Origin: Actinomycetota bacterium
Lineage (GTDB): Bacteria > Actinomycetota > Acidimicrobiia > Acidimicrobiales > JAJPHD01
Direction of reading: 5' to 3'
Length of the DNA: 64,000 bases
NCBI GenBank assembly: GCA_021325455.1
Contig: JAJPHD010000022.1
Coordinates: 1 to 64,000 of the forward strand
The stretch's first letter is position 1. Every line of letters begins with the position of its first letter. The notes below the pieces were generated by a model. The model saw only the letters and a program-made list of their open reading frames with translations, had not been told where the DNA came from and made no database searches. Of this stretch, positions 1 to 64,000 are shown in pieces. The position numbers and the translations under genes were made by a program.

Positions 1-114
1 TACGAGCTGACCGAGATCAACTGCCACCTGAAGGGCGTCAGCTACAACGCCTACCTGGAGATCGAGCCCGACCGGTGGTACCTCACCAAGGGGTCCTGCA
101 AGGGGTCGGCCTAG
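1..114 (+). CDS. 3' end of an unidentified protein (partial)
   Basis: The window opens inside an open frame whose last 37 codons are visible, ending in TAG at 112-114. The residues include two cysteines and several aromatic residues (motifs NCHLKG and DRWYLTKG), with no recognisable domain. The codon usage is GC3-rich like its neighbours, which supports real coding. I do not recognise the family and the start lies outside the window. Confidence 0.6.
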   Translation, partial: YELTEINCHLKGVSYNAYLEIEPDRWYLTKGSCKGSA

Positions 115-175
115 ACGACCAGCGCTCCGGCGAAGGAATCGGACGGGCCGGCTATCCGGGCGGGGCCGGTCGGCC

Positions 176-187
176 TAGGTTGTTCGC
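176..187 (+). promoter_or_regulatory. -10 hexamer of a leaderless promoter for the 188 gene
   Basis: TAGGTT lies at 176-181, followed by six bases and the ATG at 188. No Shine-Dalgarno sequence is present. A TANNNT hexamer 6-7 nt before the start codon is the usual actinobacterial leaderless arrangement, so transcription probably begins at the start codon. Confidence 0.5.
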
Positions 188-484
188 ATGAGCTTCTTCC
201 GCAGACTGGAGGAGATGGCCTCGGGCACCGCCGGCGCCAGCCAGGCCACCCTCCCTCCTCATCCGTGCGCCAACTGCCGGACCGAGATGCAGTACCGGGG
301 CCCCCAGGCCATCCGGACCGGGGGGGTGACCCGGGGGGTGGGCCTCGGGCTGGACCTCCTCCTCGGGGGCGGAGGGGATGACTTCTTCAACCAGGCCATC
401 GAGCGCAATGTCGTGGTGCACGTGCTGGTCTGCCCCAGTTGCGGGGAGGTGGCCTTCGTGAACGACCCCCGTCGGGGGTTCTGA
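188..484 (+). CDS. Small two-CxxC zinc-ribbon protein
   Basis: This encodes a 98-residue soluble protein. A CANC motif near residue 28 and a CPSC motif near residue 82 form a split zinc ribbon. They are separated by a glycine-rich stretch (GLGLDLLLGGGGDD) and a strand-like segment, so the two knuckles probably come together to bind one zinc. There is no signal peptide or membrane segment. Small proteins of this build are common and usually annotated as hypothetical nucleic-acid-binding or structural zinc proteins; the actual function is unknown. The gene stands alone, with a glycosyltransferase ending convergently at 531. The start is supported by the -10 hexamer just upstream. Confidence 0.75.
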   Translation: MSFFRRLEEMASGTAGASQATLPPHPCANCRTEMQYRGPQAIRTGGVTRGVGLGLDLLLGGGGDDFFNQAIERNVVVHVLVCPSCGEVAFVNDPRRGF

Positions 485-530
485 GAGGGCCGGGGGGCGA
501 GCGGGGAAGGCAGCCGCCTCCCGGGTCGTG

Positions 531-1715
531 CTAGGGGGCGAGGACGGGTGCGCCCGTCCGGGCCAGATCCTCTAAGAGTCGGGCCCCGTGCCGGGCATCG
601 GGCAGGGATTCGATCTCGTCTTGGATACGAGCCGCCTCCTGGCGGTAGGCATCGATGCCGAGGAGGGCCCGGGTGGCCTCCCGCACCTCGTGGGGACCGG
701 CGCTCAGGGCGTCGAGGACCATGCCCACGCCGAGGGCGGCGCACCGGTCGGCGTTGAGGGGCTGGTCGGCGCCCATGGGAAGGACGAGCTGAGGGATCCC
801 CAGGGCCAGAGCGGCGATCACCGTTCCCGACCCCCCGTGTGAGACGACCACGTCCGTGCCAGCCAGGGCCCGGGCCAGGGGCACGAAGGGCTCGACCCGG
901 ACGTTGGGAGGTAGCGAGCCCAGCTCCCCGGGATCCAGCTGGTGCCCCACGGTGGCGAGGACCTGCACGGGGAGGCCGGCCAGACCGGCCAGGACCCGCC
1001 CGAAGAGGTCCCCGGACTCCTGGTTGAAGATGGTCCCGAGGGTCACATAGATGCGAGGCGCCGCCCCGGCCTCAGGGCGGGGACCGGTCGCAGGGGGCTC
1101 CGGGCCCCCGGGTCGGTCGAGCACGGCGGGACGGACCCAGTGGGCCGTGGCCGGCAAGGGATCCCCGGGGTGGCGGAAGGAGGGCGGGGCGGGGACAAGG
1201 GTGAGGTACCGGTGGAGCATCCCCATGGCGTCCTCGGGCGGCTCGAGCCCGTGCTCGGCCCGCAGGGCGGCCAGGGGCTCCGCCACCACCTCGGGGCGCA
1301 GGAAGCCGCCGGCGGCGATGACGACGACGGCAGCGTGGGGGACGCCGATGGCCTCGGCCGCCACGGCGCCGGCGAAGTCCATCTCGTCCCGCACGACCAG
1401 GTCCGGGCGCCAGTCCCGGGCCACATCGAGCAGCCGTCCGGTGCGCTCCCGGGCTACCCGGCCGGCAAAGGAGAAGCGGACCGCCTTCTCCTCGGCCTCC
1501 CGGTCCAGGGGGGCGAGGGGGCGGCGGGTCCGGGGGTCGAGGAGGGTGCTCCCTCCGGTGGCAACGGCGTCCCATCCCGCCCCTTCCACGGACCGGACCA
1601 TGCCCTCCTGGCACGCGTACAGCACCTCGTGCCCCCGCTCCCGGAGGAGGCGGGCAAAGGGCTCGGTGGGCAGGAAGTGCCCCAATCCTCCCGTGAAGCT
1701 GAACAGGGCCCGCAC
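531..1715 (-). CDS. MGT/UGT-family glycosyltransferase (GT1)
   Basis: The product is about 394 residues if it starts at the GTG at 1715, where the conserved N-terminal strand begins (RALFSFTGGLGHFLPTEPFA). An open frame continues upstream to 1889, but that extension is arginine/proline-rich noise. The family is the two-Rossmann-fold GT-B fold of UDP-glucuronosyl/macrolide glycosyltransferases. The donor-binding C-terminal half is clear: a PFVPLARAL segment, the VVSHGGSGTV motif, then the GIPQLVLPMGADQPLNADR nucleotide-sugar signature. It should transfer a sugar from a nucleotide-sugar donor to a small lipophilic acceptor; acceptor and sugar cannot be read from sequence. It is followed in the same direction, further upstream, by an epimerase gene (ending at 1923), a common partner in glycoside tailoring. 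Confidence 0.85.
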   Translation of the reverse strand: MRALFSFTGGLGHFLPTEPFARLLRERGHEVLYACQEGMVRSVEGAGWDAVATGGSTLLDPRTRRPLAPLDREAEEKAVRFSFAGRVARERTGRLLDVARDWRPDLVVRDEMDFAGAVAAEAIGVPHAAVVVIAAGGFLRPEVVAEPLAALRAEHGLEPPEDAMGMLHRYLTLVPAPPSFRHPGDPLPATAHWVRPAVLDRPGGPEPPATGPRPEAGAAPRIYVTLGTIFNQESGDLFGRVLAGLAGLPVQVLATVGHQLDPGELGSLPPNVRVEPFVPLARALAGTDVVVSHGGSGTVIAALALGIPQLVLPMGADQPLNADRCAALGVGMVLDALSAGPHEVREATRALLGIDAYRQEAARIQDEIESLPDARHGARLLEDLARTGAPVLAP

Positions 1716-1922
1716 GCCGCCATCATGGCAGCCCGGCCGGTCTCCCCCCGCGTCCTCTCTGTCCCGGGGTCCTCTGAGAAGACGACTCTGCCCCGGGCCT
1801 CTCGGGGAAGACGACCCTTCCAAGGTCCCCGAGACGAGATGAGGGCGGCGGCGCGCCGGTGGCGACGGCCTTGGAGAAGGAGCGTCCATCGAGGCGGTCC
1901 CGAGCCCCCGGCGCCCTCGGGG

Positions 1923-2990
1923 TCACGGGCCGCCCTGCCCGCCCTTCCCGGCTCCTCCTGGGCCCGACATGGACCCCAGGTAGTCGTCTTCGGGGGCGTA
2001 GTCGGGGGGGCCCGGATGGCAGGGGTCGGCCACCACCCGAGCAAGGGGATGGCCCGTGGCCCGGATGCCTACCAGCCAGTCGATCTCCTCCACGACGGTC
2101 TCGGCATAGGTGCCTGCCGGGGTGTAGCCGAGCTCCCGGGCCGCCGTGGTGTCGAGGACGACGGGAGGGACCCGGTCCCAGGGGTGGCGCCCGAGAGCGG
2201 GCGGCGCGCTCTCGTCGAGCAGGACCGCCCGCCAGGAATGCCCGAGATGGGCGGCCACCACCGAGGCGATGGTGGCGCCATCGGGGCAGTCGGGATCGGC
2301 GATGTTGAGGATCCGCCGGCCGGGCCTGTCGGCGACGGTCTCGATCAGGGCAGCGATGTTGAGGGCGGCGCTCGGGTGGTCGGCGCCCGTCCCCCTGTGG
2401 GCCAGGAGGACGGCTGGGCGCCGGTCCAGGACCCGCTTCACGAAGTACCACTCCCTTGGCTGACGGCTCCAGGAGCCGTGGACCTTGGAGGGGCGCAGGA
2501 CGGTGACCGGGTGACCGCTGGCGAGCAGGGTCTCCTCGGCGGCCACCTTGTTCGGGCCGTAGCCCTCCCTCGACTGGTAGGGAGCCCGGTTGGGCCGGAG
2601 CGTGGGCTGGGTCTCGCTGACCGGCCGGCCGAACTCGGGGGGGTCGTTCGAGTTCGAGTGCCGCCCACGGGCGTCCACGTAGACCGCCTTGGTGGAGATC
2701 ATGACCGACGAGGACGCGTCGGCCAGGAAGGGCAGCAGCCCGGAGGCATGGGCCGCCGTGTGGCAGGCGCAGTCCACGAGCAGGTCGGCGCCGTGGGCCA
2801 TGACACGGGGGAGCGAGGCCGGGTCGTCCCGGTCGGCCAGGACGTAGCGGGCGCCCGAGGCGCCGAGCCCGGGGGGCACGTGCTCGGGGTTCCTGCCCGT
2901 GACCGTCACCTCCCATCCGGCGGCGGTGAGCCGCCGGGCGGCGGCCCACCCGATGGCCCCCGTCCCGGCCAGTATCACCGCTCGGCGCAC
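1923..2990 (-). CDS. NAD(P)-dependent epimerase/dehydratase family protein (extended SDR)
   Basis: This is a 355-residue Rossmann-fold protein. The N-terminal nucleotide-binding loop is GTGAIG (residues 9-14), after a short hydrophobic strand. The catalytic region shows an extended-SDR-like YGPNK (Tyr-x-x-x-Lys) near residue 144, preceded by a serine-containing ISTKAVY strand. Substrate is unknown; extended SDRs of this kind act on nucleotide sugars, and the neighbouring glycosyltransferase fits that. The C-terminal 30 residues are glycine-rich and probably disordered. The GTG start at 2990 has no clear ribosome binding site; CAGGGT six bases upstream resembles the leaderless -10 pattern seen elsewhere in the window. 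Confidence 0.8.
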   Translation of the reverse strand: MRRAVILAGTGAIGWAAARRLTAAGWEVTVTGRNPEHVPPGLGASGARYVLADRDDPASLPRVMAHGADLLVDCACHTAAHASGLLPFLADASSSVMISTKAVYVDARGRHSNSNDPPEFGRPVSETQPTLRPNRAPYQSREGYGPNKVAAEETLLASGHPVTVLRPSKVHGSWSRQPREWYFVKRVLDRRPAVLLAHRGTGADHPSAALNIAALIETVADRPGRRILNIADPDCPDGATIASVVAAHLGHSWRAVLLDESAPPALGRHPWDRVPPVVLDTTAARELGYTPAGTYAETVVEEIDWLVGIRATGHPLARVVADPCHPGPPDYAPEDDYLGSMSGPGGAGKGGQGGP

Positions 2991-3080
2991 CGCAGGACCC
3001 TGCCGGTGGGCTCCTTGCCCGCCCGGCCGTGCCCGGGCGGGAGGGTGATCAGGACGGCCTCCGGGGGCCCCGGCTGCGGA

Positions 3081-3401
3081 TCAGGGGAGGCGCCGGTCGT
3101 GGTGAGCGGCGGCGGAACGGCGCTCCTCCTCGGTGAGCCCGGAGGCGACCACCGGGGTCACCAGGCTCCAGTGGTGCCCGACGGGGCAGCGCTGCAGGCG
3201 CCACCAGCCCAGGCGGACGGCCTTGACCGAGGCTCCCGGGGCCCACCAGGTGGTGAACAGGTGGCCCCGGCGGCAGCGCACCACCGTGTCCAGCCCCACG
3301 AGGAACCCCCGCCGCCGGGCCAGGACGGCGGCCTCGGCGCCTGTCACGGCGGCGGCCAGGAACACCGCCAGGCGACGACGACGGGAGCGGGCCGGTCCCA
3401 A
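3081..3401 (-). CDS. Small membrane-anchored CxxGH zinc-ribbon-like protein
   Basis: The product has 106 residues, with a short hydrophobic N-terminal segment (LAVFLAAAVTGAEAAVLA). Two paired motifs follow, CRRGHLFTT and CPVGHHWSL, about 28 residues apart, each giving a cysteine and a histidine that could bind one metal. The C-terminus carries LTEEERRSAAAHHDRRLP, a charged tail. This pattern is a conserved actinobacterial hypothetical family. The start is a TTG at 3401 preceded by a near-perfect Shine-Dalgarno (AAAGGAGGT seven bases upstream), which decides it. Function is unknown. Confidence 0.75.
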   Translation of the reverse strand: MGPARSRRRRLAVFLAAAVTGAEAAVLARRRGFLVGLDTVVRCRRGHLFTTWWAPGASVKAVRLGWWRLQRCPVGHHWSLVTPVVASGLTEEERRSAAAHHDRRLP

Positions 3402-3534
3402 GGGCCTACCTCCTTTCGTCCTGCGGCCAGCGTGGTCGGCCGGCCGCGAGCGCGGGGCCGCCAGAGGCTAGCGCCATCGGCGTGGCAGGTGCCGCTCGAA
3501 CACCCGCCCGGCAGCCGCGACCCGGCAGGCCGGC

Positions 3535-4149
3535 TCAGCCCTTGGCGGCTCTTCCCTCGTAGGTATAGGTGAGGGGGCGGGGGCCGGGCATGTAGTACCT
3601 GTCCAGGCCGGTTATGCGGAACCCGGCCCCTTCGACGAGCCGGTCGATGGGCCGGTTGAGGTTGCAGCCACCGGCCAGCCGGCGCTGGAGGGGGTTCATC
3701 CTGTCCTGCCACGCGGCCACCCCCCCGTCAGGGGAGCGCCCGTGCTCCACGAAGTGCAGCCTGCCTTCGGGGCGCAGGACCCGGTGCATCTCGGCCAGCG
3801 CCCCGGTGACGTCGGGGATGGTGCACAGCGTCCAGGTGACGAGGACGTGGCCCACCGAGGCGTCATCGAGGGGCAGGCCCGGGCCCTCGAGGTCCAGGTA
3901 CTCGACGGGCACCGGGCTCCTGGCGACCCGCCTGGCCGCCAGCTTGCGGCCCACGGTGGCGGGGTCCACGGCCAGGACCCTCTCCACCCGGGGGGGATAG
4001 TGGGGCACGTTCAGCCCCGAGCCGAAGCCCACCTCGAGGACCTCACCCCACAGGCCCGATGCCACCCGCTCCCGGATGGCGGCCAGCTCCCGGTGGGCAA
4101 GCACGACATTGATGACCCGGGGCAGGACCTGCTCGCGGTAGAGGCCCAT
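3535..4149 (-). CDS. Class I SAM-dependent methyltransferase
   Basis: A 204-residue methyltransferase with the seven-strand Rossmann fold. Motif I is LEVGFGSGLNVPHY (residues about 38-51), binding S-adenosylmethionine. The acidic end of strand two is VLAVDPA, and the later LHFVEHGRSPDG segment matches the METTL7/UbiE-like branch. No membrane segment is present. Targets of this branch are varied (small thiols, lipids), so the substrate is unknown. The gene is divergent from the adenylate cyclase gene across 234 bp that hold no other gene; a CACGAT hexamer six bases before the ATG may be a weak leaderless -10. Confidence 0.85.
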   Translation of the reverse strand: MGLYREQVLPRVINVVLAHRELAAIRERVASGLWGEVLEVGFGSGLNVPHYPPRVERVLAVDPATVGRKLAARRVARSPVPVEYLDLEGPGLPLDDASVGHVLVTWTLCTIPDVTGALAEMHRVLRPEGRLHFVEHGRSPDGGVAAWQDRMNPLQRRLAGGCNLNRPIDRLVEGAGFRITGLDRYYMPGPRPLTYTYEGRAAKG

Positions 4150-4383
4150 GGACCCATCGTGCCCACAGGGCAGAGCGGCCGCAATGCCGGCGGGAAGAGG
4201 CCGGGCCCCACTACCACCCTCAGGCCATCGGCCCCGGTGCCTACGGCAGTCGAGCGGGCCCGCTCACGGCGCCCCTCCCCGGCGCAGACCATCCCGGCAT
4301 CGGGCTGGTAGAACCGGCTGCACCGGCGGGCCCCACCAACCATCCCGGGGTCCGGTAGGATCACGGCCAAGCCAGGGGGAGTA

Positions 4384-7300
4384 GTGGTTTGCTCCGTATG
4401 TGAGTCGGAAATCCCGGCGGACAGCAAGTTCTGCGAGGAGTGTGGCGCCCCGGTGGGGGCCACCTGCCCTACCTGCGGCACGGCGGTCAGCCCCGGCAAG
4501 CGCTTCTGCCGGGGGTGTGGGCGGCCCCTGGCCGAGGAGGCGGGAGAGGCCGGCTCCCTGGCCGCGGTAGAGCCTGCCGCCGAGCCCTCCTCCCAGGTGC
4601 TGGGGCGGCGCATCTGCTCCGTGCTCTTCTGCGACCTGGTGGGCTTCACGGTCCTTTCCGAGGCCCGCGACCCCGAGGACGTGAGGGACCTGCTCTCCCG
4701 CTACTTCAGCGTGGCCAGGACCGTGATCGGCCGCTACGGGGGCGTGGTGGAGAAGTTCATAGGCGACGCCGTCATGGCCGTGTGGGGGGCCCCGGTGGCC
4801 ACCGAGGAGGACGCCGAGAGGGCGGTGCGGGCCGGCCTGGACCTGGTCCAGTCCGTCGGGGCCCTGGCCGGTGAGGTGGGCGTGGCCGACCTGTCGGCCC
4901 GGGTGGGCGTGGTGACCGGGGAGGTGGCCCTTCGTTCCGACGCCGGCGGTGAGGGGCTGGCGGGGGACACGGTGAACACCGCCGCCCGGGTCCAGGGCGT
5001 GGCCGACCCCGGGACGGTCCTGGTGGACGCCACCACCTGGGAGCTCTCCCGCTCGGCGGTGGCCTTCACCCCGGCCGGCGAGCACCTGCTCAAGGGCAAG
5101 GCCTCCCCGGTGGCCCTGTGGCGGGCCGAGCACGTGGTATCGGGGATGGGCGGGGCCCAGCGGGTGGACGGCCTGGAGGCCCCGCTGGTGGGCCGGGGCA
5201 GCGAGCTCAGGCTCATGAAGGAGCTGTTCCACGGCTGCGTGGAGCGCCGCAGCCCCCGCCTGGTGTCGATCACGGGGACGGCAGGCGTGGGCAAGTCACG
5301 CCTAGGCTGGGAGCTCGAGAAGTACCTGGACGGCCTGGCCGTGACCGTGTACTGGCACCGGGGGCGCTGCCTCACCTACGGGGACGGGGTGGCCTTCTGG
5401 GCCCTGGCCGAGATGGTGCGGGCCCGGCTCGGGATAGCCGAGGAGGACCCCGGCGAGGTGGTGGACGCCAAGCTGGCCACCGGCCTCGAGCGCTGGGTCC
5501 TCGACCAGTCGGCCCGGGACTACATCCGCCCCCGCCTGGCCCGGCTGCTCGGGGTCGGGGGCGACGACAACCCTCTCGGCCGGGAGGAGCTGTTCGCCGG
5601 CTGGCGGCTGTTCTTCGAGCAGCTGGCCGCCGAGGCGCCCGTGGTCCTGCTGGTGGAGGACGTGCACCAGGCCGACGCCGGCCTGCTCGACTTCCTCGAG
5701 CACCTCCTCGACTGGGCCCGCGACGTGGCCATCTTCGTCCTCACCCTGGGCCGTCCCGAGCTGCTGGAGCGCCGGCCCGGCTGGGGTACGAGGCGCAACG
5801 GCACCGTGCTGGCCCTCGAGCCCCTCCCCGACGAGGCCATCGCCACCATGCTGGAGGCAATGGTGCCCGGGATGAGCGAGCCGGCCCAGCGGGCCATCGT
5901 GGCCCGGGCCCAGGGCATCCCCCTCTACGCCGTGGAGACGGTGCGCATGCTGATCGACAGGGGCGCCATCCGCCAGGTGGGGCCCGGCTACGAGCTGGTG
6001 GAGCCGGTCGAGACCCTGGCCGTGCCCACCAGCCTGCAGTCCCTGGTGGCGGCCCGCCTCGACGCCCTGGCCCCCGACGCCCGGCGCCTGGTCGCCGATG
6101 CCGCCGTGCTGGGGGGCAGCTTCCCCCCCGAGGCCCTGGTGGCGGTGTCGGACCTGGCCGAGGACCAGGTGCGGGCCCTCCTGGACGAGCTGGTGCGCCG
6201 GGAGGTCCTCACGGTGCGGGCCGACCGGCTCTCCCCCGAGCAGGGCCAGTACGCCTTCGTGCAGACCCTGGTGCGCCAGGTCGCCTACGACGGGCTCTCC
6301 CGCCGGGAGCGCAAGGCCCGCCACCTGGCCGTGGCCGCCCACCTGGCCCGGGTCTTCCCCGATGGCGGGGAGGAGGTGTCCGAGGTGATCGCCGGCCACC
6401 TGCTCGAGGCCCTGGGCGCCCTCCCCGAGGACCCCGACGTGGGGGAGCTGAGGGAGCGGGCCATGGCGGCCCTGGTCCGGGCCGGGCAGCGGGCCGAGCG
6501 CACCGGGGCTCCCACCACCAGCGGGCGCTCCTATGCCAGGGCGGCCGAGCTGCACGAGGAGGAGGGCTCGCCGGAGGCGGTCCTGGCCGCGGCCGGGCTA
6601 TGGGAGCGCGCTGCCGGGGCCCTGCTGGTGGCAGGCGACGCCCCCTCGGCCGAGGGGAAGTTCCTGCGGGCCGCCGAGCTCTACGCCCGCCACGGCCGCC
6701 TGCGTGACGCCGCCCGGGCCAGGGCGGCGTGGGCCGAGGCGGTGCGGATGATGGGCCGCCACGAGCAGGCCCGGGCCGCCCTGCGGGAGGCCCTCGGGGT
6801 GCTGGGCTCGCCCCCCGACGCCGACACCGTGACCGCCCTCAGGCACCTGGCCACCCTGGAGACCTTCTCGGGGGCAGCCGAGGAGGCCGACGGCCTGCTC
6901 CGCCAGGCCCTGGGCCTGGCCCAGGAGCTGGGCCTGCCCGACCAGGTCTACACCGACCTGTTCATCATCTACGGGATCGCCCTCGGCGCCCGGTCCCGGC
7001 CGGTGGAGTCGATCGTGGCCCTCCGGGAGGCCGCCCGCCGGGCCGAGGAGGCCGAGGACGGGGTGCGGGCCAGCCGGGCCCTCCTCAACCTGTCCAGCCT
7101 CCTTCTCGCCACCGACCCCGTGGGGGCGGCTGCGGCGGCCCGGCGCAGCGTCGAGCACGCCAGGCGGGCGGGTTTCTCCTACGTGCTGGTAGTGGCCTCC
7201 TTCAACCTGTCCCTGGCCCTGCTGCTTGCCGGGGACTGGGACGGGGCGGCAGCCACCGTCGAGGAGGCCCGGGCCCACGGCCTGGACGAGGACCCCCACC

Positions 7301-7968
7301 TGGCCGGCCTGGCGGTGCTGCTGGCCGGCCTCCGGGGCCAAGCCGGCGAGGTGGGCGTCCTGCTGGAGAAGGTCCGTGGCGACCTGTCGGGCTCCGAGGA
7401 CGTGCAGGACCGGTCCTTCGTGGCCCTGGTGGAAGCCATGGCCGCCTCGGTCCAGGGCCAGCCGGCGGCGGTTCTCCGCCATGCCGGGCAGGCCATGGAG
7501 CTCGGGGAGCGCATGGGGGTGTTCTCCGATGCGGTCCTGTTCGGCTGGCCCCTGGCCGCCAACGCCGCCTTGGAGCTGGGCGAGACGGAGCAGGCGGAGC
7601 GCCTGGTGGGCTGGCTCGACGCTCACCCTGCCGGCCACCTGCCCCCCGTCCTGCGGGCCGAGCGGTCCCGGGTCCATGCCTGCATACGGGCCCGCAGGGG
7701 GGACCCCGGTGCCGGGGAGGCGCTGGAGCGGGCCGTGGGCGAGCTCCGGGCCTGCGGCTCCCCCTACCACCTGGCCCTGGGCCTGCTCGACCGGGCCGAG
7801 CAGCTGGCCCGGGCCGGCCACCGGGACGACGCCGTGGCCCTGGTGGGGGAGGCGGAGCAGCTCGGGGCCCGGCTGAGGGCCCTTTCGCTCACCCGGCGGG
7901 CCCTCCGGGTCAGGGAGGCCCTGGAGGCCAGCGCCCGGGCCGAACGGGGCCGCGTGCCGGCCGGCTGA
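4384..7968 (+). CDS. Zinc ribbon - class III adenylate cyclase - AAA ATPase - TPR signalling protein
   Basis: A 1194-residue multidomain protein. Residues 1-48 form a double zinc ribbon (CSVC, CEEC, CPTC, CRGC). Residues 75-250 are a class III nucleotide cyclase catalytic domain with both metal aspartates (FCDLVGFT near 84 and GDAVMAVWG near 128) and the NTAARVQ transition-state Asn/Arg near 198, so it looks active and should make cAMP. An AAA/STAND-like ATPase follows, with Walker A GTAGVGKS near 298 and Walker B VVLLVEDVHQAD near 420. The last 500 residues are helical TPR-like repeats. Such fusions are frequent in actinobacteria, where the ATPase-TPR part is thought to sense a ligand or partner. 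The start is the GTG at 4384 behind AGGGGGA. A TAGGAT hexamer at 4356 may be its -10. Confidence 0.92.
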   Translation: MVCSVCESEIPADSKFCEECGAPVGATCPTCGTAVSPGKRFCRGCGRPLAEEAGEAGSLAAVEPAAEPSSQVLGRRICSVLFCDLVGFTVLSEARDPEDVRDLLSRYFSVARTVIGRYGGVVEKFIGDAVMAVWGAPVATEEDAERAVRAGLDLVQSVGALAGEVGVADLSARVGVVTGEVALRSDAGGEGLAGDTVNTAARVQGVADPGTVLVDATTWELSRSAVAFTPAGEHLLKGKASPVALWRAEHVVSGMGGAQRVDGLEAPLVGRGSELRLMKELFHGCVERRSPRLVSITGTAGVGKSRLGWELEKYLDGLAVTVYWHRGRCLTYGDGVAFWALAEMVRARLGIAEEDPGEVVDAKLATGLERWVLDQSARDYIRPRLARLLGVGGDDNPLGREELFAGWRLFFEQLAAEAPVVLLVEDVHQADAGLLDFLEHLLDWARDVAIFVLTLGRPELLERRPGWGTRRNGTVLALEPLPDEAIATMLEAMVPGMSEPAQRAIVARAQGIPLYAVETVRMLIDRGAIRQVGPGYELVEPVETLAVPTSLQSLVAARLDALAPDARRLVADAAVLGGSFPPEALVAVSDLAEDQVRALLDELVRREVLTVRADRLSPEQGQYAFVQTLVRQVAYDGLSRRERKARHLAVAAHLARVFPDGGEEVSEVIAGHLLEALGALPEDPDVGELRERAMAALVRAGQRAERTGAPTTSGRSYARAAELHEEEGSPEAVLAAAGLWERAAGALLVAGDAPSAEGKFLRAAELYARHGRLRDAARARAAWAEAVRMMGRHEQARAALREALGVLGSPPDADTVTALRHLATLETFSGAAEEADGLLRQALGLAQELGLPDQVYTDLFIIYGIALGARSRPVESIVALREAARRAEEAEDGVRASRALLNLSSLLLATDPVGAAAAARRSVEHARRAGFSYVLVVASFNLSLALLLAGDWDGAAATVEEARAHGLDEDPHLAGLAVLLAGLRGQAGEVGVLLEKVRGDLSGSEDVQDRSFVALVEAMAASVQGQPAAVLRHAGQAMELGERMGVFSDAVLFGWPLAANAALELGETEQAERLVGWLDAHPAGHLPPVLRAERSRVHACIRARRGDPGAGEALERAVGELRACGSPYHLALGLLDRAEQLARAGHRDDAVALVGEAEQLGARLRALSLTRRALRVREALEASARAERGRVPAG

Positions 7969-7969
7969 C

Positions 7970-7993
7970 CCGGGGGGGCCGGCCGGCCCCCGG
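7970..7993 (+). terminator. GC-rich hairpin after the adenylate cyclase gene
   Basis: CCGGGGG at 7970-7976 pairs with CCCCCGG at 7987-7993 around a GGCCGGCC core, directly after the stop codon. There is no U-tract, as is usual in high-GC actinobacteria, so it is a probable but not certain terminator. Confidence 0.45.
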
Positions 7994-8123
7994 TGCCGGA
8001 CCACGAGGGCGATGGAAGGATCGCCCCATTTGGCCCATGCTCAAGGTCCGTAAACCGCTTGCCGAGGCTCTATGTAAGCGGAGCAACGGCCGGACCGGCG
8101 CGCCGGCCAGAGGAGGCACAGGT

Positions 8124-9878
8124 ATGACGTGGCGCGGGGCTGTGGGGGCGAGCGCGGTAGCGGCGGCGGCGCTGGCCCTGGCCTTCCCGGCCCGGGGCGC
8201 CTGGGCGAGCACGGGCCATGACCTCGGCTCCACCGTCTACGACGGCACCACCCTCCAGGCCGGCGACTACCTCCAGTCCGCCAACGGCGCCTACACCCTC
8301 TTGATGCAGGGGGACGGGAACCTGGTGCAGTACGCCTCCTCGGGCCAGGCCCTGTGGGCCACCGGCACCTCGGGCAACTCCAGCGCCCACGCCGTCCTCC
8401 AGGCCGACGGCGACCTCGTGGTGTACGGGCCCTCGGGCCAGGCCCTGTGGCAGTCGGGGACCTCGGGCTACCCGGGGGACGCCGGGGACCACCTCAACGT
8501 GGGCAACCTGGGAGTGGTGGCTCTCTACACCTCGGGGGGCACGCCGCTCTGGGCGGCGCGGCCGGCGGCCCCCGCCGCCTCGCCCCCCCTCAACCCCGGG
8601 GCCGCCCAGGCTCCCGACGGCCAGGAGATGGTGGCAGTCACCTCGCCCCAGGGGGACGTCCAGGCCGTCCTCTCCACCCAGACGGGAGGCTGGTCCACCT
8701 CCATCCATCTGGGGGGTCGGGCCCTCGGCGGCCCCGCCGTGGCATCGCCTGGCAACGGGGTCTTCGACGTCTTCGTGCGGGGCATGAACGACGCCGTCTG
8801 GGAGGACAGGTACTCGAGCGGCTCCTGGTCGGGCTGGCGGTCCCTCGGGGGAGTCGTCCTGGCCAGCCCCGGGGCCAGCTCCGACGGTGGCCAGGTGTAC
8901 GTGGTGGCGAGGGGCCAGGACTCGGGGCTCTGGGAGCGCCTGGCCGACACCTCGTCCTCCTGGCAGCGGGCGGCGGGAGCCTCGCACACGGCGGCCGGGC
9001 CGGCGCCGGCCCTGGACGCGACGGGGGACATGGCCATCACCTACGAGGACAGCACCGGGGCGCTATGGGCCTACCGGGCCGGCGCCTGGACCAACCTGCA
9101 GGCCACGGCGGCGGGCGATCCCGGGGCCTCCAGCTTCGCCTACGGCGAGGAGGAGGTCTTCACCCGGATGGCGGACGGCCACATCTGGCACCGGTGGTGG
9201 AACCTGGACCACGGGGGAGTGCCCTACGAAAACCCCTTGCGGGCGGTGAAGGGGCTGCAGGCGTACCGGATCGACCAGGGAGTGGACTACGGGGACAGCG
9301 CCCCTTCCCCCATCTACGCCATCGGCCAGGGGGTGGTGACCATGTCCACCACCAAGGCCAACTGGCCGGGGGGAGGCTGGGTGGTGTACCAGCTCACGGC
9401 CGGTCCGGCCTCGGGGATGTACGTCTATGTGGCCGAGAACGTGGTCCCCCGGGTGAAGGTGGGCCAGAAGGTGAGCGCCAGCACCGTTGTGGCCACCTTG
9501 AACCCGGGATGGCCGGACATGGAGACGGGCTGGGCCGCCCCCTATGCCGACCAGGCCTACGCCGGCTACACGAACCAGTACGTGGAGGGTGAGCTCACCG
9601 CCCCGGGGGAGAACTTCTCGGACCTCCTCCAGGTGATCGGGGCCCCCGGCGGTCAGCGGGAGGGACGGCTCACCACCGGTTGGGTCCCCCAGAGCTGGCC
9701 CACGTGGGGGCACTGGTCGGGCTGGGTGTCCCTCGGAGGCTCCCTCAGGTCGGGGCCGGCAGCGGCGGTGGCCCCCGGCTCGGACCGCCAGGACGTCTTC
9801 GCCGTGGACGGTGAGGGGCGGCTGTGGCAGGTCAGCGACCTGAAGGGCCAGTGGGGCAACTGGCGGCGGGTGCCCTGA
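8124..9878 (+). CDS. Secreted protein: B-lectin domain plus PLL-type propeller with an inserted degenerate LytM/M23 domain
   Basis: The product is 584 residues and starts at the ATG at 8124, seven bases after a perfect AGGAGG; the open frame upstream is spurious. It begins with a signal peptide (to about AWAS, residue 28). Next is a bulb-type mannose-binding lectin domain with repeated D-x-N/D-L-V-x-Y strands (QGDGNLVQY, QADGDLVVY). A PLL-like beta-propeller follows (FDVFVRGMNDAVWE). Around residues 370-500 a peptidase M23/LytM-like fold is recognisable (GVDYGDSAPSPIYAIGQGVV, then VKVGQKVSASTVVATL). The first zinc histidine is replaced by Gln (QGVDY) and the HxH pair is missing, so it should be inactive. 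The protein ends with one more propeller strand set (GQWGNWRRVP). It probably binds sugars at the cell surface. The 155 bp upstream hold a small CCGCTT/AAGCGG hairpin near 8056-8081 and nothing else. Confidence 0.8.
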   Translation: MTWRGAVGASAVAAAALALAFPARGAWASTGHDLGSTVYDGTTLQAGDYLQSANGAYTLLMQGDGNLVQYASSGQALWATGTSGNSSAHAVLQADGDLVVYGPSGQALWQSGTSGYPGDAGDHLNVGNLGVVALYTSGGTPLWAARPAAPAASPPLNPGAAQAPDGQEMVAVTSPQGDVQAVLSTQTGGWSTSIHLGGRALGGPAVASPGNGVFDVFVRGMNDAVWEDRYSSGSWSGWRSLGGVVLASPGASSDGGQVYVVARGQDSGLWERLADTSSSWQRAAGASHTAAGPAPALDATGDMAITYEDSTGALWAYRAGAWTNLQATAAGDPGASSFAYGEEEVFTRMADGHIWHRWWNLDHGGVPYENPLRAVKGLQAYRIDQGVDYGDSAPSPIYAIGQGVVTMSTTKANWPGGGWVVYQLTAGPASGMYVYVAENVVPRVKVGQKVSASTVVATLNPGWPDMETGWAAPYADQAYAGYTNQYVEGELTAPGENFSDLLQVIGAPGGQREGRLTTGWVPQSWPTWGHWSGWVSLGGSLRSGPAAAVAPGSDRQDVFAVDGEGRLWQVSDLKGQWGNWRRVP

Positions 9879-9941
9879 GCCCCTAGGGCTCGCCCCTCCT
9901 CAGCGCGTCCCGGGCCCCTAAAGGCCTTGAGGGCTCAGCGC

Positions 9942-9993
9942 GCCAGGTGTAGCCTCGCCTGGCACCTGGCTGATCGAGTGATCGCCCTGATCC
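9942..9993 (+). promoter_or_regulatory. Hairpin plus three TGATC repeats upstream of the solute-binding protein gene
   Basis: GCCAGGTG (9942-9949) and CACCTGGC (9963-9970) form a perfect 8-bp inverted repeat with a 13-nt loop. It is followed at once by TGATCG (9971), TGATCG (9979) and TGATCC (9988), then the GAGAGG ribosome binding site. The hairpin could be the terminator of the upstream gene or an operator; the spaced TGATC repeats look like a protein-binding array. Confidence 0.4.
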
Positions 9994-10013
9994 CTTGAGA
10001 GGTGCGCAGTTAC

Positions 10014-11936
10014 ATGGAAAGAAGGGGCGTGAGGGCTTCGAACGCCTGGCCGTGGGGAGCGGCGGCGAGGTCCCGGGGCCGGTGGGCCCCCGGCGCGGCC
10101 GGGGGGCGGCGGCCCGGGGCCGTCATGGCCCTCCTTGTGGTCGCGGCGCTCGTGCTCTCCGCCTGCGGAGGAGGCGGGAGCCGCAGCGGCACCGGGGTCT
10201 CCCACCCCGGCTCCACCGTGGCCGGCGCCGAGCGGCAGGGGGGCACCGCCGTCTTTGCCCTCCCGCCCGCCACCATCCCCAACTACATCTTCCCGCTCAC
10301 GACCCTGGCCCACTTCCTGGTCGTCGACACCGAGGACTTCCAGTACCTCATGTACAGGCCCCTCTACTGGTTCGGGCAGGGGGGCAAGCCCCTGCTCAAC
10401 GAGGAGCTGTCGCTCGCCAGGCCCCCGGTGTGGTCGCACGGGGGGAGGACGGCCACCATCACCCTCAAGCCCTACCGCTGGTCGGACGGGGAAGCGGTCA
10501 GCGCCTCCGACGTCCGGTTCTGGCAGAACATGGTCACGGCCGAGAAGGCGAACTGGGCTGCCTACGTGCCCGGCAACTACCCCGACAACGTCGTGAGCAC
10601 CACCGTCACCGGGCCCCGCACCATCCAGTTCCACCTCAACGGCTCCTACAACCACCGCTGGTTCCTTTACAACGAGCTGTCCCAGATAACGCCGATGCCG
10701 GCGGCCTGGGACGTCACCTCGGCGGGGGCGGCCCCCGGGAGCGGCGGCTGCGCCGCCTCCATGGCCAAGTGCAAGGCCGTCTACAACTTCCTCATCAACC
10801 AGGCCAAGGACGCCCGCTCCTATGCCACCAACCGGCTGTGGAAGGTGGTCGACGGGCCCTGGACGCTCCAGCAGTACCAGACCACGGGGTACGCGGTGTT
10901 CGTCCCCAACCGGAGGTACTCGGGGCCGGTCAAGCCCCACCTGGCCCGGTTCGTGGAGGAGCCCTTCACCAGCGACGCCGCCGAGTACGACGCCGTCAGG
11001 GCCGGGAAGGTGGACTACGGCTACATCCCGGTCCAGGACGCCGGCCAGCAACGGGCGACGGCAGCACAGGGGTACCGCTTCGCCCCCTGGGTCGGCTGGC
11101 TGATCGGCTACATGTACATAAACCAGCACAACCCGACCGTGGGCCCCATGCTCCGCCAGGCCTACATCCGCCAGGCCATGGAGGAGCTCGAGAACCAGCG
11201 GGGATGGGTGAGGACCTTCTACCGGGGCTACGGGACCCCGACCTGTGGGCCGGTGCCGCTAAAGCCCTCCAACCCCTATGTCGACAGCTACGAGCGCAGC
11301 TGCCCCCACGGCTACAACCCGAAGAAGGCCGTCGCCACGCTGCGGGCCCACGGGTGGCACGTGGTGCCCCGAGGGGTGACCACCTGCGCCCGGCCCGGGA
11401 CGGGAGCAGGCAGGTGCGGGCCGGGCGTCCCGGCGGGGGCCAAGCTGGTGTTCAACCTCGTTTACGTGAGCGGGAACCAGCCCGTCTCCCAGTCGATGCA
11501 GGACCTGAAGAGCACCATGAGGGGGGCGGGGATAGTGCTGCACCTGTCCAGCGAGCCCTTCAACACCATGGCGGGGTCGGTCGTGGCCTGCAAGCCCCAG
11601 CAACCGACGTGCTCGTGGGAGATCTACGACTTCGGGTTCGGCTGGACCTACGCCCCCGACTACTACCCGACCGGTGGCGAGATCTTCGGCACCGGGGCGG
11701 GTTCCAATGCCAGCAGCTATTCGAGCGCCACCAACGACGCCAACATCGCCGCCACCCACCACTCCTCGAGCCCGGCCGTGTTCCGCCGCTACGAGGATTA
11801 CCTCACCGATCAGGTGCCGGTCCTCTGGACCCCTTCTGCCGACTACCAGCTGTCAGTGATCCGCTCGAACCTCCACGGGACCCTCCCCCAGAACCCTCTG
11901 GCTGCCATCACCCCTGAATCGTGGTACTACGGCTAG
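10014..11936 (+). CDS. Family 5 ABC transporter solute-binding lipoprotein
   Basis: About 640 residues, belonging to the peptide/nickel/oligosaccharide-binding SBP_bac_5 family, which delivers substrates to an ABC permease outside the membrane. A long arginine-rich N-terminal region is followed by a hydrophobic stretch and the lipobox LSAC, then a GGGGSRSGT linker, typical of a lipoprotein anchored through that cysteine. Family hallmarks include LKPYRWSDGEAVSASDVRFW and the YRPLYWFG strand near the start of lobe 1. Extra cysteines (TPTCGPV, RSCPHGYN, VACKPQQPTCSW) suggest disulfides. No permease or ATPase genes adjoin it, so it is an orphan binding protein here. The ATG at 10014 is preferred because GAGAGG lies 11 nt upstream; a GTG at 10002 in frame overlaps that site. 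Confidence 0.88.
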   Translation: MERRGVRASNAWPWGAAARSRGRWAPGAAGGRRPGAVMALLVVAALVLSACGGGGSRSGTGVSHPGSTVAGAERQGGTAVFALPPATIPNYIFPLTTLAHFLVVDTEDFQYLMYRPLYWFGQGGKPLLNEELSLARPPVWSHGGRTATITLKPYRWSDGEAVSASDVRFWQNMVTAEKANWAAYVPGNYPDNVVSTTVTGPRTIQFHLNGSYNHRWFLYNELSQITPMPAAWDVTSAGAAPGSGGCAASMAKCKAVYNFLINQAKDARSYATNRLWKVVDGPWTLQQYQTTGYAVFVPNRRYSGPVKPHLARFVEEPFTSDAAEYDAVRAGKVDYGYIPVQDAGQQRATAAQGYRFAPWVGWLIGYMYINQHNPTVGPMLRQAYIRQAMEELENQRGWVRTFYRGYGTPTCGPVPLKPSNPYVDSYERSCPHGYNPKKAVATLRAHGWHVVPRGVTTCARPGTGAGRCGPGVPAGAKLVFNLVYVSGNQPVSQSMQDLKSTMRGAGIVLHLSSEPFNTMAGSVVACKPQQPTCSWEIYDFGFGWTYAPDYYPTGGEIFGTGAGSNASSYSSATNDANIAATHHSSSPAVFRRYEDYLTDQVPVLWTPSADYQLSVIRSNLHGTLPQNPLAAITPESWYYG

Positions 11937-11974
11937 GAGCGGCAAGGAGGCCGCGCCACCGCCCACCGGCGGCG

Positions 11975-12010
11975 GCACACCGGGCACAGACAGCACACCG
12001 GGCACAGACA
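11975..12010 (+). repeat. Perfect tandem duplication, 18 bp x 2
   Basis: GCACACCGGGCACAGACA occurs at 11975-11992 and again at 11993-12010 without mismatch, immediately before the GGAGG site of the decayed oxidoreductase gene. Confidence 0.9.
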
Positions 12011-12021
12011 GGAGGCCTGAG

Positions 12022-12559
12022 GTGAGGATCACGATCATCGGTGCCGGCAACATTGGCCGGGGCATAGGGACCAGGGCCGTGGCGGGGGGCAATGAGGTGG
12101 AGCTGGTGGACCGCAACCCGGAGGATGCCCGGGCCCTTGCTGACGAGCTCGGGACCCTGGCCACCACGAGCGACACGGTGAGCGGGGACGTGGTCGTGCT
12201 GGCCGGCTGGACTGGTCCACGCTGGAGCGGGTGGTGACCCCGGAGGGCAGCTCGTCGGCAGAGGAGACGGCCCGGCTCCTGCCCGAGGCCACGGCCGTGG
12301 TCAAGGCCTTCAACACCACCTTCGCCAGCACCCTGGTGAAGGGGGAGGCGGCAGGCGAGACCCTCAGGTGATGATCGCCGGTGACGACGCTGGCGCCAAG
12401 GCCAAGGTAGCTTCCCTGGTCGAGGCGGGGGGGATGAGGGCCATCGACGTGGGCCCCCTCAGGAGAGCGCGCATGCTGGAGCAGGTGGGCCTGTTCCATA
12501 TCGCCATCCAGGAACAGATCGGCTCGGGCTTCGCCAGCGCCATCAATCTCCACTGGTAG
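12022..12559 (+). pseudogene. Decayed NADPH:F420 / NADP oxidoreductase-like gene (internal deletion plus frameshift)
   Basis: The first 60 codons encode an intact Rossmann start, RITIIGAGNIGRGIGTRA, with GxGxxG, then ELVDRNPEDA; this is the NAD-binding family that includes F420-dependent NADP oxidoreductases. After VVVLAG the frame runs into TGA at 12235. Homologous sequence resumes in another frame (DWSTLERVVTPEG, VVKAFNTTFAS), but about 30 residues normally found between them are missing. A second one-base shift near 12366 moves to the frame of MIAGDDAGAK ... VGPLRRARMLEQVG, which runs to TAG at 12557-12559. A GTG start at 12022 still has GGAGG upstream. Because residues are missing as well as frames shifted, true gene decay is likelier than sequencing error. 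Confidence 0.75.
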
Positions 12560-12686
12560 GGGGCAGCTAGGGGGGGCCCGGGGGGGCCTGGCGCCGGCCC
12601 GTCACCGCCCTTCCTTAGGGCCGGCCCCCCTCTCGCGTCACCGCCCTTCCCTGGGGCCCGGGCCCCACCCGCGAGGCCCGGCTCGC

Positions 12687-13763
12687 TCAACCGGGCTTCC
12701 ACGAGCGCCGGGCCGCCCAGGCGGCGTGCATGGCGGCGGTGACCGCCCACAGGCCGAGGGTGGCCAGCCCGGCGGCCCTGCCCAGGGAGCTCACGGCTCG
12801 GAGGTGCCCCAGGCGGCCGGCCTGGATGGCCCCCAGGGCGTAGACGCCGGTGGAGAAGGTGGGTGGCCACGGAGGGGACCCGTGGGGGCGGAGCCACCTC
12901 GCCAGGTAGGCCAGGCTCCCGGCAAGGACCGGGACCAGAAGGGCGGTGCCGATGGCCCACAGGGCCAGGGCGGCGGCAGCGAAGCCGGCCGGGCCGACGC
13001 CTCCTCGTGGGGCGACTCCTCCCGGGGCGACCTGCGCCACCCGCCCGACGCAGGCTGCGGCCAGCCCACCGCAACCGGCCGAGATCCACCAGGGGGAGCG
13101 GGCCGTCCCCCCCATGCCCGCCCGGCTCACCCGCAGGGTGGCCAGGGAGAGGACGAAGGCGTAAGCCACGACGCCAAGTGCGCACGTCACCAGGGCCAGC
13201 CAGGTCAGGCCGGGGCCCAGGGCCCGGACCCGGGGCTGGATGGCGGCGACGGCCATGGCGTCAGCCAGGAGGGCTGCCGGGCCCAGGAACCAGGCCCCGT
13301 CTACCCCGGCGAGGCCGGGGCGGCGGACGGCGACCGGGGCCACCACCCGGCCCACCAGGGCGAGGGTGGTCACCCAGGCCAGGGCCGTGGCCCCCAGGGC
13401 GGCGCCCACGGCCGGCCCGGTGCCGATCCTCGCCAGGCCGGTGCCGATGACGGCCAGGCCCACCGGCACCGTGAAGTCCCCGAAGAGGCCCTCGGCAGGC
13501 ACCCCGGGGAGGAGGCGAAGACGGCAATCGCCAGCGCAACGGCGGGCGAGGGCACCCAGCACGGGGATGAGGGCGGCTTCGGCTATGGCCAGGCAGAGGA
13601 GCGGGAAGGCGAGGGGGCGCAGCGGGGTTAGCCCGGACAGCTGGGAGGCGCCCGCCGTGGCCATCACCGCCCCGAAGGGCAGGCCCGAGGAGGGATGGGC
13701 TGATAGACCCGGGCCGGTGTGCCTGGTCAACCCGCACCGACCACGCAGGAGAAGATAGCCCAT
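12687..13763 (-). CDS. TDT/SLAC1-type membrane transporter
   Basis: About 358 residues with roughly ten hydrophobic segments. Family-like landmarks are an N-terminal LPFGAVMATAGASQL helix, a GAWFLGPAALLADAM segment, PWWISAGCGGL, and the late WPPTFSTGVYALGAIQAG helix. These match the tellurite-resistance/C4-dicarboxylate (TehA, SLAC1) fold, a trimeric anion channel or exporter. The match is by pattern rather than strong identity. The preferred ATG at 13763 has GGGAGGGG about 10 nt upstream on the minus strand and shares the CATG at 13761-13764 with the divergent acetyltransferase start. An in-frame extension to 13856 would run deep into that gene and looks spurious. The 127 bp downstream hold GC-rich inverted repeats and a repeated GTCACCGCCCTTCC element, probably termination signals. 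Confidence 0.7.
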   Translation of the reverse strand: MGYLLLRGRCGLTRHTGPGLSAHPSSGLPFGAVMATAGASQLSGLTPLRPLAFPLLCLAIAEAALIPVLGALARRCAGDCRLRLLPGVPAEGLFGDFTVPVGLAVIGTGLARIGTGPAVGAALGATALAWVTTLALVGRVVAPVAVRRPGLAGVDGAWFLGPAALLADAMAVAAIQPRVRALGPGLTWLALVTCALGVVAYAFVLSLATLRVSRAGMGGTARSPWWISAGCGGLAAACVGRVAQVAPGGVAPRGGVGPAGFAAAALALWAIGTALLVPVLAGSLAYLARWLRPHGSPPWPPTFSTGVYALGAIQAGRLGHLRAVSSLGRAAGLATLGLWAVTAAMHAAWAARRSWKPG

Positions 13764-14352
13764 GCCCCTTTCCCCTCCCACCGTGGTCACCGCCCGCCTC
13801 CGGCTGCGCCCGTTCAGCGGGGCCGACGCCGACTCTCTCTTTGCGCTGCAGAGCAATCCCCACGTCCTGCGCTACTGGGACTCGCCCCCCTGGACCGAAC
13901 GGGAACGGGCCGAGCAGTTCATCACCGCCTGCCGGCAGATGGAGGAGGAGGGGACGGGGGTCCGCCTGGCCATGGACCGTCTCCCCGACGGGGCCTTCAT
14001 CGGCTGGTGCAGCCTGCGGTGGAACCCGGTCCACCGCAAGGCGTCGCTGGGCTACTGCCTCGATGACGCCGCTTGGGGGCACGGCTACGCCACGGAGGCC
14101 GCGGGCTGCCTGCTGGCCTGGGCGTTCGAAACGCTGGACCTGAACCGCGTCCAGGCCGTGACCGACACCCGCAACACGGCATCGGCACGCGTCCTCGAGA
14201 AGCTCGGCTTCGTGCGGGAAGGGACGCTGCGGGAAGACTGCATCGTGAGCGGGCAGGTCTCCGACTCGTGGGTCTACGGCCTGCTCAGGCGGGAGTGGCG
14301 GCCGTCGACCGGCCCGTCGCCGGGCACTGAGGCTCCCCTTGGGGAGGCGTGA
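13762..14352 (+). CDS. GNAT-family N-acetyltransferase (RimJ/RimL type)
   Basis: A 196-residue acetyl-CoA-dependent acetyltransferase. The RimJ/RimL layout is clear: TARLRLRPFSGADADSL at the N-terminus, WTERERAEQFI, the beta-4/pyrophosphate loop region GYCLDDAAWGHGYATEA (acetyl-CoA binding), then LNRVQAVTDTRNTASARVLE and KLGFVREGTLRED, the hallmark C-terminal motif. Targets are ribosomal protein N-termini or small amines; the precise one is unknown. The start ATG at 13762 has AGGAGA nine bases upstream. It lies within the same CATG as the start of the divergent membrane gene. Confidence 0.88.
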   Translation: MPLSPPTVVTARLRLRPFSGADADSLFALQSNPHVLRYWDSPPWTERERAEQFITACRQMEEEGTGVRLAMDRLPDGAFIGWCSLRWNPVHRKASLGYCLDDAAWGHGYATEAAGCLLAWAFETLDLNRVQAVTDTRNTASARVLEKLGFVREGTLREDCIVSGQVSDSWVYGLLRREWRPSTGPSPGTEAPLGEA

Positions 14353-14452
14353 GGAGTTGGGGAGGCGTGACGAGGCACGTCTGGCCCCTCCTCCAGGGGC
14401 TTGCCCCGGTGGTCGGCCGGCCCCCGCCAGCCTGTCGGGGGGAGCCAGGGGC

Positions 14453-14620
14453 ATCAAGTCGGTGGCCGAGGGGGTGGAGGAGCCACGACAGGTGGAGATC
14501 CTCCGGGATCTCGGCTGCCACCTGGGCCAGGGCTACCACTTCGCCCGGCCGCTGGCCCCCGGGGAGCTGGTGCCCTGGTGGCTGAGGAGGACCTCGGAGG
14601 CCCTCCCCGCCGCCGTCTGA
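14453..14620 (+). pseudogene. C-terminal fragment of an EAL (c-di-GMP phosphodiesterase) domain
   Basis: An open stretch of 55 codons encodes the end of an EAL domain: a VAEGVEE motif followed by ILRDLGCHLGQGYHFARPL, ending at TGA 14618-14620. The remaining four-fifths of the domain and any start are absent; the sequence before it has no similarity to the domain. The intact EAL protein at 38940-40334 carries the matching motifs LAEGVE and LAQGHLFGPPL. This is a relic of a deleted gene and cannot be functional as a phosphodiesterase. Confidence 0.7.
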
Positions 14621-14624
14621 CCCG

Positions 14625-15647
14625 CTATACCGGGCCCTCGGCGGACACCTCCCGCAGCCGGGCGTGCATGCCCTCCATGGGCTGGGCCGGGGGCAGCCAG
14701 TCCTTGCGTAGCTTGGCCACGGAGGTGTAGTTGGGGTCGCACACGTTGGCGAGGGGCGCTTCCACGGCCTGGGTCACCAGCTGGTAGGCGTCCATCTGGT
14801 CCAGGCCCCAGTCCTCGCCCAGCCAGCGGATGAGGTCCACCTGGGCGATGCGGAAGGCGGCCTCCAGGGGACGGGCCGACCCGGTGGAGATGATGTGGGT
14901 GTCGGACTCGAGGCGGGGCCAGGGGCAGGGACGGCCCTTCAGGAGGTCCACCACCAAGACGGTGTTCATCGCCGTCTCCACCGCCACCCCGCACGTCTCC
15001 CCTTCCCCCTGGCGGGCGTGCCCGTCGCCCAGGGAGAAGAGGGCTCCTTCCACGTTCACCCCCAGGTAGCAGGTGACCCCGGCCCGCATCTCGGGGGTGT
15101 CCATGTTGCCTCCGAAGGCGTCGGGCACCAGGGCGCTGCGCACCTCCAGGTTGGCCGGCGCCACCCCCACGGTGCCGTGCATGGGCTCCATGGGGAGGTC
15201 GACGCTGGCCTCGCCCGTCCGGGCCGTGAAGCGGCAGGTCCTCGCCTGGCGGTCCAGCTCCCATATCCACACCAGCTCCGGCAGGGGGTCGTGCAGGAGG
15301 GCGGTGAGGTGGGTGGCGGTGAGCGCCCCGAAGAGGGGGACGGTGGTGGAGGCGGCCCAGTCGCGGGCCGGCTCGATGCTCAAGAAGTGCAGCGCCAAGG
15401 TGTCGCCCGGCTCCGCTCCCTCCACGTAGAAGGGGCCCGTCTGGGGGTTGAGGAAGGGCATCTGGCACACCTCGGACACCAGGTCCCTCTCGCTGCGCAC
15501 CCGGCCGGCGAAGCAGTCTTCGGTGAACACCTCGAGGACGGTCCCGGGCGCCAGCCTGGCCACCGGGGCGGCCCCTCCGAAGGTCCACGCGTACTGGTCC
15601 TCACGGGGACGAAATCGCACCCTCTGCCTCTCGCTCATCTCTCTCAC
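14625..15647 (-). CDS. fmdA: Acetamidase/formamidase family protein
   Basis: About 340 residues of the FmdA/AmdA family, which hydrolyses formamide or acetamide to ammonia and the acid. Conserved segments include GPFYVEGAEPGDTLALHF, the MHGTVGVAP strand, GGNMDT, and the catalytic GDGHARQGEGETCGVA block. The gene overlaps the end of the amino-acid permease by 4 nt (GTGA), so the two are co-translated; the pair suggests uptake and deamidation of a small amide. The GTG at 15647 is taken as the start because of this coupling. An ATG at 15638 is equally possible, since the AGAAGG site sits 12 nt from it and only 3 nt from the GTG. Confidence 0.88.
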   Translation of the reverse strand: MREMSERQRVRFRPREDQYAWTFGGAAPVARLAPGTVLEVFTEDCFAGRVRSERDLVSEVCQMPFLNPQTGPFYVEGAEPGDTLALHFLSIEPARDWAASTTVPLFGALTATHLTALLHDPLPELVWIWELDRQARTCRFTARTGEASVDLPMEPMHGTVGVAPANLEVRSALVPDAFGGNMDTPEMRAGVTCYLGVNVEGALFSLGDGHARQGEGETCGVAVETAMNTVLVVDLLKGRPCPWPRLESDTHIISTGSARPLEAAFRIAQVDLIRWLGEDWGLDQMDAYQLVTQAVEAPLANVCDPNYTSVAKLRKDWLPPAQPMEGMHARLREVSAEGPV

Positions 15648-17128
15648 TCACCTTCTGGTGGCAGGTCCAGGTGCACCAGGCCGACCTCGACCACCCGCCT
15701 CGGGTCCCGCACGTACAGCACGACCAGGTAGCCGAGCCCCACCAGCATGTAGATGCCGACGGCGATGCCCATGTAGGAGAGGGGGGCGGTGAGGGGCGAG
15801 ATGAACGAGAAGGCCGGGGCGCCCACGGCGGTGAGCCAGGCGGGGATGAAGGTGAGGATGCCGAGGACGGGGAAGACCACGTGCAGGAGGGGGCTGAGCC
15901 TCCAGCCCCGGCGGCGGGCGAAGTAGCCGATGCAGGCGGCGTCCACGAGGATGTAGATCCCCACGAAGATGATGACCAGCCCCGTGCCCACCATGGCGAA
16001 GGCGGTGGTGGGCCCGTAGCCGAACCCGAGGCCGAGGGCCACGGCCAGGCTGAAGAGGAAGGTGAAGACGATCCCCACCACCGGGGAGCGGAACCGCGGG
16101 TGGACGAAGGAGAAGGCCGCCGGAAAGGCGCGGATGCGGCCCATGGCATAGGCGGTCCGGCTGGCCACGTTCACCCCGGCGTTGGAGTTGGCGATGGTGG
16201 AGTTCACGATGGCGAGGAAGGCGAACACCCAGAAGATGCCGTAGAGAGCCCGGGCCAGGCCGACCCAGGAGTCGGGGCCGGCCGCCCCGAAGTGCGTGAA
16301 GCGCCCCGGCCCGAACGCTACCGAGGCGGCGTAGGTAGTGAATATGTAGAGAAGCCCGATCCCCAAGGTGGCCAGCAGGACGGCCCAGCGCACGGTGCGG
16401 CGAGGGTTGCGGGCCTCCTCGGCCAGCGGGGCGGCGGCCTCGAACCCCCCGAAGGCCAAGATGGTGTACACCGAGCCGGCGATCACCCCGGCGATGCCGC
16501 GATGGCCGGGAGGGGTGTGGGCGGGGGTGAAGACCGAGGCCGTGTTGGCCGAGCCGGCGTGCACGGCGAAGAACACGCCCAGCACCAGGAAGACCAGGAT
16601 CTCGAACAGACCGAGGAGGGTGCCCATGCGGGCCGAGGTCTGGATCCCGTAGTAGCCGGCGGCCAGCACGATGACCGCCCCCAGGATGGTCCAGGGCCAC
16701 CACAGTCCGGCGGAGTAGGCCGGGAACTCGGCGTGGATGGTGCCGGCCACGGTGAAGCCCAGCTGCAGCAGGACCAGGGGTGGGATGAGCGCCCCCACGA
16801 TGAAGTACCCCCAGGCGACGAGGAAGCCGATGGAGGGGTGGAGCCCCCGGGCGGTGTAGGTCGCCATGGAGCCGGCGGCAGGGAGCTCCCGGGCCAGCTC
16901 GGCGATGCACGAGGCGCAGAACAGGGAGGCGATGAGGGCGAACACCACCGACAGGGGCAGGGAGCCGCCGGCGAAGGCCGCCCCCGTGGGGATGGAGGCG
17001 GCGATGGCGGCACCGGGAGCCATGTCGGTGATGCTCTGGAACAGCACCTCCCGCAGTCCGATGGCCTCCCGGCGCAGGCCCGTGGCTCCGACGGCCGCGG
17101 GCTGGCCGGAGACCTCTCCCGCCACCAT
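15644..17128 (-). CDS. APC-superfamily amino acid permease
   Basis: A 494-residue integral membrane protein with about 12 transmembrane helices. The first helix region SITDMAPGAAIAASIPTG and the following ELARELPAAGSMATYTARGL match the consensus amphipathic region of APC amino acid/polyamine permeases, including the unwound glycine-rich helix 1. FGGFEAAAPLAEEARNPRRT is the typical helix 6 and loop. It imports an amino acid, amine or amide across the cytoplasmic membrane, probably by proton symport. It is the first gene of a two-gene operon with the formamidase. Upstream of the ATG, AATAGAAGT offers only a weak -10 candidate and no clear ribosome binding site. Confidence 0.9.
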   Translation of the reverse strand: MVAGEVSGQPAAVGATGLRREAIGLREVLFQSITDMAPGAAIAASIPTGAAFAGGSLPLSVVFALIASLFCASCIAELARELPAAGSMATYTARGLHPSIGFLVAWGYFIVGALIPPLVLLQLGFTVAGTIHAEFPAYSAGLWWPWTILGAVIVLAAGYYGIQTSARMGTLLGLFEILVFLVLGVFFAVHAGSANTASVFTPAHTPPGHRGIAGVIAGSVYTILAFGGFEAAAPLAEEARNPRRTVRWAVLLATLGIGLLYIFTTYAASVAFGPGRFTHFGAAGPDSWVGLARALYGIFWVFAFLAIVNSTIANSNAGVNVASRTAYAMGRIRAFPAAFSFVHPRFRSPVVGIVFTFLFSLAVALGLGFGYGPTTAFAMVGTGLVIIFVGIYILVDAACIGYFARRRGWRLSPLLHVVFPVLGILTFIPAWLTAVGAPAFSFISPLTAPLSYMGIAVGIYMLVGLGYLVVLYVRDPRRVVEVGLVHLDLPPEGE

Positions 17129-17184
17129 GGCCCACTTCTATTGCCGGGCGGCCCCGGTGTCAACTACCGGCCCGCCCGCGGGCC

Positions 17185-20100
17185 TCAGGGAACCAGGGTC
17201 CAGCGGCCCCAGTGGCCCGAGACCTGGGCCAGGTGCCAGACCTGGCCGTCGGTGCCGAGGGCGTACACGTCCTCGCGGCCCGACCCCTGCCGGTAGGCCA
17301 CAGCCGGCCCGCTGGTCAGGACGCCGCCCAGGTCCGACCAGGCGCTCCACCCGCTGGTGGTGGTCCACCGGTGGTAGAGGGCCCGGTTGGTGCCCCGCAC
17401 GAACCCCTCCAGGTGGCCCGAGCTGGTGCTGGATGCCCCCGGGGGGGCCGGGTCGACGGCGCCCCCCAGGTCATGGAAGCTCCCGTCCAGGTGGTACCAG
17501 AGCTGCTTGTCCGTCCCGGTGCCGAAGATGGCCAGGTGGCCGGAGTAGGGGGCGGCAGCGGCGGGGGAGGTCCCCTGGTAGAGGATGCCGCCTACCTCCC
17601 ACCATCCGCTGGTCTTGTTGGCGCCCCGCTCCCAGATGTGGCCGCTCGGGTCCACGGCCACCACGGCCACCCACGAAGACCCGTCCAGGGCCGCCCCGGG
17701 CTGGCCGGCGATCCTGCCCCCCAGGGACCACCACTTCGACCACTGCCCCCCCCGGTCGTCTCTCTCCCACACGGCGTTGTCGGTGCCCCGGACGAAGACG
17801 TCGAAGTCGCCGTTCCCGGTGGACACCACGGCTGGCCCCCCCACGGCGTGGCCGTGGAGGTCGGTGGGGATGGACCACTGCTGGCCGGGGTACCACGTGG
17901 CCACCGCCACCGACCCGTCCGGCCTGGTGACGGCCAGCATCTCCTGGTGGTTGGGAGCCTCGGCCGCCCCCGGGGTCAGCCCGGGGGCCGGTTGGAGCCC
18001 GCCCGGGATCTCCCAGGCGCCCCGCCCGTGGGTGAGGGCCACCACGGCCCCGTTGGGCTCCCTGGCCACGTCCATCACCTGGACGTTGGGCAGGCCCGTT
18101 CCCAGCCGGTCCCAGGTCGTCGAGGTCCCGCTCAGGGTGACGGCCTGGAAGACCCCCACGTCGGTGGCGGCGAGGAGGCCGCCGCTGCCGTCGGGGACCA
18201 CCGAGTTCACCGGGACCTGGGCCGGGAGGTCACCGGTCAGGTCGGTCCAGGAGGGCTGGCTGGCGAGGTTGGTCCCCTCGTAGACGTGGGCGGACTGAAC
18301 GGAGTACTGGGGGAAGGTCTGGGCCGCGCTGAGGTAGACCGTGTAGGGCTGGGCCGGGTTGACCGAGATGTGGGTGATGTAGTCGGCACCCCACGGTCCT
18401 CCCCCGCTGGCCAGGGTGGTCCAGGACGTGCCGCCGTTGGTGGACATCTGCAGGGTGCCGTCGTCCCAGGCGGCGTAGACCACCTGGGGGTCGCTGGGGG
18501 CCACCGCTATGGCCGACACCTCGGACCCCGAGTAGGTGGGAAGGGTCGTCCAGCTGCCGCCTCCGTCGGTTGAACGGTGGACGTGGGCGGCCCCGAAGTA
18601 GATGGTGGGGCCCGAGGACCCCGAGACCACGATGAAGGGGGGGCTGAAGTTGGAGTACGTGTAGCAGTCCACGCCGCTGCAGCCGGGCTCCAGCACGGGG
18701 TTGGGGGTGCTCTGCCAGGCGTCCGTGGTCGTGTACAGGTAGCCGTCGGCGGTGAGGGCCTGGAAGCTCGGGTTGGCCTCGTCGATGGCGGAGAAGCCGC
18801 CGTCCCCGCCACCCTCGTCCACCCAGGGGGCCGGGTGGCTGGAGGAAGCGGTGTAGAGGGCGGTGCCCACGTCCTGGGCGCCGGCCAGGAGCTCGCTGGC
18901 CGTGCTGTTGGAGCCCACCCCGGGATAGAACTGGGTGATGTCGAGGTTGGTGTTGAGGTTCTTGTAGTCCGATGACGACACCGACCCGGGGTTGGCCACC
19001 CCGGTGGCGCTGAGCTCCCACACCCCCCCGTCGCAGCAGATGTAGACGTCGCCGGCGCTGTCGAACACGAGGGCGTGGATGTCGGCGTGGAAGAGGTCGG
19101 TGGAGACCTGGAAGAACCCGCCACCGTTCATGTTGTGCCAGGTCTTGCCCCCGTCGGCCGACTCCACCACCGTCTCTCCCCCCGCCAGGACCACGTCGGG
19201 GTTGGACGGGTCCACGGCGACGACGTTGTCGTACCAGGACTGGTCACCGCTGTCCCCGGTGGAGCTGCCGTTGTAGGCGTAGTCCTGGCCGGTGAAGTAC
19301 GGCACCGAGGTGAGGCGGCTCCAACTCGTGCCCCCGTCGGTGGACTTCCACATGCCCACGTAGCCCGTCCAGGAGCCCACCGACACATAGAGGGTGGTGG
19401 TGGCGGCGGAGGCTCCCGGGTAGAGGCCGATGGCACCGAATTCGAACCCGGCGCTGCTCGGGATGGACGAGTTGGGGAGGACGGTGGTCCAGGTGGCGCC
19501 GTTGTCCACGCTGCGCTCCACCCCCACCTTGTAGACAGCGGCGTAGATGATGGTGAACGGCGCCGTGTCGGCGTCCACCGCCACGGCCGTCACGTCGGGG
19601 TTGGACGAGCTCAGCTTCCAACCCGTGCCTGACTCCTTGGCCCAACTCGTGCCCCCGTCGGTGGACACGTAGAGGCCCTTGGAGGTGGCGGCCAGCACCT
19701 CCGTGGTGGAGAGCGAGCCCGCCCCCGGCTCCACCGCCAGCTGGGCCACGTCCACGCCGGTGAACATCCCGTTGGGGTTGTGGGTGGCCCAGCTCTGGCC
19801 CCCATTGGTCGAGACCATGATCCCGTCCCCGTAGAAGCAGTCCCCGCACTCGTTGTTCTCGCCGGTGCCGGCGAAGACCACCTTGGGGTCGGAGGGGTCG
19901 ACCGCCACCGCCCCCATGGCGATGTCGGGCTGGGTGTCGGTGCCGGTCCCCCAGCTCTGCCCGTTGTTGGTCGAGGACCACACGCCTCCGCCGGCGCTGG
20001 CGGCGTAGATGGGCTGGGGGCTGCCCGGGGCGAGGGCGAGGCCGGTCACCCGCCCGGCATTGGCACCGGCCATGTCCTGGGTGATGGGCGCCGGCCCCAG

Positions 20101-20484
20101 GGGGGTCCAGGCCGGCGCGGGGGCCATGGGGCTGCTGGTGGAGGTGGCGAAGGCCCGGGCCGGCCGGCTGGCCGCCTCCCTGCGGGCCTGGGTGAGCGCC
20201 TGCTCATAGCCCGGGCCCCGCACGGCGGCGAAGGCCTTGTCGGCACCGATGGGGTTGTAGGGGACCCGGGGGAGACGCTGCCCGGAGGGGGCGTTGGCGC
20301 TCCCCCGTGCCGGTGCGCCCGGAGCGCCGGCGGCAGGACCGGGAGCGCCAGCGGCAGGGCCGGGAGCGCTCGCCGCTGCGCCCGGGGCGAGGGCCAGCCC
20401 GAAGGCCGTGAGGCCCGCCACCAGAGCTGTGGCAAGGGTGCTGGCCCGCCTTGCCCGCCACCCTCCTCTGCCGCCGACCGCCAT
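17185..20484 (-). CDS. Large secreted Asp-box (BNR/Vps10-type) beta-propeller protein with PLL-like C-terminus
   Basis: About 1099 residues. The ATG at 20484 is chosen over a GTG at 20505 because GGGGAGA lies just upstream of the ATG. A signal peptide with an alanine-rich core ends near ALAPGAAAS, followed by a low-complexity Ala/Pro/Gly linker. Residues 120-850 hold at least eight Asp-box turns (STNNGQSW, STDGGTSW, SADGGKTW, STNGGTSW), defining one or two sialidase/sortilin-like propellers. The C-terminal 270 residues are PLL-like strands (FDVFVRGTDNAVWE, LEGFVRGTNRALYHRW) that end in GHWGRWTLVP, matching the tail of the lectin protein at 8124. The sialidase catalytic set is not evident, so this is more likely a binding or adhesion protein of the cell surface. 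Confidence 0.82.
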   Translation of the reverse strand: MAVGGRGGWRARRASTLATALVAGLTAFGLALAPGAAASAPGPAAGAPGPAAGAPGAPARGSANAPSGQRLPRVPYNPIGADKAFAAVRGPGYEQALTQARREAASRPARAFATSTSSPMAPAPAWTPLGPAPITQDMAGANAGRVTGLALAPGSPQPIYAASAGGGVWSSTNNGQSWGTGTDTQPDIAMGAVAVDPSDPKVVFAGTGENNECGDCFYGDGIMVSTNGGQSWATHNPNGMFTGVDVAQLAVEPGAGSLSTTEVLAATSKGLYVSTDGGTSWAKESGTGWKLSSSNPDVTAVAVDADTAPFTIIYAAVYKVGVERSVDNGATWTTVLPNSSIPSSAGFEFGAIGLYPGASAATTTLYVSVGSWTGYVGMWKSTDGGTSWSRLTSVPYFTGQDYAYNGSSTGDSGDQSWYDNVVAVDPSNPDVVLAGGETVVESADGGKTWHNMNGGGFFQVSTDLFHADIHALVFDSAGDVYICCDGGVWELSATGVANPGSVSSSDYKNLNTNLDITQFYPGVGSNSTASELLAGAQDVGTALYTASSSHPAPWVDEGGGDGGFSAIDEANPSFQALTADGYLYTTTDAWQSTPNPVLEPGCSGVDCYTYSNFSPPFIVVSGSSGPTIYFGAAHVHRSTDGGGSWTTLPTYSGSEVSAIAVAPSDPQVVYAAWDDGTLQMSTNGGTSWTTLASGGGPWGADYITHISVNPAQPYTVYLSAAQTFPQYSVQSAHVYEGTNLASQPSWTDLTGDLPAQVPVNSVVPDGSGGLLAATDVGVFQAVTLSGTSTTWDRLGTGLPNVQVMDVAREPNGAVVALTHGRGAWEIPGGLQPAPGLTPGAAEAPNHQEMLAVTRPDGSVAVATWYPGQQWSIPTDLHGHAVGGPAVVSTGNGDFDVFVRGTDNAVWERDDRGGQWSKWWSLGGRIAGQPGAALDGSSWVAVVAVDPSGHIWERGANKTSGWWEVGGILYQGTSPAAAAPYSGHLAIFGTGTDKQLWYHLDGSFHDLGGAVDPAPPGASSTSSGHLEGFVRGTNRALYHRWTTTSGWSAWSDLGGVLTSGPAVAYRQGSGREDVYALGTDGQVWHLAQVSGHWGRWTLVP

Positions 20485-20542
20485 CCCGTCTCCCCAGCTT
20501 GTCACCTTGTTGCCACTATTTGTCCTGGGCCATCATAAACGA

Positions 20543-20600
20543 GGGAGGCTCGCTCCTCCCCCTCAGCCTCGGCCCGTCCCCCTCAGCCTCGGCCCGTCCC
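20543..20600 (-). terminator. Hairpin and 20-bp tandem repeat between the lipoprotein and propeller genes
   Basis: GGGAGG (20543-20548) pairs with CCTCCC (20555-20560). Next to it a 20-bp unit starting CCTCAGCCTCGG is perfectly duplicated (20561-20580, 20581-20600). Placed after the minus-strand lipoprotein gene, the hairpin is a plausible terminator. Confidence 0.4.
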
Positions 20601-20608
20601 CCTCCCCC

Positions 20609-21193
20609 TCAGCCCGTCACGATGACGGTCAAGCGGTACGACGAGCCCGGGATGTGGGGGCTGCCCGGCGGTCCGGTGGCCTGCAGGGTGGTCCTTCCCG
20701 GGGAGGTGGCCCGGAAGGTGAGGATGGTGAGCACGGGGCCAGGCAGCTCGTTCCTCCGGGCCTTCCTGGGCCGCGCCCCGGGGCGGGAAGGGGCGGCCAG
20801 CCTGGTGGCGACGAGCCTGAGGACCCGGGGGTCGGGCCGGCTGGTGAGGGCCCAGGCCCCCGAGCAGTGCGGACAGGTGACCAGCCTCAGCTCGAGCTCC
20901 TGGCCGGGCCGCAGGTGGACGGTGCGCCCGTGGCCGGAGTTGGTGAGGGTCACCCTCTCGGCCTGCGGCGGGGGGACAGACGGGGCCGATGCCGATGTCG
21001 TGGGCGGCACGGCCGGGGACGAGCTGGTGCAGGCGGAGAGGGCCAGGCCGGCCGCCACCACCAGGCCGGCCGCCAGCACCAGCCCGGTGAGGCCCCGGCC
21101 CGCCGCCAGCACCAGCCCGGTGAGGCCCCGGCCCGCCGCCAGCACCAGCGTGAGGCCCAGGCCGGCCGCCAGCTCCAGCCCGGTGGGACCCAT
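20609..21193 (-). CDS. Small lipoprotein with repeat-extended signal peptide and Ig-like domain
   Basis: A 194-residue product from the ATG at 21193. The N-terminus is unusual: the hydrophobic core is built from an 11-residue unit (GLTGLVLAAGR) repeated at the DNA level, and ends in the lipobox LSAC before TSSSP. The mature domain has alternating strands (RVTLTNSGHGRTVHL, ELELRLVTCPHCSGAW, ILTFRATSPGRTTLQATG, SYRLTVIVTG). This reads as a small Ig-like beta-sandwich in the style of chagasin/I42 inhibitors, but the diagnostic NPTTGY and RPW loops are not there. A CPHC pair could bind metal or form a disulfide. Function is unknown. The gene lies downstream of the nucleoside hydrolase in the same direction, 29 bp apart. 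Confidence 0.65.
   Translation of the reverse strand: MGPTGLELAAGLGLTLVLAAGRGLTGLVLAAGRGLTGLVLAAGLVVAAGLALSACTSSSPAVPPTTSASAPSVPPPQAERVTLTNSGHGRTVHLRPGQELELRLVTCPHCSGAWALTSRPDPRVLRLVATRLAAPSRPGARPRKARRNELPGPVLTILTFRATSPGRTTLQATGPPGSPHIPGSSYRLTVIVTG
21071..21166 (-). repeat. 33-bp coding minisatellite in a signal peptide
   Basis: Two perfect 33-bp copies (21071-21103, 21104-21136) are followed by a copy with a 3-bp deletion (21137-21166) and a partial fourth. All lengths are multiples of three, so the frame is kept. Confidence 0.9.
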
Positions 21194-21222
21194 GGGACGG
21201 TGGTTCCCCCGTGGTCGCAAGG

Positions 21223-22176
21223 TCAGCGGGGGAAGCGGGCCAGGGTCTCGACCAGGAAGTCCCAGAACCCCTGGCGGTCGAGGTGGAGGGCCACCTTGGA
21301 GCTGGGGGGCCCGGCCCGGCCCCGGAAGTCGGTGACGGTCATGCCTGCCGTGAGCTCCCCCCTCAGCTCGACGGCCACGTGGGCGTCCACCACCTCGACC
21401 AGTCCCGGGCGGGCCACCCTTGCCACCGCGCAGGGGTCGTGCAGCGGCGGGTCGGCCACCCCCTGCTCCCGCTGGCAGGCCGCCCCCAGGAACTCCAGCA
21501 TGTCGGCCACCATCTGGCCCACGGGGTGGCCCAGGTCCCGCACCCGGCGGCGGACCTCCGCCGTGGCCCCGGCCTGGCGGGTGAGGTCCAGGCCCACCAT
21601 GGTCACCGGCCACCCCGCCCCGAAGACGGCGGCGGCCGCCTCGGGGTCCACGAAGATGTTGAACTCCGCCGCCGGGGTGTGGTTGCCCCGCCCCGCCGAC
21701 CCTCCCATCAGGACCACCTCGGCCACCCGCTCGGCTATGCGGGGCTGGCGCCGCAGGGCCACGGCCAGGTTGGTGAGGGGGCCCACCGGGACCAGGGTGA
21801 TGTCGCCCTCGGACTCCATGACCGTGCGCACGATGAAGTCCACGGCGTGCTCCTCGCTCACCGGGACCTGCGGGGCGGCCAAGTCCGGCCCGTCGAGGCC
21901 CGATGAGCCGTGGATGTGCCCGGCCGTGACCAGGGGCCGCACCAGGGGCCGGTCGCAGCCGGCGCAGATGGGGACAGCGGTGATCCCGGCCACCGTGCAG
22001 ACCCGCTGGGCGTTGAGAGTGGTCCTGTCCAGGGTCTGGTTGCCCGCCACGGTCGTGATGCCCACCAGCTCGATCTCGCTGCACCCTGCGGCCAGCAGGA
22101 TGGCGATGGCATCGTCGTGGCCCGGGTCGCAGTCCAGGATGACCTTGCGGGCCGGGTTGGCGCCGAGGGTGCTCAT
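21223..22176 (-). CDS. Inosine-uridine preferring nucleoside hydrolase
   Basis: A 317-residue enzyme that splits the N-glycosidic bond of ribonucleosides to base and ribose in the cytoplasm. The N-terminal metal site motif is DCDPGHDDAIAI (family consensus DxDPGxDDxxAI). Later conserved parts are GPLTNLAVAL, LMGGSAGRGNHTPAAEFN, and the C-terminal HDPCAVA loop that contributes the calcium-binding aspartate. The start overlaps the ribokinase stop as ATGA, so both are translated together. The pair gives a ribose salvage route: nucleoside to ribose to ribose-5-phosphate. The start ATG at 22176 sits at the conserved N-terminus. Confidence 0.92.
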   Translation of the reverse strand: MSTLGANPARKVILDCDPGHDDAIAILLAAGCSEIELVGITTVAGNQTLDRTTLNAQRVCTVAGITAVPICAGCDRPLVRPLVTAGHIHGSSGLDGPDLAAPQVPVSEEHAVDFIVRTVMESEGDITLVPVGPLTNLAVALRRQPRIAERVAEVVLMGGSAGRGNHTPAAEFNIFVDPEAAAAVFGAGWPVTMVGLDLTRQAGATAEVRRRVRDLGHPVGQMVADMLEFLGAACQREQGVADPPLHDPCAVARVARPGLVEVVDAHVAVELRGELTAGMTVTDFRGRAGPPSSKVALHLDRQGFWDFLVETLARFPR

Positions 22177-23066
22177 TGGGCCCCCAACCGGCCGACGGCC
22201 CGGGCCGCCGCTTCCTGTCCCAGGCGGACGGCGTCCAGGAGGGAGGACCCGCCGGCCAGGGCGGCGGCCAGGGTGCCTGCCAAGGCATCGCCGGCGCCGG
22301 TGGTGTCGACCACCTTGGCCACGGGCGGCGCCTCCAGCCGCCTGGTGCCCGCCGGGGTGGCCACGGCACACCCCGCGGCACCGAGGGTCAGGACCACCGA
22401 CGCCGGCCCCCGGGAGAGGAGCTCGGCGGCTGCCCCCTCGGCTCCCTCCACGCCGACGGAGCCCCGGCCGAGCAGGATGGCCGCCTCGTGCTGGTTGACC
22501 ACCAGGGGGTCGATCCCTCCCAGGGCCTCCGCGGGCAGCCCGGCGGGGGGTGAGAGGTTGAGGACCCGGCGGGCACCGGCCTTCCGGGCCAGCTCCAAGG
22601 CGGTCACCACGGTGGCGGTGGGGACCTCCATCTGGACGAGGAGGACGGCGCAGCTCCCCACATCGGCGGCATGGAGGCGCACGTGGTCGGGTCTCAGCCG
22701 CTGGTTGGCACCTCCCTCCAGGATGATGGTGCTCTCCCCGTCCGGGGTGAGGAGGATGTAGGCGGCGCCGGTGGGAGCAGAGGCATCGGCCTCCACCAGG
22801 GCGGTGTCGACGCCCCGCTCGTCCAGGGCCTTCACCATCCGGGCCCCGGCCGGGTCCTCGCCCACTCGGCCCAGGAGCTGCACCCGGGTGCCCTGGCGGG
22901 CCGCGGCGGCGGCCTGGTTGGCCCCCTTGCCCCCCGGCGAGCGGGTCACCGACCGGGCTGGCAGCGTCTCCCCGGGCCGGGGCTGGCGGCCCACGTGCAG
23001 CACCACGTCCTCGTTGACGGAGCCCACCACCAGGACCCCGCCCGGCCGCTCCCGGCGATCGCCCAC
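22173..23066 (-). CDS. rbsK: Ribokinase (PfkB family)
   Basis: A 297-residue sugar kinase that phosphorylates ribose at O5 with ATP. PfkB signature 1 is PGGKGANQAAAAARQG, and signature 2 is DTTGAGDALAGTLAAALA, which holds the catalytic aspartate and the anion hole. The start GTG at 23066 is chosen because the conserved first strand (VLVVGSVNEDVV) begins 10 residues later. It lies 5 bp after the phosphoesterase stop, so it may share that transcript. It overlaps the nucleoside hydrolase by 4 nt. Deoxyribokinase or another pentose kinase is an alternative, but the hydrolase partner favours ribose. Confidence 0.9.
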   Translation of the reverse strand: MGDRRERPGGVLVVGSVNEDVVLHVGRQPRPGETLPARSVTRSPGGKGANQAAAAARQGTRVQLLGRVGEDPAGARMVKALDERGVDTALVEADASAPTGAAYILLTPDGESTIILEGGANQRLRPDHVRLHAADVGSCAVLLVQMEVPTATVVTALELARKAGARRVLNLSPPAGLPAEALGGIDPLVVNQHEAAILLGRGSVGVEGAEGAAAELLSRGPASVVLTLGAAGCAVATPAGTRRLEAPPVAKVVDTTGAGDALAGTLAAALAGGSSLLDAVRLGQEAAARAVGRLGAQ

Positions 23067-23071
23067 CCCGG

Positions 23072-24253
23072 TCAGTTGGTGTAGACGTCGGGCCCGAACC
23101 GGGTGCTCACGGTCCGGGCCATGCCGAGGGCCGGGAGCCCGAACAGCTGCTCCACGGAGGCCAGCGATGAATAGTGGTTGTAGGCACGGGTGGTCACGGT
23201 GCCCGGCTTGATGAACGGCGACAGCAGGACGGCCCCGACCCGCCCGCCTCCGGGGCCGTCGATGCCGGGCAGGGGGGAGTTGGGCCCCGGTGTCTCGTTG
23301 CAGCAGGCCGACGAGTCCGACTTGGGCCCTGCGGACTCGTCGAAGGTGATCTCGAGGAGCCCGTTGCGCTTGAAGGCCGGCGAGCCCGTTATGAGCGGGA
23401 CCCAGGTCTTGAGGAAGGCGTCGATGTCGGCCAGGGCGGACGAGCCGGAGGGCTGGTTCTTGCACGGGTAGTCGTGCCCGTCGTAGCAGAGGTTGGGGAC
23501 GATGAAGGCCAGGTTAGGGGTGGTACTGGCCGACCTGAGGTCGGTGGCCAGCCCGGTGGTGCCGGGCGGGACGCCCTTGGGCAGGGCCCCGGTCGTGCTC
23601 CCGAGAGGCACCACCCGGGAGTCGCAGTAGGCCGGGTGCCCGATGATGCTCTCGAAGTACACGAAGGGGTCGTGCCGGGTGGCGTACCCGTCGCCGGGGA
23701 CGGCGGCCTGGGTGTCGTCCTTGGCCCCCAGGGCCGGATGGGCGCAGACGGTCCCGTGGTCCCGGGTGGAGTCGTTGCCCATGTCCTGCATGTACCCCTT
23801 CCAGGTGAACCCGTGGCTGGTGAGCTGGTTGGCCAGGGTGGGCACCTGGCCGGGGAACACGCACCCGTCCCCGACGGCCTGGCCCGGGTAGACGGTCCCG
23901 GTGTCGCTGAAGGGCGTGAAGTACTGGCAGTCGGCCTGGTTGGCGGGGTTGGGCGCCTGGCCGGAGATGAAGCTCACGTAGTTGTCGTTGCTCTCGTGGC
24001 CGGTGGCGTAGTAGCGGGTGAGCAGGGCGCCCTCGCTCACGAGGGTCCTGGCCAGGTAGGGGTCGGCCCCCGGGTCCCCGAAGGTGGCGGCATAGTCCTT
24101 GTTCTCGAGCATGATGACAAAGACATGGCGGATGGGCGGGGGAGTGAAGGTGGCCTGGCTGCCGGCCCGGCCGGCCCCCGACCGGGCACCCACCCCGGGG
24201 GCGAGCAGGAGGAGCCCCGCCAGCACCGCTCCCCCCCGGCTCAGCCACCGCAT
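23072..24253 (-). CDS. Secreted phosphoesterase (acid phosphatase/phospholipase C superfamily)
   Basis: A 393-residue secreted protein with a signal peptide (LAGLLLLAPGVGARS). The catalytic core begins at IRHVFVIMLENKDY, the PF04185 signature in which ExxN supplies metal ligands and which resembles acid phosphatase AcpA. It continues with GHESNDNYVSFISGQ (catalytic Ser/Thr neighbourhood), ITFDESAG (metal-binding D and E), and GAVLLSPFIKPG and YNHYSSLASVEQLFG at the C-terminus. It should release phosphate from organic phosphoesters outside the cell. It is divergent from the two-component system, and the TCACATC boxes between them lie 75-92 bp upstream of its start, so phosphate- or envelope-linked control is possible. 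The much longer open frame upstream is antisense noise. Confidence 0.85.
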   Translation of the reverse strand: MRWLSRGGAVLAGLLLLAPGVGARSGAGRAGSQATFTPPPIRHVFVIMLENKDYAATFGDPGADPYLARTLVSEGALLTRYYATGHESNDNYVSFISGQAPNPANQADCQYFTPFSDTGTVYPGQAVGDGCVFPGQVPTLANQLTSHGFTWKGYMQDMGNDSTRDHGTVCAHPALGAKDDTQAAVPGDGYATRHDPFVYFESIIGHPAYCDSRVVPLGSTTGALPKGVPPGTTGLATDLRSASTTPNLAFIVPNLCYDGHDYPCKNQPSGSSALADIDAFLKTWVPLITGSPAFKRNGLLEITFDESAGPKSDSSACCNETPGPNSPLPGIDGPGGGRVGAVLLSPFIKPGTVTTRAYNHYSSLASVEQLFGLPALGMARTVSTRFGPDVYTN

Positions 24254-24327
24254 GACGTCACTCAAGCACAGGGCGGGCCCCCGGTTCCAGGCCACGGAGG
24301 GTGCCCGGAAGGAGAGTGCCACTCGTC

Positions 24328-24361
24328 TCACATCATCCTCACATCTGCCCCGCCCTACGGT
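24328..24361 (+). promoter_or_regulatory. OmpR/PhoP-type direct-repeat box and -10 of the response regulator gene
   Basis: TCACATC (24328-24334) and TCACATC (24339-24345) are separated by four bases, an 11-bp period as used by OmpR/PhoB-type regulators. Ten bases later TACGGT (24356-24361) sits six bases before the GTG start, so the box covers the -35 region. This fits activation and autoregulation by the regulator encoded downstream. Confidence 0.6.
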
Positions 24362-24367
24362 GGCGGT

Positions 24368-25087
24368 GTGCGAGTGATGGTGGTCGAGGATGACATCCGC
24401 ATGGCGCGCTTGCTCAAACGGGGCCTGGAGGAGGACGGCTACGCCGTGGACCTGGCCACCACCGGTCCCGAGGCCGTCTGGATGGGCACCGAGAACGACT
24501 ACGCCGCCATCGTGTTGGACGTCATGCTGCCCGAGCTGGACGGCTTCGAGGTGTGCCGGCGGCTGCGCTCGGCCGAGTGCTGGGCGCCCATCGTGATGCT
24601 CACGGCCCGCACCGAGGTGGAGGACAGGGTGGAGGGCCTCGACGCCGGGGCCGACGACTACCTGGCCAAGCCGTTCAGCTTCGCCGAGCTCTCCGCCCGG
24701 CTGAGGGCCCTGGTCCGGCGGGGCCAGCGAGCCCGGCCGGCCGTGCTGGAGGTCGGCGACCTGCGCCTCGACCCCGCCCGGCGGCGGGCGTGGCGGGGGG
24801 AGGTCGAGCTGTCCCTCTCGGCCAAGGAGTTCGCCCTCCTGGAGCTGTTCATGCGCAACCCGGGCACCGTGCTCACCCGGACCCGCATCCTGGACCACGT
24901 ATGGGACTTCGCCTACGACGGCACCTCCAACGTGGTGGACCAGTACGTGGCCTACCTGCGGCGCAAGATCGACCGTCCCTTCGGGCGGGATGACCTCGAG
25001 ACGGTGCGGGGCATGGGCTACCGGCTCCGGGAGCACCCCGGGGCGGGGGGACGAGCCATCCTGGGGGCCGAGCAGGCGGTGAGCTGA
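24368..25087 (+). CDS. OmpR/PhoB-family response regulator
   Basis: A 239-residue two-component regulator. The receiver domain has the acidic pair EDD at residues 7-9, the phospho-acceptor D51 in VLDVMLPELDG, T79 in MLTA and K101 in DYLAKPFSF. The C-terminal winged helix runs from about residue 125: LSAKEFALLELFMRNPGTVLTR, then the recognition region TSNVVDQYVAYLRRKID and GMGYRL. The GTG at 24368 gives the expected VRVMVVEDD start. The kinase gene follows 3 bp later. The upstream TCACATC boxes suggest autoregulation. The family resembles PrrA/MprA/TcrA-type regulators; the signal is unknown. Confidence 0.93.
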   Translation: MRVMVVEDDIRMARLLKRGLEEDGYAVDLATTGPEAVWMGTENDYAAIVLDVMLPELDGFEVCRRLRSAECWAPIVMLTARTEVEDRVEGLDAGADDYLAKPFSFAELSARLRALVRRGQRARPAVLEVGDLRLDPARRRAWRGEVELSLSAKEFALLELFMRNPGTVLTRTRILDHVWDFAYDGTSNVVDQYVAYLRRKIDRPFGRDDLETVRGMGYRLREHPGAGGRAILGAEQAVS

Positions 25088-25090
25088 CCC

Positions 25091-26626
25091 ATGCCCCTGC
25101 GGGTCCGCCTGGCCCTGGTCTTTGCCACCGGGGCGGCCCTGCTCATCGGGGCGGGCGGGTTCCTGTTCGTCAACCTGCTGGCGGCGGGCCTCCACCGTTC
25201 GGTCGTGAGCGCCCTCCAGAGCCGAGCGGCGGCGCTGGCCCAGACCTTGCCCGACCGGAACCGGGCGGACCAGGACCTCAGCCGGGTCGACATAGACGGC
25301 GACACCATCTACCAGGTGGTCACGCCCGCCGGCAGGGTGACCCTGTCCTCGAGCCGCGACCTGGGCTCCCCCCTGCTCAGCCGGGCCCAGATGTCCCGGG
25401 CCATGGCCCGCAGCATCTACATGCAGGAGACGGTGGGGACCGCCCAGCGCGCTCCCTACCTCCTCCTGGCCGAGCCCCTGTCCGGCTCCTCTCCTGACTC
25501 CGTGCTGGTGGTGGGGGAGTCCCTGGCCATCCTGGACCAGTCCGTCCACCGTGTGGAGCTGGCGCTGTCGATCGGGGGCCCCCTGGCCGTGGCCGTGGCC
25601 GGTCTGGGAGCCTGGCTGCTGGCGGGAGCGGCTCTGGCCCCGGTGGAGAGGATGCGGCGCCAGGCGGCCGAGATCTCGGAGAGGGACCGGGAGGCGTCCC
25701 TCCTGGTGCCCGCCACCCGGGACGAGGTGGCGGCCCTGGCCCTCACCCTGAACCAGCTGCTGGACCGCCTGCAGAGCGCCATCAGCCGCCAGCGCGGCTT
25801 CGTGGCCGCCGCCAGCCACGAGCTGCGCACGCCCCTGGCCATCCTGCGCGCCGAGCTGGAGCTGGCCAACCGGGAAGGCCGGACCAGGGAGGAGCTGGCC
25901 GAGGCGGTGGCCAGCGCCGCCGAGGAGACCGAGCGGCTGGTGCGGATGGCCGAGGACCTGCTGCTGCTAGCCCGGAGCGACGAGACCGCCCCGCTGGCCC
26001 AGCTCTCACCCGGGGACGTGGTGGCGGTGGCCCAGCGGTCGGTGGAGGCCTTCTCCGACCGGGCCCGCAGGGGGGAGGTGGACCTGGTGCTGGACGCACC
26101 CGACCATCTGGGCCTGTCCCTGGACGAGGCCCGCATCCGCCAGGTGGTGGACAACCTCATCGACAACGCCCTGCGCTTCGCCCCCCGGGGGTCCGGGGTG
26201 GAGGTGCGGGTGCGGGAGGAGGCGGGCGGGGCCGTCATCGAGGTCGTCGACCGGGGGCCGGGGTTCCCGGAGGAGTTCCTGCCGCACGCCTTCGAGCGGT
26301 TCCGGCGGCCGGACCAGGGACGCAGCCGTGACCACGGCGGGGCGGGACTGGGCCTGGCCATCGTGAAGGCCCTCGTCGACGCCCACCACGGGCGGGCCGA
26401 GGTGGCCAACCGGCCCGGGGGCGGAGCGGTGGTGCGGGTCTTCCTGCCCTCCGGCGGGGGGCCGTCGGCTCCCGCCGAGCCGTCGGCGGGCCCGGGGGGT
26501 GCCTGGCCCCGGCCCTGGGCCAGGAGGGCCGGACCCAGGGCGGCGGCCCCGGGCCCGTCCTTCACACCGTTCTCACATGGGAGCCCGGCCAGGATTGGGC
26601 AGACCAGCCCGAGGGCATCTGAATAG
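25091..26626 (+). CDS. Sensor histidine kinase
   Basis: A 511-residue membrane kinase that phosphorylates the adjacent regulator. It has an N-terminal transmembrane helix (LALVFATGAALLIGAGGFLFVNLL), an extracytoplasmic sensor loop of about 130 residues, a second helix (GGPLAVAVAGLGAWLLAGAAL), then HAMP. The dimerisation/phosphoacceptor box AAASHELRTP has its histidine at residue 243. The ATPase domain shows the N box DNLIDNALRF, G1 DRGPGFP and G2 GGAGLGLAIV. The last 60 residues are Pro/Gly/Ala-rich and look disordered. The final codons overlap a TCACACC/TCACATG box at 26562-26579 that probably belongs to the next gene. Confidence 0.93.
   Translation: MPLRVRLALVFATGAALLIGAGGFLFVNLLAAGLHRSVVSALQSRAAALAQTLPDRNRADQDLSRVDIDGDTIYQVVTPAGRVTLSSSRDLGSPLLSRAQMSRAMARSIYMQETVGTAQRAPYLLLAEPLSGSSPDSVLVVGESLAILDQSVHRVELALSIGGPLAVAVAGLGAWLLAGAALAPVERMRRQAAEISERDREASLLVPATRDEVAALALTLNQLLDRLQSAISRQRGFVAAASHELRTPLAILRAELELANREGRTREELAEAVASAAEETERLVRMAEDLLLLARSDETAPLAQLSPGDVVAVAQRSVEAFSDRARRGEVDLVLDAPDHLGLSLDEARIRQVVDNLIDNALRFAPRGSGVEVRVREEAGGAVIEVVDRGPGFPEEFLPHAFERFRRPDQGRSRDHGGAGLGLAIVKALVDAHHGRAEVANRPGGGAVVRVFLPSGGGPSAPAEPSAGPGGAWPRPWARRAGPRAAAPGPSFTPFSHGSPARIGQTSPRASE
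26562..26595 (+). promoter_or_regulatory. Second TCACA direct-repeat box with -10, inside the kinase 3' end
   Basis: TCACACC (26562-26568), GTTC, TCACATG (26573-26579), then ten bases to CAGGAT (26590-26595). Repeat period (11 bp) and box to -10 distance (10 bp) equal those at 24328. It should drive the membrane protein gene at 26665. Confidence 0.5.
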
Positions 26627-26664
26627 ACCTTGAAGCCTTCCCCGATCAGGAGAATGCCAGTCCT

Positions 26665-28404
26665 GTGAGCTCGCCTGACCCTTCGACCACGGGTGCCGTG
26701 ACGCCCTCCGCCCCTCCGGGGGGCGTGGCTGCCCGGGACACCTCGACCGACCGGCCCGGGCGCCGCCTGGCCGGGCCTGGTCTGCGGGCCGTGGCCAGGC
26801 ACTGGCTCTTCTTACTGTTCCTGCTGGGCGGGGCGGCCATGCGGGCCCTGGTGGCCCTGGCCTACCGGCCTGCTCTCGAGCTGTTCGGTGACTCCTTCAC
26901 CTATCTCTACGACGCCGCCCACCCGGGGGCCGTGGCCCAGGTCGGCCACCCGGTGGGGTACTCCCTCTTCCTCCGCGCCTTCTTCCCGGCCGGCTCCATC
27001 GGGGCGGTCACCGACGCCCAGCACGTGCTGGGCCTGGCCATGGCGGTGCTGGTCTATGTCCTCCTGCTCCGCCTGGGGGTGCGCCGGACCCTGGCCGCCC
27101 TGGCCACCCTGCCCATCCTGCTCGACGGGTACCAGCTCGACATAGAGCAGTTCATCATGGCCGAGACCCTGCTCGAGCTGCTCCTGGTCGTGGCCATGGC
27201 CATCCTCCTGTGGCGGCGGCGGGTGAGGCCCCTCGGGGCAGCCGTGGCCGGCCTGCTCCTGGTCGGCGCCGTCCTCACCCGGCTGGCGGCCGCCCCCGTG
27301 CTGCCCTGCGTCGCCCTCTACTTCCTCCTCCGCCGCCACTGGCGGTCCCTGCTCGTCTTCGCGGCCGTCTGCGCCGCCGCCCTCACCGGGTACAGCATGT
27401 GGATGAGCAGCGCCAGCGGGTACTCGGGGCTCTCGGCTGGAGGGGGTTACCAGCTCTACGGGAGGGTCGCCCCCTTCGCCACCTGTGATTACCCCCTGCC
27501 CCGGAAGGTGCGCCGGCTCTGCCCGGCCCTGCCCGTGGGGCTGCGGTCCCACAACCTCGAGTTCTACGTGTGGGACCCGGTGGGCTCGCCCCTCTACCAG
27601 CCGGGGCTGGGATCGCCCCGCCAGCGCAATGCCCTGGCCGAGAAGTTCTTCAAGGAGGTGGTGATCCACCAGCCGCTGCAGTATGCCGCCGTGGTGGCCG
27701 GCGACACCTGGCACTACTTCACGCCGGGCCGGTGGATGACGCCTGGCACCAACACCGTCGACCTGCAGCGCTGGCGGTTCCCCACCAGTGCCCTCCAGCC
27801 CTACCGGGACCAGCTGCACGTGTTCTTTGCCAACCACGGCTTGCGGCTCCAGCCCATCCGGCCCCATCTCGACCCGGCCCTCTTCACGCCCCTGCGCCGT
27901 TACCAGTCCATCGCCTATACCGAGGGCCCCCTGCTGCTGGCCTGCCTGGTGGGGGCGGGCCTGGCGGCCCTCGGGCTGGTGCGCCGGCGAACGGGTCGGA
28001 GGCAGGCCCGCTGGGCGGGCCTGCTGCTGGCGGCCAGCGGGCTGGTGCTGCTGCTGACCCCCTCTCTCACCGCCGGCTTCAGCTACCGCTATGGCCTGCC
28101 GGTGCTGGTCCTGCTGCCGCCGGCCGGGGCTCTGGCTGCCGACGTGGGGGTCGACGGCCTAGCCGCCCGCCTGGGCCGCATGGGGGCAGCCCGGCGGGGA
28201 GCCGGCGGGCTGCTGGCCGGCGGGCTGGCGCGCTTCTCCGGCGGTGGCTGGCGGGAGGAGGGGGCGCCCCGGCCTCCGGCTGAGGACCTGCCGGGCGAGG
28301 GAGCCACGGCCGGCGGTGTGGCCCCGGCCGCCGGCGGCCTGCCTGGCCACCACGGCTATGGCCACCACGGCCACGGCACCGCCGGCCAGCTGGACGACCG
28401 ATAG
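26665..28404 (+). CDS. Multi-pass membrane protein, glycosyltransferase-C-like
   Basis: A 579-residue protein with about ten hydrophobic segments after a proline-rich cytoplasmic N-terminus. An acidic first loop (LELFGDSFTYLYDAAHP) followed by HPVGYSLFLRAFF is the arrangement of ArnT/PMT-type GT-C transferases, where the aspartate of the first loop is catalytic and the donor is a polyprenyl-phosphate sugar. No close family is recognised. A soluble loop (residues about 265-415) lies between helix groups. The last 80 residues are low complexity, and the frame runs 246 bp into the convergent EamA gene, so the natural stop may have been lost. The start is a GTG at 26665; a four-codon leader frame (MPVL) from 26654 with CAGGAGA upstream ends over it. 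Confidence 0.65.
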   Translation: MSSPDPSTTGAVTPSAPPGGVAARDTSTDRPGRRLAGPGLRAVARHWLFLLFLLGGAAMRALVALAYRPALELFGDSFTYLYDAAHPGAVAQVGHPVGYSLFLRAFFPAGSIGAVTDAQHVLGLAMAVLVYVLLLRLGVRRTLAALATLPILLDGYQLDIEQFIMAETLLELLLVVAMAILLWRRRVRPLGAAVAGLLLVGAVLTRLAAAPVLPCVALYFLLRRHWRSLLVFAAVCAAALTGYSMWMSSASGYSGLSAGGGYQLYGRVAPFATCDYPLPRKVRRLCPALPVGLRSHNLEFYVWDPVGSPLYQPGLGSPRQRNALAEKFFKEVVIHQPLQYAAVVAGDTWHYFTPGRWMTPGTNTVDLQRWRFPTSALQPYRDQLHVFFANHGLRLQPIRPHLDPALFTPLRRYQSIAYTEGPLLLACLVGAGLAALGLVRRRTGRRQARWAGLLLAASGLVLLLTPSLTAGFSYRYGLPVLVLLPPAGALAADVGVDGLAARLGRMGAARRGAGGLLAGGLARFSGGGWREEGAPRPPAEDLPGEGATAGGVAPAAGGLPGHHGYGHHGHGTAGQLDDR

Positions 28405-29259
28405 GGGCTGGCGGAGGATCACCAGGGCGGCCAGGCCCGCCACCACCGGGTTGCCGGCTCCGATCACGGAGGACACCGAGACGTCCACGAAGCGGTGGGC
28501 CCAGTTGAAAAGGAGGTGCCCGGCGCCAGGGACCACGGCCAGGAGGACCAGGAGGACCCAGTCCCTCCCGGTGCCCGGCCCCAGGGACTGGCCGGAGGCG
28601 AGGGTGACAGGGGTAAGGGCCAGGGCCGCCACCAGCATGACCCCGGCCGTGTACTGGCCGGCCCCCACGCCGGCGGCCCGGGCTCGCTTGGACAGGAGCC
28701 AGTAGCCGGTGAAGGCGAGCAGGGACGCCACCGCCAGGCAGTCCCCGAGGACGCCGGGGCCGTTCGGTATGCCGCCCCCCAGCGCCACCGCCGTCACCCC
28801 GGCGATGGAGGTGAGGGTCCAGGCCACCCCCCTCCGTCCCGGCCGCTCACCGAACCAGGGGCCCGCCACCACCAGCACGAGGGCGGGCTGGAGGGCACCG
28901 ATGACGGTGGCCACGGCCACGCTCGTGAACTTCAAGGAGCTGAAGAACAAGGCGATGTCCGCCCCGAGGAACAGCCCTCCGGGGACGGACCGGGCCAGGA
29001 CCCGCCACGAGAGGCCCCTCCTCCCGGCCAGGAGGGCCAGGGCCATCATGGCCGCCCCCAGCCAGAGGCGGTAGAGGGCAACGGGCAGGGGCGGGAGCGA
29101 GATGAGCTCCACGAAGATGCCCGTGAAGCCCCAGCAGACGGTGCCGAGGGCGCCAGCGGCCAGCCCGGCGGCGGCGTGGCCCGTGCGGGCCGGGCCAGCG
29201 GCCCGGCGGGACAGCCGGGCACGACCTGCGGACGGCTGGCTGGTCCCCTCGGAGCCCAT
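28159..29259 (-). CDS. EamA/DMT-family transporter
   Basis: A 366-residue drug/metabolite-type transporter with two EamA repeats and ten predicted helices. It opens with AAGLAAGALGTVCWGFTGIFVELI and LPPLPVALYRLWLGAAMMALALL. The first repeat closes with ATVIGALQPALVLVVA, and the second with VSVSSVIGAGNPVVAGLAALVIL, both EamA-like. Export of an amino acid or small metabolite is typical. The domain should end near residue 310 (VVAIAVVARQAAGG); the remaining 55 residues are Gly/Pro/Arg-rich and overlap the opposite-strand membrane gene. The ATG at 29259 lacks a ribosome binding site but has TAGCGT at 29269-29274, nine bases upstream. Confidence 0.87.
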   Translation of the reverse strand: MGSEGTSQPSAGRARLSRRAAGPARTGHAAAGLAAGALGTVCWGFTGIFVELISLPPLPVALYRLWLGAAMMALALLAGRRGLSWRVLARSVPGGLFLGADIALFFSSLKFTSVAVATVIGALQPALVLVVAGPWFGERPGRRGVAWTLTSIAGVTAVALGGGIPNGPGVLGDCLAVASLLAFTGYWLLSKRARAAGVGAGQYTAGVMLVAALALTPVTLASGQSLGPGTGRDWVLLVLLAVVPGAGHLLFNWAHRFVDVSVSSVIGAGNPVVAGLAALVILRQPLSVVQLAGGAVAVVAIAVVARQAAGGRGHTAGRGSLARQVLSRRPGRPLLPPATAGEARQPAGQQPAGSPPGCPHAAQAGG

Positions 29260-29417
29260 GATCGCCCGACGCTACCGGGGGCGGCGGGAGCCGGCTCTTG
29301 CCGCTCCGAGCCGCTCGGGGTCCCCCCGCCGTTGCGCCCCGTGCCCTGGGACCCACCGGCTACCACCGTTCCCGGTCGAGACCGAGCGGCAGGGGACGGC
29401 CGGCCCGAAAGGGGCGC

Positions 29418-29531
29418 CTAGCGCTCCAGGGGTGGCCGGTCAGGGTGGTCGGCGGCCACGTGGTGGCGGAGCTCCCACTCCTCTCCGAAGCGCAGCTCGC
29501 AGTACGGGCACTGGTGAGAAAGGGGGTTCAT
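29418..29531 (-). CDS. Mini C2H2 zinc-finger protein (37 residues)
   Basis: Starting at the ATG at 29531 it encodes a single finger: CPYC, twelve residues, H, four residues, H. This is exactly the classical C2H2 spacing. A hydrophobic Phe and Leu sit at the expected core positions (LRFGEEWELRHHV). An open frame extends upstream to 29615 but has no family-like sequence and would read back through the promoter of the divergent phosphoesterase gene. One-finger bacterial proteins occur in actinobacteria and may bind DNA or protein; the role is unknown. Confidence 0.6.
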   Translation of the reverse strand: MNPLSHQCPYCELRFGEEWELRHHVAADHPDRPPLER

Positions 29532-29550
29532 GGGGACCGTGAATTCGAGC

Positions 29551-29579
29551 TTGGCAGCCGTCCCGGCGCGGGCTAACTT
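29551..29579 (+). promoter_or_regulatory. Sigma-70-type promoter of the 29616 phosphoesterase gene
   Basis: TTGGCA (29551-29556), a 17-bp spacer and TAACTT (29574-29579) give a good vegetative promoter. Initiation near 29586 would leave a 30-nt leader containing AGGGAGGGGG before the GTG. Confidence 0.5.
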
Positions 29580-29615
29580 TAGCGCGCCCGAGTTCGGCAG
29601 AGGGAGGGGGACCAA

Positions 29616-31793
29616 GTGGCTTCAGCTCCTTGGAATCGGCGGGGATTGGCGGCAGCAGCCTGCTCGGGGGCCCTGGTGGCGGCACTGGCGGTGGCGGCAC
29701 CGGCCCATGGGGCCACGCCGAGCGGCGGGAGGGCGGCGGGGGCCGGCTCGCCGGCCGGGCCCGACCCGACCTGTGCCCTCGGGCCCTCGGGTGCCATCAA
29801 GCACGTCATCTACATCCAGTTCGACAACACCCACCTGGCCCGGACCCCCCAGGTCCCGAACGTGCCCTCGGACATCCAGCAGATGCCCGCCCTCCTGCAC
29901 TTCATGGAGTCCAACGGCACCGTCCTCACCAACGACCACACCCCCCTCATCGCCCACACTGCCGATGACCTGGTGACCTCCGAGACGGGTGAGTACGGCA
30001 ACAACCAGGGCATACCCGAAGCCAACAGCTACCTCTACTACCGGCCCAACGGCACCACCGACGAGGCCGGCTCCTTCTCCTACTGGACGGACCCGGTGGA
30101 CAGCTACACCACCGCCACCGGGACCGGGCCCGACCACACCCCCAACCTCATCGACGCCGCCGGCAAGATCGCCCCTGCACCGTGGGTGCCCTTCACCCGG
30201 GCGGGCTGCAACGTGGGAGAGGTGGCTCTGGCCAACCTGGACATAGAGAACGCCCTGCCCGACGTCCCCATCGTCTTCGGCCCGCACTCGGCCGAGGCCA
30301 GGGACGCCCGGAACCCGAACTACCCCAGCGAGACCGAGTTCGAGGGCCTGTCCGTGCACTGTGCCCGGGGGGCGGACTTCTGCGCCGACAACAGGCGCCC
30401 CGTTGCCGACCGCCTCCCCGACGAGCCGGGCGGGTACCGCGGCTACCAGGCCGTGTTCGGGGCCAAGTACCTCGATCACGAGCTCAGCCCCTCGGGGCCC
30501 CTCACGAACCTGGACGGCCAGGTGATAACCGACAGCAGCGGCCGCCCCGGGTTCCCCGGCTACGACAGCATGCAGCCGGTCAACGCCTTGGCCTACACCC
30601 TGGACATGCAGGAGCACGGTGTACCCGTCACCTACACCTACCTCACCGACGCCCACGACAACGCCCAGACCGGCAACGGGATGGGCCCGGGAGAGGCCAC
30701 CTACGAGTCCCAGCTGAGGGCCTACAACCGGGCCTTCGCCATCTTCTTCCGCCGGCTGGCAGCAGCGGGCATCAACAAGACCAACACGCTCTTCGTCTTC
30801 GGCGAGGACGAGAACGACCACTACGTGGGTTCCCGGCCCACGCCGGCCAACTGCAACGGGGTGGTCATCACCTGCTCCTACCGCCAGCTGGGCGAGGTGG
30901 GGCTGAACGTGCAGGGCCTCCTGGCCCGCCAGCAGCACATAACCACTCCCTTCACCGTCCACTCGGACTCCGCCCCCTTCGTGTACCTCCAGGGCCAGCC
31001 GGCCAGGACAGCCCCCGAGGTCCGGGCGTTCGGCCGGGCGCTGGCCCGTCTCACCGCCGTCGACCCCTACCAGGCCAAGAGGGTGAGGCTGGCCAACTAC
31101 CTGGCCGACCCGGTCGAGCTCAAGGTGCTGCACATGATCACGGCCGACCCGGCCCGCACGCCCACCTTCACCCTCTTCGCCAAGCCGGACTTCTACCTGT
31201 CGGCCGACGGCACCTCCTGCGCTACTCCCAACTGTGAGGCGTACCAGACCGACGTGTGGAACCACGGCGACATCTCCCCCGACATCAACCGGTCGTGGAT
31301 GGCCTTCGTGGGCCCGGGAGTGAAGGAGCTCGGTACGAGCGACGTGTGGGCCAGCCAGAGCGACACCCGCCCCACCATGATGGCGTTGCTCCGCCTCACC
31401 GACGACTACGCCCACGAGGGACGGGTGCTCACCGAGATCATCGACCGGTCGGACCTGCCCGCTTCCCTGGCCGCCCCGGCCTATGAGCGCTTGGGCGCCG
31501 CCTACAGCGCCATCGAGTCGCCGGTGGGACCGTTCGGGTTGGCCACCTTGACCCTCTCCACCAAGGGGATCGCCAGCGGGTCCCCCGGCCATGACGGCAC
31601 CTACCAGAGGGACGAGCGAACGATCGCCGCCCTGGGGGCCAGGCGGGACCGGCTGGGGGCGGTGATGATCCGGTTGCTCGAGGGGGCGGCCTTCCACGGC
31701 CAGGCCATCAACCCCCACCGGGCCCAGGCCCTGGCGCGCCGGGCCCACGCCCTCATCAGGCAGGCCCAGAGGGACGCCCGGGAAGGAAGCTGA
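29616..31793 (+). CDS. Secreted alkaline-phosphatase-superfamily / phosphoesterase protein
   Basis: A 725-residue exported protein. The GTG at 29616 follows AGGGAGGGGG by six bases. A signal peptide ends near APAHGAT. The core starts with IKHVIYIQFDNTHLAR, where the FDN triad corresponds to the metal-binding E/D-x-N of phosphoesterases; TNDHTPLIAHTADD supplies a Thr/His active-site region. The later blocks LFVFGEDENDHYVG and WNHGDISPDINRSWMAFVGPGV resemble the D/H metal ligands of the alkaline phosphatase fold. Substrate is unknown; phosphate ester hydrolysis outside the cell is inferred. It is only distantly similar in layout to the 393-residue phosphoesterase at 23072. A C-terminal helical region with many Arg/Ala residues follows. 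Confidence 0.75.
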   Translation: MASAPWNRRGLAAAACSGALVAALAVAAPAHGATPSGGRAAGAGSPAGPDPTCALGPSGAIKHVIYIQFDNTHLARTPQVPNVPSDIQQMPALLHFMESNGTVLTNDHTPLIAHTADDLVTSETGEYGNNQGIPEANSYLYYRPNGTTDEAGSFSYWTDPVDSYTTATGTGPDHTPNLIDAAGKIAPAPWVPFTRAGCNVGEVALANLDIENALPDVPIVFGPHSAEARDARNPNYPSETEFEGLSVHCARGADFCADNRRPVADRLPDEPGGYRGYQAVFGAKYLDHELSPSGPLTNLDGQVITDSSGRPGFPGYDSMQPVNALAYTLDMQEHGVPVTYTYLTDAHDNAQTGNGMGPGEATYESQLRAYNRAFAIFFRRLAAAGINKTNTLFVFGEDENDHYVGSRPTPANCNGVVITCSYRQLGEVGLNVQGLLARQQHITTPFTVHSDSAPFVYLQGQPARTAPEVRAFGRALARLTAVDPYQAKRVRLANYLADPVELKVLHMITADPARTPTFTLFAKPDFYLSADGTSCATPNCEAYQTDVWNHGDISPDINRSWMAFVGPGVKELGTSDVWASQSDTRPTMMALLRLTDDYAHEGRVLTEIIDRSDLPASLAAPAYERLGAAYSAIESPVGPFGLATLTLSTKGIASGSPGHDGTYQRDERTIAALGARRDRLGAVMIRLLEGAAFHGQAINPHRAQALARRAHALIRQAQRDAREGS

Positions 31794-31910
31794 GGCCGGG
31801 CCCCACCGCCGGGGAGGGGAAGGGCGGACCGGGGAGGGCCCTCTCGCCCGGCACCCGGCCCAACATTGGGCATAGGGTGGGTCACGTCGGTGATTCGAGG
31901 AGGTGGAGGC

Positions 31911-33029
31911 ATGAAGACGCGCGGCGCCGTGGTGCACAAGGCCCCGGGGACCTACGAGGTGGTCGAGCTGGACCTGGACGGGCCCCGTCAGGGGGAGATC
32001 ATGGTGAAGATGGCGGCCTCCGGGCTGTGCCACTCCGACGACCATGTGGCCACCGGGGACATCCCCGCCGGGGTGTACCCCTTCTGTGGGGGCCACGAAG
32101 GGGCCGGCGTGGTGGAGGAGGTGGGCCCCCACACGCCCGGGTTCAAGGAGGGGGACCACGTCGTGTTCTCGTTCCTGCCCGGGTGCGGGCGCTGCCGGTG
32201 GTGCGCCTCGGGCATGCAAAACCTCTGCGACCTCGGTTCGGGCCTCCTGGTGGGGAGCAGGTGGGACGACCCCACCGATTTCCGGATGACCCTGGAGGGC
32301 CAGCCGGTGGGCCAGATGTGCGGCATATCCACCTTCGCCGAGCACACCACCGTCTCGGTGGCTTCGGCGGTCAAGATCCCCGCCGACATCCCCCTCGACC
32401 GGGCCTGCCTGGTCGGCTGCGGGGTGGGGACCGGCTGGGGGTCGGCCGTTAACTCGGCCGGGGTGAGGCCGGGGGACACGGTGATAGTGATGGGCGTGGG
32501 GGGGATCGGCATCAACGCCGTGCAGGGAGCGGCCCACGCCGGCGCCTCCTACGTGATCGCCGTGGACCCGGTGGCCTTCAAGCGGGAAAAGGCCGAGGAG
32601 CTGGGCGCCACCCACAGCTTCGCCTCCATGGAGGAGGCGGCCGCCCTGGCCAAGGACCTCACCAACGGGCAGGGGGCCGACAGCGCCATCGTGACCGTGG
32701 GGGTGACCCGGCCCGAGCACGTGGGCCAGGCCTTCTCCGCCATCCGCAAGGCGGGGACGGTGGTGGTGACCGGCCTCGGCAACATCATGGAGGTGGGCCT
32801 GCCCATATCGCTGGGGGAGCTGACGCTGTTCCAGAAGCGGGTGCAGGGATCGCTCTTCGGGGCCTCCAATCCGAGCACCGACATCCTGAAGATGCTGAGG
32901 CTCTACACGGAGGGCAGGCTCAAGCTGGACGAGCTGGTGACCCGCACCTACACCCTGGACGAGGTGGCCCAGGGCTACGAGGACATGCACGCCGGCAAGA
33001 ACATCCGCGGGGTCATCGTCTATGACTGA
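31911..33029 (+). CDS. Zinc-dependent alcohol dehydrogenase, NDMA-dependent type
   Basis: A 372-residue medium-chain dehydrogenase. Catalytic zinc ligands are in GLCHSDDH (Cys), GGHEGAGVV (His) and VGCGVGTGWG (Cys). The structural zinc site is GCGRCRWCASGMQNLC. The nucleotide fold has MGVGGIGINAVQGA. The sequence (GDIPAGVYP, LPGCGRC, FAEHTTV) matches the actinobacterial class assayed with N,N-dimethyl-4-nitrosoaniline, which carries tightly bound NAD and often uses an alternative electron acceptor such as mycofactocin. The ATG at 31911 has GAGGAGGTGGAG in front. The next gene overlaps by 8 bp. No mycofactocin genes are in view, so that dependence is only family knowledge. Confidence 0.92.
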   Translation: MKTRGAVVHKAPGTYEVVELDLDGPRQGEIMVKMAASGLCHSDDHVATGDIPAGVYPFCGGHEGAGVVEEVGPHTPGFKEGDHVVFSFLPGCGRCRWCASGMQNLCDLGSGLLVGSRWDDPTDFRMTLEGQPVGQMCGISTFAEHTTVSVASAVKIPADIPLDRACLVGCGVGTGWGSAVNSAGVRPGDTVIVMGVGGIGINAVQGAAHAGASYVIAVDPVAFKREKAEELGATHSFASMEEAAALAKDLTNGQGADSAIVTVGVTRPEHVGQAFSAIRKAGTVVVTGLGNIMEVGLPISLGELTLFQKRVQGSLFGASNPSTDILKMLRLYTEGRLKLDELVTRTYTLDEVAQGYEDMHAGKNIRGVIVYD

Positions 33030-33795
33030 GACGCTGGCCGCTCCCCGGGGTGAGCAGGTGCGGGTGGAGCCCTGCCCCAAGCGGGTTCGCGTGGTGGTGG
33101 GGGGCGCGGTGGTGGCCGACTCGGCCCATCCCCTCCTGCTCCTGGAGGCGGGCCACCTGCCCGTCTACTACTTCCCCCGGGGCGACGTCCGAGCCGACGT
33201 GCTGGAGCCCTCGAGCACCACGAGCTACTGCCCTCACAAGGGCGAGGCCAGCTACTACTCCTTGCGGGTGGGGGAGGTGGTGGTGGAGGACGCCGCCTGG
33301 AGCTACGAGTCCCCCCTTCCGGGGAGGGAGGACATCGCCTCGCACCTGGCCTTCTACTGGACCAAGGCTGACGCCTGGTTCGAGGAGGACGACGAGGTCT
33401 ACGTCCACCCCCGCGACCCCTACCACCGGGTGGACGTCCTCAACAGCTCCCGCCATGTCCGGGTGGCGGTGGGGGGGGAGACCGTGGCCGACAGCCGCCG
33501 GCCCCGGCTGGTCTTCGAGACCGGCCTCCCCACCCGCTACTACCTGCCGAGGGCCGACGTCCGCACCGAGCTGCTGGTGCCCAGCCCCACCACCTCGCAG
33601 TGCCCCTACAAGGGGGTCGCCTCGTACTGGTCCATCCAGGCCGGGGGCCAGCGGGTGGAGGACGGCGTGTGGAGCTACCGCTTCCCCATCCCGGAGTGCC
33701 CGAAGATCGAGGGCCTCCTGGCCTTCTTCAACGAGCGAGTGGACATCTGGGTGGACGGGGAGCTCCAGGCGCGGCCCCAGACGCCCTGGTCGTAG
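33022..33795 (+). CDS. Tandem DUF427 protein
   Basis: The 257 residues contain two copies of the small beta-barrel domain DUF427. Copy one: VRVVVGGAVVADSAHPLLLLEAGHLPVYYF, SYCPHKGEASYYS; copy two: VRVAVGGETVADSRRPRLVFETGLPTRYYL, SQCPYKGVASYWS. The conserved CP(H/Y)KG element occurs in both. The domain is widespread in actinobacteria and fungi with no proven activity. It is co-translated with the alcohol dehydrogenase (8-bp overlap), which suggests a link to that enzyme or its product. Confidence 0.88.
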   Translation: MTETLAAPRGEQVRVEPCPKRVRVVVGGAVVADSAHPLLLLEAGHLPVYYFPRGDVRADVLEPSSTTSYCPHKGEASYYSLRVGEVVVEDAAWSYESPLPGREDIASHLAFYWTKADAWFEEDDEVYVHPRDPYHRVDVLNSSRHVRVAVGGETVADSRRPRLVFETGLPTRYYLPRADVRTELLVPSPTTSQCPYKGVASYWSIQAGGQRVEDGVWSYRFPIPECPKIEGLLAFFNERVDIWVDGELQARPQTPWS

Positions 33796-33883
33796 GAACT
33801 GGCCCCGGCACCGGGGGCCCGGCCGTCCCGTGGGACGAGCCTGGCCCCCGGGAGCGACCCGCTCCGCCTGCCTGTGGCCCCCG

Positions 33884-34030
33884 TCAGGATGCCAGCCGGG
33901 CGATACGGTCCAGCGCCTCGGCCAACCGGCGCTCGTCCTGGTCCGGATGGGACAGGGCCGACCGGCAGATGGCCGCGATGGCGACGAGGCACTCCCGAGC
34001 AGACACCGCGGAGGTAGTAGCTGAAGCCAT
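33884..34030 (-). CDS. Possible 48-residue hypothetical protein
   Basis: An ATG at 34030 preceded by GGAGGGG opens a 48-codon frame ending in TGA at 33884-33886. The peptide is amphipathic and helix-prone (RECLVAIAAICRSAL, DERRLAEALDRIARL) with balanced charge, unlike the Arg/Pro-rich shadow frames nearby. No family is recognised. It fills part of an otherwise empty 390-bp gap; the remainder holds only a hairpin. Confidence 0.45.
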   Translation of the reverse strand: MASATTSAVSARECLVAIAAICRSALSHPDQDERRLAEALDRIARLAS

Positions 34031-34088
34031 CAGCCCTCCCCTCCCTAGGCGGCGCACTCCACCCTACCCAGCCGGCCAGCCGCCGTTT

Positions 34089-34119
34089 GGCGAGCTGGGC
34101 AAGCCCATCTTGCCTCGCC
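34089..34119 (-). terminator. Hairpin downstream of the polyprenyl sugar phosphotransferase gene
   Basis: GGCGA/TCGCC and GGCAAG/CTTGCC form an 11-bp stem with a four-base bulge and a 5-nt loop. It lies 68 bp beyond the stop codon of the minus-strand gene and is the likely end of that transcript. Confidence 0.5.
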
Positions 34120-34186
34120 GGGGGGTGGCTTGGCAAATCGTTCCTGCTTCTCCCGCCGGCCGGCCGTCTCTCCGCCCCCGGTCTCC

Positions 34187-35716
34187 TCAGTAGGCGCCCC
34201 TTCCCCGCACCACCGCCGAGAGGGTCTTCAGCACGATCACCAGGTCGAGCATCAGGCTCCAGTTGTCCACATAGTGCAGGTCCAGGCGGACCGCATCCTC
34301 CCAGGGGAGGTCGGTGCGGCCGCTCACCTGCCACAGCCCGGTGAGGCCGGGCTTCACCAGGAGGCGCCGGCGGACGTCGGGCCCGTAGCGCTCGACCTCG
34401 GTCGGCAGGGGGGGCCGGGGCCCCACGATCGACATCTGGCCCGTCACGACATGCCACAGCTGGGGCAGCTCGTCCAGGGAGGAACGGCGCAGGACCCGGC
34501 CCACCCTGGTGACCCGGGGGTCCCTCCTGATCTTGAACAGGAGCCCGTCCGCCTCGTTCAGGTGGGCCAGGCCGGCCTGGGCGCTCTCGGCTCCGGCCTG
34601 CATGGTCCGGAACTTGAGCATGGTGAAGGGCTGACCGTGCCTGCCCACCCGGACCTGGCGGAAGAGCACGGGCCCGGGGCCGCTGGCCCTGACGGCCAGG
34701 GCGACGGCGCCGAACAGGGGCGCCATCACCACCAGGGCCAGGCCGGCCAGGACCCGCTCGGCGCCGCCCTTCACCAGGCGGGCCAGCCCGCTGAAGCGGG
34801 CCTCCTCCACGTGCACCAGCGGCAGGCCGGCCACGGGGGTGACCCGCAGGCGGGGCCCTGCCACGTCGGTGGCGCTGGGCACCACCACCAGGTCGGCCCC
34901 CATCCCCTCGAGCTGCCAGCCCAGGTGGCGCAGGCCGCCCGGGCCGAGCCGAGAGGGGTCGGACACCGCCACAGTGTCGGCGGCGCCGAGGCGGACGGCT
35001 TCCAGGATCTCCTCCCGGCTGCGCAGGACGGGGACCACCTCGCCCCCGAGGTCCACGAACTCCTCGCTCGAGTCGGCCCGCACCGCCACCACCCGCAACC
35101 CGGCCTCGGGCGCCTGGCGCAGGTGGCGGGCCAGGGCGGTGGCGGAGGAGGGGGGGCCCACCACCACCACCCGGGAGGAGCAGGCGCCCCGGAGGCGGGC
35201 CCGGCTCAGCCAGCGGCGCCCCTGGTGGTGCCCCAGGCAGCTCAGGGCCACGGCGAGGGGCACGGTCAGGATCACCACGGAGCGGGCCACCGAGGTGGCC
35301 AGCACGAAGCTGAGCAGGGCCATGAAGGCGAGGAAGCGGACGCCTGCCTCCAGGAGCCGGCGGTACTCCTCGGCCCCGGCTCCCACCGCCCGCCGGTCGT
35401 AGGCTCCCGAGATCCCGAGGATCCCGGTCCACAGCGCCCCGGCCACCACGGCCAGGGCCAGGTAGGGGACCCGCAGCCCGGTGGTGTTGAAGGCCTGCCC
35501 CAGGTTGCCGAAGCGGACCAGCTGGGCGATGACGACGGCCAGCACGGCCCCGGCGGTGTCGGCGCCGGCCTGGGCCGTCAGGTAACGGACCTGCCAGGAT
35601 GGCCGCTCGGATCGGGGGGCCGGGGCCCCCTCGAGGGGCCCTCGGCCCAGGTCGGCCGAGGGATGAGGTACTACCGCCACCGCTTCGCCCGCACCCTGAC
35701 CGTCCCCCTTCTCCAC
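34187..35716 (-). CDS. Exopolysaccharide polyprenyl glycosylphosphotransferase
   Basis: A 509-residue membrane enzyme that transfers a sugar-1-phosphate from a nucleotide sugar to undecaprenyl phosphate, the first step of exopolysaccharide repeat assembly. The N-terminal half has four hydrophobic helices and a CoA-binding-like Rossmann domain (VVVVGPPSSATALARHL). The C-terminal catalytic part is diagnostic: a re-entrant helix (LAGLALVVMAPLFGAVALAV), RVGRHGQPFTMLKFRTM, RRSSLDELPQLWHVVTGQMSIVGPRPP, and KPGLTGLWQVSGR. The GTG at 35716 has only a weak site upstream. A divergent 140-bp region with an AT-richer patch separates it from the DUF4012 gene. Confidence 0.93.
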   Translation of the reverse strand: MEKGDGQGAGEAVAVVPHPSADLGRGPLEGAPAPRSERPSWQVRYLTAQAGADTAGAVLAVVIAQLVRFGNLGQAFNTTGLRVPYLALAVVAGALWTGILGISGAYDRRAVGAGAEEYRRLLEAGVRFLAFMALLSFVLATSVARSVVILTVPLAVALSCLGHHQGRRWLSRARLRGACSSRVVVVGPPSSATALARHLRQAPEAGLRVVAVRADSSEEFVDLGGEVVPVLRSREEILEAVRLGAADTVAVSDPSRLGPGGLRHLGWQLEGMGADLVVVPSATDVAGPRLRVTPVAGLPLVHVEEARFSGLARLVKGGAERVLAGLALVVMAPLFGAVALAVRASGPGPVLFRQVRVGRHGQPFTMLKFRTMQAGAESAQAGLAHLNEADGLLFKIRRDPRVTRVGRVLRRSSLDELPQLWHVVTGQMSIVGPRPPLPTEVERYGPDVRRRLLVKPGLTGLWQVSGRTDLPWEDAVRLDLHYVDNWSLMLDLVIVLKTLSAVVRGRGAY

Positions 35717-35871
35717 CCTGACGCCTGCCTGAGATTACTGATTGTGGCGCGACAACGTCAAGGAGAGTCGATAAGCTGCCGGCCAAGAGGTGGCGGGAAC
35801 CGGCGCACCGGGCGACCAGCGGGCAGGCGAAGGGACGGGAAGGGACGGGTCAGGGCTTGTACGAGGCGCTC

Positions 35872-38223
35872 ATGCCCTTCCTCGCCGCCGGCTCCCTGGG
35901 CGGCGTGCTGCTCCTCTCCCGGGCCACCCGGGGGGTGCTGTCGGTGCGCTCCTGGCCGGCGGTGTGGTCACTGGGCGCTCTGGCCGCCCTGGGGGCCGTG
36001 GTGGCCCCGGGGGCGCCCACGGGCCTGGTGCCCTTCGATGCCCTCCTGCGGGCCGCCTTCGCCCTGGCCTGCACCCTGGCCGCCTCCCGGGCCAAGCGGG
36101 TGGCCTGGATCCTGGCCGCCGGGATCGCCGCCGTGTTCTCCCCCGGCCAGCCCGTGACGGCCCTGGCCTTCCTCGCCCTCGGCCTCACGGTGGGCAGCAT
36201 CCTGGCCGGGAGGCGGGGGAGGGGCCCGGTGCTCGGGGCCCTGGTGGGGGCCATGACGGCCGAGGTCCTGCTCCGCCTGACCTTCTCGCCGGTGTTCGGG
36301 ACCAGCGCCGTGGCGGCGGCGGTGGCCTTTGGCATCCTGGCCCTGTCCGGCTACCGCCAGGCCCGCCGGAGGGAGCGGCGGTGGGCGAGCCGGGTGGTCG
36401 AGGGAGTCGCCGGGCTGGGGGTGGTGGCCCTGGCCCTGGCCGGCCTCAGCGTGGCCAAGTCCCGGCCCCAGGCCGAGCAGGGGGTCCAGGAGGCCTGGGC
36501 GGGGGTGGCGGCGGCCCGTGCCGGCCACGTCACCCAGGCCGCTTCCCTGCTGTCGCAGTCCTCGTTGGACCTCTCCGCCGCCCATGCCGACCTGAGCGCC
36601 TGGTGGGCCTGGCCGTCCCGGCTCCTGCCGGTGGTGGCCCAGAACGACCGGGCCCTGGTCCTGCTCACCGGCCAGGGCTCCCGGGCCACCGGGACGGCGG
36701 TCAGCCTGGCCCGGGCCACCCGTCAGACCACCGCCGACGTGCCGGCCGGCTCCATACCGATCGCCCGGCTGGAAGCCCTGGGCCCAGCCGTGCGCTCCAG
36801 CGAGAGGGTGCTGGCCTCGGCCGGCGCCGCCCTGGCCAGGGCCCGCTCGCCCTGGCTGGTGCCCCCCGTGGCCCACAAGCAGGCGGCGCTGCAGGCCAAG
36901 GTGGCCTCTCTGGCCACCGAGGAGCACCAGCTGACCCTGGCCACCAGGGCCCTACCCACCCTGCTCGGTGCCCACGGTCCCCGGCGCTACCTGCTGGTGG
37001 TCCAGGACCCGGTGGAGGCACGCGGCGGTGGGGGCATAGTGGCGGACTGGGCCGTGCTCGGTGTGGACCACGGCCACCTCCACCTCGGGCCGCTGCAGGC
37101 CATACCCTTCCCGGGCCCGGGGACGGCCCCCCTCCGGGTGCCCGGCCCCACCGCGGCTTGGGCCGCCGGGGAGGGCTTCGACCTCTCCCTCTATCCGGTG
37201 GACGACACCTTCTCCCCGGACTTCCCCACCGACGCCCGCCTGCTCGAGGAGACCGCCCGGCAGCGGGGCCTGCCCCCGGTGGACGGGGTGGTGAGCGTGG
37301 ACCCGGCGGCGCTGGCCGCCGTGCTCCAGCTTACTGGGCCCGTGGCCGTGGCGGGCTGGCCGGCCCCGCTCTCCGCTGCCAACGCCGGCCCCGTGCTGCT
37401 GCACCAGCAGTACCTGGCCCTTAGGGGCCCAGTGCGCCAGGCCTTCCTCACCCGGACCACCAAGGAGATCTTCCGCCGCTTCACCGCCACCCACCTGCCC
37501 GGCCCCACCACCCTGGCCAAGGTGCTGGGGCCCGTGGTCGAGGCCGGCCACCTCAGGCTGTACGCCAACGACCGGGCCGCCGAGCAGCTCTTCCGGTCAC
37601 TGGGGGCGGCCGGCGAGCTCCTCCCCCCGGGGAGGGGGGACTTCCTGGAGGTGGTCACCCAGGACGCCGGGGCCAACAAGATCGACTGGTACCTGCGCCG
37701 CTCCCTCCGGGACCGGGTGCTCTACGACCCGGCCACGGGGGAGGTCACCTCGACGGTGTCCGTGCGCCTCACCAACCTGGCCCCCGCCCGGGGCCAGCCC
37801 CGGTACGTGATCGGGAACCCGGGCTCCCACGCCCGGCCGGGCACCAGCGAGCTCCTGGTCACAGCGTACACGCCCCTGTCCTTCACCGGCGGCACGGACG
37901 GCACCCGGCCCCTCCGGGTGGGCTCCCAGGTGGTGAAGGGCACCCATGCCTACTCCACGTGGCTGGCCATCCCTCCCGGGAGGAGCACCACCTTGGTCAT
38001 GCACCTGGAGGGGCGCCTCGCCCCCTCCACCACCTACCGGCTTCGCCTGGGGGAGCAGCCCCTGGTGTTCCCCGACCACGTGTCGGTCTCGGTGGGAGCC
38101 GGCCCCGCCGGTTGGCGCCCCGTTGGGTCTCCGGGCACGGTGGCCCGGGGGGGCATGGTGCTCCTCAGCCGGGCCCTGGACCGGAGCGAGCAGCTCAAGG
38201 TGAGCTTCGCCCCCTCGATCTGA
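35872..38223 (+). CDS. DUF4012 membrane protein
   Basis: About 783 residues. The N-terminal 200 residues hold several hydrophobic helices (LAAGSLGGVLLLS, LAWILAAGIAAVFS-like). Then comes a large external region of the DUF4012 type, with the characteristic RRYLLVVQDPVEARGGGGIVADWAVL segment (usually R-x-Y-L-(L/V)-x-x-Q-N-x-x-E-x-R-x-x-G-G). The later part contains LTGPVAVAGWP and a predicted beta-rich tail. Genes of this family typically lie beside polysaccharide biosynthesis genes, as here. Function is not established. The ATG at 35872 (GAGG upstream) is preferred over a TTG at 35857 in frame. Confidence 0.82.
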   Translation: MPFLAAGSLGGVLLLSRATRGVLSVRSWPAVWSLGALAALGAVVAPGAPTGLVPFDALLRAAFALACTLAASRAKRVAWILAAGIAAVFSPGQPVTALAFLALGLTVGSILAGRRGRGPVLGALVGAMTAEVLLRLTFSPVFGTSAVAAAVAFGILALSGYRQARRRERRWASRVVEGVAGLGVVALALAGLSVAKSRPQAEQGVQEAWAGVAAARAGHVTQAASLLSQSSLDLSAAHADLSAWWAWPSRLLPVVAQNDRALVLLTGQGSRATGTAVSLARATRQTTADVPAGSIPIARLEALGPAVRSSERVLASAGAALARARSPWLVPPVAHKQAALQAKVASLATEEHQLTLATRALPTLLGAHGPRRYLLVVQDPVEARGGGGIVADWAVLGVDHGHLHLGPLQAIPFPGPGTAPLRVPGPTAAWAAGEGFDLSLYPVDDTFSPDFPTDARLLEETARQRGLPPVDGVVSVDPAALAAVLQLTGPVAVAGWPAPLSAANAGPVLLHQQYLALRGPVRQAFLTRTTKEIFRRFTATHLPGPTTLAKVLGPVVEAGHLRLYANDRAAEQLFRSLGAAGELLPPGRGDFLEVVTQDAGANKIDWYLRRSLRDRVLYDPATGEVTSTVSVRLTNLAPARGQPRYVIGNPGSHARPGTSELLVTAYTPLSFTGGTDGTRPLRVGSQVVKGTHAYSTWLAIPPGRSTTLVMHLEGRLAPSTTYRLRLGEQPLVFPDHVSVSVGAGPAGWRPVGSPGTVARGGMVLLSRALDRSEQLKVSFAPSI

Positions 38224-38236
38224 CCGGCCCGGGTCC

Positions 38237-38731
38237 TCAGCGGGCTGAGAACCCGCTGTCCATGATGCGGGCGGCCCAGTAGGAGCCCTGCTCGACCTGG
38301 GCGCCCATGACCACCACCACCTCGCCGGCGGGGAGGCCGGAGGGGGCTTCCCTCACCGCCGGGTGCCCGGTGCCCTGATAGCGGAGGGCGCGTGACTCGT
38401 TGCTCAGGCTGAAGGTGGTCTGGGTGCCATCGGGCTGGGCGATCACGAGCCGGCCCTGGCCGAACAGGCCGCCCGAGGCGGAGTCCGAGACCACCTTGCC
38501 GACCATGCGGCGGGGGACCAGGGGGCGCTGCCGGCGCCGGGCGTGCCGCTTGGGCGCGGCCTGGGTCAGGCTGGCCTCCAGGGAGGCCGTGCTGGCCCGG
38601 GCCGGAGTGCCAGCCGTGGCCGATGGTGTGCCGCCGGTGGCCGCGAAGGCCACGCCGGTGCCCAGTGCCCCGCCGGCCAGCAACGCTCCTGCGGTGGCCG
38701 CCCGGGCTGTGGTGAGGAACCTGTGTCGCAT
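38237..38731 (-). CDS. Secreted small beta-rich protein (DUF5666-like)
   Basis: A 164-residue product with a signal peptide (ATAGALLAGGALGTGVAFAA), a low-complexity Ala/Thr linker and a basic patch (PKRHARRRQRP). The C-terminal 90 residues read as strands: MVGKVVSDS, GRLVIAQPDGTQTTFSL, EVVVVMGAQVEQGSYWAARI. This is the OB-like pattern of DUF5666 proteins, but the assignment is tentative. The ATG at 38731 has no ribosome binding site; TAGCGT at 38740-38745, eight bases upstream, suggests a leaderless transcript. It ends convergently 13 bp from the DUF4012 stop. Confidence 0.65.
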   Translation of the reverse strand: MRHRFLTTARAATAGALLAGGALGTGVAFAATGGTPSATAGTPARASTASLEASLTQAAPKRHARRRQRPLVPRRMVGKVVSDSASGGLFGQGRLVIAQPDGTQTTFSLSNESRALRYQGTGHPAVREAPSGLPAGEVVVVMGAQVEQGSYWAARIMDSGFSAR

Positions 38732-38853
38732 GGAAGGAGACGCTACGCACCCACCCTGGCAGGCACCTGAGCGGTGTCTGGGAGTTCACTGGGTTGCCGA
38801 CCGTGACTGACCCGAGCGGGCCAACCACCCTGGCCAACTCACACCATGGGTGG

Positions 38854-38882
38854 TACACTGCCCGCCTTTAGTGGTCGACCAC
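38854..38882 (+). promoter_or_regulatory. -10 element and 12-bp perfect palindrome upstream of the GGDEF-EAL gene
   Basis: TACACT (38854-38859) is a good -10 hexamer. Twelve bases after it, at 38871-38882, is GTGGTCGACCAC, a perfect palindrome lying in the expected early transcribed region. It may be a repressor site. Confidence 0.4.
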
Positions 38883-38939
38883 AGGCGCCCCCGAGGAGCA
38901 GCGGGGGCAGCGGGGTGGCCGGGGGATCGGAAGGCGGCT

Positions 38940-40334
38940 ATGGCCCAGGCTCAAGGGGTAACGGCGGGCTCGAGCGTCCTCCCCAGCGGCTTCCTCCTGG
39001 GCCAGCCGGCGGAGCGCACCGTGGGCTTCGACCCCCTGACCGGCCTGGCCGACCGGGCCGGGGTGATCGCCTGCCTCGACGCCCAGCCGGGGTGGTTGGG
39101 GGGCAGGGGGGAGACCTGCGTCCTCGTCCTGGACCTGGACCGCTTCAACCTGGTGAACGACAGCCGTGGCCACCTGGCCGGGGACATGGTCCTCCAGGCG
39201 GCCGCCCGCCGGCTCCGGTCCGCGGCCCGGAGCCAGGACCTGGTGGCGCGGCTGAACGGCGACCAGTTCGCGGTGGTGGCCACCGGCATGCGGGACCGGG
39301 CCGGGGCCCTCGCCTACGCGGGCCGCCTGCAGCAGCGGCTGGAGGCCCGCTTCCGCCTCCGCCGGGTGGATGCCATCCTCACCGCCAGCGTGGGGGTGGC
39401 GCTCGGCAATGCCACCACCCGGCCCGCCCACCTCCTGGCCCAGGCCGAAGCGGCCCTGCACCGGGCCAAGGAGAGGGGGGGAGGACGGGTGGAGATGTTC
39501 GACCCCAGCCTGCAGGAGAGGGCCCACATGACCCTGGCCACCAGGGCGGACCTGAGCCAGGCCCTGGCCCGGGGAGAGCTGTGGCTGGCCTACCAGCCGG
39601 TGACGGTGCTGGCCACGAGGATGGTGGTGGGCTACGAGGCCCTCTGCCGCTGGGAGGTGCCTGGGCGGGGGCCGGTGCCTCCGACGGAGTTCATCCCCCT
39701 GGCCGAGCAGAGCGGCCTCATCCGGTCCCTCGGAGGTTGGGTCCTGCGTGAGGCCGTGTCCCAGCTGGCCGCCTGGCACCGGGTGGGGCGGCGCCATCTG
39801 TCGGTGTCGGTCAACGTTTCGGCCCGCCAGCTGGAGGACCAGGAGCTGGTGGCCGAGGCGGTGGACGTGTGCCGGTCGGCAGGGGTGGCGCCCTCGGCCC
39901 TGTGGATGGAACTGACCGAGTCGGCCCTGATGGGCGACCTCGACGCCTCCGCCCACTTCCTGGCCGAGGCCCGGTCGGCCGGCGTGCGGGTGGCCCTGGA
40001 CGACTTCGGGACCGGCTACTCCTCGCTCAGCCGGGTGAAGCAGCTCCTGCCCGACCTCATCAAGGTGGACCGGTCCTTCGTGGGCGACCTGGTGAGGGAG
40101 CCGACCGACGTGGCCATCCTGAAGGCCGTGCAGGCCATGGCCTCGGCCCTGGGTACGCCCACCCTGGCCGAGGGGGTGGAGCGTCCCGAGCAGACAGCCG
40201 TCCTGCGGTCGCTCGGTTACCGGCTGGCCCAGGGCCACCTGTTCGGCCCCCCGCTCCCGGCGGCCCGCCTGCCCGGGCGACGGTCCCTGCGGGCCACGCC
40301 CCGCTGCGCACCGTCCCTGGCCGAGACCCAGTAG
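38940..40334 (+). CDS. GGDEF-EAL cyclic di-GMP protein with degenerate GGDEF
   Basis: A 464-residue cytosolic protein with no membrane or sensor domain. The GGDEF part spans residues about 25-185 (LVLDLDRFNLVNDSRGH present), but the signature is NGDQF, so the metal/catalytic residues are altered and cyclase activity is unlikely. The EAL part spans residues about 195-445 and keeps the active-site motifs: YEALCRW, ELTESAL, DDFGTGYSSLS, KVDRSFV and AEGVE. It should therefore hydrolyse c-di-GMP, perhaps with the degenerate GGDEF acting as a GTP or c-di-GMP sensor. The ATG at 38940 has GGAAGG upstream. Neighbouring exopolysaccharide genes are natural c-di-GMP targets. Confidence 0.9.
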   Translation: MAQAQGVTAGSSVLPSGFLLGQPAERTVGFDPLTGLADRAGVIACLDAQPGWLGGRGETCVLVLDLDRFNLVNDSRGHLAGDMVLQAAARRLRSAARSQDLVARLNGDQFAVVATGMRDRAGALAYAGRLQQRLEARFRLRRVDAILTASVGVALGNATTRPAHLLAQAEAALHRAKERGGGRVEMFDPSLQERAHMTLATRADLSQALARGELWLAYQPVTVLATRMVVGYEALCRWEVPGRGPVPPTEFIPLAEQSGLIRSLGGWVLREAVSQLAAWHRVGRRHLSVSVNVSARQLEDQELVAEAVDVCRSAGVAPSALWMELTESALMGDLDASAHFLAEARSAGVRVALDDFGTGYSSLSRVKQLLPDLIKVDRSFVGDLVREPTDVAILKAVQAMASALGTPTLAEGVERPEQTAVLRSLGYRLAQGHLFGPPLPAARLPGRRSLRATPRCAPSLAETQ

Positions 40335-40335
40335 C

Positions 40336-40420
40336 CCCGGGCGGGGAGGGGTCACGGGGCCTCCCGCCCCGGGCGGGGGATGGAGCCACCGGGCCTCTCG
40401 CCCCGCCGGCCCGGCGGGGC
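40336..40420. terminator. Two strong GC hairpins between convergent genes
   Basis: The first hairpin spans 40336-40373 (CCCGGGCGGGGAGG with CCTCCCGCCCCGGG, near perfect). The second is GCCCCGCCGG-C-CCGGCGGGGC at 40400-40420. Between the stop codons of two convergent genes they can serve as a bidirectional terminator. Confidence 0.55.
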
Positions 40421-40432
40421 GGGGGATGGCCC

Positions 40433-41308
40433 CTAGTTGGTGCAGTACCCGTAGGGGTCGATGGGCGCGTTGCCCCAGCTGTTGGAGGCCTCGTTCATGT
40501 ACGCCGCCGGGCAGGGGTCGGCGATCACTATCTCCGAGACCCCCATGGGGCACTCCGGCGGGTGGTTGGAGCAGGTCATTGCCTGGTGCCCCCAGGCGTA
40601 CCCGGGGCAGATGAAGGTGTAGCCGGGAGCGGCATGGGCCTGCAGGTAGGCGATGGCGGCCGCGCAGCCATAGCCCGCCGGCTGGGTCGTGGGGGGCGCT
40701 GCCGTGGTCACCGGGGCCTGGGTCGTGGGCGGCGCCGAGGCCGTCGTGGGCGGGGCCGGGGCCGTCGTGGGGGGCGGCGGGACCGTGGTCGGAGGTGGGG
40801 GGACGGTGGTGGGGGGTGGCACCGTGGTGGTGGGAGCCGGCGTGGTCACGGGGGCCTGCGTGGTGGCCGGGGCGGTGACAGTGGTGGCCGGCGCCTGGGG
40901 CCGGGCGGGCCGGCGGTGCCTGGCCGCCCGGGCCAGGGCCAGCTCGGCCCGGGTGGCCCGGTGCAGGACCAGGAGGTACCTCTGGGAGGCGCCGGACCCC
41001 GATGCCGCCCCATCCTGGGCCTTCTCCCTCAGCTCCATGAGGCCGATCCGGCTCCCCTTCAGGGTCCCCGAGGGGGCCACCACGACCAGCCCCGACCCGG
41101 CGCCGGCGGAGTGGGCCACAAGGCCGTCCGGGGTCCGCTGGCCGGTGAGGGCCTCCTGCGCGGAGAGCGGGCCGCGGGCGGAATGCCCGGTGAGGAGCCC
41201 GCCCAAGGCCAGGACCACCCCCAGCACCAGCACCCCCAGGGCCCAGGCGGTGGCATGGTGCCGGGCCCAGGGAGGGTGGCCTTCTGCACCAATAGCAGTT
41301 GTCCTCAT
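40433..41308 (-). CDS. Membrane-anchored protein with Thr/Pro linker and Cys-rich C-terminal domain
   Basis: A 291-residue protein. One transmembrane helix near the N-terminus (WALGVLVLGVVLALGGLL) anchors it with the rest outside. Residues about 60-125 are mixed. A roughly 80-residue linker of PPTT/APTT repeats follows, typical of extended wall-spanning spacers. The C-terminal 75 residues contain six cysteines (GCAAA, FICPGY, MTCSNHP, ECPMG, DPCPAAYMNEAS, YGYC) and probably fold with disulfides. I do not recognise this domain. A TACACT hexamer six bases before the ATG indicates a leaderless start. An unusual AT-rich repeat array lies just upstream. Confidence 0.7.
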   Translation of the reverse strand: MRTTAIGAEGHPPWARHHATAWALGVLVLGVVLALGGLLTGHSARGPLSAQEALTGQRTPDGLVAHSAGAGSGLVVVAPSGTLKGSRIGLMELREKAQDGAASGSGASQRYLLVLHRATRAELALARAARHRRPARPQAPATTVTAPATTQAPVTTPAPTTTVPPPTTVPPPPTTVPPPPTTAPAPPTTASAPPTTQAPVTTAAPPTTQPAGYGCAAAIAYLQAHAAPGYTFICPGYAWGHQAMTCSNHPPECPMGVSEIVIADPCPAAYMNEASNSWGNAPIDPYGYCTN

Positions 41309-41314
41309 ACAGCT

Positions 41315-41320
41315 AGTGTA
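41315..41320 (-). promoter_or_regulatory. -10 of the leaderless promoter for the 41308 gene
   Basis: Read on the minus strand, TACACT is followed by AGCTGT and the ATG at 41308. A TTGACT 19 bp further upstream is a possible -35. Confidence 0.5.
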
Positions 41321-41330
41321 GAGCAGAAGG

Positions 41331-41398
41331 GCTAAAAGTAGTCAAGACAACGCTAAAAGTGCTAATAGTGCTGAAAGCACAGTATGCAGCACTATTAG
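41331..41398. repeat. AT-rich iteron-like array with 11-bp inverted repeat
   Basis: Nine-base units GCTAAAAGT (41331), GCTAAAAGT (41352), GCTAATAGT (41361) and GCTGAAAGC (41370) are followed by an inverted repeat: CTAATAGTGCT at 41362-41372 and AGCACTATTAG at 41388-41398. Base composition is far below the surrounding GC. It sits between the divergent 41308 and folC genes and looks like a cooperative operator. Confidence 0.6.
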
Positions 41399-41476
41399 TG
41401 CTAGAGAGACCACCCGCCGCCGGGTACGGTGGGCCCTGTCCCCTCGCCACCCCCGTGGAGGGGGCAACCAACTCAC

Positions 41477-42841
41477 ATGCAACCCACCCTCCCCCCACCG
41501 CTGGTGACTCCCAGCCCCCGCCTGGCGGCCGCCCTGGCCAGGCTGGACGACCACGCCCACGCCGTGGCCCCGCCCGGAAGGCGGGGGGAACCCTCCCTGC
41601 GCCGCACGGCCGCCCTGCTCCGGGCCCTGGGCGACCCCCACCGGGCCGTCCCGGTCCTGCACATCACGGGGACCAACGGCAAGTCCACGACCGCCGCCCT
41701 GGCCGGCGCCCTCCTGGGGGCGGCCGGCCAGCGGGTCGGGGTGTACACCAGCCCCCACCTGGAGCGGCCCAACGAGCGCCTGGTCATGGCCGGGGAGCCC
41801 ATCGGGGACGAGGCGCTGGCCACGCTGCTGGAGCGGGTGCTGGAGGCCGAGGGGCCGGCGCTAGGGGACGAGCGGGCCGGCTACTTCGAGCTGCTGACGG
41901 TGGCCGCCTTCACCTGGTTCGCCGAGTCCGGGGCCGAGGCGGCCGTGGTGGAGGTGGGCATCGGGGGCCGGGCCGATGCCACCAACGTGGCCGATGGCAG
42001 GGTGGCGGTGGTGACCAACGTGGCCATGGACCATGCCGAGGTGCTGGGCCCCACGCTGGCCCACATCGCAAGGGAGAAGGCCGGGATCGTCAAGGCCCGC
42101 TCGCACCTGGTCCTGGGCCAAATAGACCCTTCCCTCCTCCCGATCTTCTCGTCCACTCCCGCCCGGCGCGCCTGGCGCCTGGGGGCCGACTTCGGATGGG
42201 GGGCGGCCGCACCGGCCGAAGGAGGTCAGTGCCTGGACCTGTTCACGCCGGGGGCCCGCTACGAGGCCGTGTACCTGGGCCTGGCCGGGCCCCACCACGC
42301 TGCCAACGCCTCCACGGCCCTTGGCGCCGTGGAGGCGTTCCTCGAGGCGCCGGTCCCGCCCGCCGCCGTGTCCCGGGCCCTGGCCGGGGCCGCCTCGCCC
42401 GGGCGCCTGGAGGTGGTGGAGGTGGAAGGGGGGCCGTGCTTCGTGCTGGACGGGGCCAAGAACCCCGCCGGCGCCGCCTCTGCCAGGGAGGGGGTCCCCG
42501 CCGCCACCGGCGGCCGGGACGCCGCCGTGGTGGTGGTGGGGCTCCTATCCGAGCGGGACCCGGTGGAGATGCTCTCGGCCCTGGGCATCGGGGCGGGCTC
42601 GGTGCTGGTGGCCTGCCCGCCGGCCAGCCCCCGGGGCCTGCCGGCGAGCGTGGTGGCCCAGGCGGCCCGACGGCTGGGGGCAGGGGCGGCCGAGGCGCCC
42701 TCGGTGGGGGAGGCGCTGGACCGGGCCGGCCGGATGGCCGGCCCGGGCCAGGTGGTGCTGGTGACGGGGTCGTTCTACGTGGTGGGGCCGGCCCGGGCCT
42801 GGCTGCGCCAGGCCCGGGCCGTCCCCCCGGGTCCTCAGTAG
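41477..42841 (+). CDS. folC: Folylpolyglutamate synthase / dihydrofolate synthase
   Basis: A 454-residue Mur-ligase-fold enzyme that adds glutamate to dihydropteroate or folates, using ATP. The P-loop HITGTNGKSTT and the following YTSPHLERPNERL give the N-terminal signatures. EVGIGGRADATN and TNVAMDHAEVLG supply metal and adenine contacts, and LSERDP the later fold element. The usual DGAHNP motif of the C-terminal domain reads DGAKNP, a change at a conserved histidine. The ATG at 41477 has GGAGGGGG 12 nt upstream; a GTG at 41429 in frame is less likely. It overlaps the convergent proS by 7 bp. Confidence 0.9.
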   Translation: MQPTLPPPLVTPSPRLAAALARLDDHAHAVAPPGRRGEPSLRRTAALLRALGDPHRAVPVLHITGTNGKSTTAALAGALLGAAGQRVGVYTSPHLERPNERLVMAGEPIGDEALATLLERVLEAEGPALGDERAGYFELLTVAAFTWFAESGAEAAVVEVGIGGRADATNVADGRVAVVTNVAMDHAEVLGPTLAHIAREKAGIVKARSHLVLGQIDPSLLPIFSSTPARRAWRLGADFGWGAAAPAEGGQCLDLFTPGARYEAVYLGLAGPHHAANASTALGAVEAFLEAPVPPAAVSRALAGAASPGRLEVVEVEGGPCFVLDGAKNPAGAASAREGVPAATGGRDAAVVVVGLLSERDPVEMLSALGIGAGSVLVACPPASPRGLPASVVAQAARRLGAGAAEAPSVGEALDRAGRMAGPGQVVLVTGSFYVVGPARAWLRQARAVPPGPQ

Positions 42842-44247
42842 GCCCTGCCCACCACCGCCACGGTGCCGGCGTCCTGCCCTGGCAGGGGCAGGCCGCCGTC
42901 GGGGCCCACCAGGCAGCGCACGGTGACGCCGGCGGTGGCCAGCTCGGCCTCGCCCTCGGGACCGAGCGAGGCCCAGGGCAGACGGGCGAAGCCGGCCTGG
43001 CCTGCCTCGGCGGCCTCCGGCACGGAGCTCACCTCGGCCGTGCGCTCCCTCTGGAAGGACTCGGCCTGGGCCAGCAGGTCCCGCTGGGCCTCCTCCAGGG
43101 CGGCGGGGACGACCTCGCTCACCGCCCGGAGGGGGACGGTCTCCTTGGTGCCCGGCACCCGGCGTGCCAGGGTGGCCTGGCCGGCGGCCAGCTCCCGGGG
43201 GCCGACGTCCACCCGGACCGGCACCCCCTTCAGGTCCCAGGCCGTGGCCCGCCGGCCGTAGGAGGTGTCGACCCGGTCGTCCAGCTCCACCCGCAGGCCG
43301 GCGGCGGCCAGCTCGCGCACCAGCTGGGCGGCGGCCTGGCCCGCTCCCTCCTCGTCCCGGACCAGCACCACGGCCACCTGGACGGGAGCCACCCGGGGGG
43401 GGACGCGGAGGCCGGCGTCATCGCCGTGGGCCATGATGAGGCCCCCGAGCAGGCGGGTGGAGGACCCCCAGGAGGTCTGCCAGGGGTAGGCGGTCCCGCC
43501 CGTCTCGGTCTGGAACTGGATCCCGAAGGCGCGGGCGAAGTTCTGGCCCAGCTCGTGGCTGGTGCCCATCTGCAGGGCCTTGGCGTCGCCCATCATGGCC
43601 TCGCAGGTCCAGGTGGTGGTGGCCCCGGCGAAGCGCTCGCGCTCGGTCTTGCGCCCGGTCAGGACCGGCACGGCCAGGATGTCCACCATCACCTCGCGGT
43701 ACACGTCCATGAGGATGCGCAGGGCGTAGCGGCGGGCCTCCTCCTCGGTGGCGTGGGCGGTGTGGCCCTCCTGCCAGAGGAACTCGGTCGTGCGCAGCAG
43801 GATGCGGGGGCGGAGCTCCCAGCGGACCACGTTCGACCACTGGTTGATGAGGAGGGGCAGGTCCCGGTGGCTCTGGACCCACTTGGCGAAGAAGGCGTTG
43901 ATGACGGTCTCGCTGGTGGGCCGCACCACCACGGGCTCCTCCAGCTCCTTGCCCCCTCCGTAGGTGACCACGGCCAGCTCGGGGCTGAACCCCTCGACGT
44001 GCTCGGCCTCCCGGCGCAGGTAGGACTCGGGGATGAAGAGCGGGAAGTAGGCGTTCCGGGCCCCGGTGGCCTTGATGCGGGCGTCGATCTCGGCCTGGAT
44101 GCGCTCCCATATGGCATAGCCGTAGGGGCGGATCACCATGGTCCCCCGCACCGGCCCGTTGTCGGCCAGCTCGGCCTTGGCCACCACATCCTGGTACCAG
44201 CGGGGGAAGTCCTCCGACCTCGGGGTGAGGACGCTCGCAGGAGCCAT
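42835..44247 (-). CDS. proS: Prolyl-tRNA synthetase (archaeal/eukaryote-like, type 3)
   Basis: A 470-residue class II synthetase charging tRNA-Pro. It lacks the editing insertion of bacterial-type ProRS and has the short N-terminus FPRWYQDVVAKAELADN typical of the type 3 form. Class II motif 2 region is LRTTEFLWQEGHTAHAT; RPTSET precedes it, and the motif 3 region includes TSWGSSTRLLGGLIMAHGDDAGL. The anticodon-binding domain starts near PRVAPVQVAVVLV. Start ATG 44247 has TAGGGT (44255-44260) seven bases upstream, so the message is probably leaderless; an in-frame extension to 44307 is antisense to the next promoter. Confidence 0.95.
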   Translation of the reverse strand: MAPASVLTPRSEDFPRWYQDVVAKAELADNGPVRGTMVIRPYGYAIWERIQAEIDARIKATGARNAYFPLFIPESYLRREAEHVEGFSPELAVVTYGGGKELEEPVVVRPTSETVINAFFAKWVQSHRDLPLLINQWSNVVRWELRPRILLRTTEFLWQEGHTAHATEEEARRYALRILMDVYREVMVDILAVPVLTGRKTERERFAGATTTWTCEAMMGDAKALQMGTSHELGQNFARAFGIQFQTETGGTAYPWQTSWGSSTRLLGGLIMAHGDDAGLRVPPRVAPVQVAVVLVRDEEGAGQAAAQLVRELAAAGLRVELDDRVDTSYGRRATAWDLKGVPVRVDVGPRELAAGQATLARRVPGTKETVPLRAVSEVVPAALEEAQRDLLAQAESFQRERTAEVSSVPEAAEAGQAGFARLPWASLGPEGEAELATAGVTVRCLVGPDGGLPLPGQDAGTVAVVGRAY

Positions 44248-44254
44248 CGGCCGG

Positions 44255-44260
44255 ACCCTA
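44255..44260 (-). promoter_or_regulatory. -10 hexamer of the leaderless proS promoter
   Basis: TAGGGT on the minus strand, seven bases before the ATG at 44247, with no Shine-Dalgarno sequence. Confidence 0.5.
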
Positions 44261-44320
44261 GCGGGGACGGCCCCGGGCCCGCAGGTGGTTAAAAGGGCCC
44301 CTCGCATTTCTCAAATTGCT

Positions 44321-44349
44321 CTTGACATTCAGTCAAGTGTGGTTATCAT
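44321..44349 (+). promoter_or_regulatory. Strong promoter with palindromic operator over the -35
   Basis: TTGACA (44322-44327), 16 bp, TATCAT (44344-44349), then seven bases to the ATG at 44357: a leaderless promoter. CTTGAC-ATTCA-GTCAAG (44321-44337) is a perfect 6-bp inverted repeat covering the -35, the shape of a TetR/MarR-type operator. Confidence 0.7.
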
Positions 44350-44356
44350 TCTCTGC

Positions 44357-45346
44357 ATGACGGACGAGGAGAGGGCCATCCTGGAAGCAGTGGCCGAGGG
44401 ACGCATGACCCCCGAGGAGGCGGCCGCCAGGCTGGCTGGGGCCAGAGGGGGGACCGCCGGCGCCGCTGAAGCGGGGGAGGCCGGGGCCCGGCCCGCTCCC
44501 GGGGCGCCCGGCGGGGGAGAGGAGGCCCCCTTGCGGGTCCTGCGCGTGAGGGCCGCGGCCCGGCCCGTGCGGGTGGTGGCCGATGCCACCGTGGCCGAGG
44601 TGTCCGTGGAGGGCCACCACGAGGCGCGCCGGGAGGGTGACGTCCTCACGGTGAGCGCCCATCGCTGCGGTGACGAGGGCCCGGGGGGCTTCTCCTTCGT
44701 GGGCCCCCAGCTGGGTCGGCTGGCCCGGAGGGCCTGGCGTGAGCAGGAGCGCATGTGGCGAGACCAGCAGAGGGCCTGGAGGCACGGGGAGCGCCCCGGC
44801 CCCCCGCCGCATCCCGGACCTCCCCCCTGGGAGCGGGGCGGCCCCTGGGACTGGCACCACCAGCACGACTGGCCGGACTGGCGGGAGTGGCAGCGCCTGG
44901 TCGAGCCCCTGGTGGTGCGGGCCAACCCGGAGCTGGAGGTAGAGCTGGACATGAGCGCCGGGGCCGCCACCGTGTCGGGGCTGCGCCGCCGGGTCGGCGT
45001 GGAGGTGTCGGCGGGCTCGGTGACCCTGGAGGATGTCACCGGGCCCCTCGACCTGCGGGCCCAGGCCGCCGCCGTGCGGGTGCGGGGGCGCCTCTCCGAA
45101 GGGTCCTCCCGGGTGCGCTGCGACGCCGGCACCGTGTCAGTCGTGCTGGAGCCCGGCTCCGACGTGCGGGTCAAGGCCAGCTGCGAGCTGGGCCGTGTCC
45201 GGCTCTCCAGTGACGCCGGCGACTGGCGGGGCAAGGGCGTGGGCACCCGGGAGATGGTGGTGGGCTCCGGCCGGGCCACCCTGGAAGTGGAGGCCACCAT
45301 GGGCGCCGTGGACGTGCGGGCCGAGGCCGCCCGGGAGGCAGTGTGA
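44357..45346 (+). CDS. DUF4097-type beta-helix protein with short SHOCT-like N-terminus
   Basis: 329 residues. The N-terminal helix pair (DEERAILEAVAEGRMTPEEAAARL) resembles the short oligomerisation segment found in DUF4097/DUF2089/LiaX-type envelope-stress proteins. A disordered Trp/Arg/Pro-rich middle (about residues 110-190) follows. The C-terminal half repeats short strands (VELDMSAGAATVSGL, VEVSAGSVTLEDVTGPLDL, AAAVRVRGRL, RCDAGTVSVVL) as in a DUF4097 beta-solenoid. It is the first gene of an operon with a DUF2089 protein and an ABC exporter. In related operons such proteins take part in the response to membrane-active compounds. The message is predicted to be leaderless. Confidence 0.8.
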   Translation: MTDEERAILEAVAEGRMTPEEAAARLAGARGGTAGAAEAGEAGARPAPGAPGGGEEAPLRVLRVRAAARPVRVVADATVAEVSVEGHHEARREGDVLTVSAHRCGDEGPGGFSFVGPQLGRLARRAWREQERMWRDQQRAWRHGERPGPPPHPGPPPWERGGPWDWHHQHDWPDWREWQRLVEPLVVRANPELEVELDMSAGAATVSGLRRRVGVEVSAGSVTLEDVTGPLDLRAQAAAVRVRGRLSEGSSRVRCDAGTVSVVLEPGSDVRVKASCELGRVRLSSDAGDWRGKGVGTREMVVGSGRATLEVEATMGAVDVRAEAAREAV

Positions 45347-45762
45347 GGTCCCACCAGGCGCCCCGCCACTGCCCGGTGTGCGGGGACGAGCTCACCCTCA
45401 CCCGGCTCGGCTGTCCCTCGTGCGGGACCGAGCTGTCGGGCTCCTTCCAGGCCTGCGACTTCTGCGCCCTCAGCCCCGAGGAGAGGGACCTGCTCCGTGT
45501 GTTCCTCGTGTCCCGGGGGAACATGAAGGAGCTGGAGCGTCACCTGGGCGTGAGCTACCCCACCGCCCGGGCTCGCTTCGACTCCCTGCTGGCCCACCTG
45601 GGGCTGGCCGCCGGTCCGGGCGGGGCCGCACCGCCCGGACCGGCGCCAGGGCCGGCGCCAGGCCCCGGGGAGAGCCGCCTGGCCGTCCTGCAGCGGCTGG
45701 CCAGTGGGGAGGTGGGCCTGGAGGAGGCCGAGGAGCTGATCGAGCACCTGGAGGAGGCGTGA
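45343..45762 (+). CDS. DUF2089 family zinc-ribbon/HTH protein
   Basis: 139 residues. Two zinc knuckles open the protein (CPVCGDELTLTRLGCPSCGTEL), followed by FCALSPEERDLLRVFLVSRGNMKELERHLGVSYPTARAR, a sigma-like helix-turn-helix diagnostic of DUF2089. The C-terminal end has LAVLQRLASGEVGLEEAEELIEHLEEA, similar in type to the N-terminal helix pair of the upstream protein, so the two may associate. It is probably the transcriptional regulator of this operon. Its GTG start overlaps the preceding stop (GTGA), and its stop overlaps the ABC ATPase start by 1 nt. Confidence 0.9.
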   Translation: MRSHQAPRHCPVCGDELTLTRLGCPSCGTELSGSFQACDFCALSPEERDLLRVFLVSRGNMKELERHLGVSYPTARARFDSLLAHLGLAAGPGGAAPPGPAPGPAPGPGESRLAVLQRLASGEVGLEEAEELIEHLEEA

Positions 45763-46790
45763 TGGGAGAGGCGGGGGGCAGCGGGCCGGCCGTCCTGGTA
45801 GAGGGCCTCACCAAGTCCTTCGGGTCGGTGAGGGCGCTGCGGGGCATCGACCTGGCGGTGGCCCGGGGGAGGGTCCTGGGGCTGCTCGGGCCCAACGGCT
45901 CGGGCAAGACCACCACCGTGCGCATACTCACCACCCTCCTGGAGCCCGATGGCGGCCGGGCCACCGTGGAGGGCCTGGACGTGGTGCGCCATGCCGTGGC
46001 CGTCCGCCGCATCATCGGCCTGGCCAACCAACAGGCGGCGGTGGACGAGACGCTCACAGGCCGGGAGAACCTGGAGCTGGCCGGGCGCCTTTACCACCTG
46101 GGCCGACGTGAGGCCCGCCGGCGAGCGGCGGAGCTGCTGGAGCGCCTGGAGCTGGCCGAGGCGGCCAACCGGCCGGCCAAGACCTATTCAGGAGGGATGC
46201 GCCGGCGCCTCGACCTCGGGGCCAGCCTGGTGGCCCATCCCCGGGTCCTGTTCCTGGACGAGCCCACCACCGGCCTCGACCCCCGCAGCCGGGCCGACAT
46301 CTGGGAGATCATCCGGGACCTGGTGGCCGACGGCACCACCCTGCTCCTCACCACCCAGTACCTGGAGGAGGCGGACAACCTGGCCGACGAGATCGCCGTC
46401 ATCGACCACGGCCAGGTCATCGCCTCGGGCACGCCGGACCAGCTGAAGGACCGCATCGGTTGGGACGTGGTCGAGTTCCGGGTTACCCAGCGGGAACAGC
46501 TCGACCTCGCCATCGAGGCGGTGAGGCCGCTCGCCACGGCCCGGGCCGAGGTCGACCCCCGGTCCGGGGCCGTGACCGTGCCCGTCGGCAGCGCCGGCTC
46601 CGACGCCCTGGTGGACGCCGTGCGGCGCCTGGACGGGGCGGGTGTGGAGATCTCGGACCTGGCCCTGCACCGCCCCTCGCTCGACAACGTGTTCCTGGCC
46701 CTCACCGGCCATGCCGCCCAGGACGAGGCCCCCGCCCCCAAGCGGGGCCGGGGGCGCAAGACCTACGCCGCCAGCACCAAGGAGGCCTGA
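45762..46790 (+). CDS. DrrA-type ABC transporter ATPase
   Basis: 342 residues. Walker A is GPNGSGKTT, the signature is YSGGMRRRLDL, Walker B is LFLDEPTTGLDP, and the H-loop region LLLTTQYLEEAD is typical of the daunorubicin-resistance (DrrA) branch. The C-terminal domain ends with LHRPSLDNVFLALTG, the DrrA-specific tail, followed by a basic extension (KRGRGRKTYAA). It hydrolyses ATP to power export by the permease encoded 4 bp later. The most likely cargo is a hydrophobic drug, lipid or glycolipid. Confidence 0.93.
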   Translation: MGEAGGSGPAVLVEGLTKSFGSVRALRGIDLAVARGRVLGLLGPNGSGKTTTVRILTTLLEPDGGRATVEGLDVVRHAVAVRRIIGLANQQAAVDETLTGRENLELAGRLYHLGRREARRRAAELLERLELAEAANRPAKTYSGGMRRRLDLGASLVAHPRVLFLDEPTTGLDPRSRADIWEIIRDLVADGTTLLLTTQYLEEADNLADEIAVIDHGQVIASGTPDQLKDRIGWDVVEFRVTQREQLDLAIEAVRPLATARAEVDPRSGAVTVPVGSAGSDALVDAVRRLDGAGVEISDLALHRPSLDNVFLALTGHAAQDEAPAPKRGRGRKTYAASTKEA

Positions 46791-46793
46791 GCC

Positions 46794-47612
46794 ATGTCGA
46801 CGGCGGCGCCCGCCCTGCTGGGCGGCCTCGAGACCCCTTCCCTGGCCAGCCGGGCCCGCTGGGCGGTGTCGGACGCTGCCGCCCTCACCCGGCGCAACCT
46901 GGTGCACCTGTACCGCGTACCGGCCCTCATCGTCTTCACGGCTATCCAGCCGGTCATGTTCACCCTCCTCTTCCGCTACGTGTTCGGCGGTGCCATCCAC
47001 ACCGGGGCCGGGGCCTACGTGGACTTCCTCATCCCCGGGATCATCGTGCAGACGGCCTCCTTCGCCTCCTTCGGCACCGCCGTGGGGCTGGCCCAGGAGC
47101 TGTCGGCGGGCGTCATAGAGCGGTTCCGCTCCATGCCCATAGCCCGCTCGGCCGTGCTGGTGGGCCGGCTCGCCTCCGACACGCTGCGGATCCTGCTCAC
47201 CGTCCTCATCCTTTTGGCCGTGGGCTACGGGGTGGGCTTCCGCATCCAGACCGGGGCCGGGCAGACCATCGCCATGATCCTGCTCTCGGTGGGCTTCGGG
47301 CTGGCCATCTCCACCGTGTCCGCCTTCGTGGGCCTGGCCGTGAAGGACCCCGAGTCCGTCCAGTCCTTCGCCATGATCTGGCTGTTCCCCCTGACCTTCG
47401 CCAGCGGGGTCTTCGTCCCCGTCCAGACCATGCCCCACTGGCTGGCCGACTTCGCCCGCAACAACCCGGTCACCCTGTTCGCCGAGGCTGCCCGGGCTCT
47501 CTCCATCGGCACGCCGGCCGGAGACTCCATCTGGCTGAGCGTGGTGTGGATGGTGGCCATCGTGGCCGTGTTCGTGCCCCTGGCAGTGAGGGCCTACCGG
47601 CGGGCGGGCTGA
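46794..47612 (+). CDS. DrrB-type ABC-2 transporter permease
   Basis: A 272-residue membrane protein with six hydrophobic helices. The N-terminal cytoplasmic arm (LTRRNLVHLYRVPALIVFTAIQPVMFTLLF) and the helix FGLAISTVSAFVGLAV followed by KDPESVQSF are ABC-2/DrrB features, as is LFPLTFASGVFVPVQTMPHWL. It pairs with the preceding ATPase as a two-gene exporter. It ends the operon; a P450 gene with its own -10 follows after 51 bp. Confidence 0.92.
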   Translation: MSTAAPALLGGLETPSLASRARWAVSDAAALTRRNLVHLYRVPALIVFTAIQPVMFTLLFRYVFGGAIHTGAGAYVDFLIPGIIVQTASFASFGTAVGLAQELSAGVIERFRSMPIARSAVLVGRLASDTLRILLTVLILLAVGYGVGFRIQTGAGQTIAMILLSVGFGLAISTVSAFVGLAVKDPESVQSFAMIWLFPLTFASGVFVPVQTMPHWLADFARNNPVTLFAEAARALSIGTPAGDSIWLSVVWMVAIVAVFVPLAVRAYRRAG

Positions 47613-47663
47613 GGGGCGCCGGCGTCAGGGACCGGGCCCGGGCCCGGGCCTAACCTGGATGTG

Positions 47664-48929
47664 ATGCAGCCCAAGGAGAGCCTGTCTCTGGACGAGATCG
47701 ACCTCTCCGACCTGGACGGGTTCTGGACCCTTCCGCTGGAGGAGAGGGAGGGGGCCTTCGCCACCCTGCGCCGGGAGCGGCCCATTGCCTTCTTCGCCGA
47801 GCCCCAGCTGGGCTTCGCCCCCTCGGGCCGGGGCTATTACGCCCTCACCCGCTACCGCGACGTGGTCGAGGCCAGCCGGCACCCGGAGATCTACTGCTCG
47901 GGCCGGGGAAGCACGAGCATCCCCGACCTGCCCCCGGAGTTCCTCGAGTACTACGGCGGCATGATCAACGCCGACGACCCTCGCCATGCCCGCCTGCGCC
48001 GGATCGTGTCCCGGGCCTTCACCCCCAAGCGGCTGCAGGCCCTGGAGGGGACGGTGGCTGCCGCCGCCCGGGCGATAGTGGACGGAGTGGTCGAGCAGGG
48101 GGAGTGCGATTTCGTGACCGATGTGGCCTCGGAGCTGCCCCTGCGCATCATCTGCGACATGATGGGCATCCCCCCCAGCCAGTACGGCTTCGTGCTGGAG
48201 CGGACCAACATCATCCTGGGCCCCGGTGACCCCGACCTCGTGGCGGAACGGGAGGACATCTATGGCGCCCTCCTCACGGCGGGGGCGGAGCTGGGGGAGC
48301 TGGTACGCGAGCTGGGCAGGGCCCGGGAGGAGAACCCGACCGACGACGTGGTGTCGGCCCTGGTGAACGCCGAGATAGACGGCGAGCGTCTCACCTTCGA
48401 CGAGCTGGCGTCGTTCTTCATCCTCCTCGTGGTGGCCGGGAACGAGACCACCCGCAATGCCCTCAGCTGGTCGCTGGTGGCCCTTGACGAGCACCCCGAG
48501 CAGAGGAGGGTGTGGGCCGCCGACTTCGAGTGCGTGGCGCCCACGGCGGTGGAGGAGATCGTGCGCTGGGCCACCCCGGTCATCCAGATGCGAAGGACCG
48601 TGACCAGGGACACGACCCTTTCGGGGCAGCGCCTCGAGGAGGGGGACAAGGTCCTCCTCTTCTACAACTCGGCCAACCGCGACGAAGGGGTGTTCGAGGA
48701 CCCCTACCTTTTCGATGTGCGCCGGCCCGACAACCGCCATGTGGGGTTCGGCGGCTTCGGCCCCCACTACTGCCTGGGCGCCCACCTGGCCAGGAGGGAG
48801 ATAACCGTCCTGTGGCGGGAGCTCTTCCGCCGGGTGCCCGGCATCCATGCCACCGCCGAGCCAGCCCGGCTCCGGTCCAACTTCATCAACGGGATCAAGC
48901 ACCTTCCCTGCGCCCTCACCCCGGCCTAA
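47664..48929 (+). CDS. Cytochrome P450 (CYP142/125-like)
   Basis: A 421-residue soluble monooxygenase. The oxygen-binding I helix motif is AGNETTRN. The K-helix ExxR falls in EEIVRW, followed by the meander. The heme loop FGGFGPHYCLGAHLARRE has the thiolate cysteine near residue 370. The PVIQMRRTVTRDTTLSGQ and YNSANRDEGVFEDP blocks are characteristic of actinobacterial sterol/fatty-acid chain hydroxylases such as CYP142, CYP125 and CYP124, so a hydrophobic chain or steroid is a reasonable substrate guess. No ferredoxin gene adjoins it. ATG 47664 lies seven bases after TAACCT (47651-47656); GTG 47661 is an alternative start. Confidence 0.93.
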   Translation: MQPKESLSLDEIDLSDLDGFWTLPLEEREGAFATLRRERPIAFFAEPQLGFAPSGRGYYALTRYRDVVEASRHPEIYCSGRGSTSIPDLPPEFLEYYGGMINADDPRHARLRRIVSRAFTPKRLQALEGTVAAAARAIVDGVVEQGECDFVTDVASELPLRIICDMMGIPPSQYGFVLERTNIILGPGDPDLVAEREDIYGALLTAGAELGELVRELGRAREENPTDDVVSALVNAEIDGERLTFDELASFFILLVVAGNETTRNALSWSLVALDEHPEQRRVWAADFECVAPTAVEEIVRWATPVIQMRRTVTRDTTLSGQRLEEGDKVLLFYNSANRDEGVFEDPYLFDVRRPDNRHVGFGGFGPHYCLGAHLARREITVLWRELFRRVPGIHATAEPARLRSNFINGIKHLPCALTPA

Positions 48930-48941
48930 CCTGGCCGGCTC

Positions 48942-49970
48942 GTGCGCCCCTTCACCTCAGACCTGGCCGGCCGCCTGGACGAGACGGTCATCGACAGCCC
49001 CGCCCTCCGGGAGAACCCCCTGGGTGACCCCGCCGAGCGCCCCCTTTGGGTCTACTGCCCTCCCGGCTACGACGACGACCCGGGCCGGCGCTATCCCGCC
49101 ATCTACGTCATCCAGGGGTACACCGGCACCATCGGCATGTGGCGCAACCGCACCCCGTTCCGCCCTACGGTGATCGAGAGGGTGGACGACCTGTTCGCCG
49201 GCGCCGGCTCCCCACCCCCCGCCCTGGTGGTCTTCGTCGACGCCTGGACCTCCTACGGGGGCTCCCAGTACGTCGACTCCCCGGGGACGGGCCGCTACCA
49301 CACCTACCTGTGCGAGGACGTGGTGGGGTTCGTCGACGCCAACTGGCGGACGTTGGCTAGCCGGGACCACCGGGGCATCTCGGGGAAGTCCAGCGGGGGG
49401 TTCGGGGCCATGATCACCCCCATGCTGCGCCCCGACCTTTTTGGTGGCCTCGCCACCCATGCCGGGGATGCCCTCTACGAGCTCTGCTACCTGGCGGAGG
49501 TGGGCAAGGTGGTGCGGGCCCTGCGGGACGAGTACGGTGGCTCCTACGAGAAGTTCTGGGAGGACTTCCGGAGCCGGGTGGCCTTCACCAAGGACAGCGA
49601 CGCCCTCCTGGTCATGTACTACGGGGTGGCGGCCTGCTTCTCGGCCGACGAGGACGGCACGGTGCGCCTGCCCTTCGAGCTCTCGACCGGGAGGCTGCTG
49701 CCCGACGTGTGGCAGCGCTGGCTCGACTGGGACCCGGTGCGCATGGTCCCCAGGTACGCCGGGGCCTTGCGTTCCCTGCGCGCCATCTGGGTCGATGCCG
49801 GCCGGCGGGACCAGTATTTCTTGGACCTGGGGGCCCAGGCGTTCGTGGACGAGCTCAAGGCCATCGGCGTGGAAGACGTCCGCTTCGAGCTGTTCGACGC
49901 CACCCATGCCGCCATCGAGTACCGCTACCCCGACGCCATCGCCTTCCTGGCCGAGAGGCTGGCGGGGTAG
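48942..49970 (+). CDS. Alpha/beta-hydrolase esterase (PF00756 type)
   Basis: 342 residues without a signal peptide. The pattern is that of esterase D/enterochelin esterase/antigen 85-like hydrolases: RYPAIYVIQGYTGT (first core strand and oxyanion region), ALVVFVDAWTSYGGSQY, the nucleophile elbow GKSSGGFGA (serine near residue 150), and a C-terminal DATHAAIEYRYP that supplies the histidine. IWVDAGRRDQYF should provide the acid. The substrate is unknown. The GTG at 48942 sits 12 bp after the P450 stop, with TAACCT overlapping that stop. Confidence 0.85.
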   Translation: MRPFTSDLAGRLDETVIDSPALRENPLGDPAERPLWVYCPPGYDDDPGRRYPAIYVIQGYTGTIGMWRNRTPFRPTVIERVDDLFAGAGSPPPALVVFVDAWTSYGGSQYVDSPGTGRYHTYLCEDVVGFVDANWRTLASRDHRGISGKSSGGFGAMITPMLRPDLFGGLATHAGDALYELCYLAEVGKVVRALRDEYGGSYEKFWEDFRSRVAFTKDSDALLVMYYGVAACFSADEDGTVRLPFELSTGRLLPDVWQRWLDWDPVRMVPRYAGALRSLRAIWVDAGRRDQYFLDLGAQAFVDELKAIGVEDVRFELFDATHAAIEYRYPDAIAFLAERLAG

Positions 49971-50019
49971 GCGGCCCGGGACCGGCCCGGGACCGGCCCG
50001 GGCTCCCTCCAGATCGTGG

Positions 50020-50511
50020 CTATGCCACCTCGGTCAGCCGGCCCGTCCTCTCGTCGTACATGAACCCCCGCAGGGAGCCATAGTGGGCCAGGAAGGGGCT
50101 CTCCCGGAGGCGCGCCAGCGACTGGCGCACGTCCTCGGTTGAGGGCGGGAAGGACGGGGTTGCCCAGGGCGGAGGGGACCCCGCCTCCCTTTCCAGTTGG
50201 CCGTTGAAATCCTCGTCCCTGAAGGTCCGCATGCCGCAGTCGGCATGGTGGACCAGGATCACCTCTTGTGTGCCGAGCAGGCGCTGGGAGATGGCCAGGG
50301 ACCTCACCACGTCGTCGGTGACGAGCCCCCCCGCATTGCGTATGACATGGGCCTCGCCCTCGGAGAGACCGAAGATCCCGTATGGGTTCAACCTGGCGTC
50401 CATGCAGGCCACGATGGCCACCCGGCTGGCGGGCTGCATGGGGAGGCCGGCCTTGTCGAAGTGCTCGGCATAGGAGGCGGCCCGGCGCAGCAAGTCATCG
50501 GTGGCGGACAC
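50020..50511 (-). CDS. Beta-class carbonic anhydrase
   Basis: A 163-residue cytoplasmic zinc enzyme interconverting CO2 and bicarbonate. Zinc ligands are C36 in ACMDARL, with the Asp-Arg dyad D38-R40, and H89/C92 in HHADCGM. GEAHVIRNAGG is the conserved middle motif. It resembles the short Mycobacterium Rv1284-like form. The GTG at 50511 has no clear ribosome binding site. A 37-38 bp imperfect duplication fills the 190 bp between it and the HTH gene upstream. Confidence 0.93.
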   Translation of the reverse strand: MSATDDLLRRAASYAEHFDKAGLPMQPASRVAIVACMDARLNPYGIFGLSEGEAHVIRNAGGLVTDDVVRSLAISQRLLGTQEVILVHHADCGMRTFRDEDFNGQLEREAGSPPPWATPSFPPSTEDVRQSLARLRESPFLAHYGSLRGFMYDERTGRLTEVA

Positions 50512-50570
50512 AGTTGCGGCACTGTAGCGGGGGCCGCCGGGGACAGGGTCGGGGGCGGCGGCCCAGGCCC

Positions 50571-50682
50571 GGTGCTCTGGCCCGGCGGGGCGCCCGTTGC
50601 GTGGGCCACCCGGACGGGTCAGCGGCCGGCACGGCTGGGGGCTCGGTGCTCCGACCCGGGCGGGGCGCCCGTTGCGTGGGCC
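50571..50682. repeat. Imperfect 37-38 bp direct repeat upstream of the carbonic anhydrase gene
   Basis: A unit running from GGTGCTC to CGTTGCGTGGGCC occurs at 50571-50607 and 50645-50682 with few mismatches, separated by 37 bp. Confidence 0.75.
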
Positions 50683-50700
50683 GCCCCGGCGGCTCGGCCC

Positions 50701-51141
50701 TCAGCCCGTAGGGTCCGGCCCGGCCAGCCCCTCGCTGGCGGGAGCGGCCTGCTGGTGCCGGCGCCGGCCCCGGGTCAGTGAGGGCACCCCTCCGAGCAGG
50801 GCCGATATCCGCTGGCGGGTGACGCCGAAGAGGTCGGCGACCCCCTGGGTGGTGAGGCCCTCCTCGTAGAGCGCCTTGGCCTGGGCGCGCCGCCACTGGC
50901 TGCCGGCGGCCGTCAGGCGCTCCTGGGCCATGGTCAGCATCTCCACCACCAGCGGGCGGGGCTCACTGGGCACCAGCTCCCGCCAGGACTCTCCCGTGCG
51001 CCGGCGACGGGTCACCCGGGCCGCCTGGACGCTGGCCCGGTCCAGCAGGTCGCGCACCTCCCCGATGGTGCTTATCAGGTTGTCCAGTGCTTCCAGGGCT
51101 TCGTCCCCGCCCACCTGGCCGGGTTGCTGGGTGGCCGTCAC
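50701..51141 (-). CDS. Helix-turn-helix DNA-binding protein
   Basis: A 146-residue regulator. The N-terminal half is helical and amphipathic (EALEALDNLISTIGEVRDLLDRASVQAARV). A resolvase/sigma-4-like HTH follows: AKALYEEGLTTQGVADLFGVTRQRISALLG, with GVADLFGV as the first helix and turn and TRQRISALL as the recognition helix. A basic tail (TRGRRRHQQ) ends the protein. The GTG at 51141 is taken; TAGGGT eight bases upstream points to a leaderless message. The divergent region toward the nifU-like gene holds a perfect 39-bp duplication with an inverted repeat, a possible binding site. Confidence 0.78.
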   Translation of the reverse strand: MTATQQPGQVGGDEALEALDNLISTIGEVRDLLDRASVQAARVTRRRRTGESWRELVPSEPRPLVVEMLTMAQERLTAAGSQWRRAQAKALYEEGLTTQGVADLFGVTRQRISALLGGVPSLTRGRRRHQQAAPASEGLAGPDPTG

Positions 51142-51212
51142 GCTGGTCAACCCTAGCGCAAGGGCCGGTCGCGGATATAGCCGTTGCCGGTCAGGGAGAG
51201 GACGGAGGGGGG

Positions 51213-51290
51213 AGCAATGGCTTGCTCCGTCTCGCACCGGTATGGGGGTTCAGCAATGGCTTGCTCCGTCTCGCACCGGTATGGGGGTTC
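51213..51290. repeat. Perfect 39-bp tandem duplication with internal inverted repeat
   Basis: Two identical 39-bp copies, 51213-51251 and 51252-51290, each containing AGCAA-TGGC-TTGCT (GAGCAA/TTGCTC in the first copy). They occupy the divergent region between the HTH gene and the NifU-type gene. Confidence 0.92.
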
Positions 51291-51406
51291 GCCTTCTCAC
51301 CTGGGGCAACCACGGGGCCATGGGGGCCGGTGGGGGCAGGTACGGTGGGGGAAGTAAACGGGCACTGGCGCCGTTGACCGGAGGGCGAGCACGAGGAGGT
51401 GAGGAG

Positions 51407-51784
51407 GTGGCCGGAGTGGACGACGATGTGAAGCTGGACGGAGCCGAACCGCCCCGGGAGGCGGGCGAGCTGGACGGAGCCGAGCGGCGCCGGCGGCTGG
51501 CGGACCTCAACGGCCTCATGGACATGATGCGCCCCGCCGTGCAGGCCGACGGGGGGGATCTGGTGCTGGTCAGTGCCGACGTGGACACCGGGGTGGTGGA
51601 GGTGATGCTCCAAGGGTCGTGCAGCTCCTGTGCCATCAGTGCCACCACCCTGCAAGCCGGCGTGGAGCGCATCCTGCGGGACCGCCTTCCCTGGGTGAGC
51701 GAGGTGAGGGGCGGGGTGGACGAGACCCTGGACTTCGAGGAGAGCGCCAGCCTGGGACGGGGCGGTTACGTCCCCCGCTGGTGA
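51407..51784 (+). CDS. NifU C-terminal-type Fe-S scaffold protein
   Basis: 125 residues. The NifU/Nfu domain occupies residues about 30-105: LMDMMRPAVQADGGDLVLVSAD, then GSCSSCAISATTLQAGVERILRDRLPWVSEV, with the CxxC that binds a transient [4Fe-4S] or [2Fe-2S] cluster between two monomers. It delivers clusters to apo-proteins; the Rieske protein gene nearby is a conceivable client but there is no direct evidence. The charged N-terminus is not conserved. The GTG at 51407 follows GAGGAGGT; a second GTG at 51416 is possible. Confidence 0.88.
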   Translation: MAGVDDDVKLDGAEPPREAGELDGAERRRRLADLNGLMDMMRPAVQADGGDLVLVSADVDTGVVEVMLQGSCSSCAISATTLQAGVERILRDRLPWVSEVRGGVDETLDFEESASLGRGGYVPRW

Positions 51785-51821
51785 GGAGGTTGCCGTCCCC
51801 CTAGGAGGGCAACATGGAGGG

Positions 51822-52751
51822 GTGCGCATCCTGTCCCTCCTGCCCTCGGCGACCGAGATCGTCTACGCCCTGGGGCTGGGGGACCTGCTGGTGGGGGTGA
51901 CCGACGAGTGCGACCACCCCCCTGAAGCCAGGCGCCACCCGATCGTCTCCAGGGCCGACCTGGCCTCGACGGCCGCGCCGCCAGGGTCTGGGGCCCCGTC
52001 GCCGGGCGGGCTCCCGCCGGCCGAGGTGGACAGACTGGTGGGCGAGAGGGTCGCCCAGGGGGAGGCGCTGTACAGCCTCGACACCGACCTCATACGCGAG
52101 TTGCGCCCTGATCTCATCCTGGCCCAGGACCTCTGTCGCGTCTGCGCCGTCCCGTCGGGCCATGTCGAGGAGGCCCTCGAGAGGATCGGCTGGCAGGCCC
52201 GCGTGCTGTCCCTCGACCCCGGGCGCCTCGATGACGTGATCGCCAGCATCGTGGCGGTGGGGGAGGCGGCCGGCGTGGAGGACCGGGCCAGGCGCGTGGC
52301 TGCAGCCCTGGGAGAGAGGCTGGAGAGGGTGCGCCGGGCCACCGCCGGCCGGAGGAGCCGGCCCACCCTGGCCCTCGAGTGGCCTGATCCGCCCTTCGCC
52401 GGAGGGCATTGGGTGCCAGACATGGTGCGGGTGGCCGGCGGAGAGCCGTTGCTGGGGAAGGCCGGCGAGCCGTCGCGCCGGCTCGGATGGGGCGAGGTGG
52501 CGGCCTCGCAGGCGGAGATGGTCGTGGTCATGCCGTGCGGGTACCGCCTGGACCGGGCCAGGGACGAGGCCACCACGGTGGCGGGCCGGCCGGAGCTGCA
52601 GGCGGCGAGGGAGGTGTGGGCCGTGGACGCCTCCTCGTCCTTCTCCCGTCCAGGCCCCCGCCTGGTTGACGGAGTGGAGGCCCTGGCCGGCGTGCTGCAC
52701 CCGGGCTGCGTGCCCGAGCCTTCCCCCGGCATGGTGGCTCGGGTGCGGTGA
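51822..52751 (+). CDS. BtuF-like cobalamin/metal-chelate-binding protein, no signal peptide
   Basis: 309 residues with the class III periplasmic-binding fold: VRILSLLPSATEIVYALGLGDLLVGVTDECDHPP, ELRPDLILAQDLCRVCAV, the long connecting helix LDDVIASIVAVGEAAG, then LEWPDPPFAGGHWVPDMVRVAGG. These features match cobalamin-binding BtuF-type proteins, but the chain starts directly at the first core strand, so it appears cytoplasmic. Such orphan signal-less members are common; their role may be intracellular corrinoid handling. The GTG at 51822 has GGAGGG nearby. Confidence 0.82.
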   Translation: MRILSLLPSATEIVYALGLGDLLVGVTDECDHPPEARRHPIVSRADLASTAAPPGSGAPSPGGLPPAEVDRLVGERVAQGEALYSLDTDLIRELRPDLILAQDLCRVCAVPSGHVEEALERIGWQARVLSLDPGRLDDVIASIVAVGEAAGVEDRARRVAAALGERLERVRRATAGRRSRPTLALEWPDPPFAGGHWVPDMVRVAGGEPLLGKAGEPSRRLGWGEVAASQAEMVVVMPCGYRLDRARDEATTVAGRPELQAAREVWAVDASSSFSRPGPRLVDGVEALAGVLHPGCVPEPSPGMVARVR

Positions 52752-52762
52752 GACCGGCGAGG

Positions 52763-52768
52763 TAGCGT
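52763..52768 (+). promoter_or_regulatory. -10 hexamer of the leaderless enoyl-CoA hydratase promoter
   Basis: TAGCGT, seven bases before the ATG at 52776; no ribosome binding site is present. Confidence 0.5.
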
Positions 52769-52775
52769 CGGTCCC

Positions 52776-53567
52776 ATGGCCGAGACCTTCGTGACCGTGG
52801 ACCGCCGGCCCCCCAAAGAGCGCGGGGCCGGAGTGGCCCTCGTCCGCCTGGACCGACCCAAGATGAACGCCCTCTCTCTGGAGCTGCTCTCCCAGCTGGA
52901 GGAGGCCATGCGAGGCCTGATGGAGGACCCCCCGGGGGCAGTGGTGGTGTGGGGTGGTGAGCGGATCTTCGCCGCCGGGGCCGACATCACCGAGTTCACC
53001 GCCGGTCTCGACCCCTCCGAGACGGCCGGCCGCTTCCACTCGGCCCTGGGTGCGGTGGCGTCCTTTCCCCGGGCTGTCATCGCCGCCGTGAACGGCTATG
53101 CGCTCGGCGGGGGGTGCGAGCTGGCCCTGGCCTGCGATTTCCGGGTGGCCGGGGAGGGAGCCAGGTTGGGCCAGCCCGAGATCCTCCTCGGCATCATCCC
53201 CGGCGGTGGCGGCACCCAGCGCCTGCCCCGGCTGGTGGGCCGGGCCCGGGCCAAGGATCTCATCTTCTCGGGGCGCCAGGTGGGGGCCGACGAGGCCCAC
53301 CGGATGGGCCTGGTCGACAGGGTCGTCCCCGACTCCGAGGTCCTGGGGGCAGCCCTCGAATGGGCCGAGAGCCTGGCCTCGGGGGCGGTCGTGGCCCAGG
53401 GCCTGGCCAAGGAGGCCATCGATCAGGGCCTCGACCGCTCCGAGACTGAGGGGCTGGCCATCGAGAGACAGGCGTTTGCCCGGGCCTTCGGGACCGAGGA
53501 TGCCGGCATCGGCATCAGGTCCTTCCTGGACAAGGGCCCGGGCAGGGCCGAGTTCGTGGGCCGGTGA
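52776..53567 (+). CDS. Enoyl-CoA hydratase/isomerase family protein
   Basis: 263 residues with the crotonase fold. The CoA and oxyanion elements are RIFAAGADITEF and NGYALGGGCELALACDFRVA. The catalytic glutamate region is GQPEILLGIIPGGGGTQRLPRLVG, where glutamates corresponding to the hydratase pair are present. It likely hydrates trans-2-enoyl-CoA in beta-oxidation. It is coupled by a 4-bp GTGA overlap to a Rieske protein gene, an uncommon partner for this enzyme. Confidence 0.92.
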   Translation: MAETFVTVDRRPPKERGAGVALVRLDRPKMNALSLELLSQLEEAMRGLMEDPPGAVVVWGGERIFAAGADITEFTAGLDPSETAGRFHSALGAVASFPRAVIAAVNGYALGGGCELALACDFRVAGEGARLGQPEILLGIIPGGGGTQRLPRLVGRARAKDLIFSGRQVGADEAHRMGLVDRVVPDSEVLGAALEWAESLASGAVVAQGLAKEAIDQGLDRSETEGLAIERQAFARAFGTEDAGIGIRSFLDKGPGRAEFVGR

Positions 53568-55402
53568 GACCGCTGGCCGACCCCGGTTCCCGTGCCGACC
53601 GGGTGGTGGCGGGGTCCTTGGACGACCTGAAGAGGGAGGGCTTTCTCACCACCAAGGTGGGCAACCAGCCGGTGTGCGTCTGGTGGCACCAGGGGAGGCC
53701 CTATGCCCTGGAGGACCGCTGCCCGCACCTGGGGTTCCCCCTCCATCGCGGCACCGTCGAGAGCGGCATGGTGACCTGCCACTGGCATCACGCCCGCTTC
53801 GACCTCTGCTCGGGCGGCACCCTGGACCCTTTCGCCGACGACGCCCGCTCCTATCCCGTCCAGGTGGAGGACGGGATGGTTGTGGTGGGCCCGAGGCCGG
53901 CCCCCTGGCCGCCGGATTACCACCGCCAGCGCCTGGAGGAAGGGCTGGAGCAGGGGCTCACACTGGTGATGGCCAAGGCCGTGCTGGCCATGCTGGAAGG
54001 AGGAGCCTCGCCGGCGGAGGTCGTACGGGAAGGGGTGGAGTTCGGCTGCCGTAACCGGGCCGAGGGTTGGGGCTCGGGACTGACCGTGCTCACCGCCATG
54101 GCCAACGTCCTCCCTCACCTGTGGCCGGCCGACCGGCCCTTGGCCCTGGTGCAGGGCCTGGCCTTCCTGTCCCGAGACACCATGGGCCACGCTCCCCGCT
54201 TCCCGCTGCAGCCCTTGTCCTCCCCGGCGGCCCCCCCGGAGCAGCTGGCGGCCTGGTACCGCCGGTTCATCGAGACCCGGAGCGCGGATGCGGCCGAGAG
54301 GACGCTGGCCACGGCCATAGCGGGGGGGATGCCCCTGCCGCAGCTGGCGGCCATGATGGCGGCCGCCGTGACCGACCACGTCTTCGTGGACGAAGGGCAC
54401 ACCATCGACTTCACCAACAAGGCGTTCGAAGCCCTTGACCACCTGGGCGAGGACGCCTCCCTCCTGGTGCTCCCCACGTTGGTGGCCCAGACGGCGGCGG
54501 CCCGCCGCCACGAGGAGGAGGCGGCCTGGCGCCATCCCCACGACCTGGCCGGCCTGGCGGCGGAGGCCGCCTCCCGATTGACGACGGCGCTGGCCGGCGG
54601 TGGCACGGGCCTGACCGGTGCCGGGAGCGCCGGGAGCGCTGCGGGCCTGATAGATGCCGGGAGCTCCGCGAGCCAGGGGTCCCTTGCTGCCCCCGGAGCC
54701 AAGGACATGGCGTGGCGGCTGCTCGGCGAGGACCCGGCTGAGGTTGTGGAGGAGGTCCTCTCGGCCCTTTCCCGGGGAGCCTCGGGCGAGGAGGTGGCCA
54801 GGGCGGTGGCCCTGGCGGCGGCCCTGCGGATCGTGCGCTTCCACGTGCAGAACGACCATGGCGACTGGGACGTGGTCCACCACGGCTTCACCTCGGCCAA
54901 TGCGCTGCACCAGCTCGTGCTGCGCACCCACCGGCTGGCGGCGCCGGCGCCGGAAGCCTCGCCGACCCTGCTGCGGGGGGTGGTGCAGGTGGCCCTCAAG
55001 GTCTTCCTCGACCGTTTCCTGAACGTTCCGCCGGCCCGGCCGCCGACCTCTGACCACGGGGACCTCGAGGACCTGGCCGGGTGCTTCGACCAGGAGGGCC
55101 GGGTGGATGAGGCCGGGTCGATCGTGTACGGGTACCTGCGGGCGGGTGGCGACCGGGCCCGGCTGGAGGCGACCCTCGGTCATGCCCTGCTGATCGAGGA
55201 CGCCGGCTTCCACTGGTTCCAGGTCTACGAAGCGGCCCTGCGCCAATCACGCGCCTGGCCGGAGGGTTCGGAGGAGTCCGCCCTGGTGCTGGTGGGGCTG
55301 GCCCGCTTCCTGGCGGCCCACACACCCACCCGGAGGGAGCTGTCCCAGGTGGTTCGCATCGCCACCCGGCTGCACCGGGGCGAGGCGGTCCACGAAGAGT
55401 AG
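53564..55402 (+). CDS. Rieske [2Fe-2S] protein with long repeated helical domain
   Basis: 612 residues. Residues 15-115 form a Rieske domain: RCPHLGFPLHRG (Cys-x-His) and CHWHHARFDLCSGG (Cys-x-x-His), the four ligands of a Rieske cluster, in the dioxygenase-ferredoxin style. The remaining 480 residues are helical and seem to repeat about four times, each unit starting with a glycine-acid turn (GGASPAEVVREG near 145, GGMPLPQLAAMM near 253, RGASGEEVARAV near 403, RAGGDRARLEATL near 525). Later units carry His-rich helices (DHVFVDEGHTIDF, FHVQNDHGDWDVVHHGF, FHWFQVYEAAL), which may bind a metal or cofactor. No known oxygenase catalytic domain is seen. It starts at the GTG overlapping the hydratase stop. 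Confidence 0.8.
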   Translation: MRPLADPGSRADRVVAGSLDDLKREGFLTTKVGNQPVCVWWHQGRPYALEDRCPHLGFPLHRGTVESGMVTCHWHHARFDLCSGGTLDPFADDARSYPVQVEDGMVVVGPRPAPWPPDYHRQRLEEGLEQGLTLVMAKAVLAMLEGGASPAEVVREGVEFGCRNRAEGWGSGLTVLTAMANVLPHLWPADRPLALVQGLAFLSRDTMGHAPRFPLQPLSSPAAPPEQLAAWYRRFIETRSADAAERTLATAIAGGMPLPQLAAMMAAAVTDHVFVDEGHTIDFTNKAFEALDHLGEDASLLVLPTLVAQTAAARRHEEEAAWRHPHDLAGLAAEAASRLTTALAGGGTGLTGAGSAGSAAGLIDAGSSASQGSLAAPGAKDMAWRLLGEDPAEVVEEVLSALSRGASGEEVARAVALAAALRIVRFHVQNDHGDWDVVHHGFTSANALHQLVLRTHRLAAPAPEASPTLLRGVVQVALKVFLDRFLNVPPARPPTSDHGDLEDLAGCFDQEGRVDEAGSIVYGYLRAGGDRARLEATLGHALLIEDAGFHWFQVYEAALRQSRAWPEGSEESALVLVGLARFLAAHTPTRRELSQVVRIATRLHRGEAVHEE

Positions 55403-55635
55403 GGGTCGGGCCGGGTGCGGCTGGTGGGCGGTTGCGGCCGGCCCCGGGTGCCATGGGCAGAGAGGGTGCACGCCCTGTTGCAGAGTGCAAGAGATCCTTT
55501 TGAGTCAACTTGAGTCCACATATTGGCGCTGAATGCAATCAAAATGATCCCGCGCACTATGCAATAGGGCTTGTCACTCAGGCCGTCCCATGGCCCCGTC
55601 GGCGCCCTGCCCCCGGCTGGGCCGTGCAAGCCCTC
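55403..55635. other. Convergent intergenic region with an AT-rich patch
   Basis: Between the Rieske gene and glgP, positions 55480-55590 are much richer in A+T than the rest of the window and contain a TTGAGTC direct repeat (55500, 55510) and repeated TGCAA words. No convincing gene, tRNA or terminator with a U-tract is visible. Confidence 0.4.
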
Positions 55636-58542
55636 CTAGCTGCCCCCGGCCCAGGCGACCAGCCCCATCTCGACAGGGGAGGGGAGGTCCTCATGGACAG
55701 GAAGCACCCTCACCGTGAACCCGTAGCGCCCGGCCCGGGCGCAGGGGAAGGTGGCGGTGTAATGCCAGGGAGGGCCGGCCGCCTCCCCGCCGCCGGTGAG
55801 GCTGTCGCCCGCCCCCCCGGCCGCTGGGCGGTCGCCCGCCCCGCCTGCCGCCTCCCCGCCGCCGGTGAGGCTGTCGCCCGCCCCCCCGGCCGCTAGGCGG
55901 TCGCCCGCCCCGCCTGCCGCCAGAGTCCCGCCCGCCCCGGCGTGAGCGAGGGGCTCCATCTCCACCACGCCGACCCTGGTCAGCTCCCCGTTCCCCGTCA
56001 CGGGGCCGTGCACCAGCTGGACGACCACGTCCCGGACGTCAAGGGGACCGAGCCAGACCAGGGCGTCGACCCGGCGCTTGGCCCCGAGGTCCACCGAGCC
56101 CCCGCCCAGTGAGTCCCCAAAGCCCACCGAGCCCCCGCCCAGTGAGTCCCCAAAGCCCGCCGGGCCCCCGCCCAACGAACCCCCGACGTCCACCGAGCTC
56201 GCATCCAGAGACCCTGGCGTGCTCCGTGGCGGGTGAGGCCCAGGCCCACCGGGGACCGTGGCGGCCTCACCGCCCCCGGGCCCGACACCCACCGGGCCTC
56301 CCTCACCCGCGGCCCCCTCCGGGCGGACCTCGACCCTCACCTCCGGCCAGGCCTCACGCACCCGGGCCTTCCAGGCCGCCAGCTCCCGTGCTCGCCGGTA
56401 GCCGTCGGCACTGAGAGCCACCGTGCGCCGCCCGGCGGGCTCGTAGATGCGGTCCGTGTACTCCCGCACCATGCGCGACGCCACCACCTGGGGGCCGAGG
56501 GAGCGCAGGGAGGCCTTGATGCGCCGCACCCATCCGGTGGGGACGGGCCCGGCGACCCGGTCGTAGAAGAGGGGGACGATATGGCGCTCGAGCAGGTCAA
56601 AAAGCGCCTCTGCCTCGATGGCGTCCCGCCGTCCCTGGTCCGGGTGGCTCTCTGCCGAGGCGATGGCCCAGCCGTTCTCCCCGTCGAAGCACTCGTCCCA
56701 CCACCCGTCCAGGATCGAGCAGTTGAGGCCCCCGTTGAGGGCGGACTTCATGCCGCTCGTCCCGCAGGCCTCCTGGGGCCGGCGGGGGGTGTTCAGCCAC
56801 AGGTCGCAGCCCTGGTAGAGGGCCCGGGCCACGGCGATGTCGTAGTCCTCGACGAAGGCGATCCGGTGGCGGATGGCGGGGTCCCGGGTGAACTGGACTA
56901 TCTCCTTGATGATGGACTTGCCCAGGTCGTCGGCGGGGTGGGCCTTGCCGGAGAACACGATCTGAACCGGGCATTCGGCCGAGGTGAGGAGGCGGACCAG
57001 GCGTTCCCGGTCGGAGAGGAGGAGGGTGCCCCGCTTGTAGGCGGCGAAGCGGCGGGCGAAGCCGATCGTGAGCACCCGGGGGTCCAGTACCTCGTCGCAC
57101 CAGCTGAGCTCGGGGCCGGACAGGCCCGCCCCTGCCAGCGAGGCCCGCAGCCGGCTCCGGACCATCGACACCAGGCGTTCCCGGCCCTGCTCTCGGACTC
57201 GCCACAGCTGGTCATCGGGGATGTTGTCGATCCGTGACCACTCGCTGGTCTCGGCCTCGGTCCAGGCGGGGCGGACCGAGCGGCTCATCAGGGCGTCCAT
57301 CTCCTGGGAGACCCACGTGGGACCGTGGACGCCATTGGTGACCGAGGTGATGGGGACCTCGTCCTCCTCCACGTCGGGCCAGAGGGGGGCGAACATGGAC
57401 CTGGTCACCTTGCCGTGCAGGCGGGACACGGCGTTGGCCGTGCCGGCCAGGCGCAGCCCCATGACAGCCATGTTGAAGGGCTCGTCGGGGGGGTCCCCCG
57501 GCAGGTGGCCCAGTTCCATGAGGCGGTCCAGGTCCACCCCGCAGTCCGCGCACCAGGTGCTGAAGTACCGCTCCATCAGCGCTCTCGGGAACCGGTCGAT
57601 GCCGGCGGGCACCGGGGTGTGGGTGGTGAAGACCGTGCTGGCCCTGGTCATCTCCACCGCCTCGCCGAAGGAGAGCCCGGCCGTGGACATCAGCCATCGC
57701 ACCCTCTCCAGGGCCAGGAAGCCGGCATGCCCCTCGTTGGTGTGGAAGATCTGGACCCTCTCCCCCAGGGCGGCCAGGGCCCGCACCCCGCCCATCCCGA
57801 GCAGTATCTCCTGGCGCAGCCGGTGCTCGGTGTCCCCGCCGTACAGCCGGTCCGTGACCTGGCGGCCGGCGGCGTCGTTTCCCTCCACGTCGGAGTCGAG
57901 CAGGTAGAGCCGTACTCGGCCCACATCGGCCCGCCACACCTGGGCCACCAGCGGCTGACCACCCAGATCCACGCTCACCCGCACGCCCTCCACGGGCCGG
58001 ACCGCCATGGCGTAGGGGTCGATGAGGGGGTAACGCTCCTGTTGCCAGGCATCGGGCGACAGCTCCTGGCGGAAGTACCCCTGACGGTAGAGCAGGCCCA
58101 CACCGACCACGGGCAGGCCCAGGCCGCTGGCGCCCTTGAGGTAATCGCCGGCCAGCACGCCCAGGCCTCCCGAGTACTGGGGGAGGGCCTCGGTGATCCC
58201 GAACTCCGGGGAGAAGTAGGCCACGGTGCCCAGCTCGCCCGGGCGCCGCTCCTGGAACCACAGGGGGGCCTCCAGGTGGCGGCGGAGGTCGGCGTGGACG
58301 TCGCGCAGGTGGGCCAGGAAGGCGGGGTCGGCAGCCAGGGACTCGAGGCGGGCGGGGTCCACCGCCCCGAGCAGGCGCATGGGGTCGTGGTCGACCTCCT
58401 CCCAGGCTATGGGGTCAACCCAGCGGAAGAGGTCCCTGGTCCGCTCGTCCCAGGACCAGCGCAGGTTGGTGGCCAGCTCCTGGAGGGGGGCGAGAGCCTC
58501 GGGCAGCCGGATCCGGACAGTGAAGCTTCGCAGCGCCCGCAC
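55636..58542 (-). CDS. glgP: Alpha-glucan phosphorylase (GlgP/MalP, GT35)
   Basis: 968 residues. It has the DUF3417 N-terminus of actinobacterial phosphorylases (LPEALAPLQELATNLRWSWDE) and AYFSPEFGITEALPQYSGGLGVLAGDYLK. The pyridoxal phosphate site is in CGTSGMKSALNGGLNCSILDGWWDE, with the cofactor lysine. It cleaves alpha-1,4-glucan with phosphate to glucose-1-phosphate. The C-terminal 200 residues are unusual: an extra beta domain is interrupted by glycine-rich stretches coded by DNA minisatellites. GTG 58542 has TAACGT six bases upstream, so a leaderless message is likely. It is divergent from the glgE operon with 143 bp between. Confidence 0.92.
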   Translation of the reverse strand: MRALRSFTVRIRLPEALAPLQELATNLRWSWDERTRDLFRWVDPIAWEEVDHDPMRLLGAVDPARLESLAADPAFLAHLRDVHADLRRHLEAPLWFQERRPGELGTVAYFSPEFGITEALPQYSGGLGVLAGDYLKGASGLGLPVVGVGLLYRQGYFRQELSPDAWQQERYPLIDPYAMAVRPVEGVRVSVDLGGQPLVAQVWRADVGRVRLYLLDSDVEGNDAAGRQVTDRLYGGDTEHRLRQEILLGMGGVRALAALGERVQIFHTNEGHAGFLALERVRWLMSTAGLSFGEAVEMTRASTVFTTHTPVPAGIDRFPRALMERYFSTWCADCGVDLDRLMELGHLPGDPPDEPFNMAVMGLRLAGTANAVSRLHGKVTRSMFAPLWPDVEEDEVPITSVTNGVHGPTWVSQEMDALMSRSVRPAWTEAETSEWSRIDNIPDDQLWRVREQGRERLVSMVRSRLRASLAGAGLSGPELSWCDEVLDPRVLTIGFARRFAAYKRGTLLLSDRERLVRLLTSAECPVQIVFSGKAHPADDLGKSIIKEIVQFTRDPAIRHRIAFVEDYDIAVARALYQGCDLWLNTPRRPQEACGTSGMKSALNGGLNCSILDGWWDECFDGENGWAIASAESHPDQGRRDAIEAEALFDLLERHIVPLFYDRVAGPVPTGWVRRIKASLRSLGPQVVASRMVREYTDRIYEPAGRRTVALSADGYRRARELAAWKARVREAWPEVRVEVRPEGAAGEGGPVGVGPGGGEAATVPGGPGPHPPRSTPGSLDASSVDVGGSLGGGPAGFGDSLGGGSVGFGDSLGGGSVDLGAKRRVDALVWLGPLDVRDVVVQLVHGPVTGNGELTRVGVVEMEPLAHAGAGGTLAAGGAGDRLAAGGAGDSLTGGGEAAGGAGDRPAAGGAGDSLTGGGEAAGPPWHYTATFPCARAGRYGFTVRVLPVHEDLPSPVEMGLVAWAGGS
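55781..55918 (-). repeat. 69-bp coding minisatellite in glgP (2 copies)
   Basis: Copies at 55781-55849 and 55850-55918 differ at one position. Each encodes 23 Gly/Ala-rich residues (including AAGGAGDSLTGGGEA). Confidence 0.9.
56091..56189 (-). repeat. 33-bp coding minisatellite in glgP (2 perfect, 1 diverged copy)
   Basis: Copies at 56091-56123 and 56124-56156 are identical; 56157-56189 is diverged. Each encodes 11 residues with the motif GFGDSLGGGSV. Confidence 0.9.
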
Positions 58543-58548
58543 GCCGCA

Positions 58549-58554
58549 ACGTTA
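58549..58554 (-). promoter_or_regulatory. -10 hexamer of the leaderless glgP promoter
   Basis: TAACGT on the minus strand, six bases before the GTG at 58542. Confidence 0.5.
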
Positions 58555-58685
58555 GAGGCAGGCAAGGGGCCAAATGGACCTCTCCGCCTCCAGGCGGCGC
58601 TGTCCCCTCACCGGCGGCGCCACGACCAGGGCGGTTGCCTCCTCAGCTGGCGGCAACAGGGCCACCCCGTGCTACACAGGAGTGG

Positions 58686-60629
58686 GTGATCGGGCGCATC
58701 GTGATCGACGACCTCCGTCCGCGCACCCCTAGCGGGGCCTTCCCGGCCAAGGCCGTGGTGGGCGAGGCGGTGAGGGTCTCGGCCGACGTCTTCCGGGACG
58801 GCCACGACCTGCTGGCGGCCCGGGTCAGGTGGCGCAGGACGGGGGAGGAGGAGTGGGGGGAGGCCCCCATGCACGAGCTGGGGAACGACCGCTGGGAGGC
58901 GGTGGTGAGGCCGGCAGCCATGGGGGACCACGAGCTGGTGGTGGAAGCCTGGACCGACGAGTGGGCCACCTGGCGCCACAAGGTCCAGGCCAAGCTGGGG
59001 GCGGGCCAGGAGGTCGAGGTGGAGCTGGAGGAAGGGGCTCGCCTGCTGGAGCGCCGGGCCGGGCTGGTCGGGGACGGCGGAGGGGCGGACGGGCCCAAGG
59101 CCGCCCTGCTCGCTGCGGCCGAGGCCGCCAGGCGTGGCCAGTCGCCCCTGCCCGACCGCCTGGCGCCCCTGCTCTCGGATCGGGCCACGCGTCTCATGGC
59201 CGGGCCGGCGGGGGCCCGGGACCTCACCTCCTCGCCTCCTCTTTCCCTGTGGGTGGACAGGCCCCTGGCCCTTTGCGGGGCGTGGTACGAGTTCTTCCCG
59301 CGTTCGGAGGGTGGGCTGAAGGGAGCGGCCGAGCGCCTCCGGGCGGTGGCCGACATGGGTTTCGACGTGGTCTACCTCCCCCCCATCCACCCCATCGGCC
59401 GCAGCTGGCGCAAGGGCCGCAACAACACCCTCGCCGCCGGGCCCGGGGACCCGGGCAGCCCCTGGGCCATCGGCGGGCCGGAGGGAGGGCACACCGAGAT
59501 CCACCCTGAGCTGGGGACCCTGGAGGACTTCCGGTCCCTCCTGGAGCGGGCATCCCAGCTCGGCCTGGAGGTGGCCCTTGACTACGCCCTCCAGTGCTCC
59601 CCCGACCATCCCTGGGTGAAGGACCACCCGGAGTGGTTCAACCACCGGCCCGACGGGTCCATCGCCTATGCCGAGAACCCGCCCAAGAAGTACCAGGACA
59701 TCGTGCCCATCAACTTCTGGCCCGAGAAGGAAGCCGACCGCAAGGCCCTGTGGGAGGCCTGCCGCCAGGTCCTGGTCACGTGGATCGAGCGGGGGGTGCG
59801 GATCTTCCGGGTGGACAACCCCCACACCAAGCCCTTCGCCTTCTGGGCCTGGCTGCTGCCCTCCCTCAAGGCCTCCTACCCCGAGCTGGTCTTCCTCTCC
59901 GAGGCCTTCACCCGGCCCAAGGTCATGGCCAAGCTGGCCGAGGTGGGCTTCTCCCAGAGCTACACCTACTTCACCTGGCGCACCACCTCGGGGGAGCTGC
60001 GCCAGTACCTGGAGGAGCTCACCTCCCCACCGCTCGCCGACTACCTGCGCCCCAACTTCTGGCCCAACACCCCCGACATCCTCTCCGGGCCCCTGCGCCG
60101 GGGGCCGCGTCCGGCCTTCAAGATGCGCCTGGTGCTGGCCGCCACCCTGGTCCCCTCCTATGGCATATACAGCGGCTACGAGCTGGAGGAGAACGAGCCG
60201 GCCTCGGAGGCCAACGAGGAATACGCCTGGTCCGAGAAGTACGAGATCAAGCACCGGGACTGGTCACGCCCCGATACCCTGGCCCCGTTCATCACCCTGG
60301 TGAACCAGGTCCGCCGCCGGCACCCGGCCTTCTCCATGCTGCGCAACCTCGTCTTCCACGACGCCAACAACCCGGCCATCCTGGCCTACTCCCGGCACAC
60401 CGACGACCGCTCGGACGTGGTCCTGGTCGTGGTCAACCTGGACCCCTGGAACACCCAGGAGGCCACCCTGGGCCTCGACCTCGGGCGTCTGGGCCTGCCG
60501 TGGGACCGCCTGTACCTCGCCTCTGACGAGGTCTCGGGCCAGGTCTTCGAGTGGTACGGGCCCAACCCCTATGTGCGCCTGGACCCCTGGCAGGAGCCGG
60601 CCCACATCCTCTCGCTGCGCACGCCGTGA
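58686..60629 (+). CDS. glgE: Alpha-1,4-glucan:maltose-1-phosphate maltosyltransferase
   Basis: 647 residues of family GH13_3. It uses maltose-1-phosphate to extend alpha-1,4-glucan. The GTG at 58686 (AGGAG upstream) gives the family start [11 protein letters not shown]. The N-terminal beta domain is followed by the (beta/alpha)8 barrel: [18 protein letters not shown], then the catalytic nucleophile Asp in [12 protein letters not shown] and acid/base Glu in FLSEAFTRP, and [10 protein letters not shown], all standard GlgE motifs. It heads the glgE-treS-pep2-glgB operon; the stop overlaps the treS start by 4 nt. A TACACA at about 58671 may be the -10. Confidence 0.95.
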
Positions 60630-62335
60630 GCCTGGCAGGGGAGCTCTCGGCCAGGAGGGGGGCGGTTACTGACGACGACCCGCAGTGGTACCGGCGGGCC
60701 GTCTTCTACGAGGTGCCGGTGCGGGGGTTCTACGACGCCAACGGGGACGGGACGGGCGACCTGGCCGGCCTGGCCGAGAAGCTGGACTACCTCGAATGGC
60801 TGGGCGTGGACTGCCTCTGGCTGCTGCCCTTCTACCAGTCACCGCTGCGCGACGGTGGCTACGACATCAGCGACTTCTTCACCATCCTGCCCGAGTACGG
60901 GGACCTGGCCGACGCCGTGAAGCTGGTCGAGCAGGCTCACTCCCGGGGCATCCGCATCGTGGCCGACCTGGTGATGAACCACACCAGCGACGCCCACCCC
61001 TGGTTCCAGGAGTCCCGTCAGGACCGGACCAACCCCAAGGCCGACTGGTATGTCTGGAACGACGACGACCAGCGCTGGTCGGAGGCCCGCATCATCTTCG
61101 TGGACACCGAGAAGTCCAACTGGACCTGGGACCCCCAGCGCCAGCAGTACTACTGGCACCGCTTCTTCTCCCACCAGCCCGACCTCAACTACCGCAACCC
61201 CGAGGTGGCCGACATGATGCTCGACGTGGTGCGGTTCTGGCTGGACATAGGCCTGGACGGGTTCCGCCTGGACGCCGTGCCCTACCTCTTCGAACGGGAC
61301 GGCACCAACGGTGAGAACCTGCCCGAGACCCACGGCTACCTGCGCCGGCTGCGGCGGGAGATCGACAAGACCCATCCCGGAAAGGTCCTCCTGGCCGAGG
61401 CCAACCAATGGCCGGCTGACGTGGTGGACTACTTCGGGGACGGCGACGAGTGCCACATGTGCTTCCACTTCCCCGTCATGCCCCGCCTGTTCATGGCGGT
61501 GCGCCGGGAGCAGCGCTACCCCATCACCGAGATCCTGGCCCAGACACCCGACATACCCGAGGGCTGCCAGTGGGGGATGTTCCTGCGCAACCACGACGAG
61601 CTCACCCTGGAGATGGTGACCGACGACGAGCGGGACTACATGTACGCCGAGTACGCCAAGGACCCGAGGATGAAGCGCAACCTCGGGATCGGCCGGCGCC
61701 TGGCCCCCCTGGTGGACAACGACCGGCGGGTGGCCGAGCTGCTGCACTCCATCCTGTTCTCCATGCCGGGCAGCCCGGTCCTCTACTACGGGGATGAGCT
61801 CATGATGGGGGACAACATCTACCTCGGGGACCGGGACGGGGTGCGCACCCCCATGCAGTGGACCCCCGACCGCAATGCCGGCTTCAGCCGGGCTGACTTC
61901 GCCCAGCTCTACCTGCCGCCGCTCATGGACCCCGTCTACGGCTACCAGGCCGTGAACGTGGAGGCCCAGATGCGCAACCCCAGCTCCTGCCTGCGCTGGA
62001 TGAAGCGGATGCTGGAGGTGCGCCGGCAGCACCCGCTGTTCGGCACCGGCCGTTTCGAGGTGCTGCCGGCCGAGAACCCGTCGGTGCTGGCCTTCGTGCG
62101 GGTAGAGACTGACCCTGAGACCGGGAGGGATGACACCGTGCTCTGCGTCCACAACCTGAGCCGCTTCGCCCAGCCCGTGCGGCTGCCCATGGAGCGATGG
62201 GAGGGCCGTACCCCCATGGAGCTCATGGGCCGTGTCCCTTTCCCTCCCATCGGCCAGCTCCCGTACTTCATCACCCTCGGCCCCTACGGGTCGTTCTGGT
62301 TCCAGCTCCTCGCTCCCGAGGAGGAGACGGCGTGA
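60626..62335 (+). CDS. treS: Maltose alpha-D-glucosyltransferase (trehalose synthase)
   Basis: 569 residues of GH13_16, interconverting maltose and trehalose. [26 protein letters not shown] is the diagnostic N-terminus. Catalytic residues are Asp in [14 protein letters not shown], Glu in [10 protein letters not shown] and Asp in [12 protein letters not shown]. It lacks the fused maltokinase found in some bacteria, because the kinase is the next gene, and the two enzymes form a TreS-Pep2 complex in related species. The GTG at 60626 overlaps the glgE stop (GTGA). Confidence 0.95.
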
Positions 62336-63801
62336 GCCCGGCCACCGCCCCCACCCGGGCCGACCTCGAGCCCCTGGTCGGTGGCTACCTTGGCCGCCAG
62401 CGCTGGTTCGCCGGGCCCCCGAGCTCCGCCGCCGGCGCCTCCCTGGTGGCCCTGGAGGCCCTCCGGCCCGGCCTGGTGTGGGCCCTGGCCGAGGTGGGGC
62501 CGGCCACCTACCAGCTCCTCGTGGGCGCCCGCCCCGAGGATGAGGCGGTGGCCCTGCTGGGAGGCCAGGAGGGGGCGGTGCTGGGCAGCCTGCCGAGCGG
62601 GGAGATCGCCTACGACGCCCTGGTCGACCCCGAGCTGGCCCTGGCCGTGCTGGACATCGTGACCGAGGGCAGGGAGCGGGCCGAGCGGATCCGCCCCGTC
62701 GGCGCCGAGCAGTCGAACTCCTCCCTCATCTTCGACGACAGGGTCATCCTCAAGGTGTTCCGCCGGCTCCAGCAAGGGCCCAACCCTGACGTCGAGGTGA
62801 CGCTCGCGCTCGACAGGGTCGGCTTCAACCACCTGGCCGCCCCCCTCGGCCACTGGAGGCGGGACGACCTGGACCTGGACCTGGCCATCGCCCAGGAGTT
62901 CCTCCACGGCGGGACCGAGGGGTGGTCGCTCGCCCTCACCTCGCTGCGGGACCTCTACGCCCGGGTGGGCGAGATCCAGGGCGGCCCGGTGGGGGTGGAG
63001 GTGGCCGCCGCTGCCGGCGGGGACTTCGGGGCCGAGGCCCGCAGGCTGGGCGAGATGACGGCCCGGCTGCACCTGGCCCTGGCCGCCTCCATGGGCGAGG
63101 AGGACGGCCGTCCCCAGGACTGGTCCGCCGATGTGGCCCACCAGGTGGCCACGGCCCGGGAGGCCCTGGAGACGGCCCGGGCGGGCGCCGTGCCGCGCCC
63201 ACCCGACCGCACGGCCGAGGAGGCCGAGGCCAGCGCCCCGGCTGAGGGCCCGCAGGCCGCCCCTCCCGAGGTCGAGTCCCTGGGCAGCGAGAGGGTGGAC
63301 GAGCTGATCGCCCGCCTGGGCCAGGTCAGTCACCCGGGCCGCTCGGTCCGGGTGCACGGTGACTACCACCTGGGTCAGGTCATGCGTACCGACCAGGGCT
63401 GGTTCGTGCTGGACTTCGAGGGCGAGCCGGCCCGGCCCCTCGCCGACCGCAGGCGACCCCGCTCTCCCTTGAAGGACGTGGCCGGGATGCTGCGCTCCCT
63501 GGACTACGCCACGGCCGCCGCCCTCAAGGACCGGGCGGACGGGGAGCGCATCTTGTCCCTGGGGCTGGACCGGGCCTGGGAGGAGCGCAACCGGGCCTCG
63601 TTCCTCCAGGGCTATCTCTCCATGCCCCAGATGGAGGGCCTGCTCCCTGCCCCGGGCCGGGACCTGGACACGGTCCTGCGGGCCATGGAGGTGGAGAAGG
63701 CGGCCTACGAGCTGGCCTACGAGCTGGCCTACCGGCCGACCTGGGCCGACATACCGGCCCGGGCCCTGGACCGACTGCTGCTCGGAGGAGGCAACCCATG
63801 A
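62332..63801 (+). CDS. pep2: Maltokinase
   Basis: 489 residues, forming maltose-1-phosphate from maltose and ATP. The N-terminal cystatin-like cap contains [10 protein letters not shown]; the aminoglycoside-kinase-like core has [12 protein letters not shown] (catalytic loop with Asp) and [13 protein letters not shown] (metal-binding Asp). A linker near residues 290-315 is Ala/Pro/Glu-rich. Near the end the chain reads [13 protein letters not shown], a small in-frame duplication. It feeds GlgE and overlaps its neighbours by 4 nt on each side. Confidence 0.93.
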
Positions 63802-64000
63802 ACCGGGAGGCGACCATGGCCCTGGACCGTGACGAGCTGGCCCGGCTGGTGGCCGGGGAGCACCCCGACCCCCACCGGCTGCTCGGCATGCACGAGGGGC
63901 AGGTGAGGGCCCTGCGCCCCGGGGCGGAGTCCCTGGCCCTGGTGCTGGCCGGAGGCAAGAGGCAGGAGATGGAGCGCCTGCATGACGCCGGGGTTTTCGC
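63798..64000 (+). CDS. glgB: 1,4-alpha-glucan branching enzyme, N-terminal fragment
   Basis: The window ends 67 codons into this gene. The visible part has ELARLVAGEHPDPHRLLGMH, the start of the first carbohydrate-binding domain of GlgB. It introduces alpha-1,6 branches into the glucan made by GlgE. The ATG at 63798 overlaps the pep2 stop (ATGA). The identification rests on this motif and on the operon order. Confidence 0.85.
   Translation, partial: MNREATMALDRDELARLVAGEHPDPHRLLGMHEGQVRALRPGAESLALVLAGGKRQEMERLHDAGVF

Follow-up and report, generated by a model that had tools for sequence, protein, structure and literature searches.

An AT-rich island lies in the divergent intergenic region between a gene for a secreted protein and folC, and we give about an even chance to the proposal that it works as a locus-specific, multi-site cis-acting operator of this promoter region. 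The proposal, which is drawn from the arrangement of the DNA letters, fits with an inverted repeat that was not reproduced in any of 2000 shuffles, a palindrome accompanied by imperfect neighbours, an adjoining predicted promoter and the divergent intergenic position. The array of repeats carried by the island is a real, local and single-copy feature of ordinary kind, and among the genomes searched it occurs in this one only.

Results

The window, that is, the whole 64-kb stretch of DNA analysed here, reaches its minimum GC content at this island (Table 1), in agreement with an earlier note that had described 41315-41398 as a short low-GC island. Two other AT-rich islands, at 44289-44372 and 55482-55565 (the latter with a GC of 0.44), are less extreme and contain no repeats of this kind, and as far as sequence goes the array is without parallel in the window, as the earlier note had stated. 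As a control for composition we took 400 kb from elsewhere in this genome and found only one further place where the GC of a 101-bp segment is about 0.50 or less, and AT-rich DNA of such kind is rare in this genome. The genes near the array encode a GGDEF/EAL protein, FolC and a tRNA synthetase.

Table 1. Features of the island and of the genes that flank it (positions in the window)
Feature	Position	Strand	Remarks
Secreted/surface protein, 291 aa	40433-41308	-	Hydrophobic N-terminus, Pro/Thr linker, conserved C-terminal domain
Divergent intergenic region, 168 bp	41309-41476		Secreted-protein gene (-) versus folC (+), from ORF coordinates
AT-rich island	41314-41397		Minimum GC of the window, 0.405 over 84 bp, versus a mean of 0.730
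Predicted -10 element, TACACT	41315-41320	-	6 nt ahead of the ATG at 41308
9-mer GCTAAAAGT	41331-41339	+	Within the promoter spacer
Predicted -35 element of leaderless promoter, TTGACT	41340-41345	-	19-nt spacer
9-mer GCTAAAAGT, second copy	41352-41360	+	
Left arm of inverted repeat, AGTGCTAATAGTGCTG	41358-41373	+	Inner 12 bp perfect
9-mer GCTAATAGT	41361-41369	+	
Spacer of inverted repeat, 13 nt	41374-41386	+	Overlapped by small hairpin GTGCTGAAAGCAC at 41368-41380
Right arm of inverted repeat, CAGCACTATTAGTGCT	41387-41402	+	
Inverted 9-mer copy ACTAATAGT	41391-41399	-	8/9 match
folC (folylpolyglutamate/dihydrofolate synthase)	41477-42841	+	TIGR01499 above cut-off; Mur ligase domains

The four near-identical nine-base units that had been reported are present, but only three of them are direct copies (with spacings of 21 and 9) and the fourth is inverted and matches at eight of nine positions. 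One unit is placed between the -35 and -10 elements and the rest are upstream of the -35. The inverted repeat is also real and longer than the 11 bp first given for it, as it is perfect over 12 bp (CTAATAGTGCTG at 41362-41373 and CAGCACTATTAG at 41387-41398, with a gap of 13 nt) and can be extended to 16-bp arms in which 14 of 16 positions pair (41358-41373 and 41387-41402). The right arm forms a palindrome of 15 bp, AGCACT-ATT-AGTGCT (41388-41402), which has neighbours with two and three mismatches inside the island; a total of 3 was not reached in any of 100 shuffles. When the 101-bp island was shuffled 2000 times with its dinucleotides preserved, a perfect inverted repeat of at least 12 bp never appeared, alone or jointly with the 9-mer cluster, whereas four 9-mers at 8/9 were obtained in 70 shuffles, and the clustering of the 9-mers taken alone is weak. 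As GC-rich inverted repeats of greater length exist elsewhere in the window, raw length is no argument, and what sets this repeat apart is its occurrence in DNA of low GC.

The arrangement TTGACT-N19-TACACT-N6-ATG has the predicted layout of a leaderless actinobacterial promoter. Leaderless mRNAs and -10 motifs of the TANNNT type are frequent in Mycobacterium tuberculosis, an actinobacterium (PMC3898074). A motif of this type is also present here, and by sequence its distance from the ATG agrees with the 7-12 bp expected of a -10 element when transcription begins at the start codon itself. The pattern TTGAC[AT]-N16-20-TANNNT-N5-9-ATG occurs twice in the 64 kb (none expected), at 41345-41306 on the minus strand and at 44322-44359 on the plus strand, and both sites are located at plausible gene starts. 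The same pattern, with either ATG or GTG, is absent from the 400-kb control, so its -35 part is seldom met with in this genome. The leaderless promoter that had been placed beside the array, in front of a surface-protein gene, is thus recovered as a pattern match ending in the ATG at 41308. The second predicted promoter of the window, in the 44289-44372 island (TTGACA-N17-TATCAT, with the ATG at 44357-44359), precedes a gene for a SHOCT-like protein, which is followed by a DUF2089 zinc-ribbon/HTH gene. The 19-nt spacer led us to consider MerR-type control of the secreted-protein gene, and this was discarded as no clear dyad could be seen by eye within the spacer.

The secreted protein belongs to no Pfam or NCBIfam family. 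Its C-terminal domain (approximately the last 85 residues, with the pattern CAAAIAYLQAH..PGY.F.CPGYA.GHQAMTC), for which neither database has a model, is also present in a single further family of the order, at up to three places in one genome. The two relatives from that other family are 57 and 53% identical to the protein, mostly in this domain, and neither has the array upstream by eye; conservation of the array together with the protein was consequently rejected.

The exact unit GCTAAWAGT, which the earlier note proposed to look for throughout the genome, is found three times in the 2.95 Mb, always inside the island (the reversed control gives 8). Allowing up to two mismatches, the palindrome matches only the island and one site with two mismatches (C14:216069) that reads as a tRNA-Ile gene and, by eye, appears to be its anticodon arm. 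Across 395 genomes of the class, there is no exact copy of the palindrome outside this genome, and matches with one mismatch are rarer than those of the reversed control. BLAST searches with the array against 397 genomes of the order gave chance-length matches and no copy, those against phage and plasmid collections gave only matches of ∼25-40 bp with E near 1, and the matches listed by a 15-mer scan of viral contigs were nearly all single ones and thus uninformative. Regulation shared by folC genes was also discarded, as none of 29 other folC upstream regions contains an AGTGCT cluster. The comparison with relatives that had been suggested found no array in the 397 genomes of the order or in those upstream regions, and the genus and the family are each represented by this genome alone. 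The single copy in the genome and the lack of class-wide enrichment over the reversed control argue against a widespread regulon motif, which was rejected, and against a repeated element.

The array was compared with known systems of repeats. HrcA is present in this genome, and the array contains the half-site word AGTGCTAA, which is 8/9 of a half of its CIRCE operator (TTAGCACTC-N9-GAGTGCTAA), but in the array the halves either follow each other directly oriented or have 3 bp between them, and are never separated by N9. Canonical CIRCE elements exist elsewhere in the genome (two perfect and one with a single mismatch, one of them preceding a GroES-like gene), while the best match in the window is 13/18, at 44020, outside the island. 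Identity with CIRCE was accordingly rejected. The earlier note had also called the array iteron-like, and of this double description the operator part, next to a leaderless promoter, agrees with the anatomy whereas iterons in the replication sense do not, as these are regular direct repeats beside a rep gene and here the spacings are unequal and there is no replication gene among the examined neighbours.

Discussion

According to the operator reading, dimers of a regulator would bind up to four candidate 15-bp boxes of the form AGCACT-N3-AGTGCT, at 41328-41342, 41349-41363, 41367-41381 and 41388-41402. These boxes match 8, 10, 7 and 12 of the 12 specified positions, in that order, and their centres are 21, 18 and 21 bp apart, approximately two helical turns. 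The model was fitted after the sequence was seen, and boxes 1 and 3 are weak, since the window contains 132 and 596 sites with their respective scores. One box would overlap the -35 and the -35/-10 spacer of the secreted-protein promoter and the others would lie just upstream of the -35, so that the bound regulator would act chiefly on that gene, and perhaps on folC as well; we infer the protein binding itself, its co-operativity and the direction of control. Multi-box operators of dimeric regulators are known at bacterial promoters, and those of dimeric winged-helix proteins, TetR-type proteins and response regulators resemble the island in that their boxes, palindromic and repeated, are spaced by about two turns around the -35 and -10, although the island lacks an adjacent regulator gene and is a single site in its genome. 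Both of these differences count against an operator, as one that exists in a single copy usually adjoins the gene of its own regulator, and here the genome has the array only once and none of the neighbouring genes encodes a regulator. A more specific version, in which the operator is lineage-specific, its reader has a specificity so far undescribed and the AGCACT-N3-AGTGCT boxes control the secreted protein and perhaps also folC, appears doubtful.

The main rival is that the structure is incidental, and we consider this quite possible, though we do not favour it. The island would then be a neutral stretch of a promoter region in which slippage and local inversion generated the AGTGCT/GCTAAAAGT repeats, and only the -35 and -10 would matter. 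The restriction of the array to this genome, its absence upstream of the folC genes of relatives, the lack of enrichment in the class and the weakness of the 9-mer clustering by itself (70 of 2000 shuffles) are all consistent with this explanation. However, it has to account for the 12-bp perfect inverted repeat, which shuffling never produced, and for AT-rich DNA in a genome where the 400-kb control contained just one other such island.

It is unlikely that the arms function as RNA, either as a 16-pair stem in a plus-strand folC leader (acting as an attenuator or on stability) or, on the minus strand, as an element that ends antisense transcription from proS. The plus-strand fold of the 16-bp stem has an energy of -23.2 kcal/mol and a z of -4.0, which makes an RNA hairpin possible, both arm mismatches become G-U pairs when that strand is read as RNA, and on the minus strand the sequence has TTTT after the stem. 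However, Rfam gave no match, hence no RNA family identity for the island, a consensus scan gave no terminator, a plus-strand promoter upstream of the stem was not identified, and a 13-nt loop with an AU-rich stem would make a poor intrinsic terminator.

A lead of a different kind, and a very improbable one, is that the array could be an orphan operator with the autoregulatory geometry of the AbiEi family (16-bp arms and a 13-nt gap), the gene that belongs to it having been lost or lying elsewhere. The sole other island in the 400-kb control whose GC does not exceed about 0.50 (L221:8408-8456, on C17 at about 48.4 kb) contains an 18-bp inverted repeat whose arms, GTACTTGGTACCATGACG / CGTCACGGTACCAAGTAC, are likewise 13 nt apart. 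That repeat extends across the probable start of an AbiEi_4/DUF559-like gene, whose AbiEi_4 match is below the Pfam cut-off, and looks autoregulatory. Furthermore, the M. tuberculosis AbiEi homologue Rv2827c is reported to bind repeats with 23-bp arms placed 13 bp apart (PMC7319586), and the array is similar in its long paired arms, its gap and its position near a promoter. Nevertheless, 13 nt is one of many possible gaps, so that this match is weak and may be due to chance; the arms have no evident sequence in common, one arm of the array is palindromic and direct repeats accompany it. Moreover, no AbiEi gene or remnant is seen beside the array (AbiEi-like relatives are on contigs C17 and C22 and none is on C21), and upstream of the other paralogous places a repeat of this type is lacking. 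The AbiEi/DUF559-like paralog at C22:278739-279657, with two overlapping matches and a stop, is apparently a broken gene.

The slightest chance of all goes to a foreign insertion, as the earlier note had alternatively suggested, in the form of a relict mobile element or an integration site: the composition is strongly unlike that of the surroundings, but the array is single-copy, has only short chance-level matches in phages, plasmids and the 397 genomes of the order, shows no obvious target duplication and no mobile gene among the examined neighbours, and an AT-rich promoter island is also present at 44289 in the window.

Should the island be an operator, it would represent one control point of the secreted protein, in a family of which the collection examined has one genome, and the array would be a well-defined bait with which to fish for the regulator. 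It discloses no new kind of system. Finally, the genome contains two FolC-like genes, at 41477-42841 of the window and at C27:831-2114, which are 53% identical.
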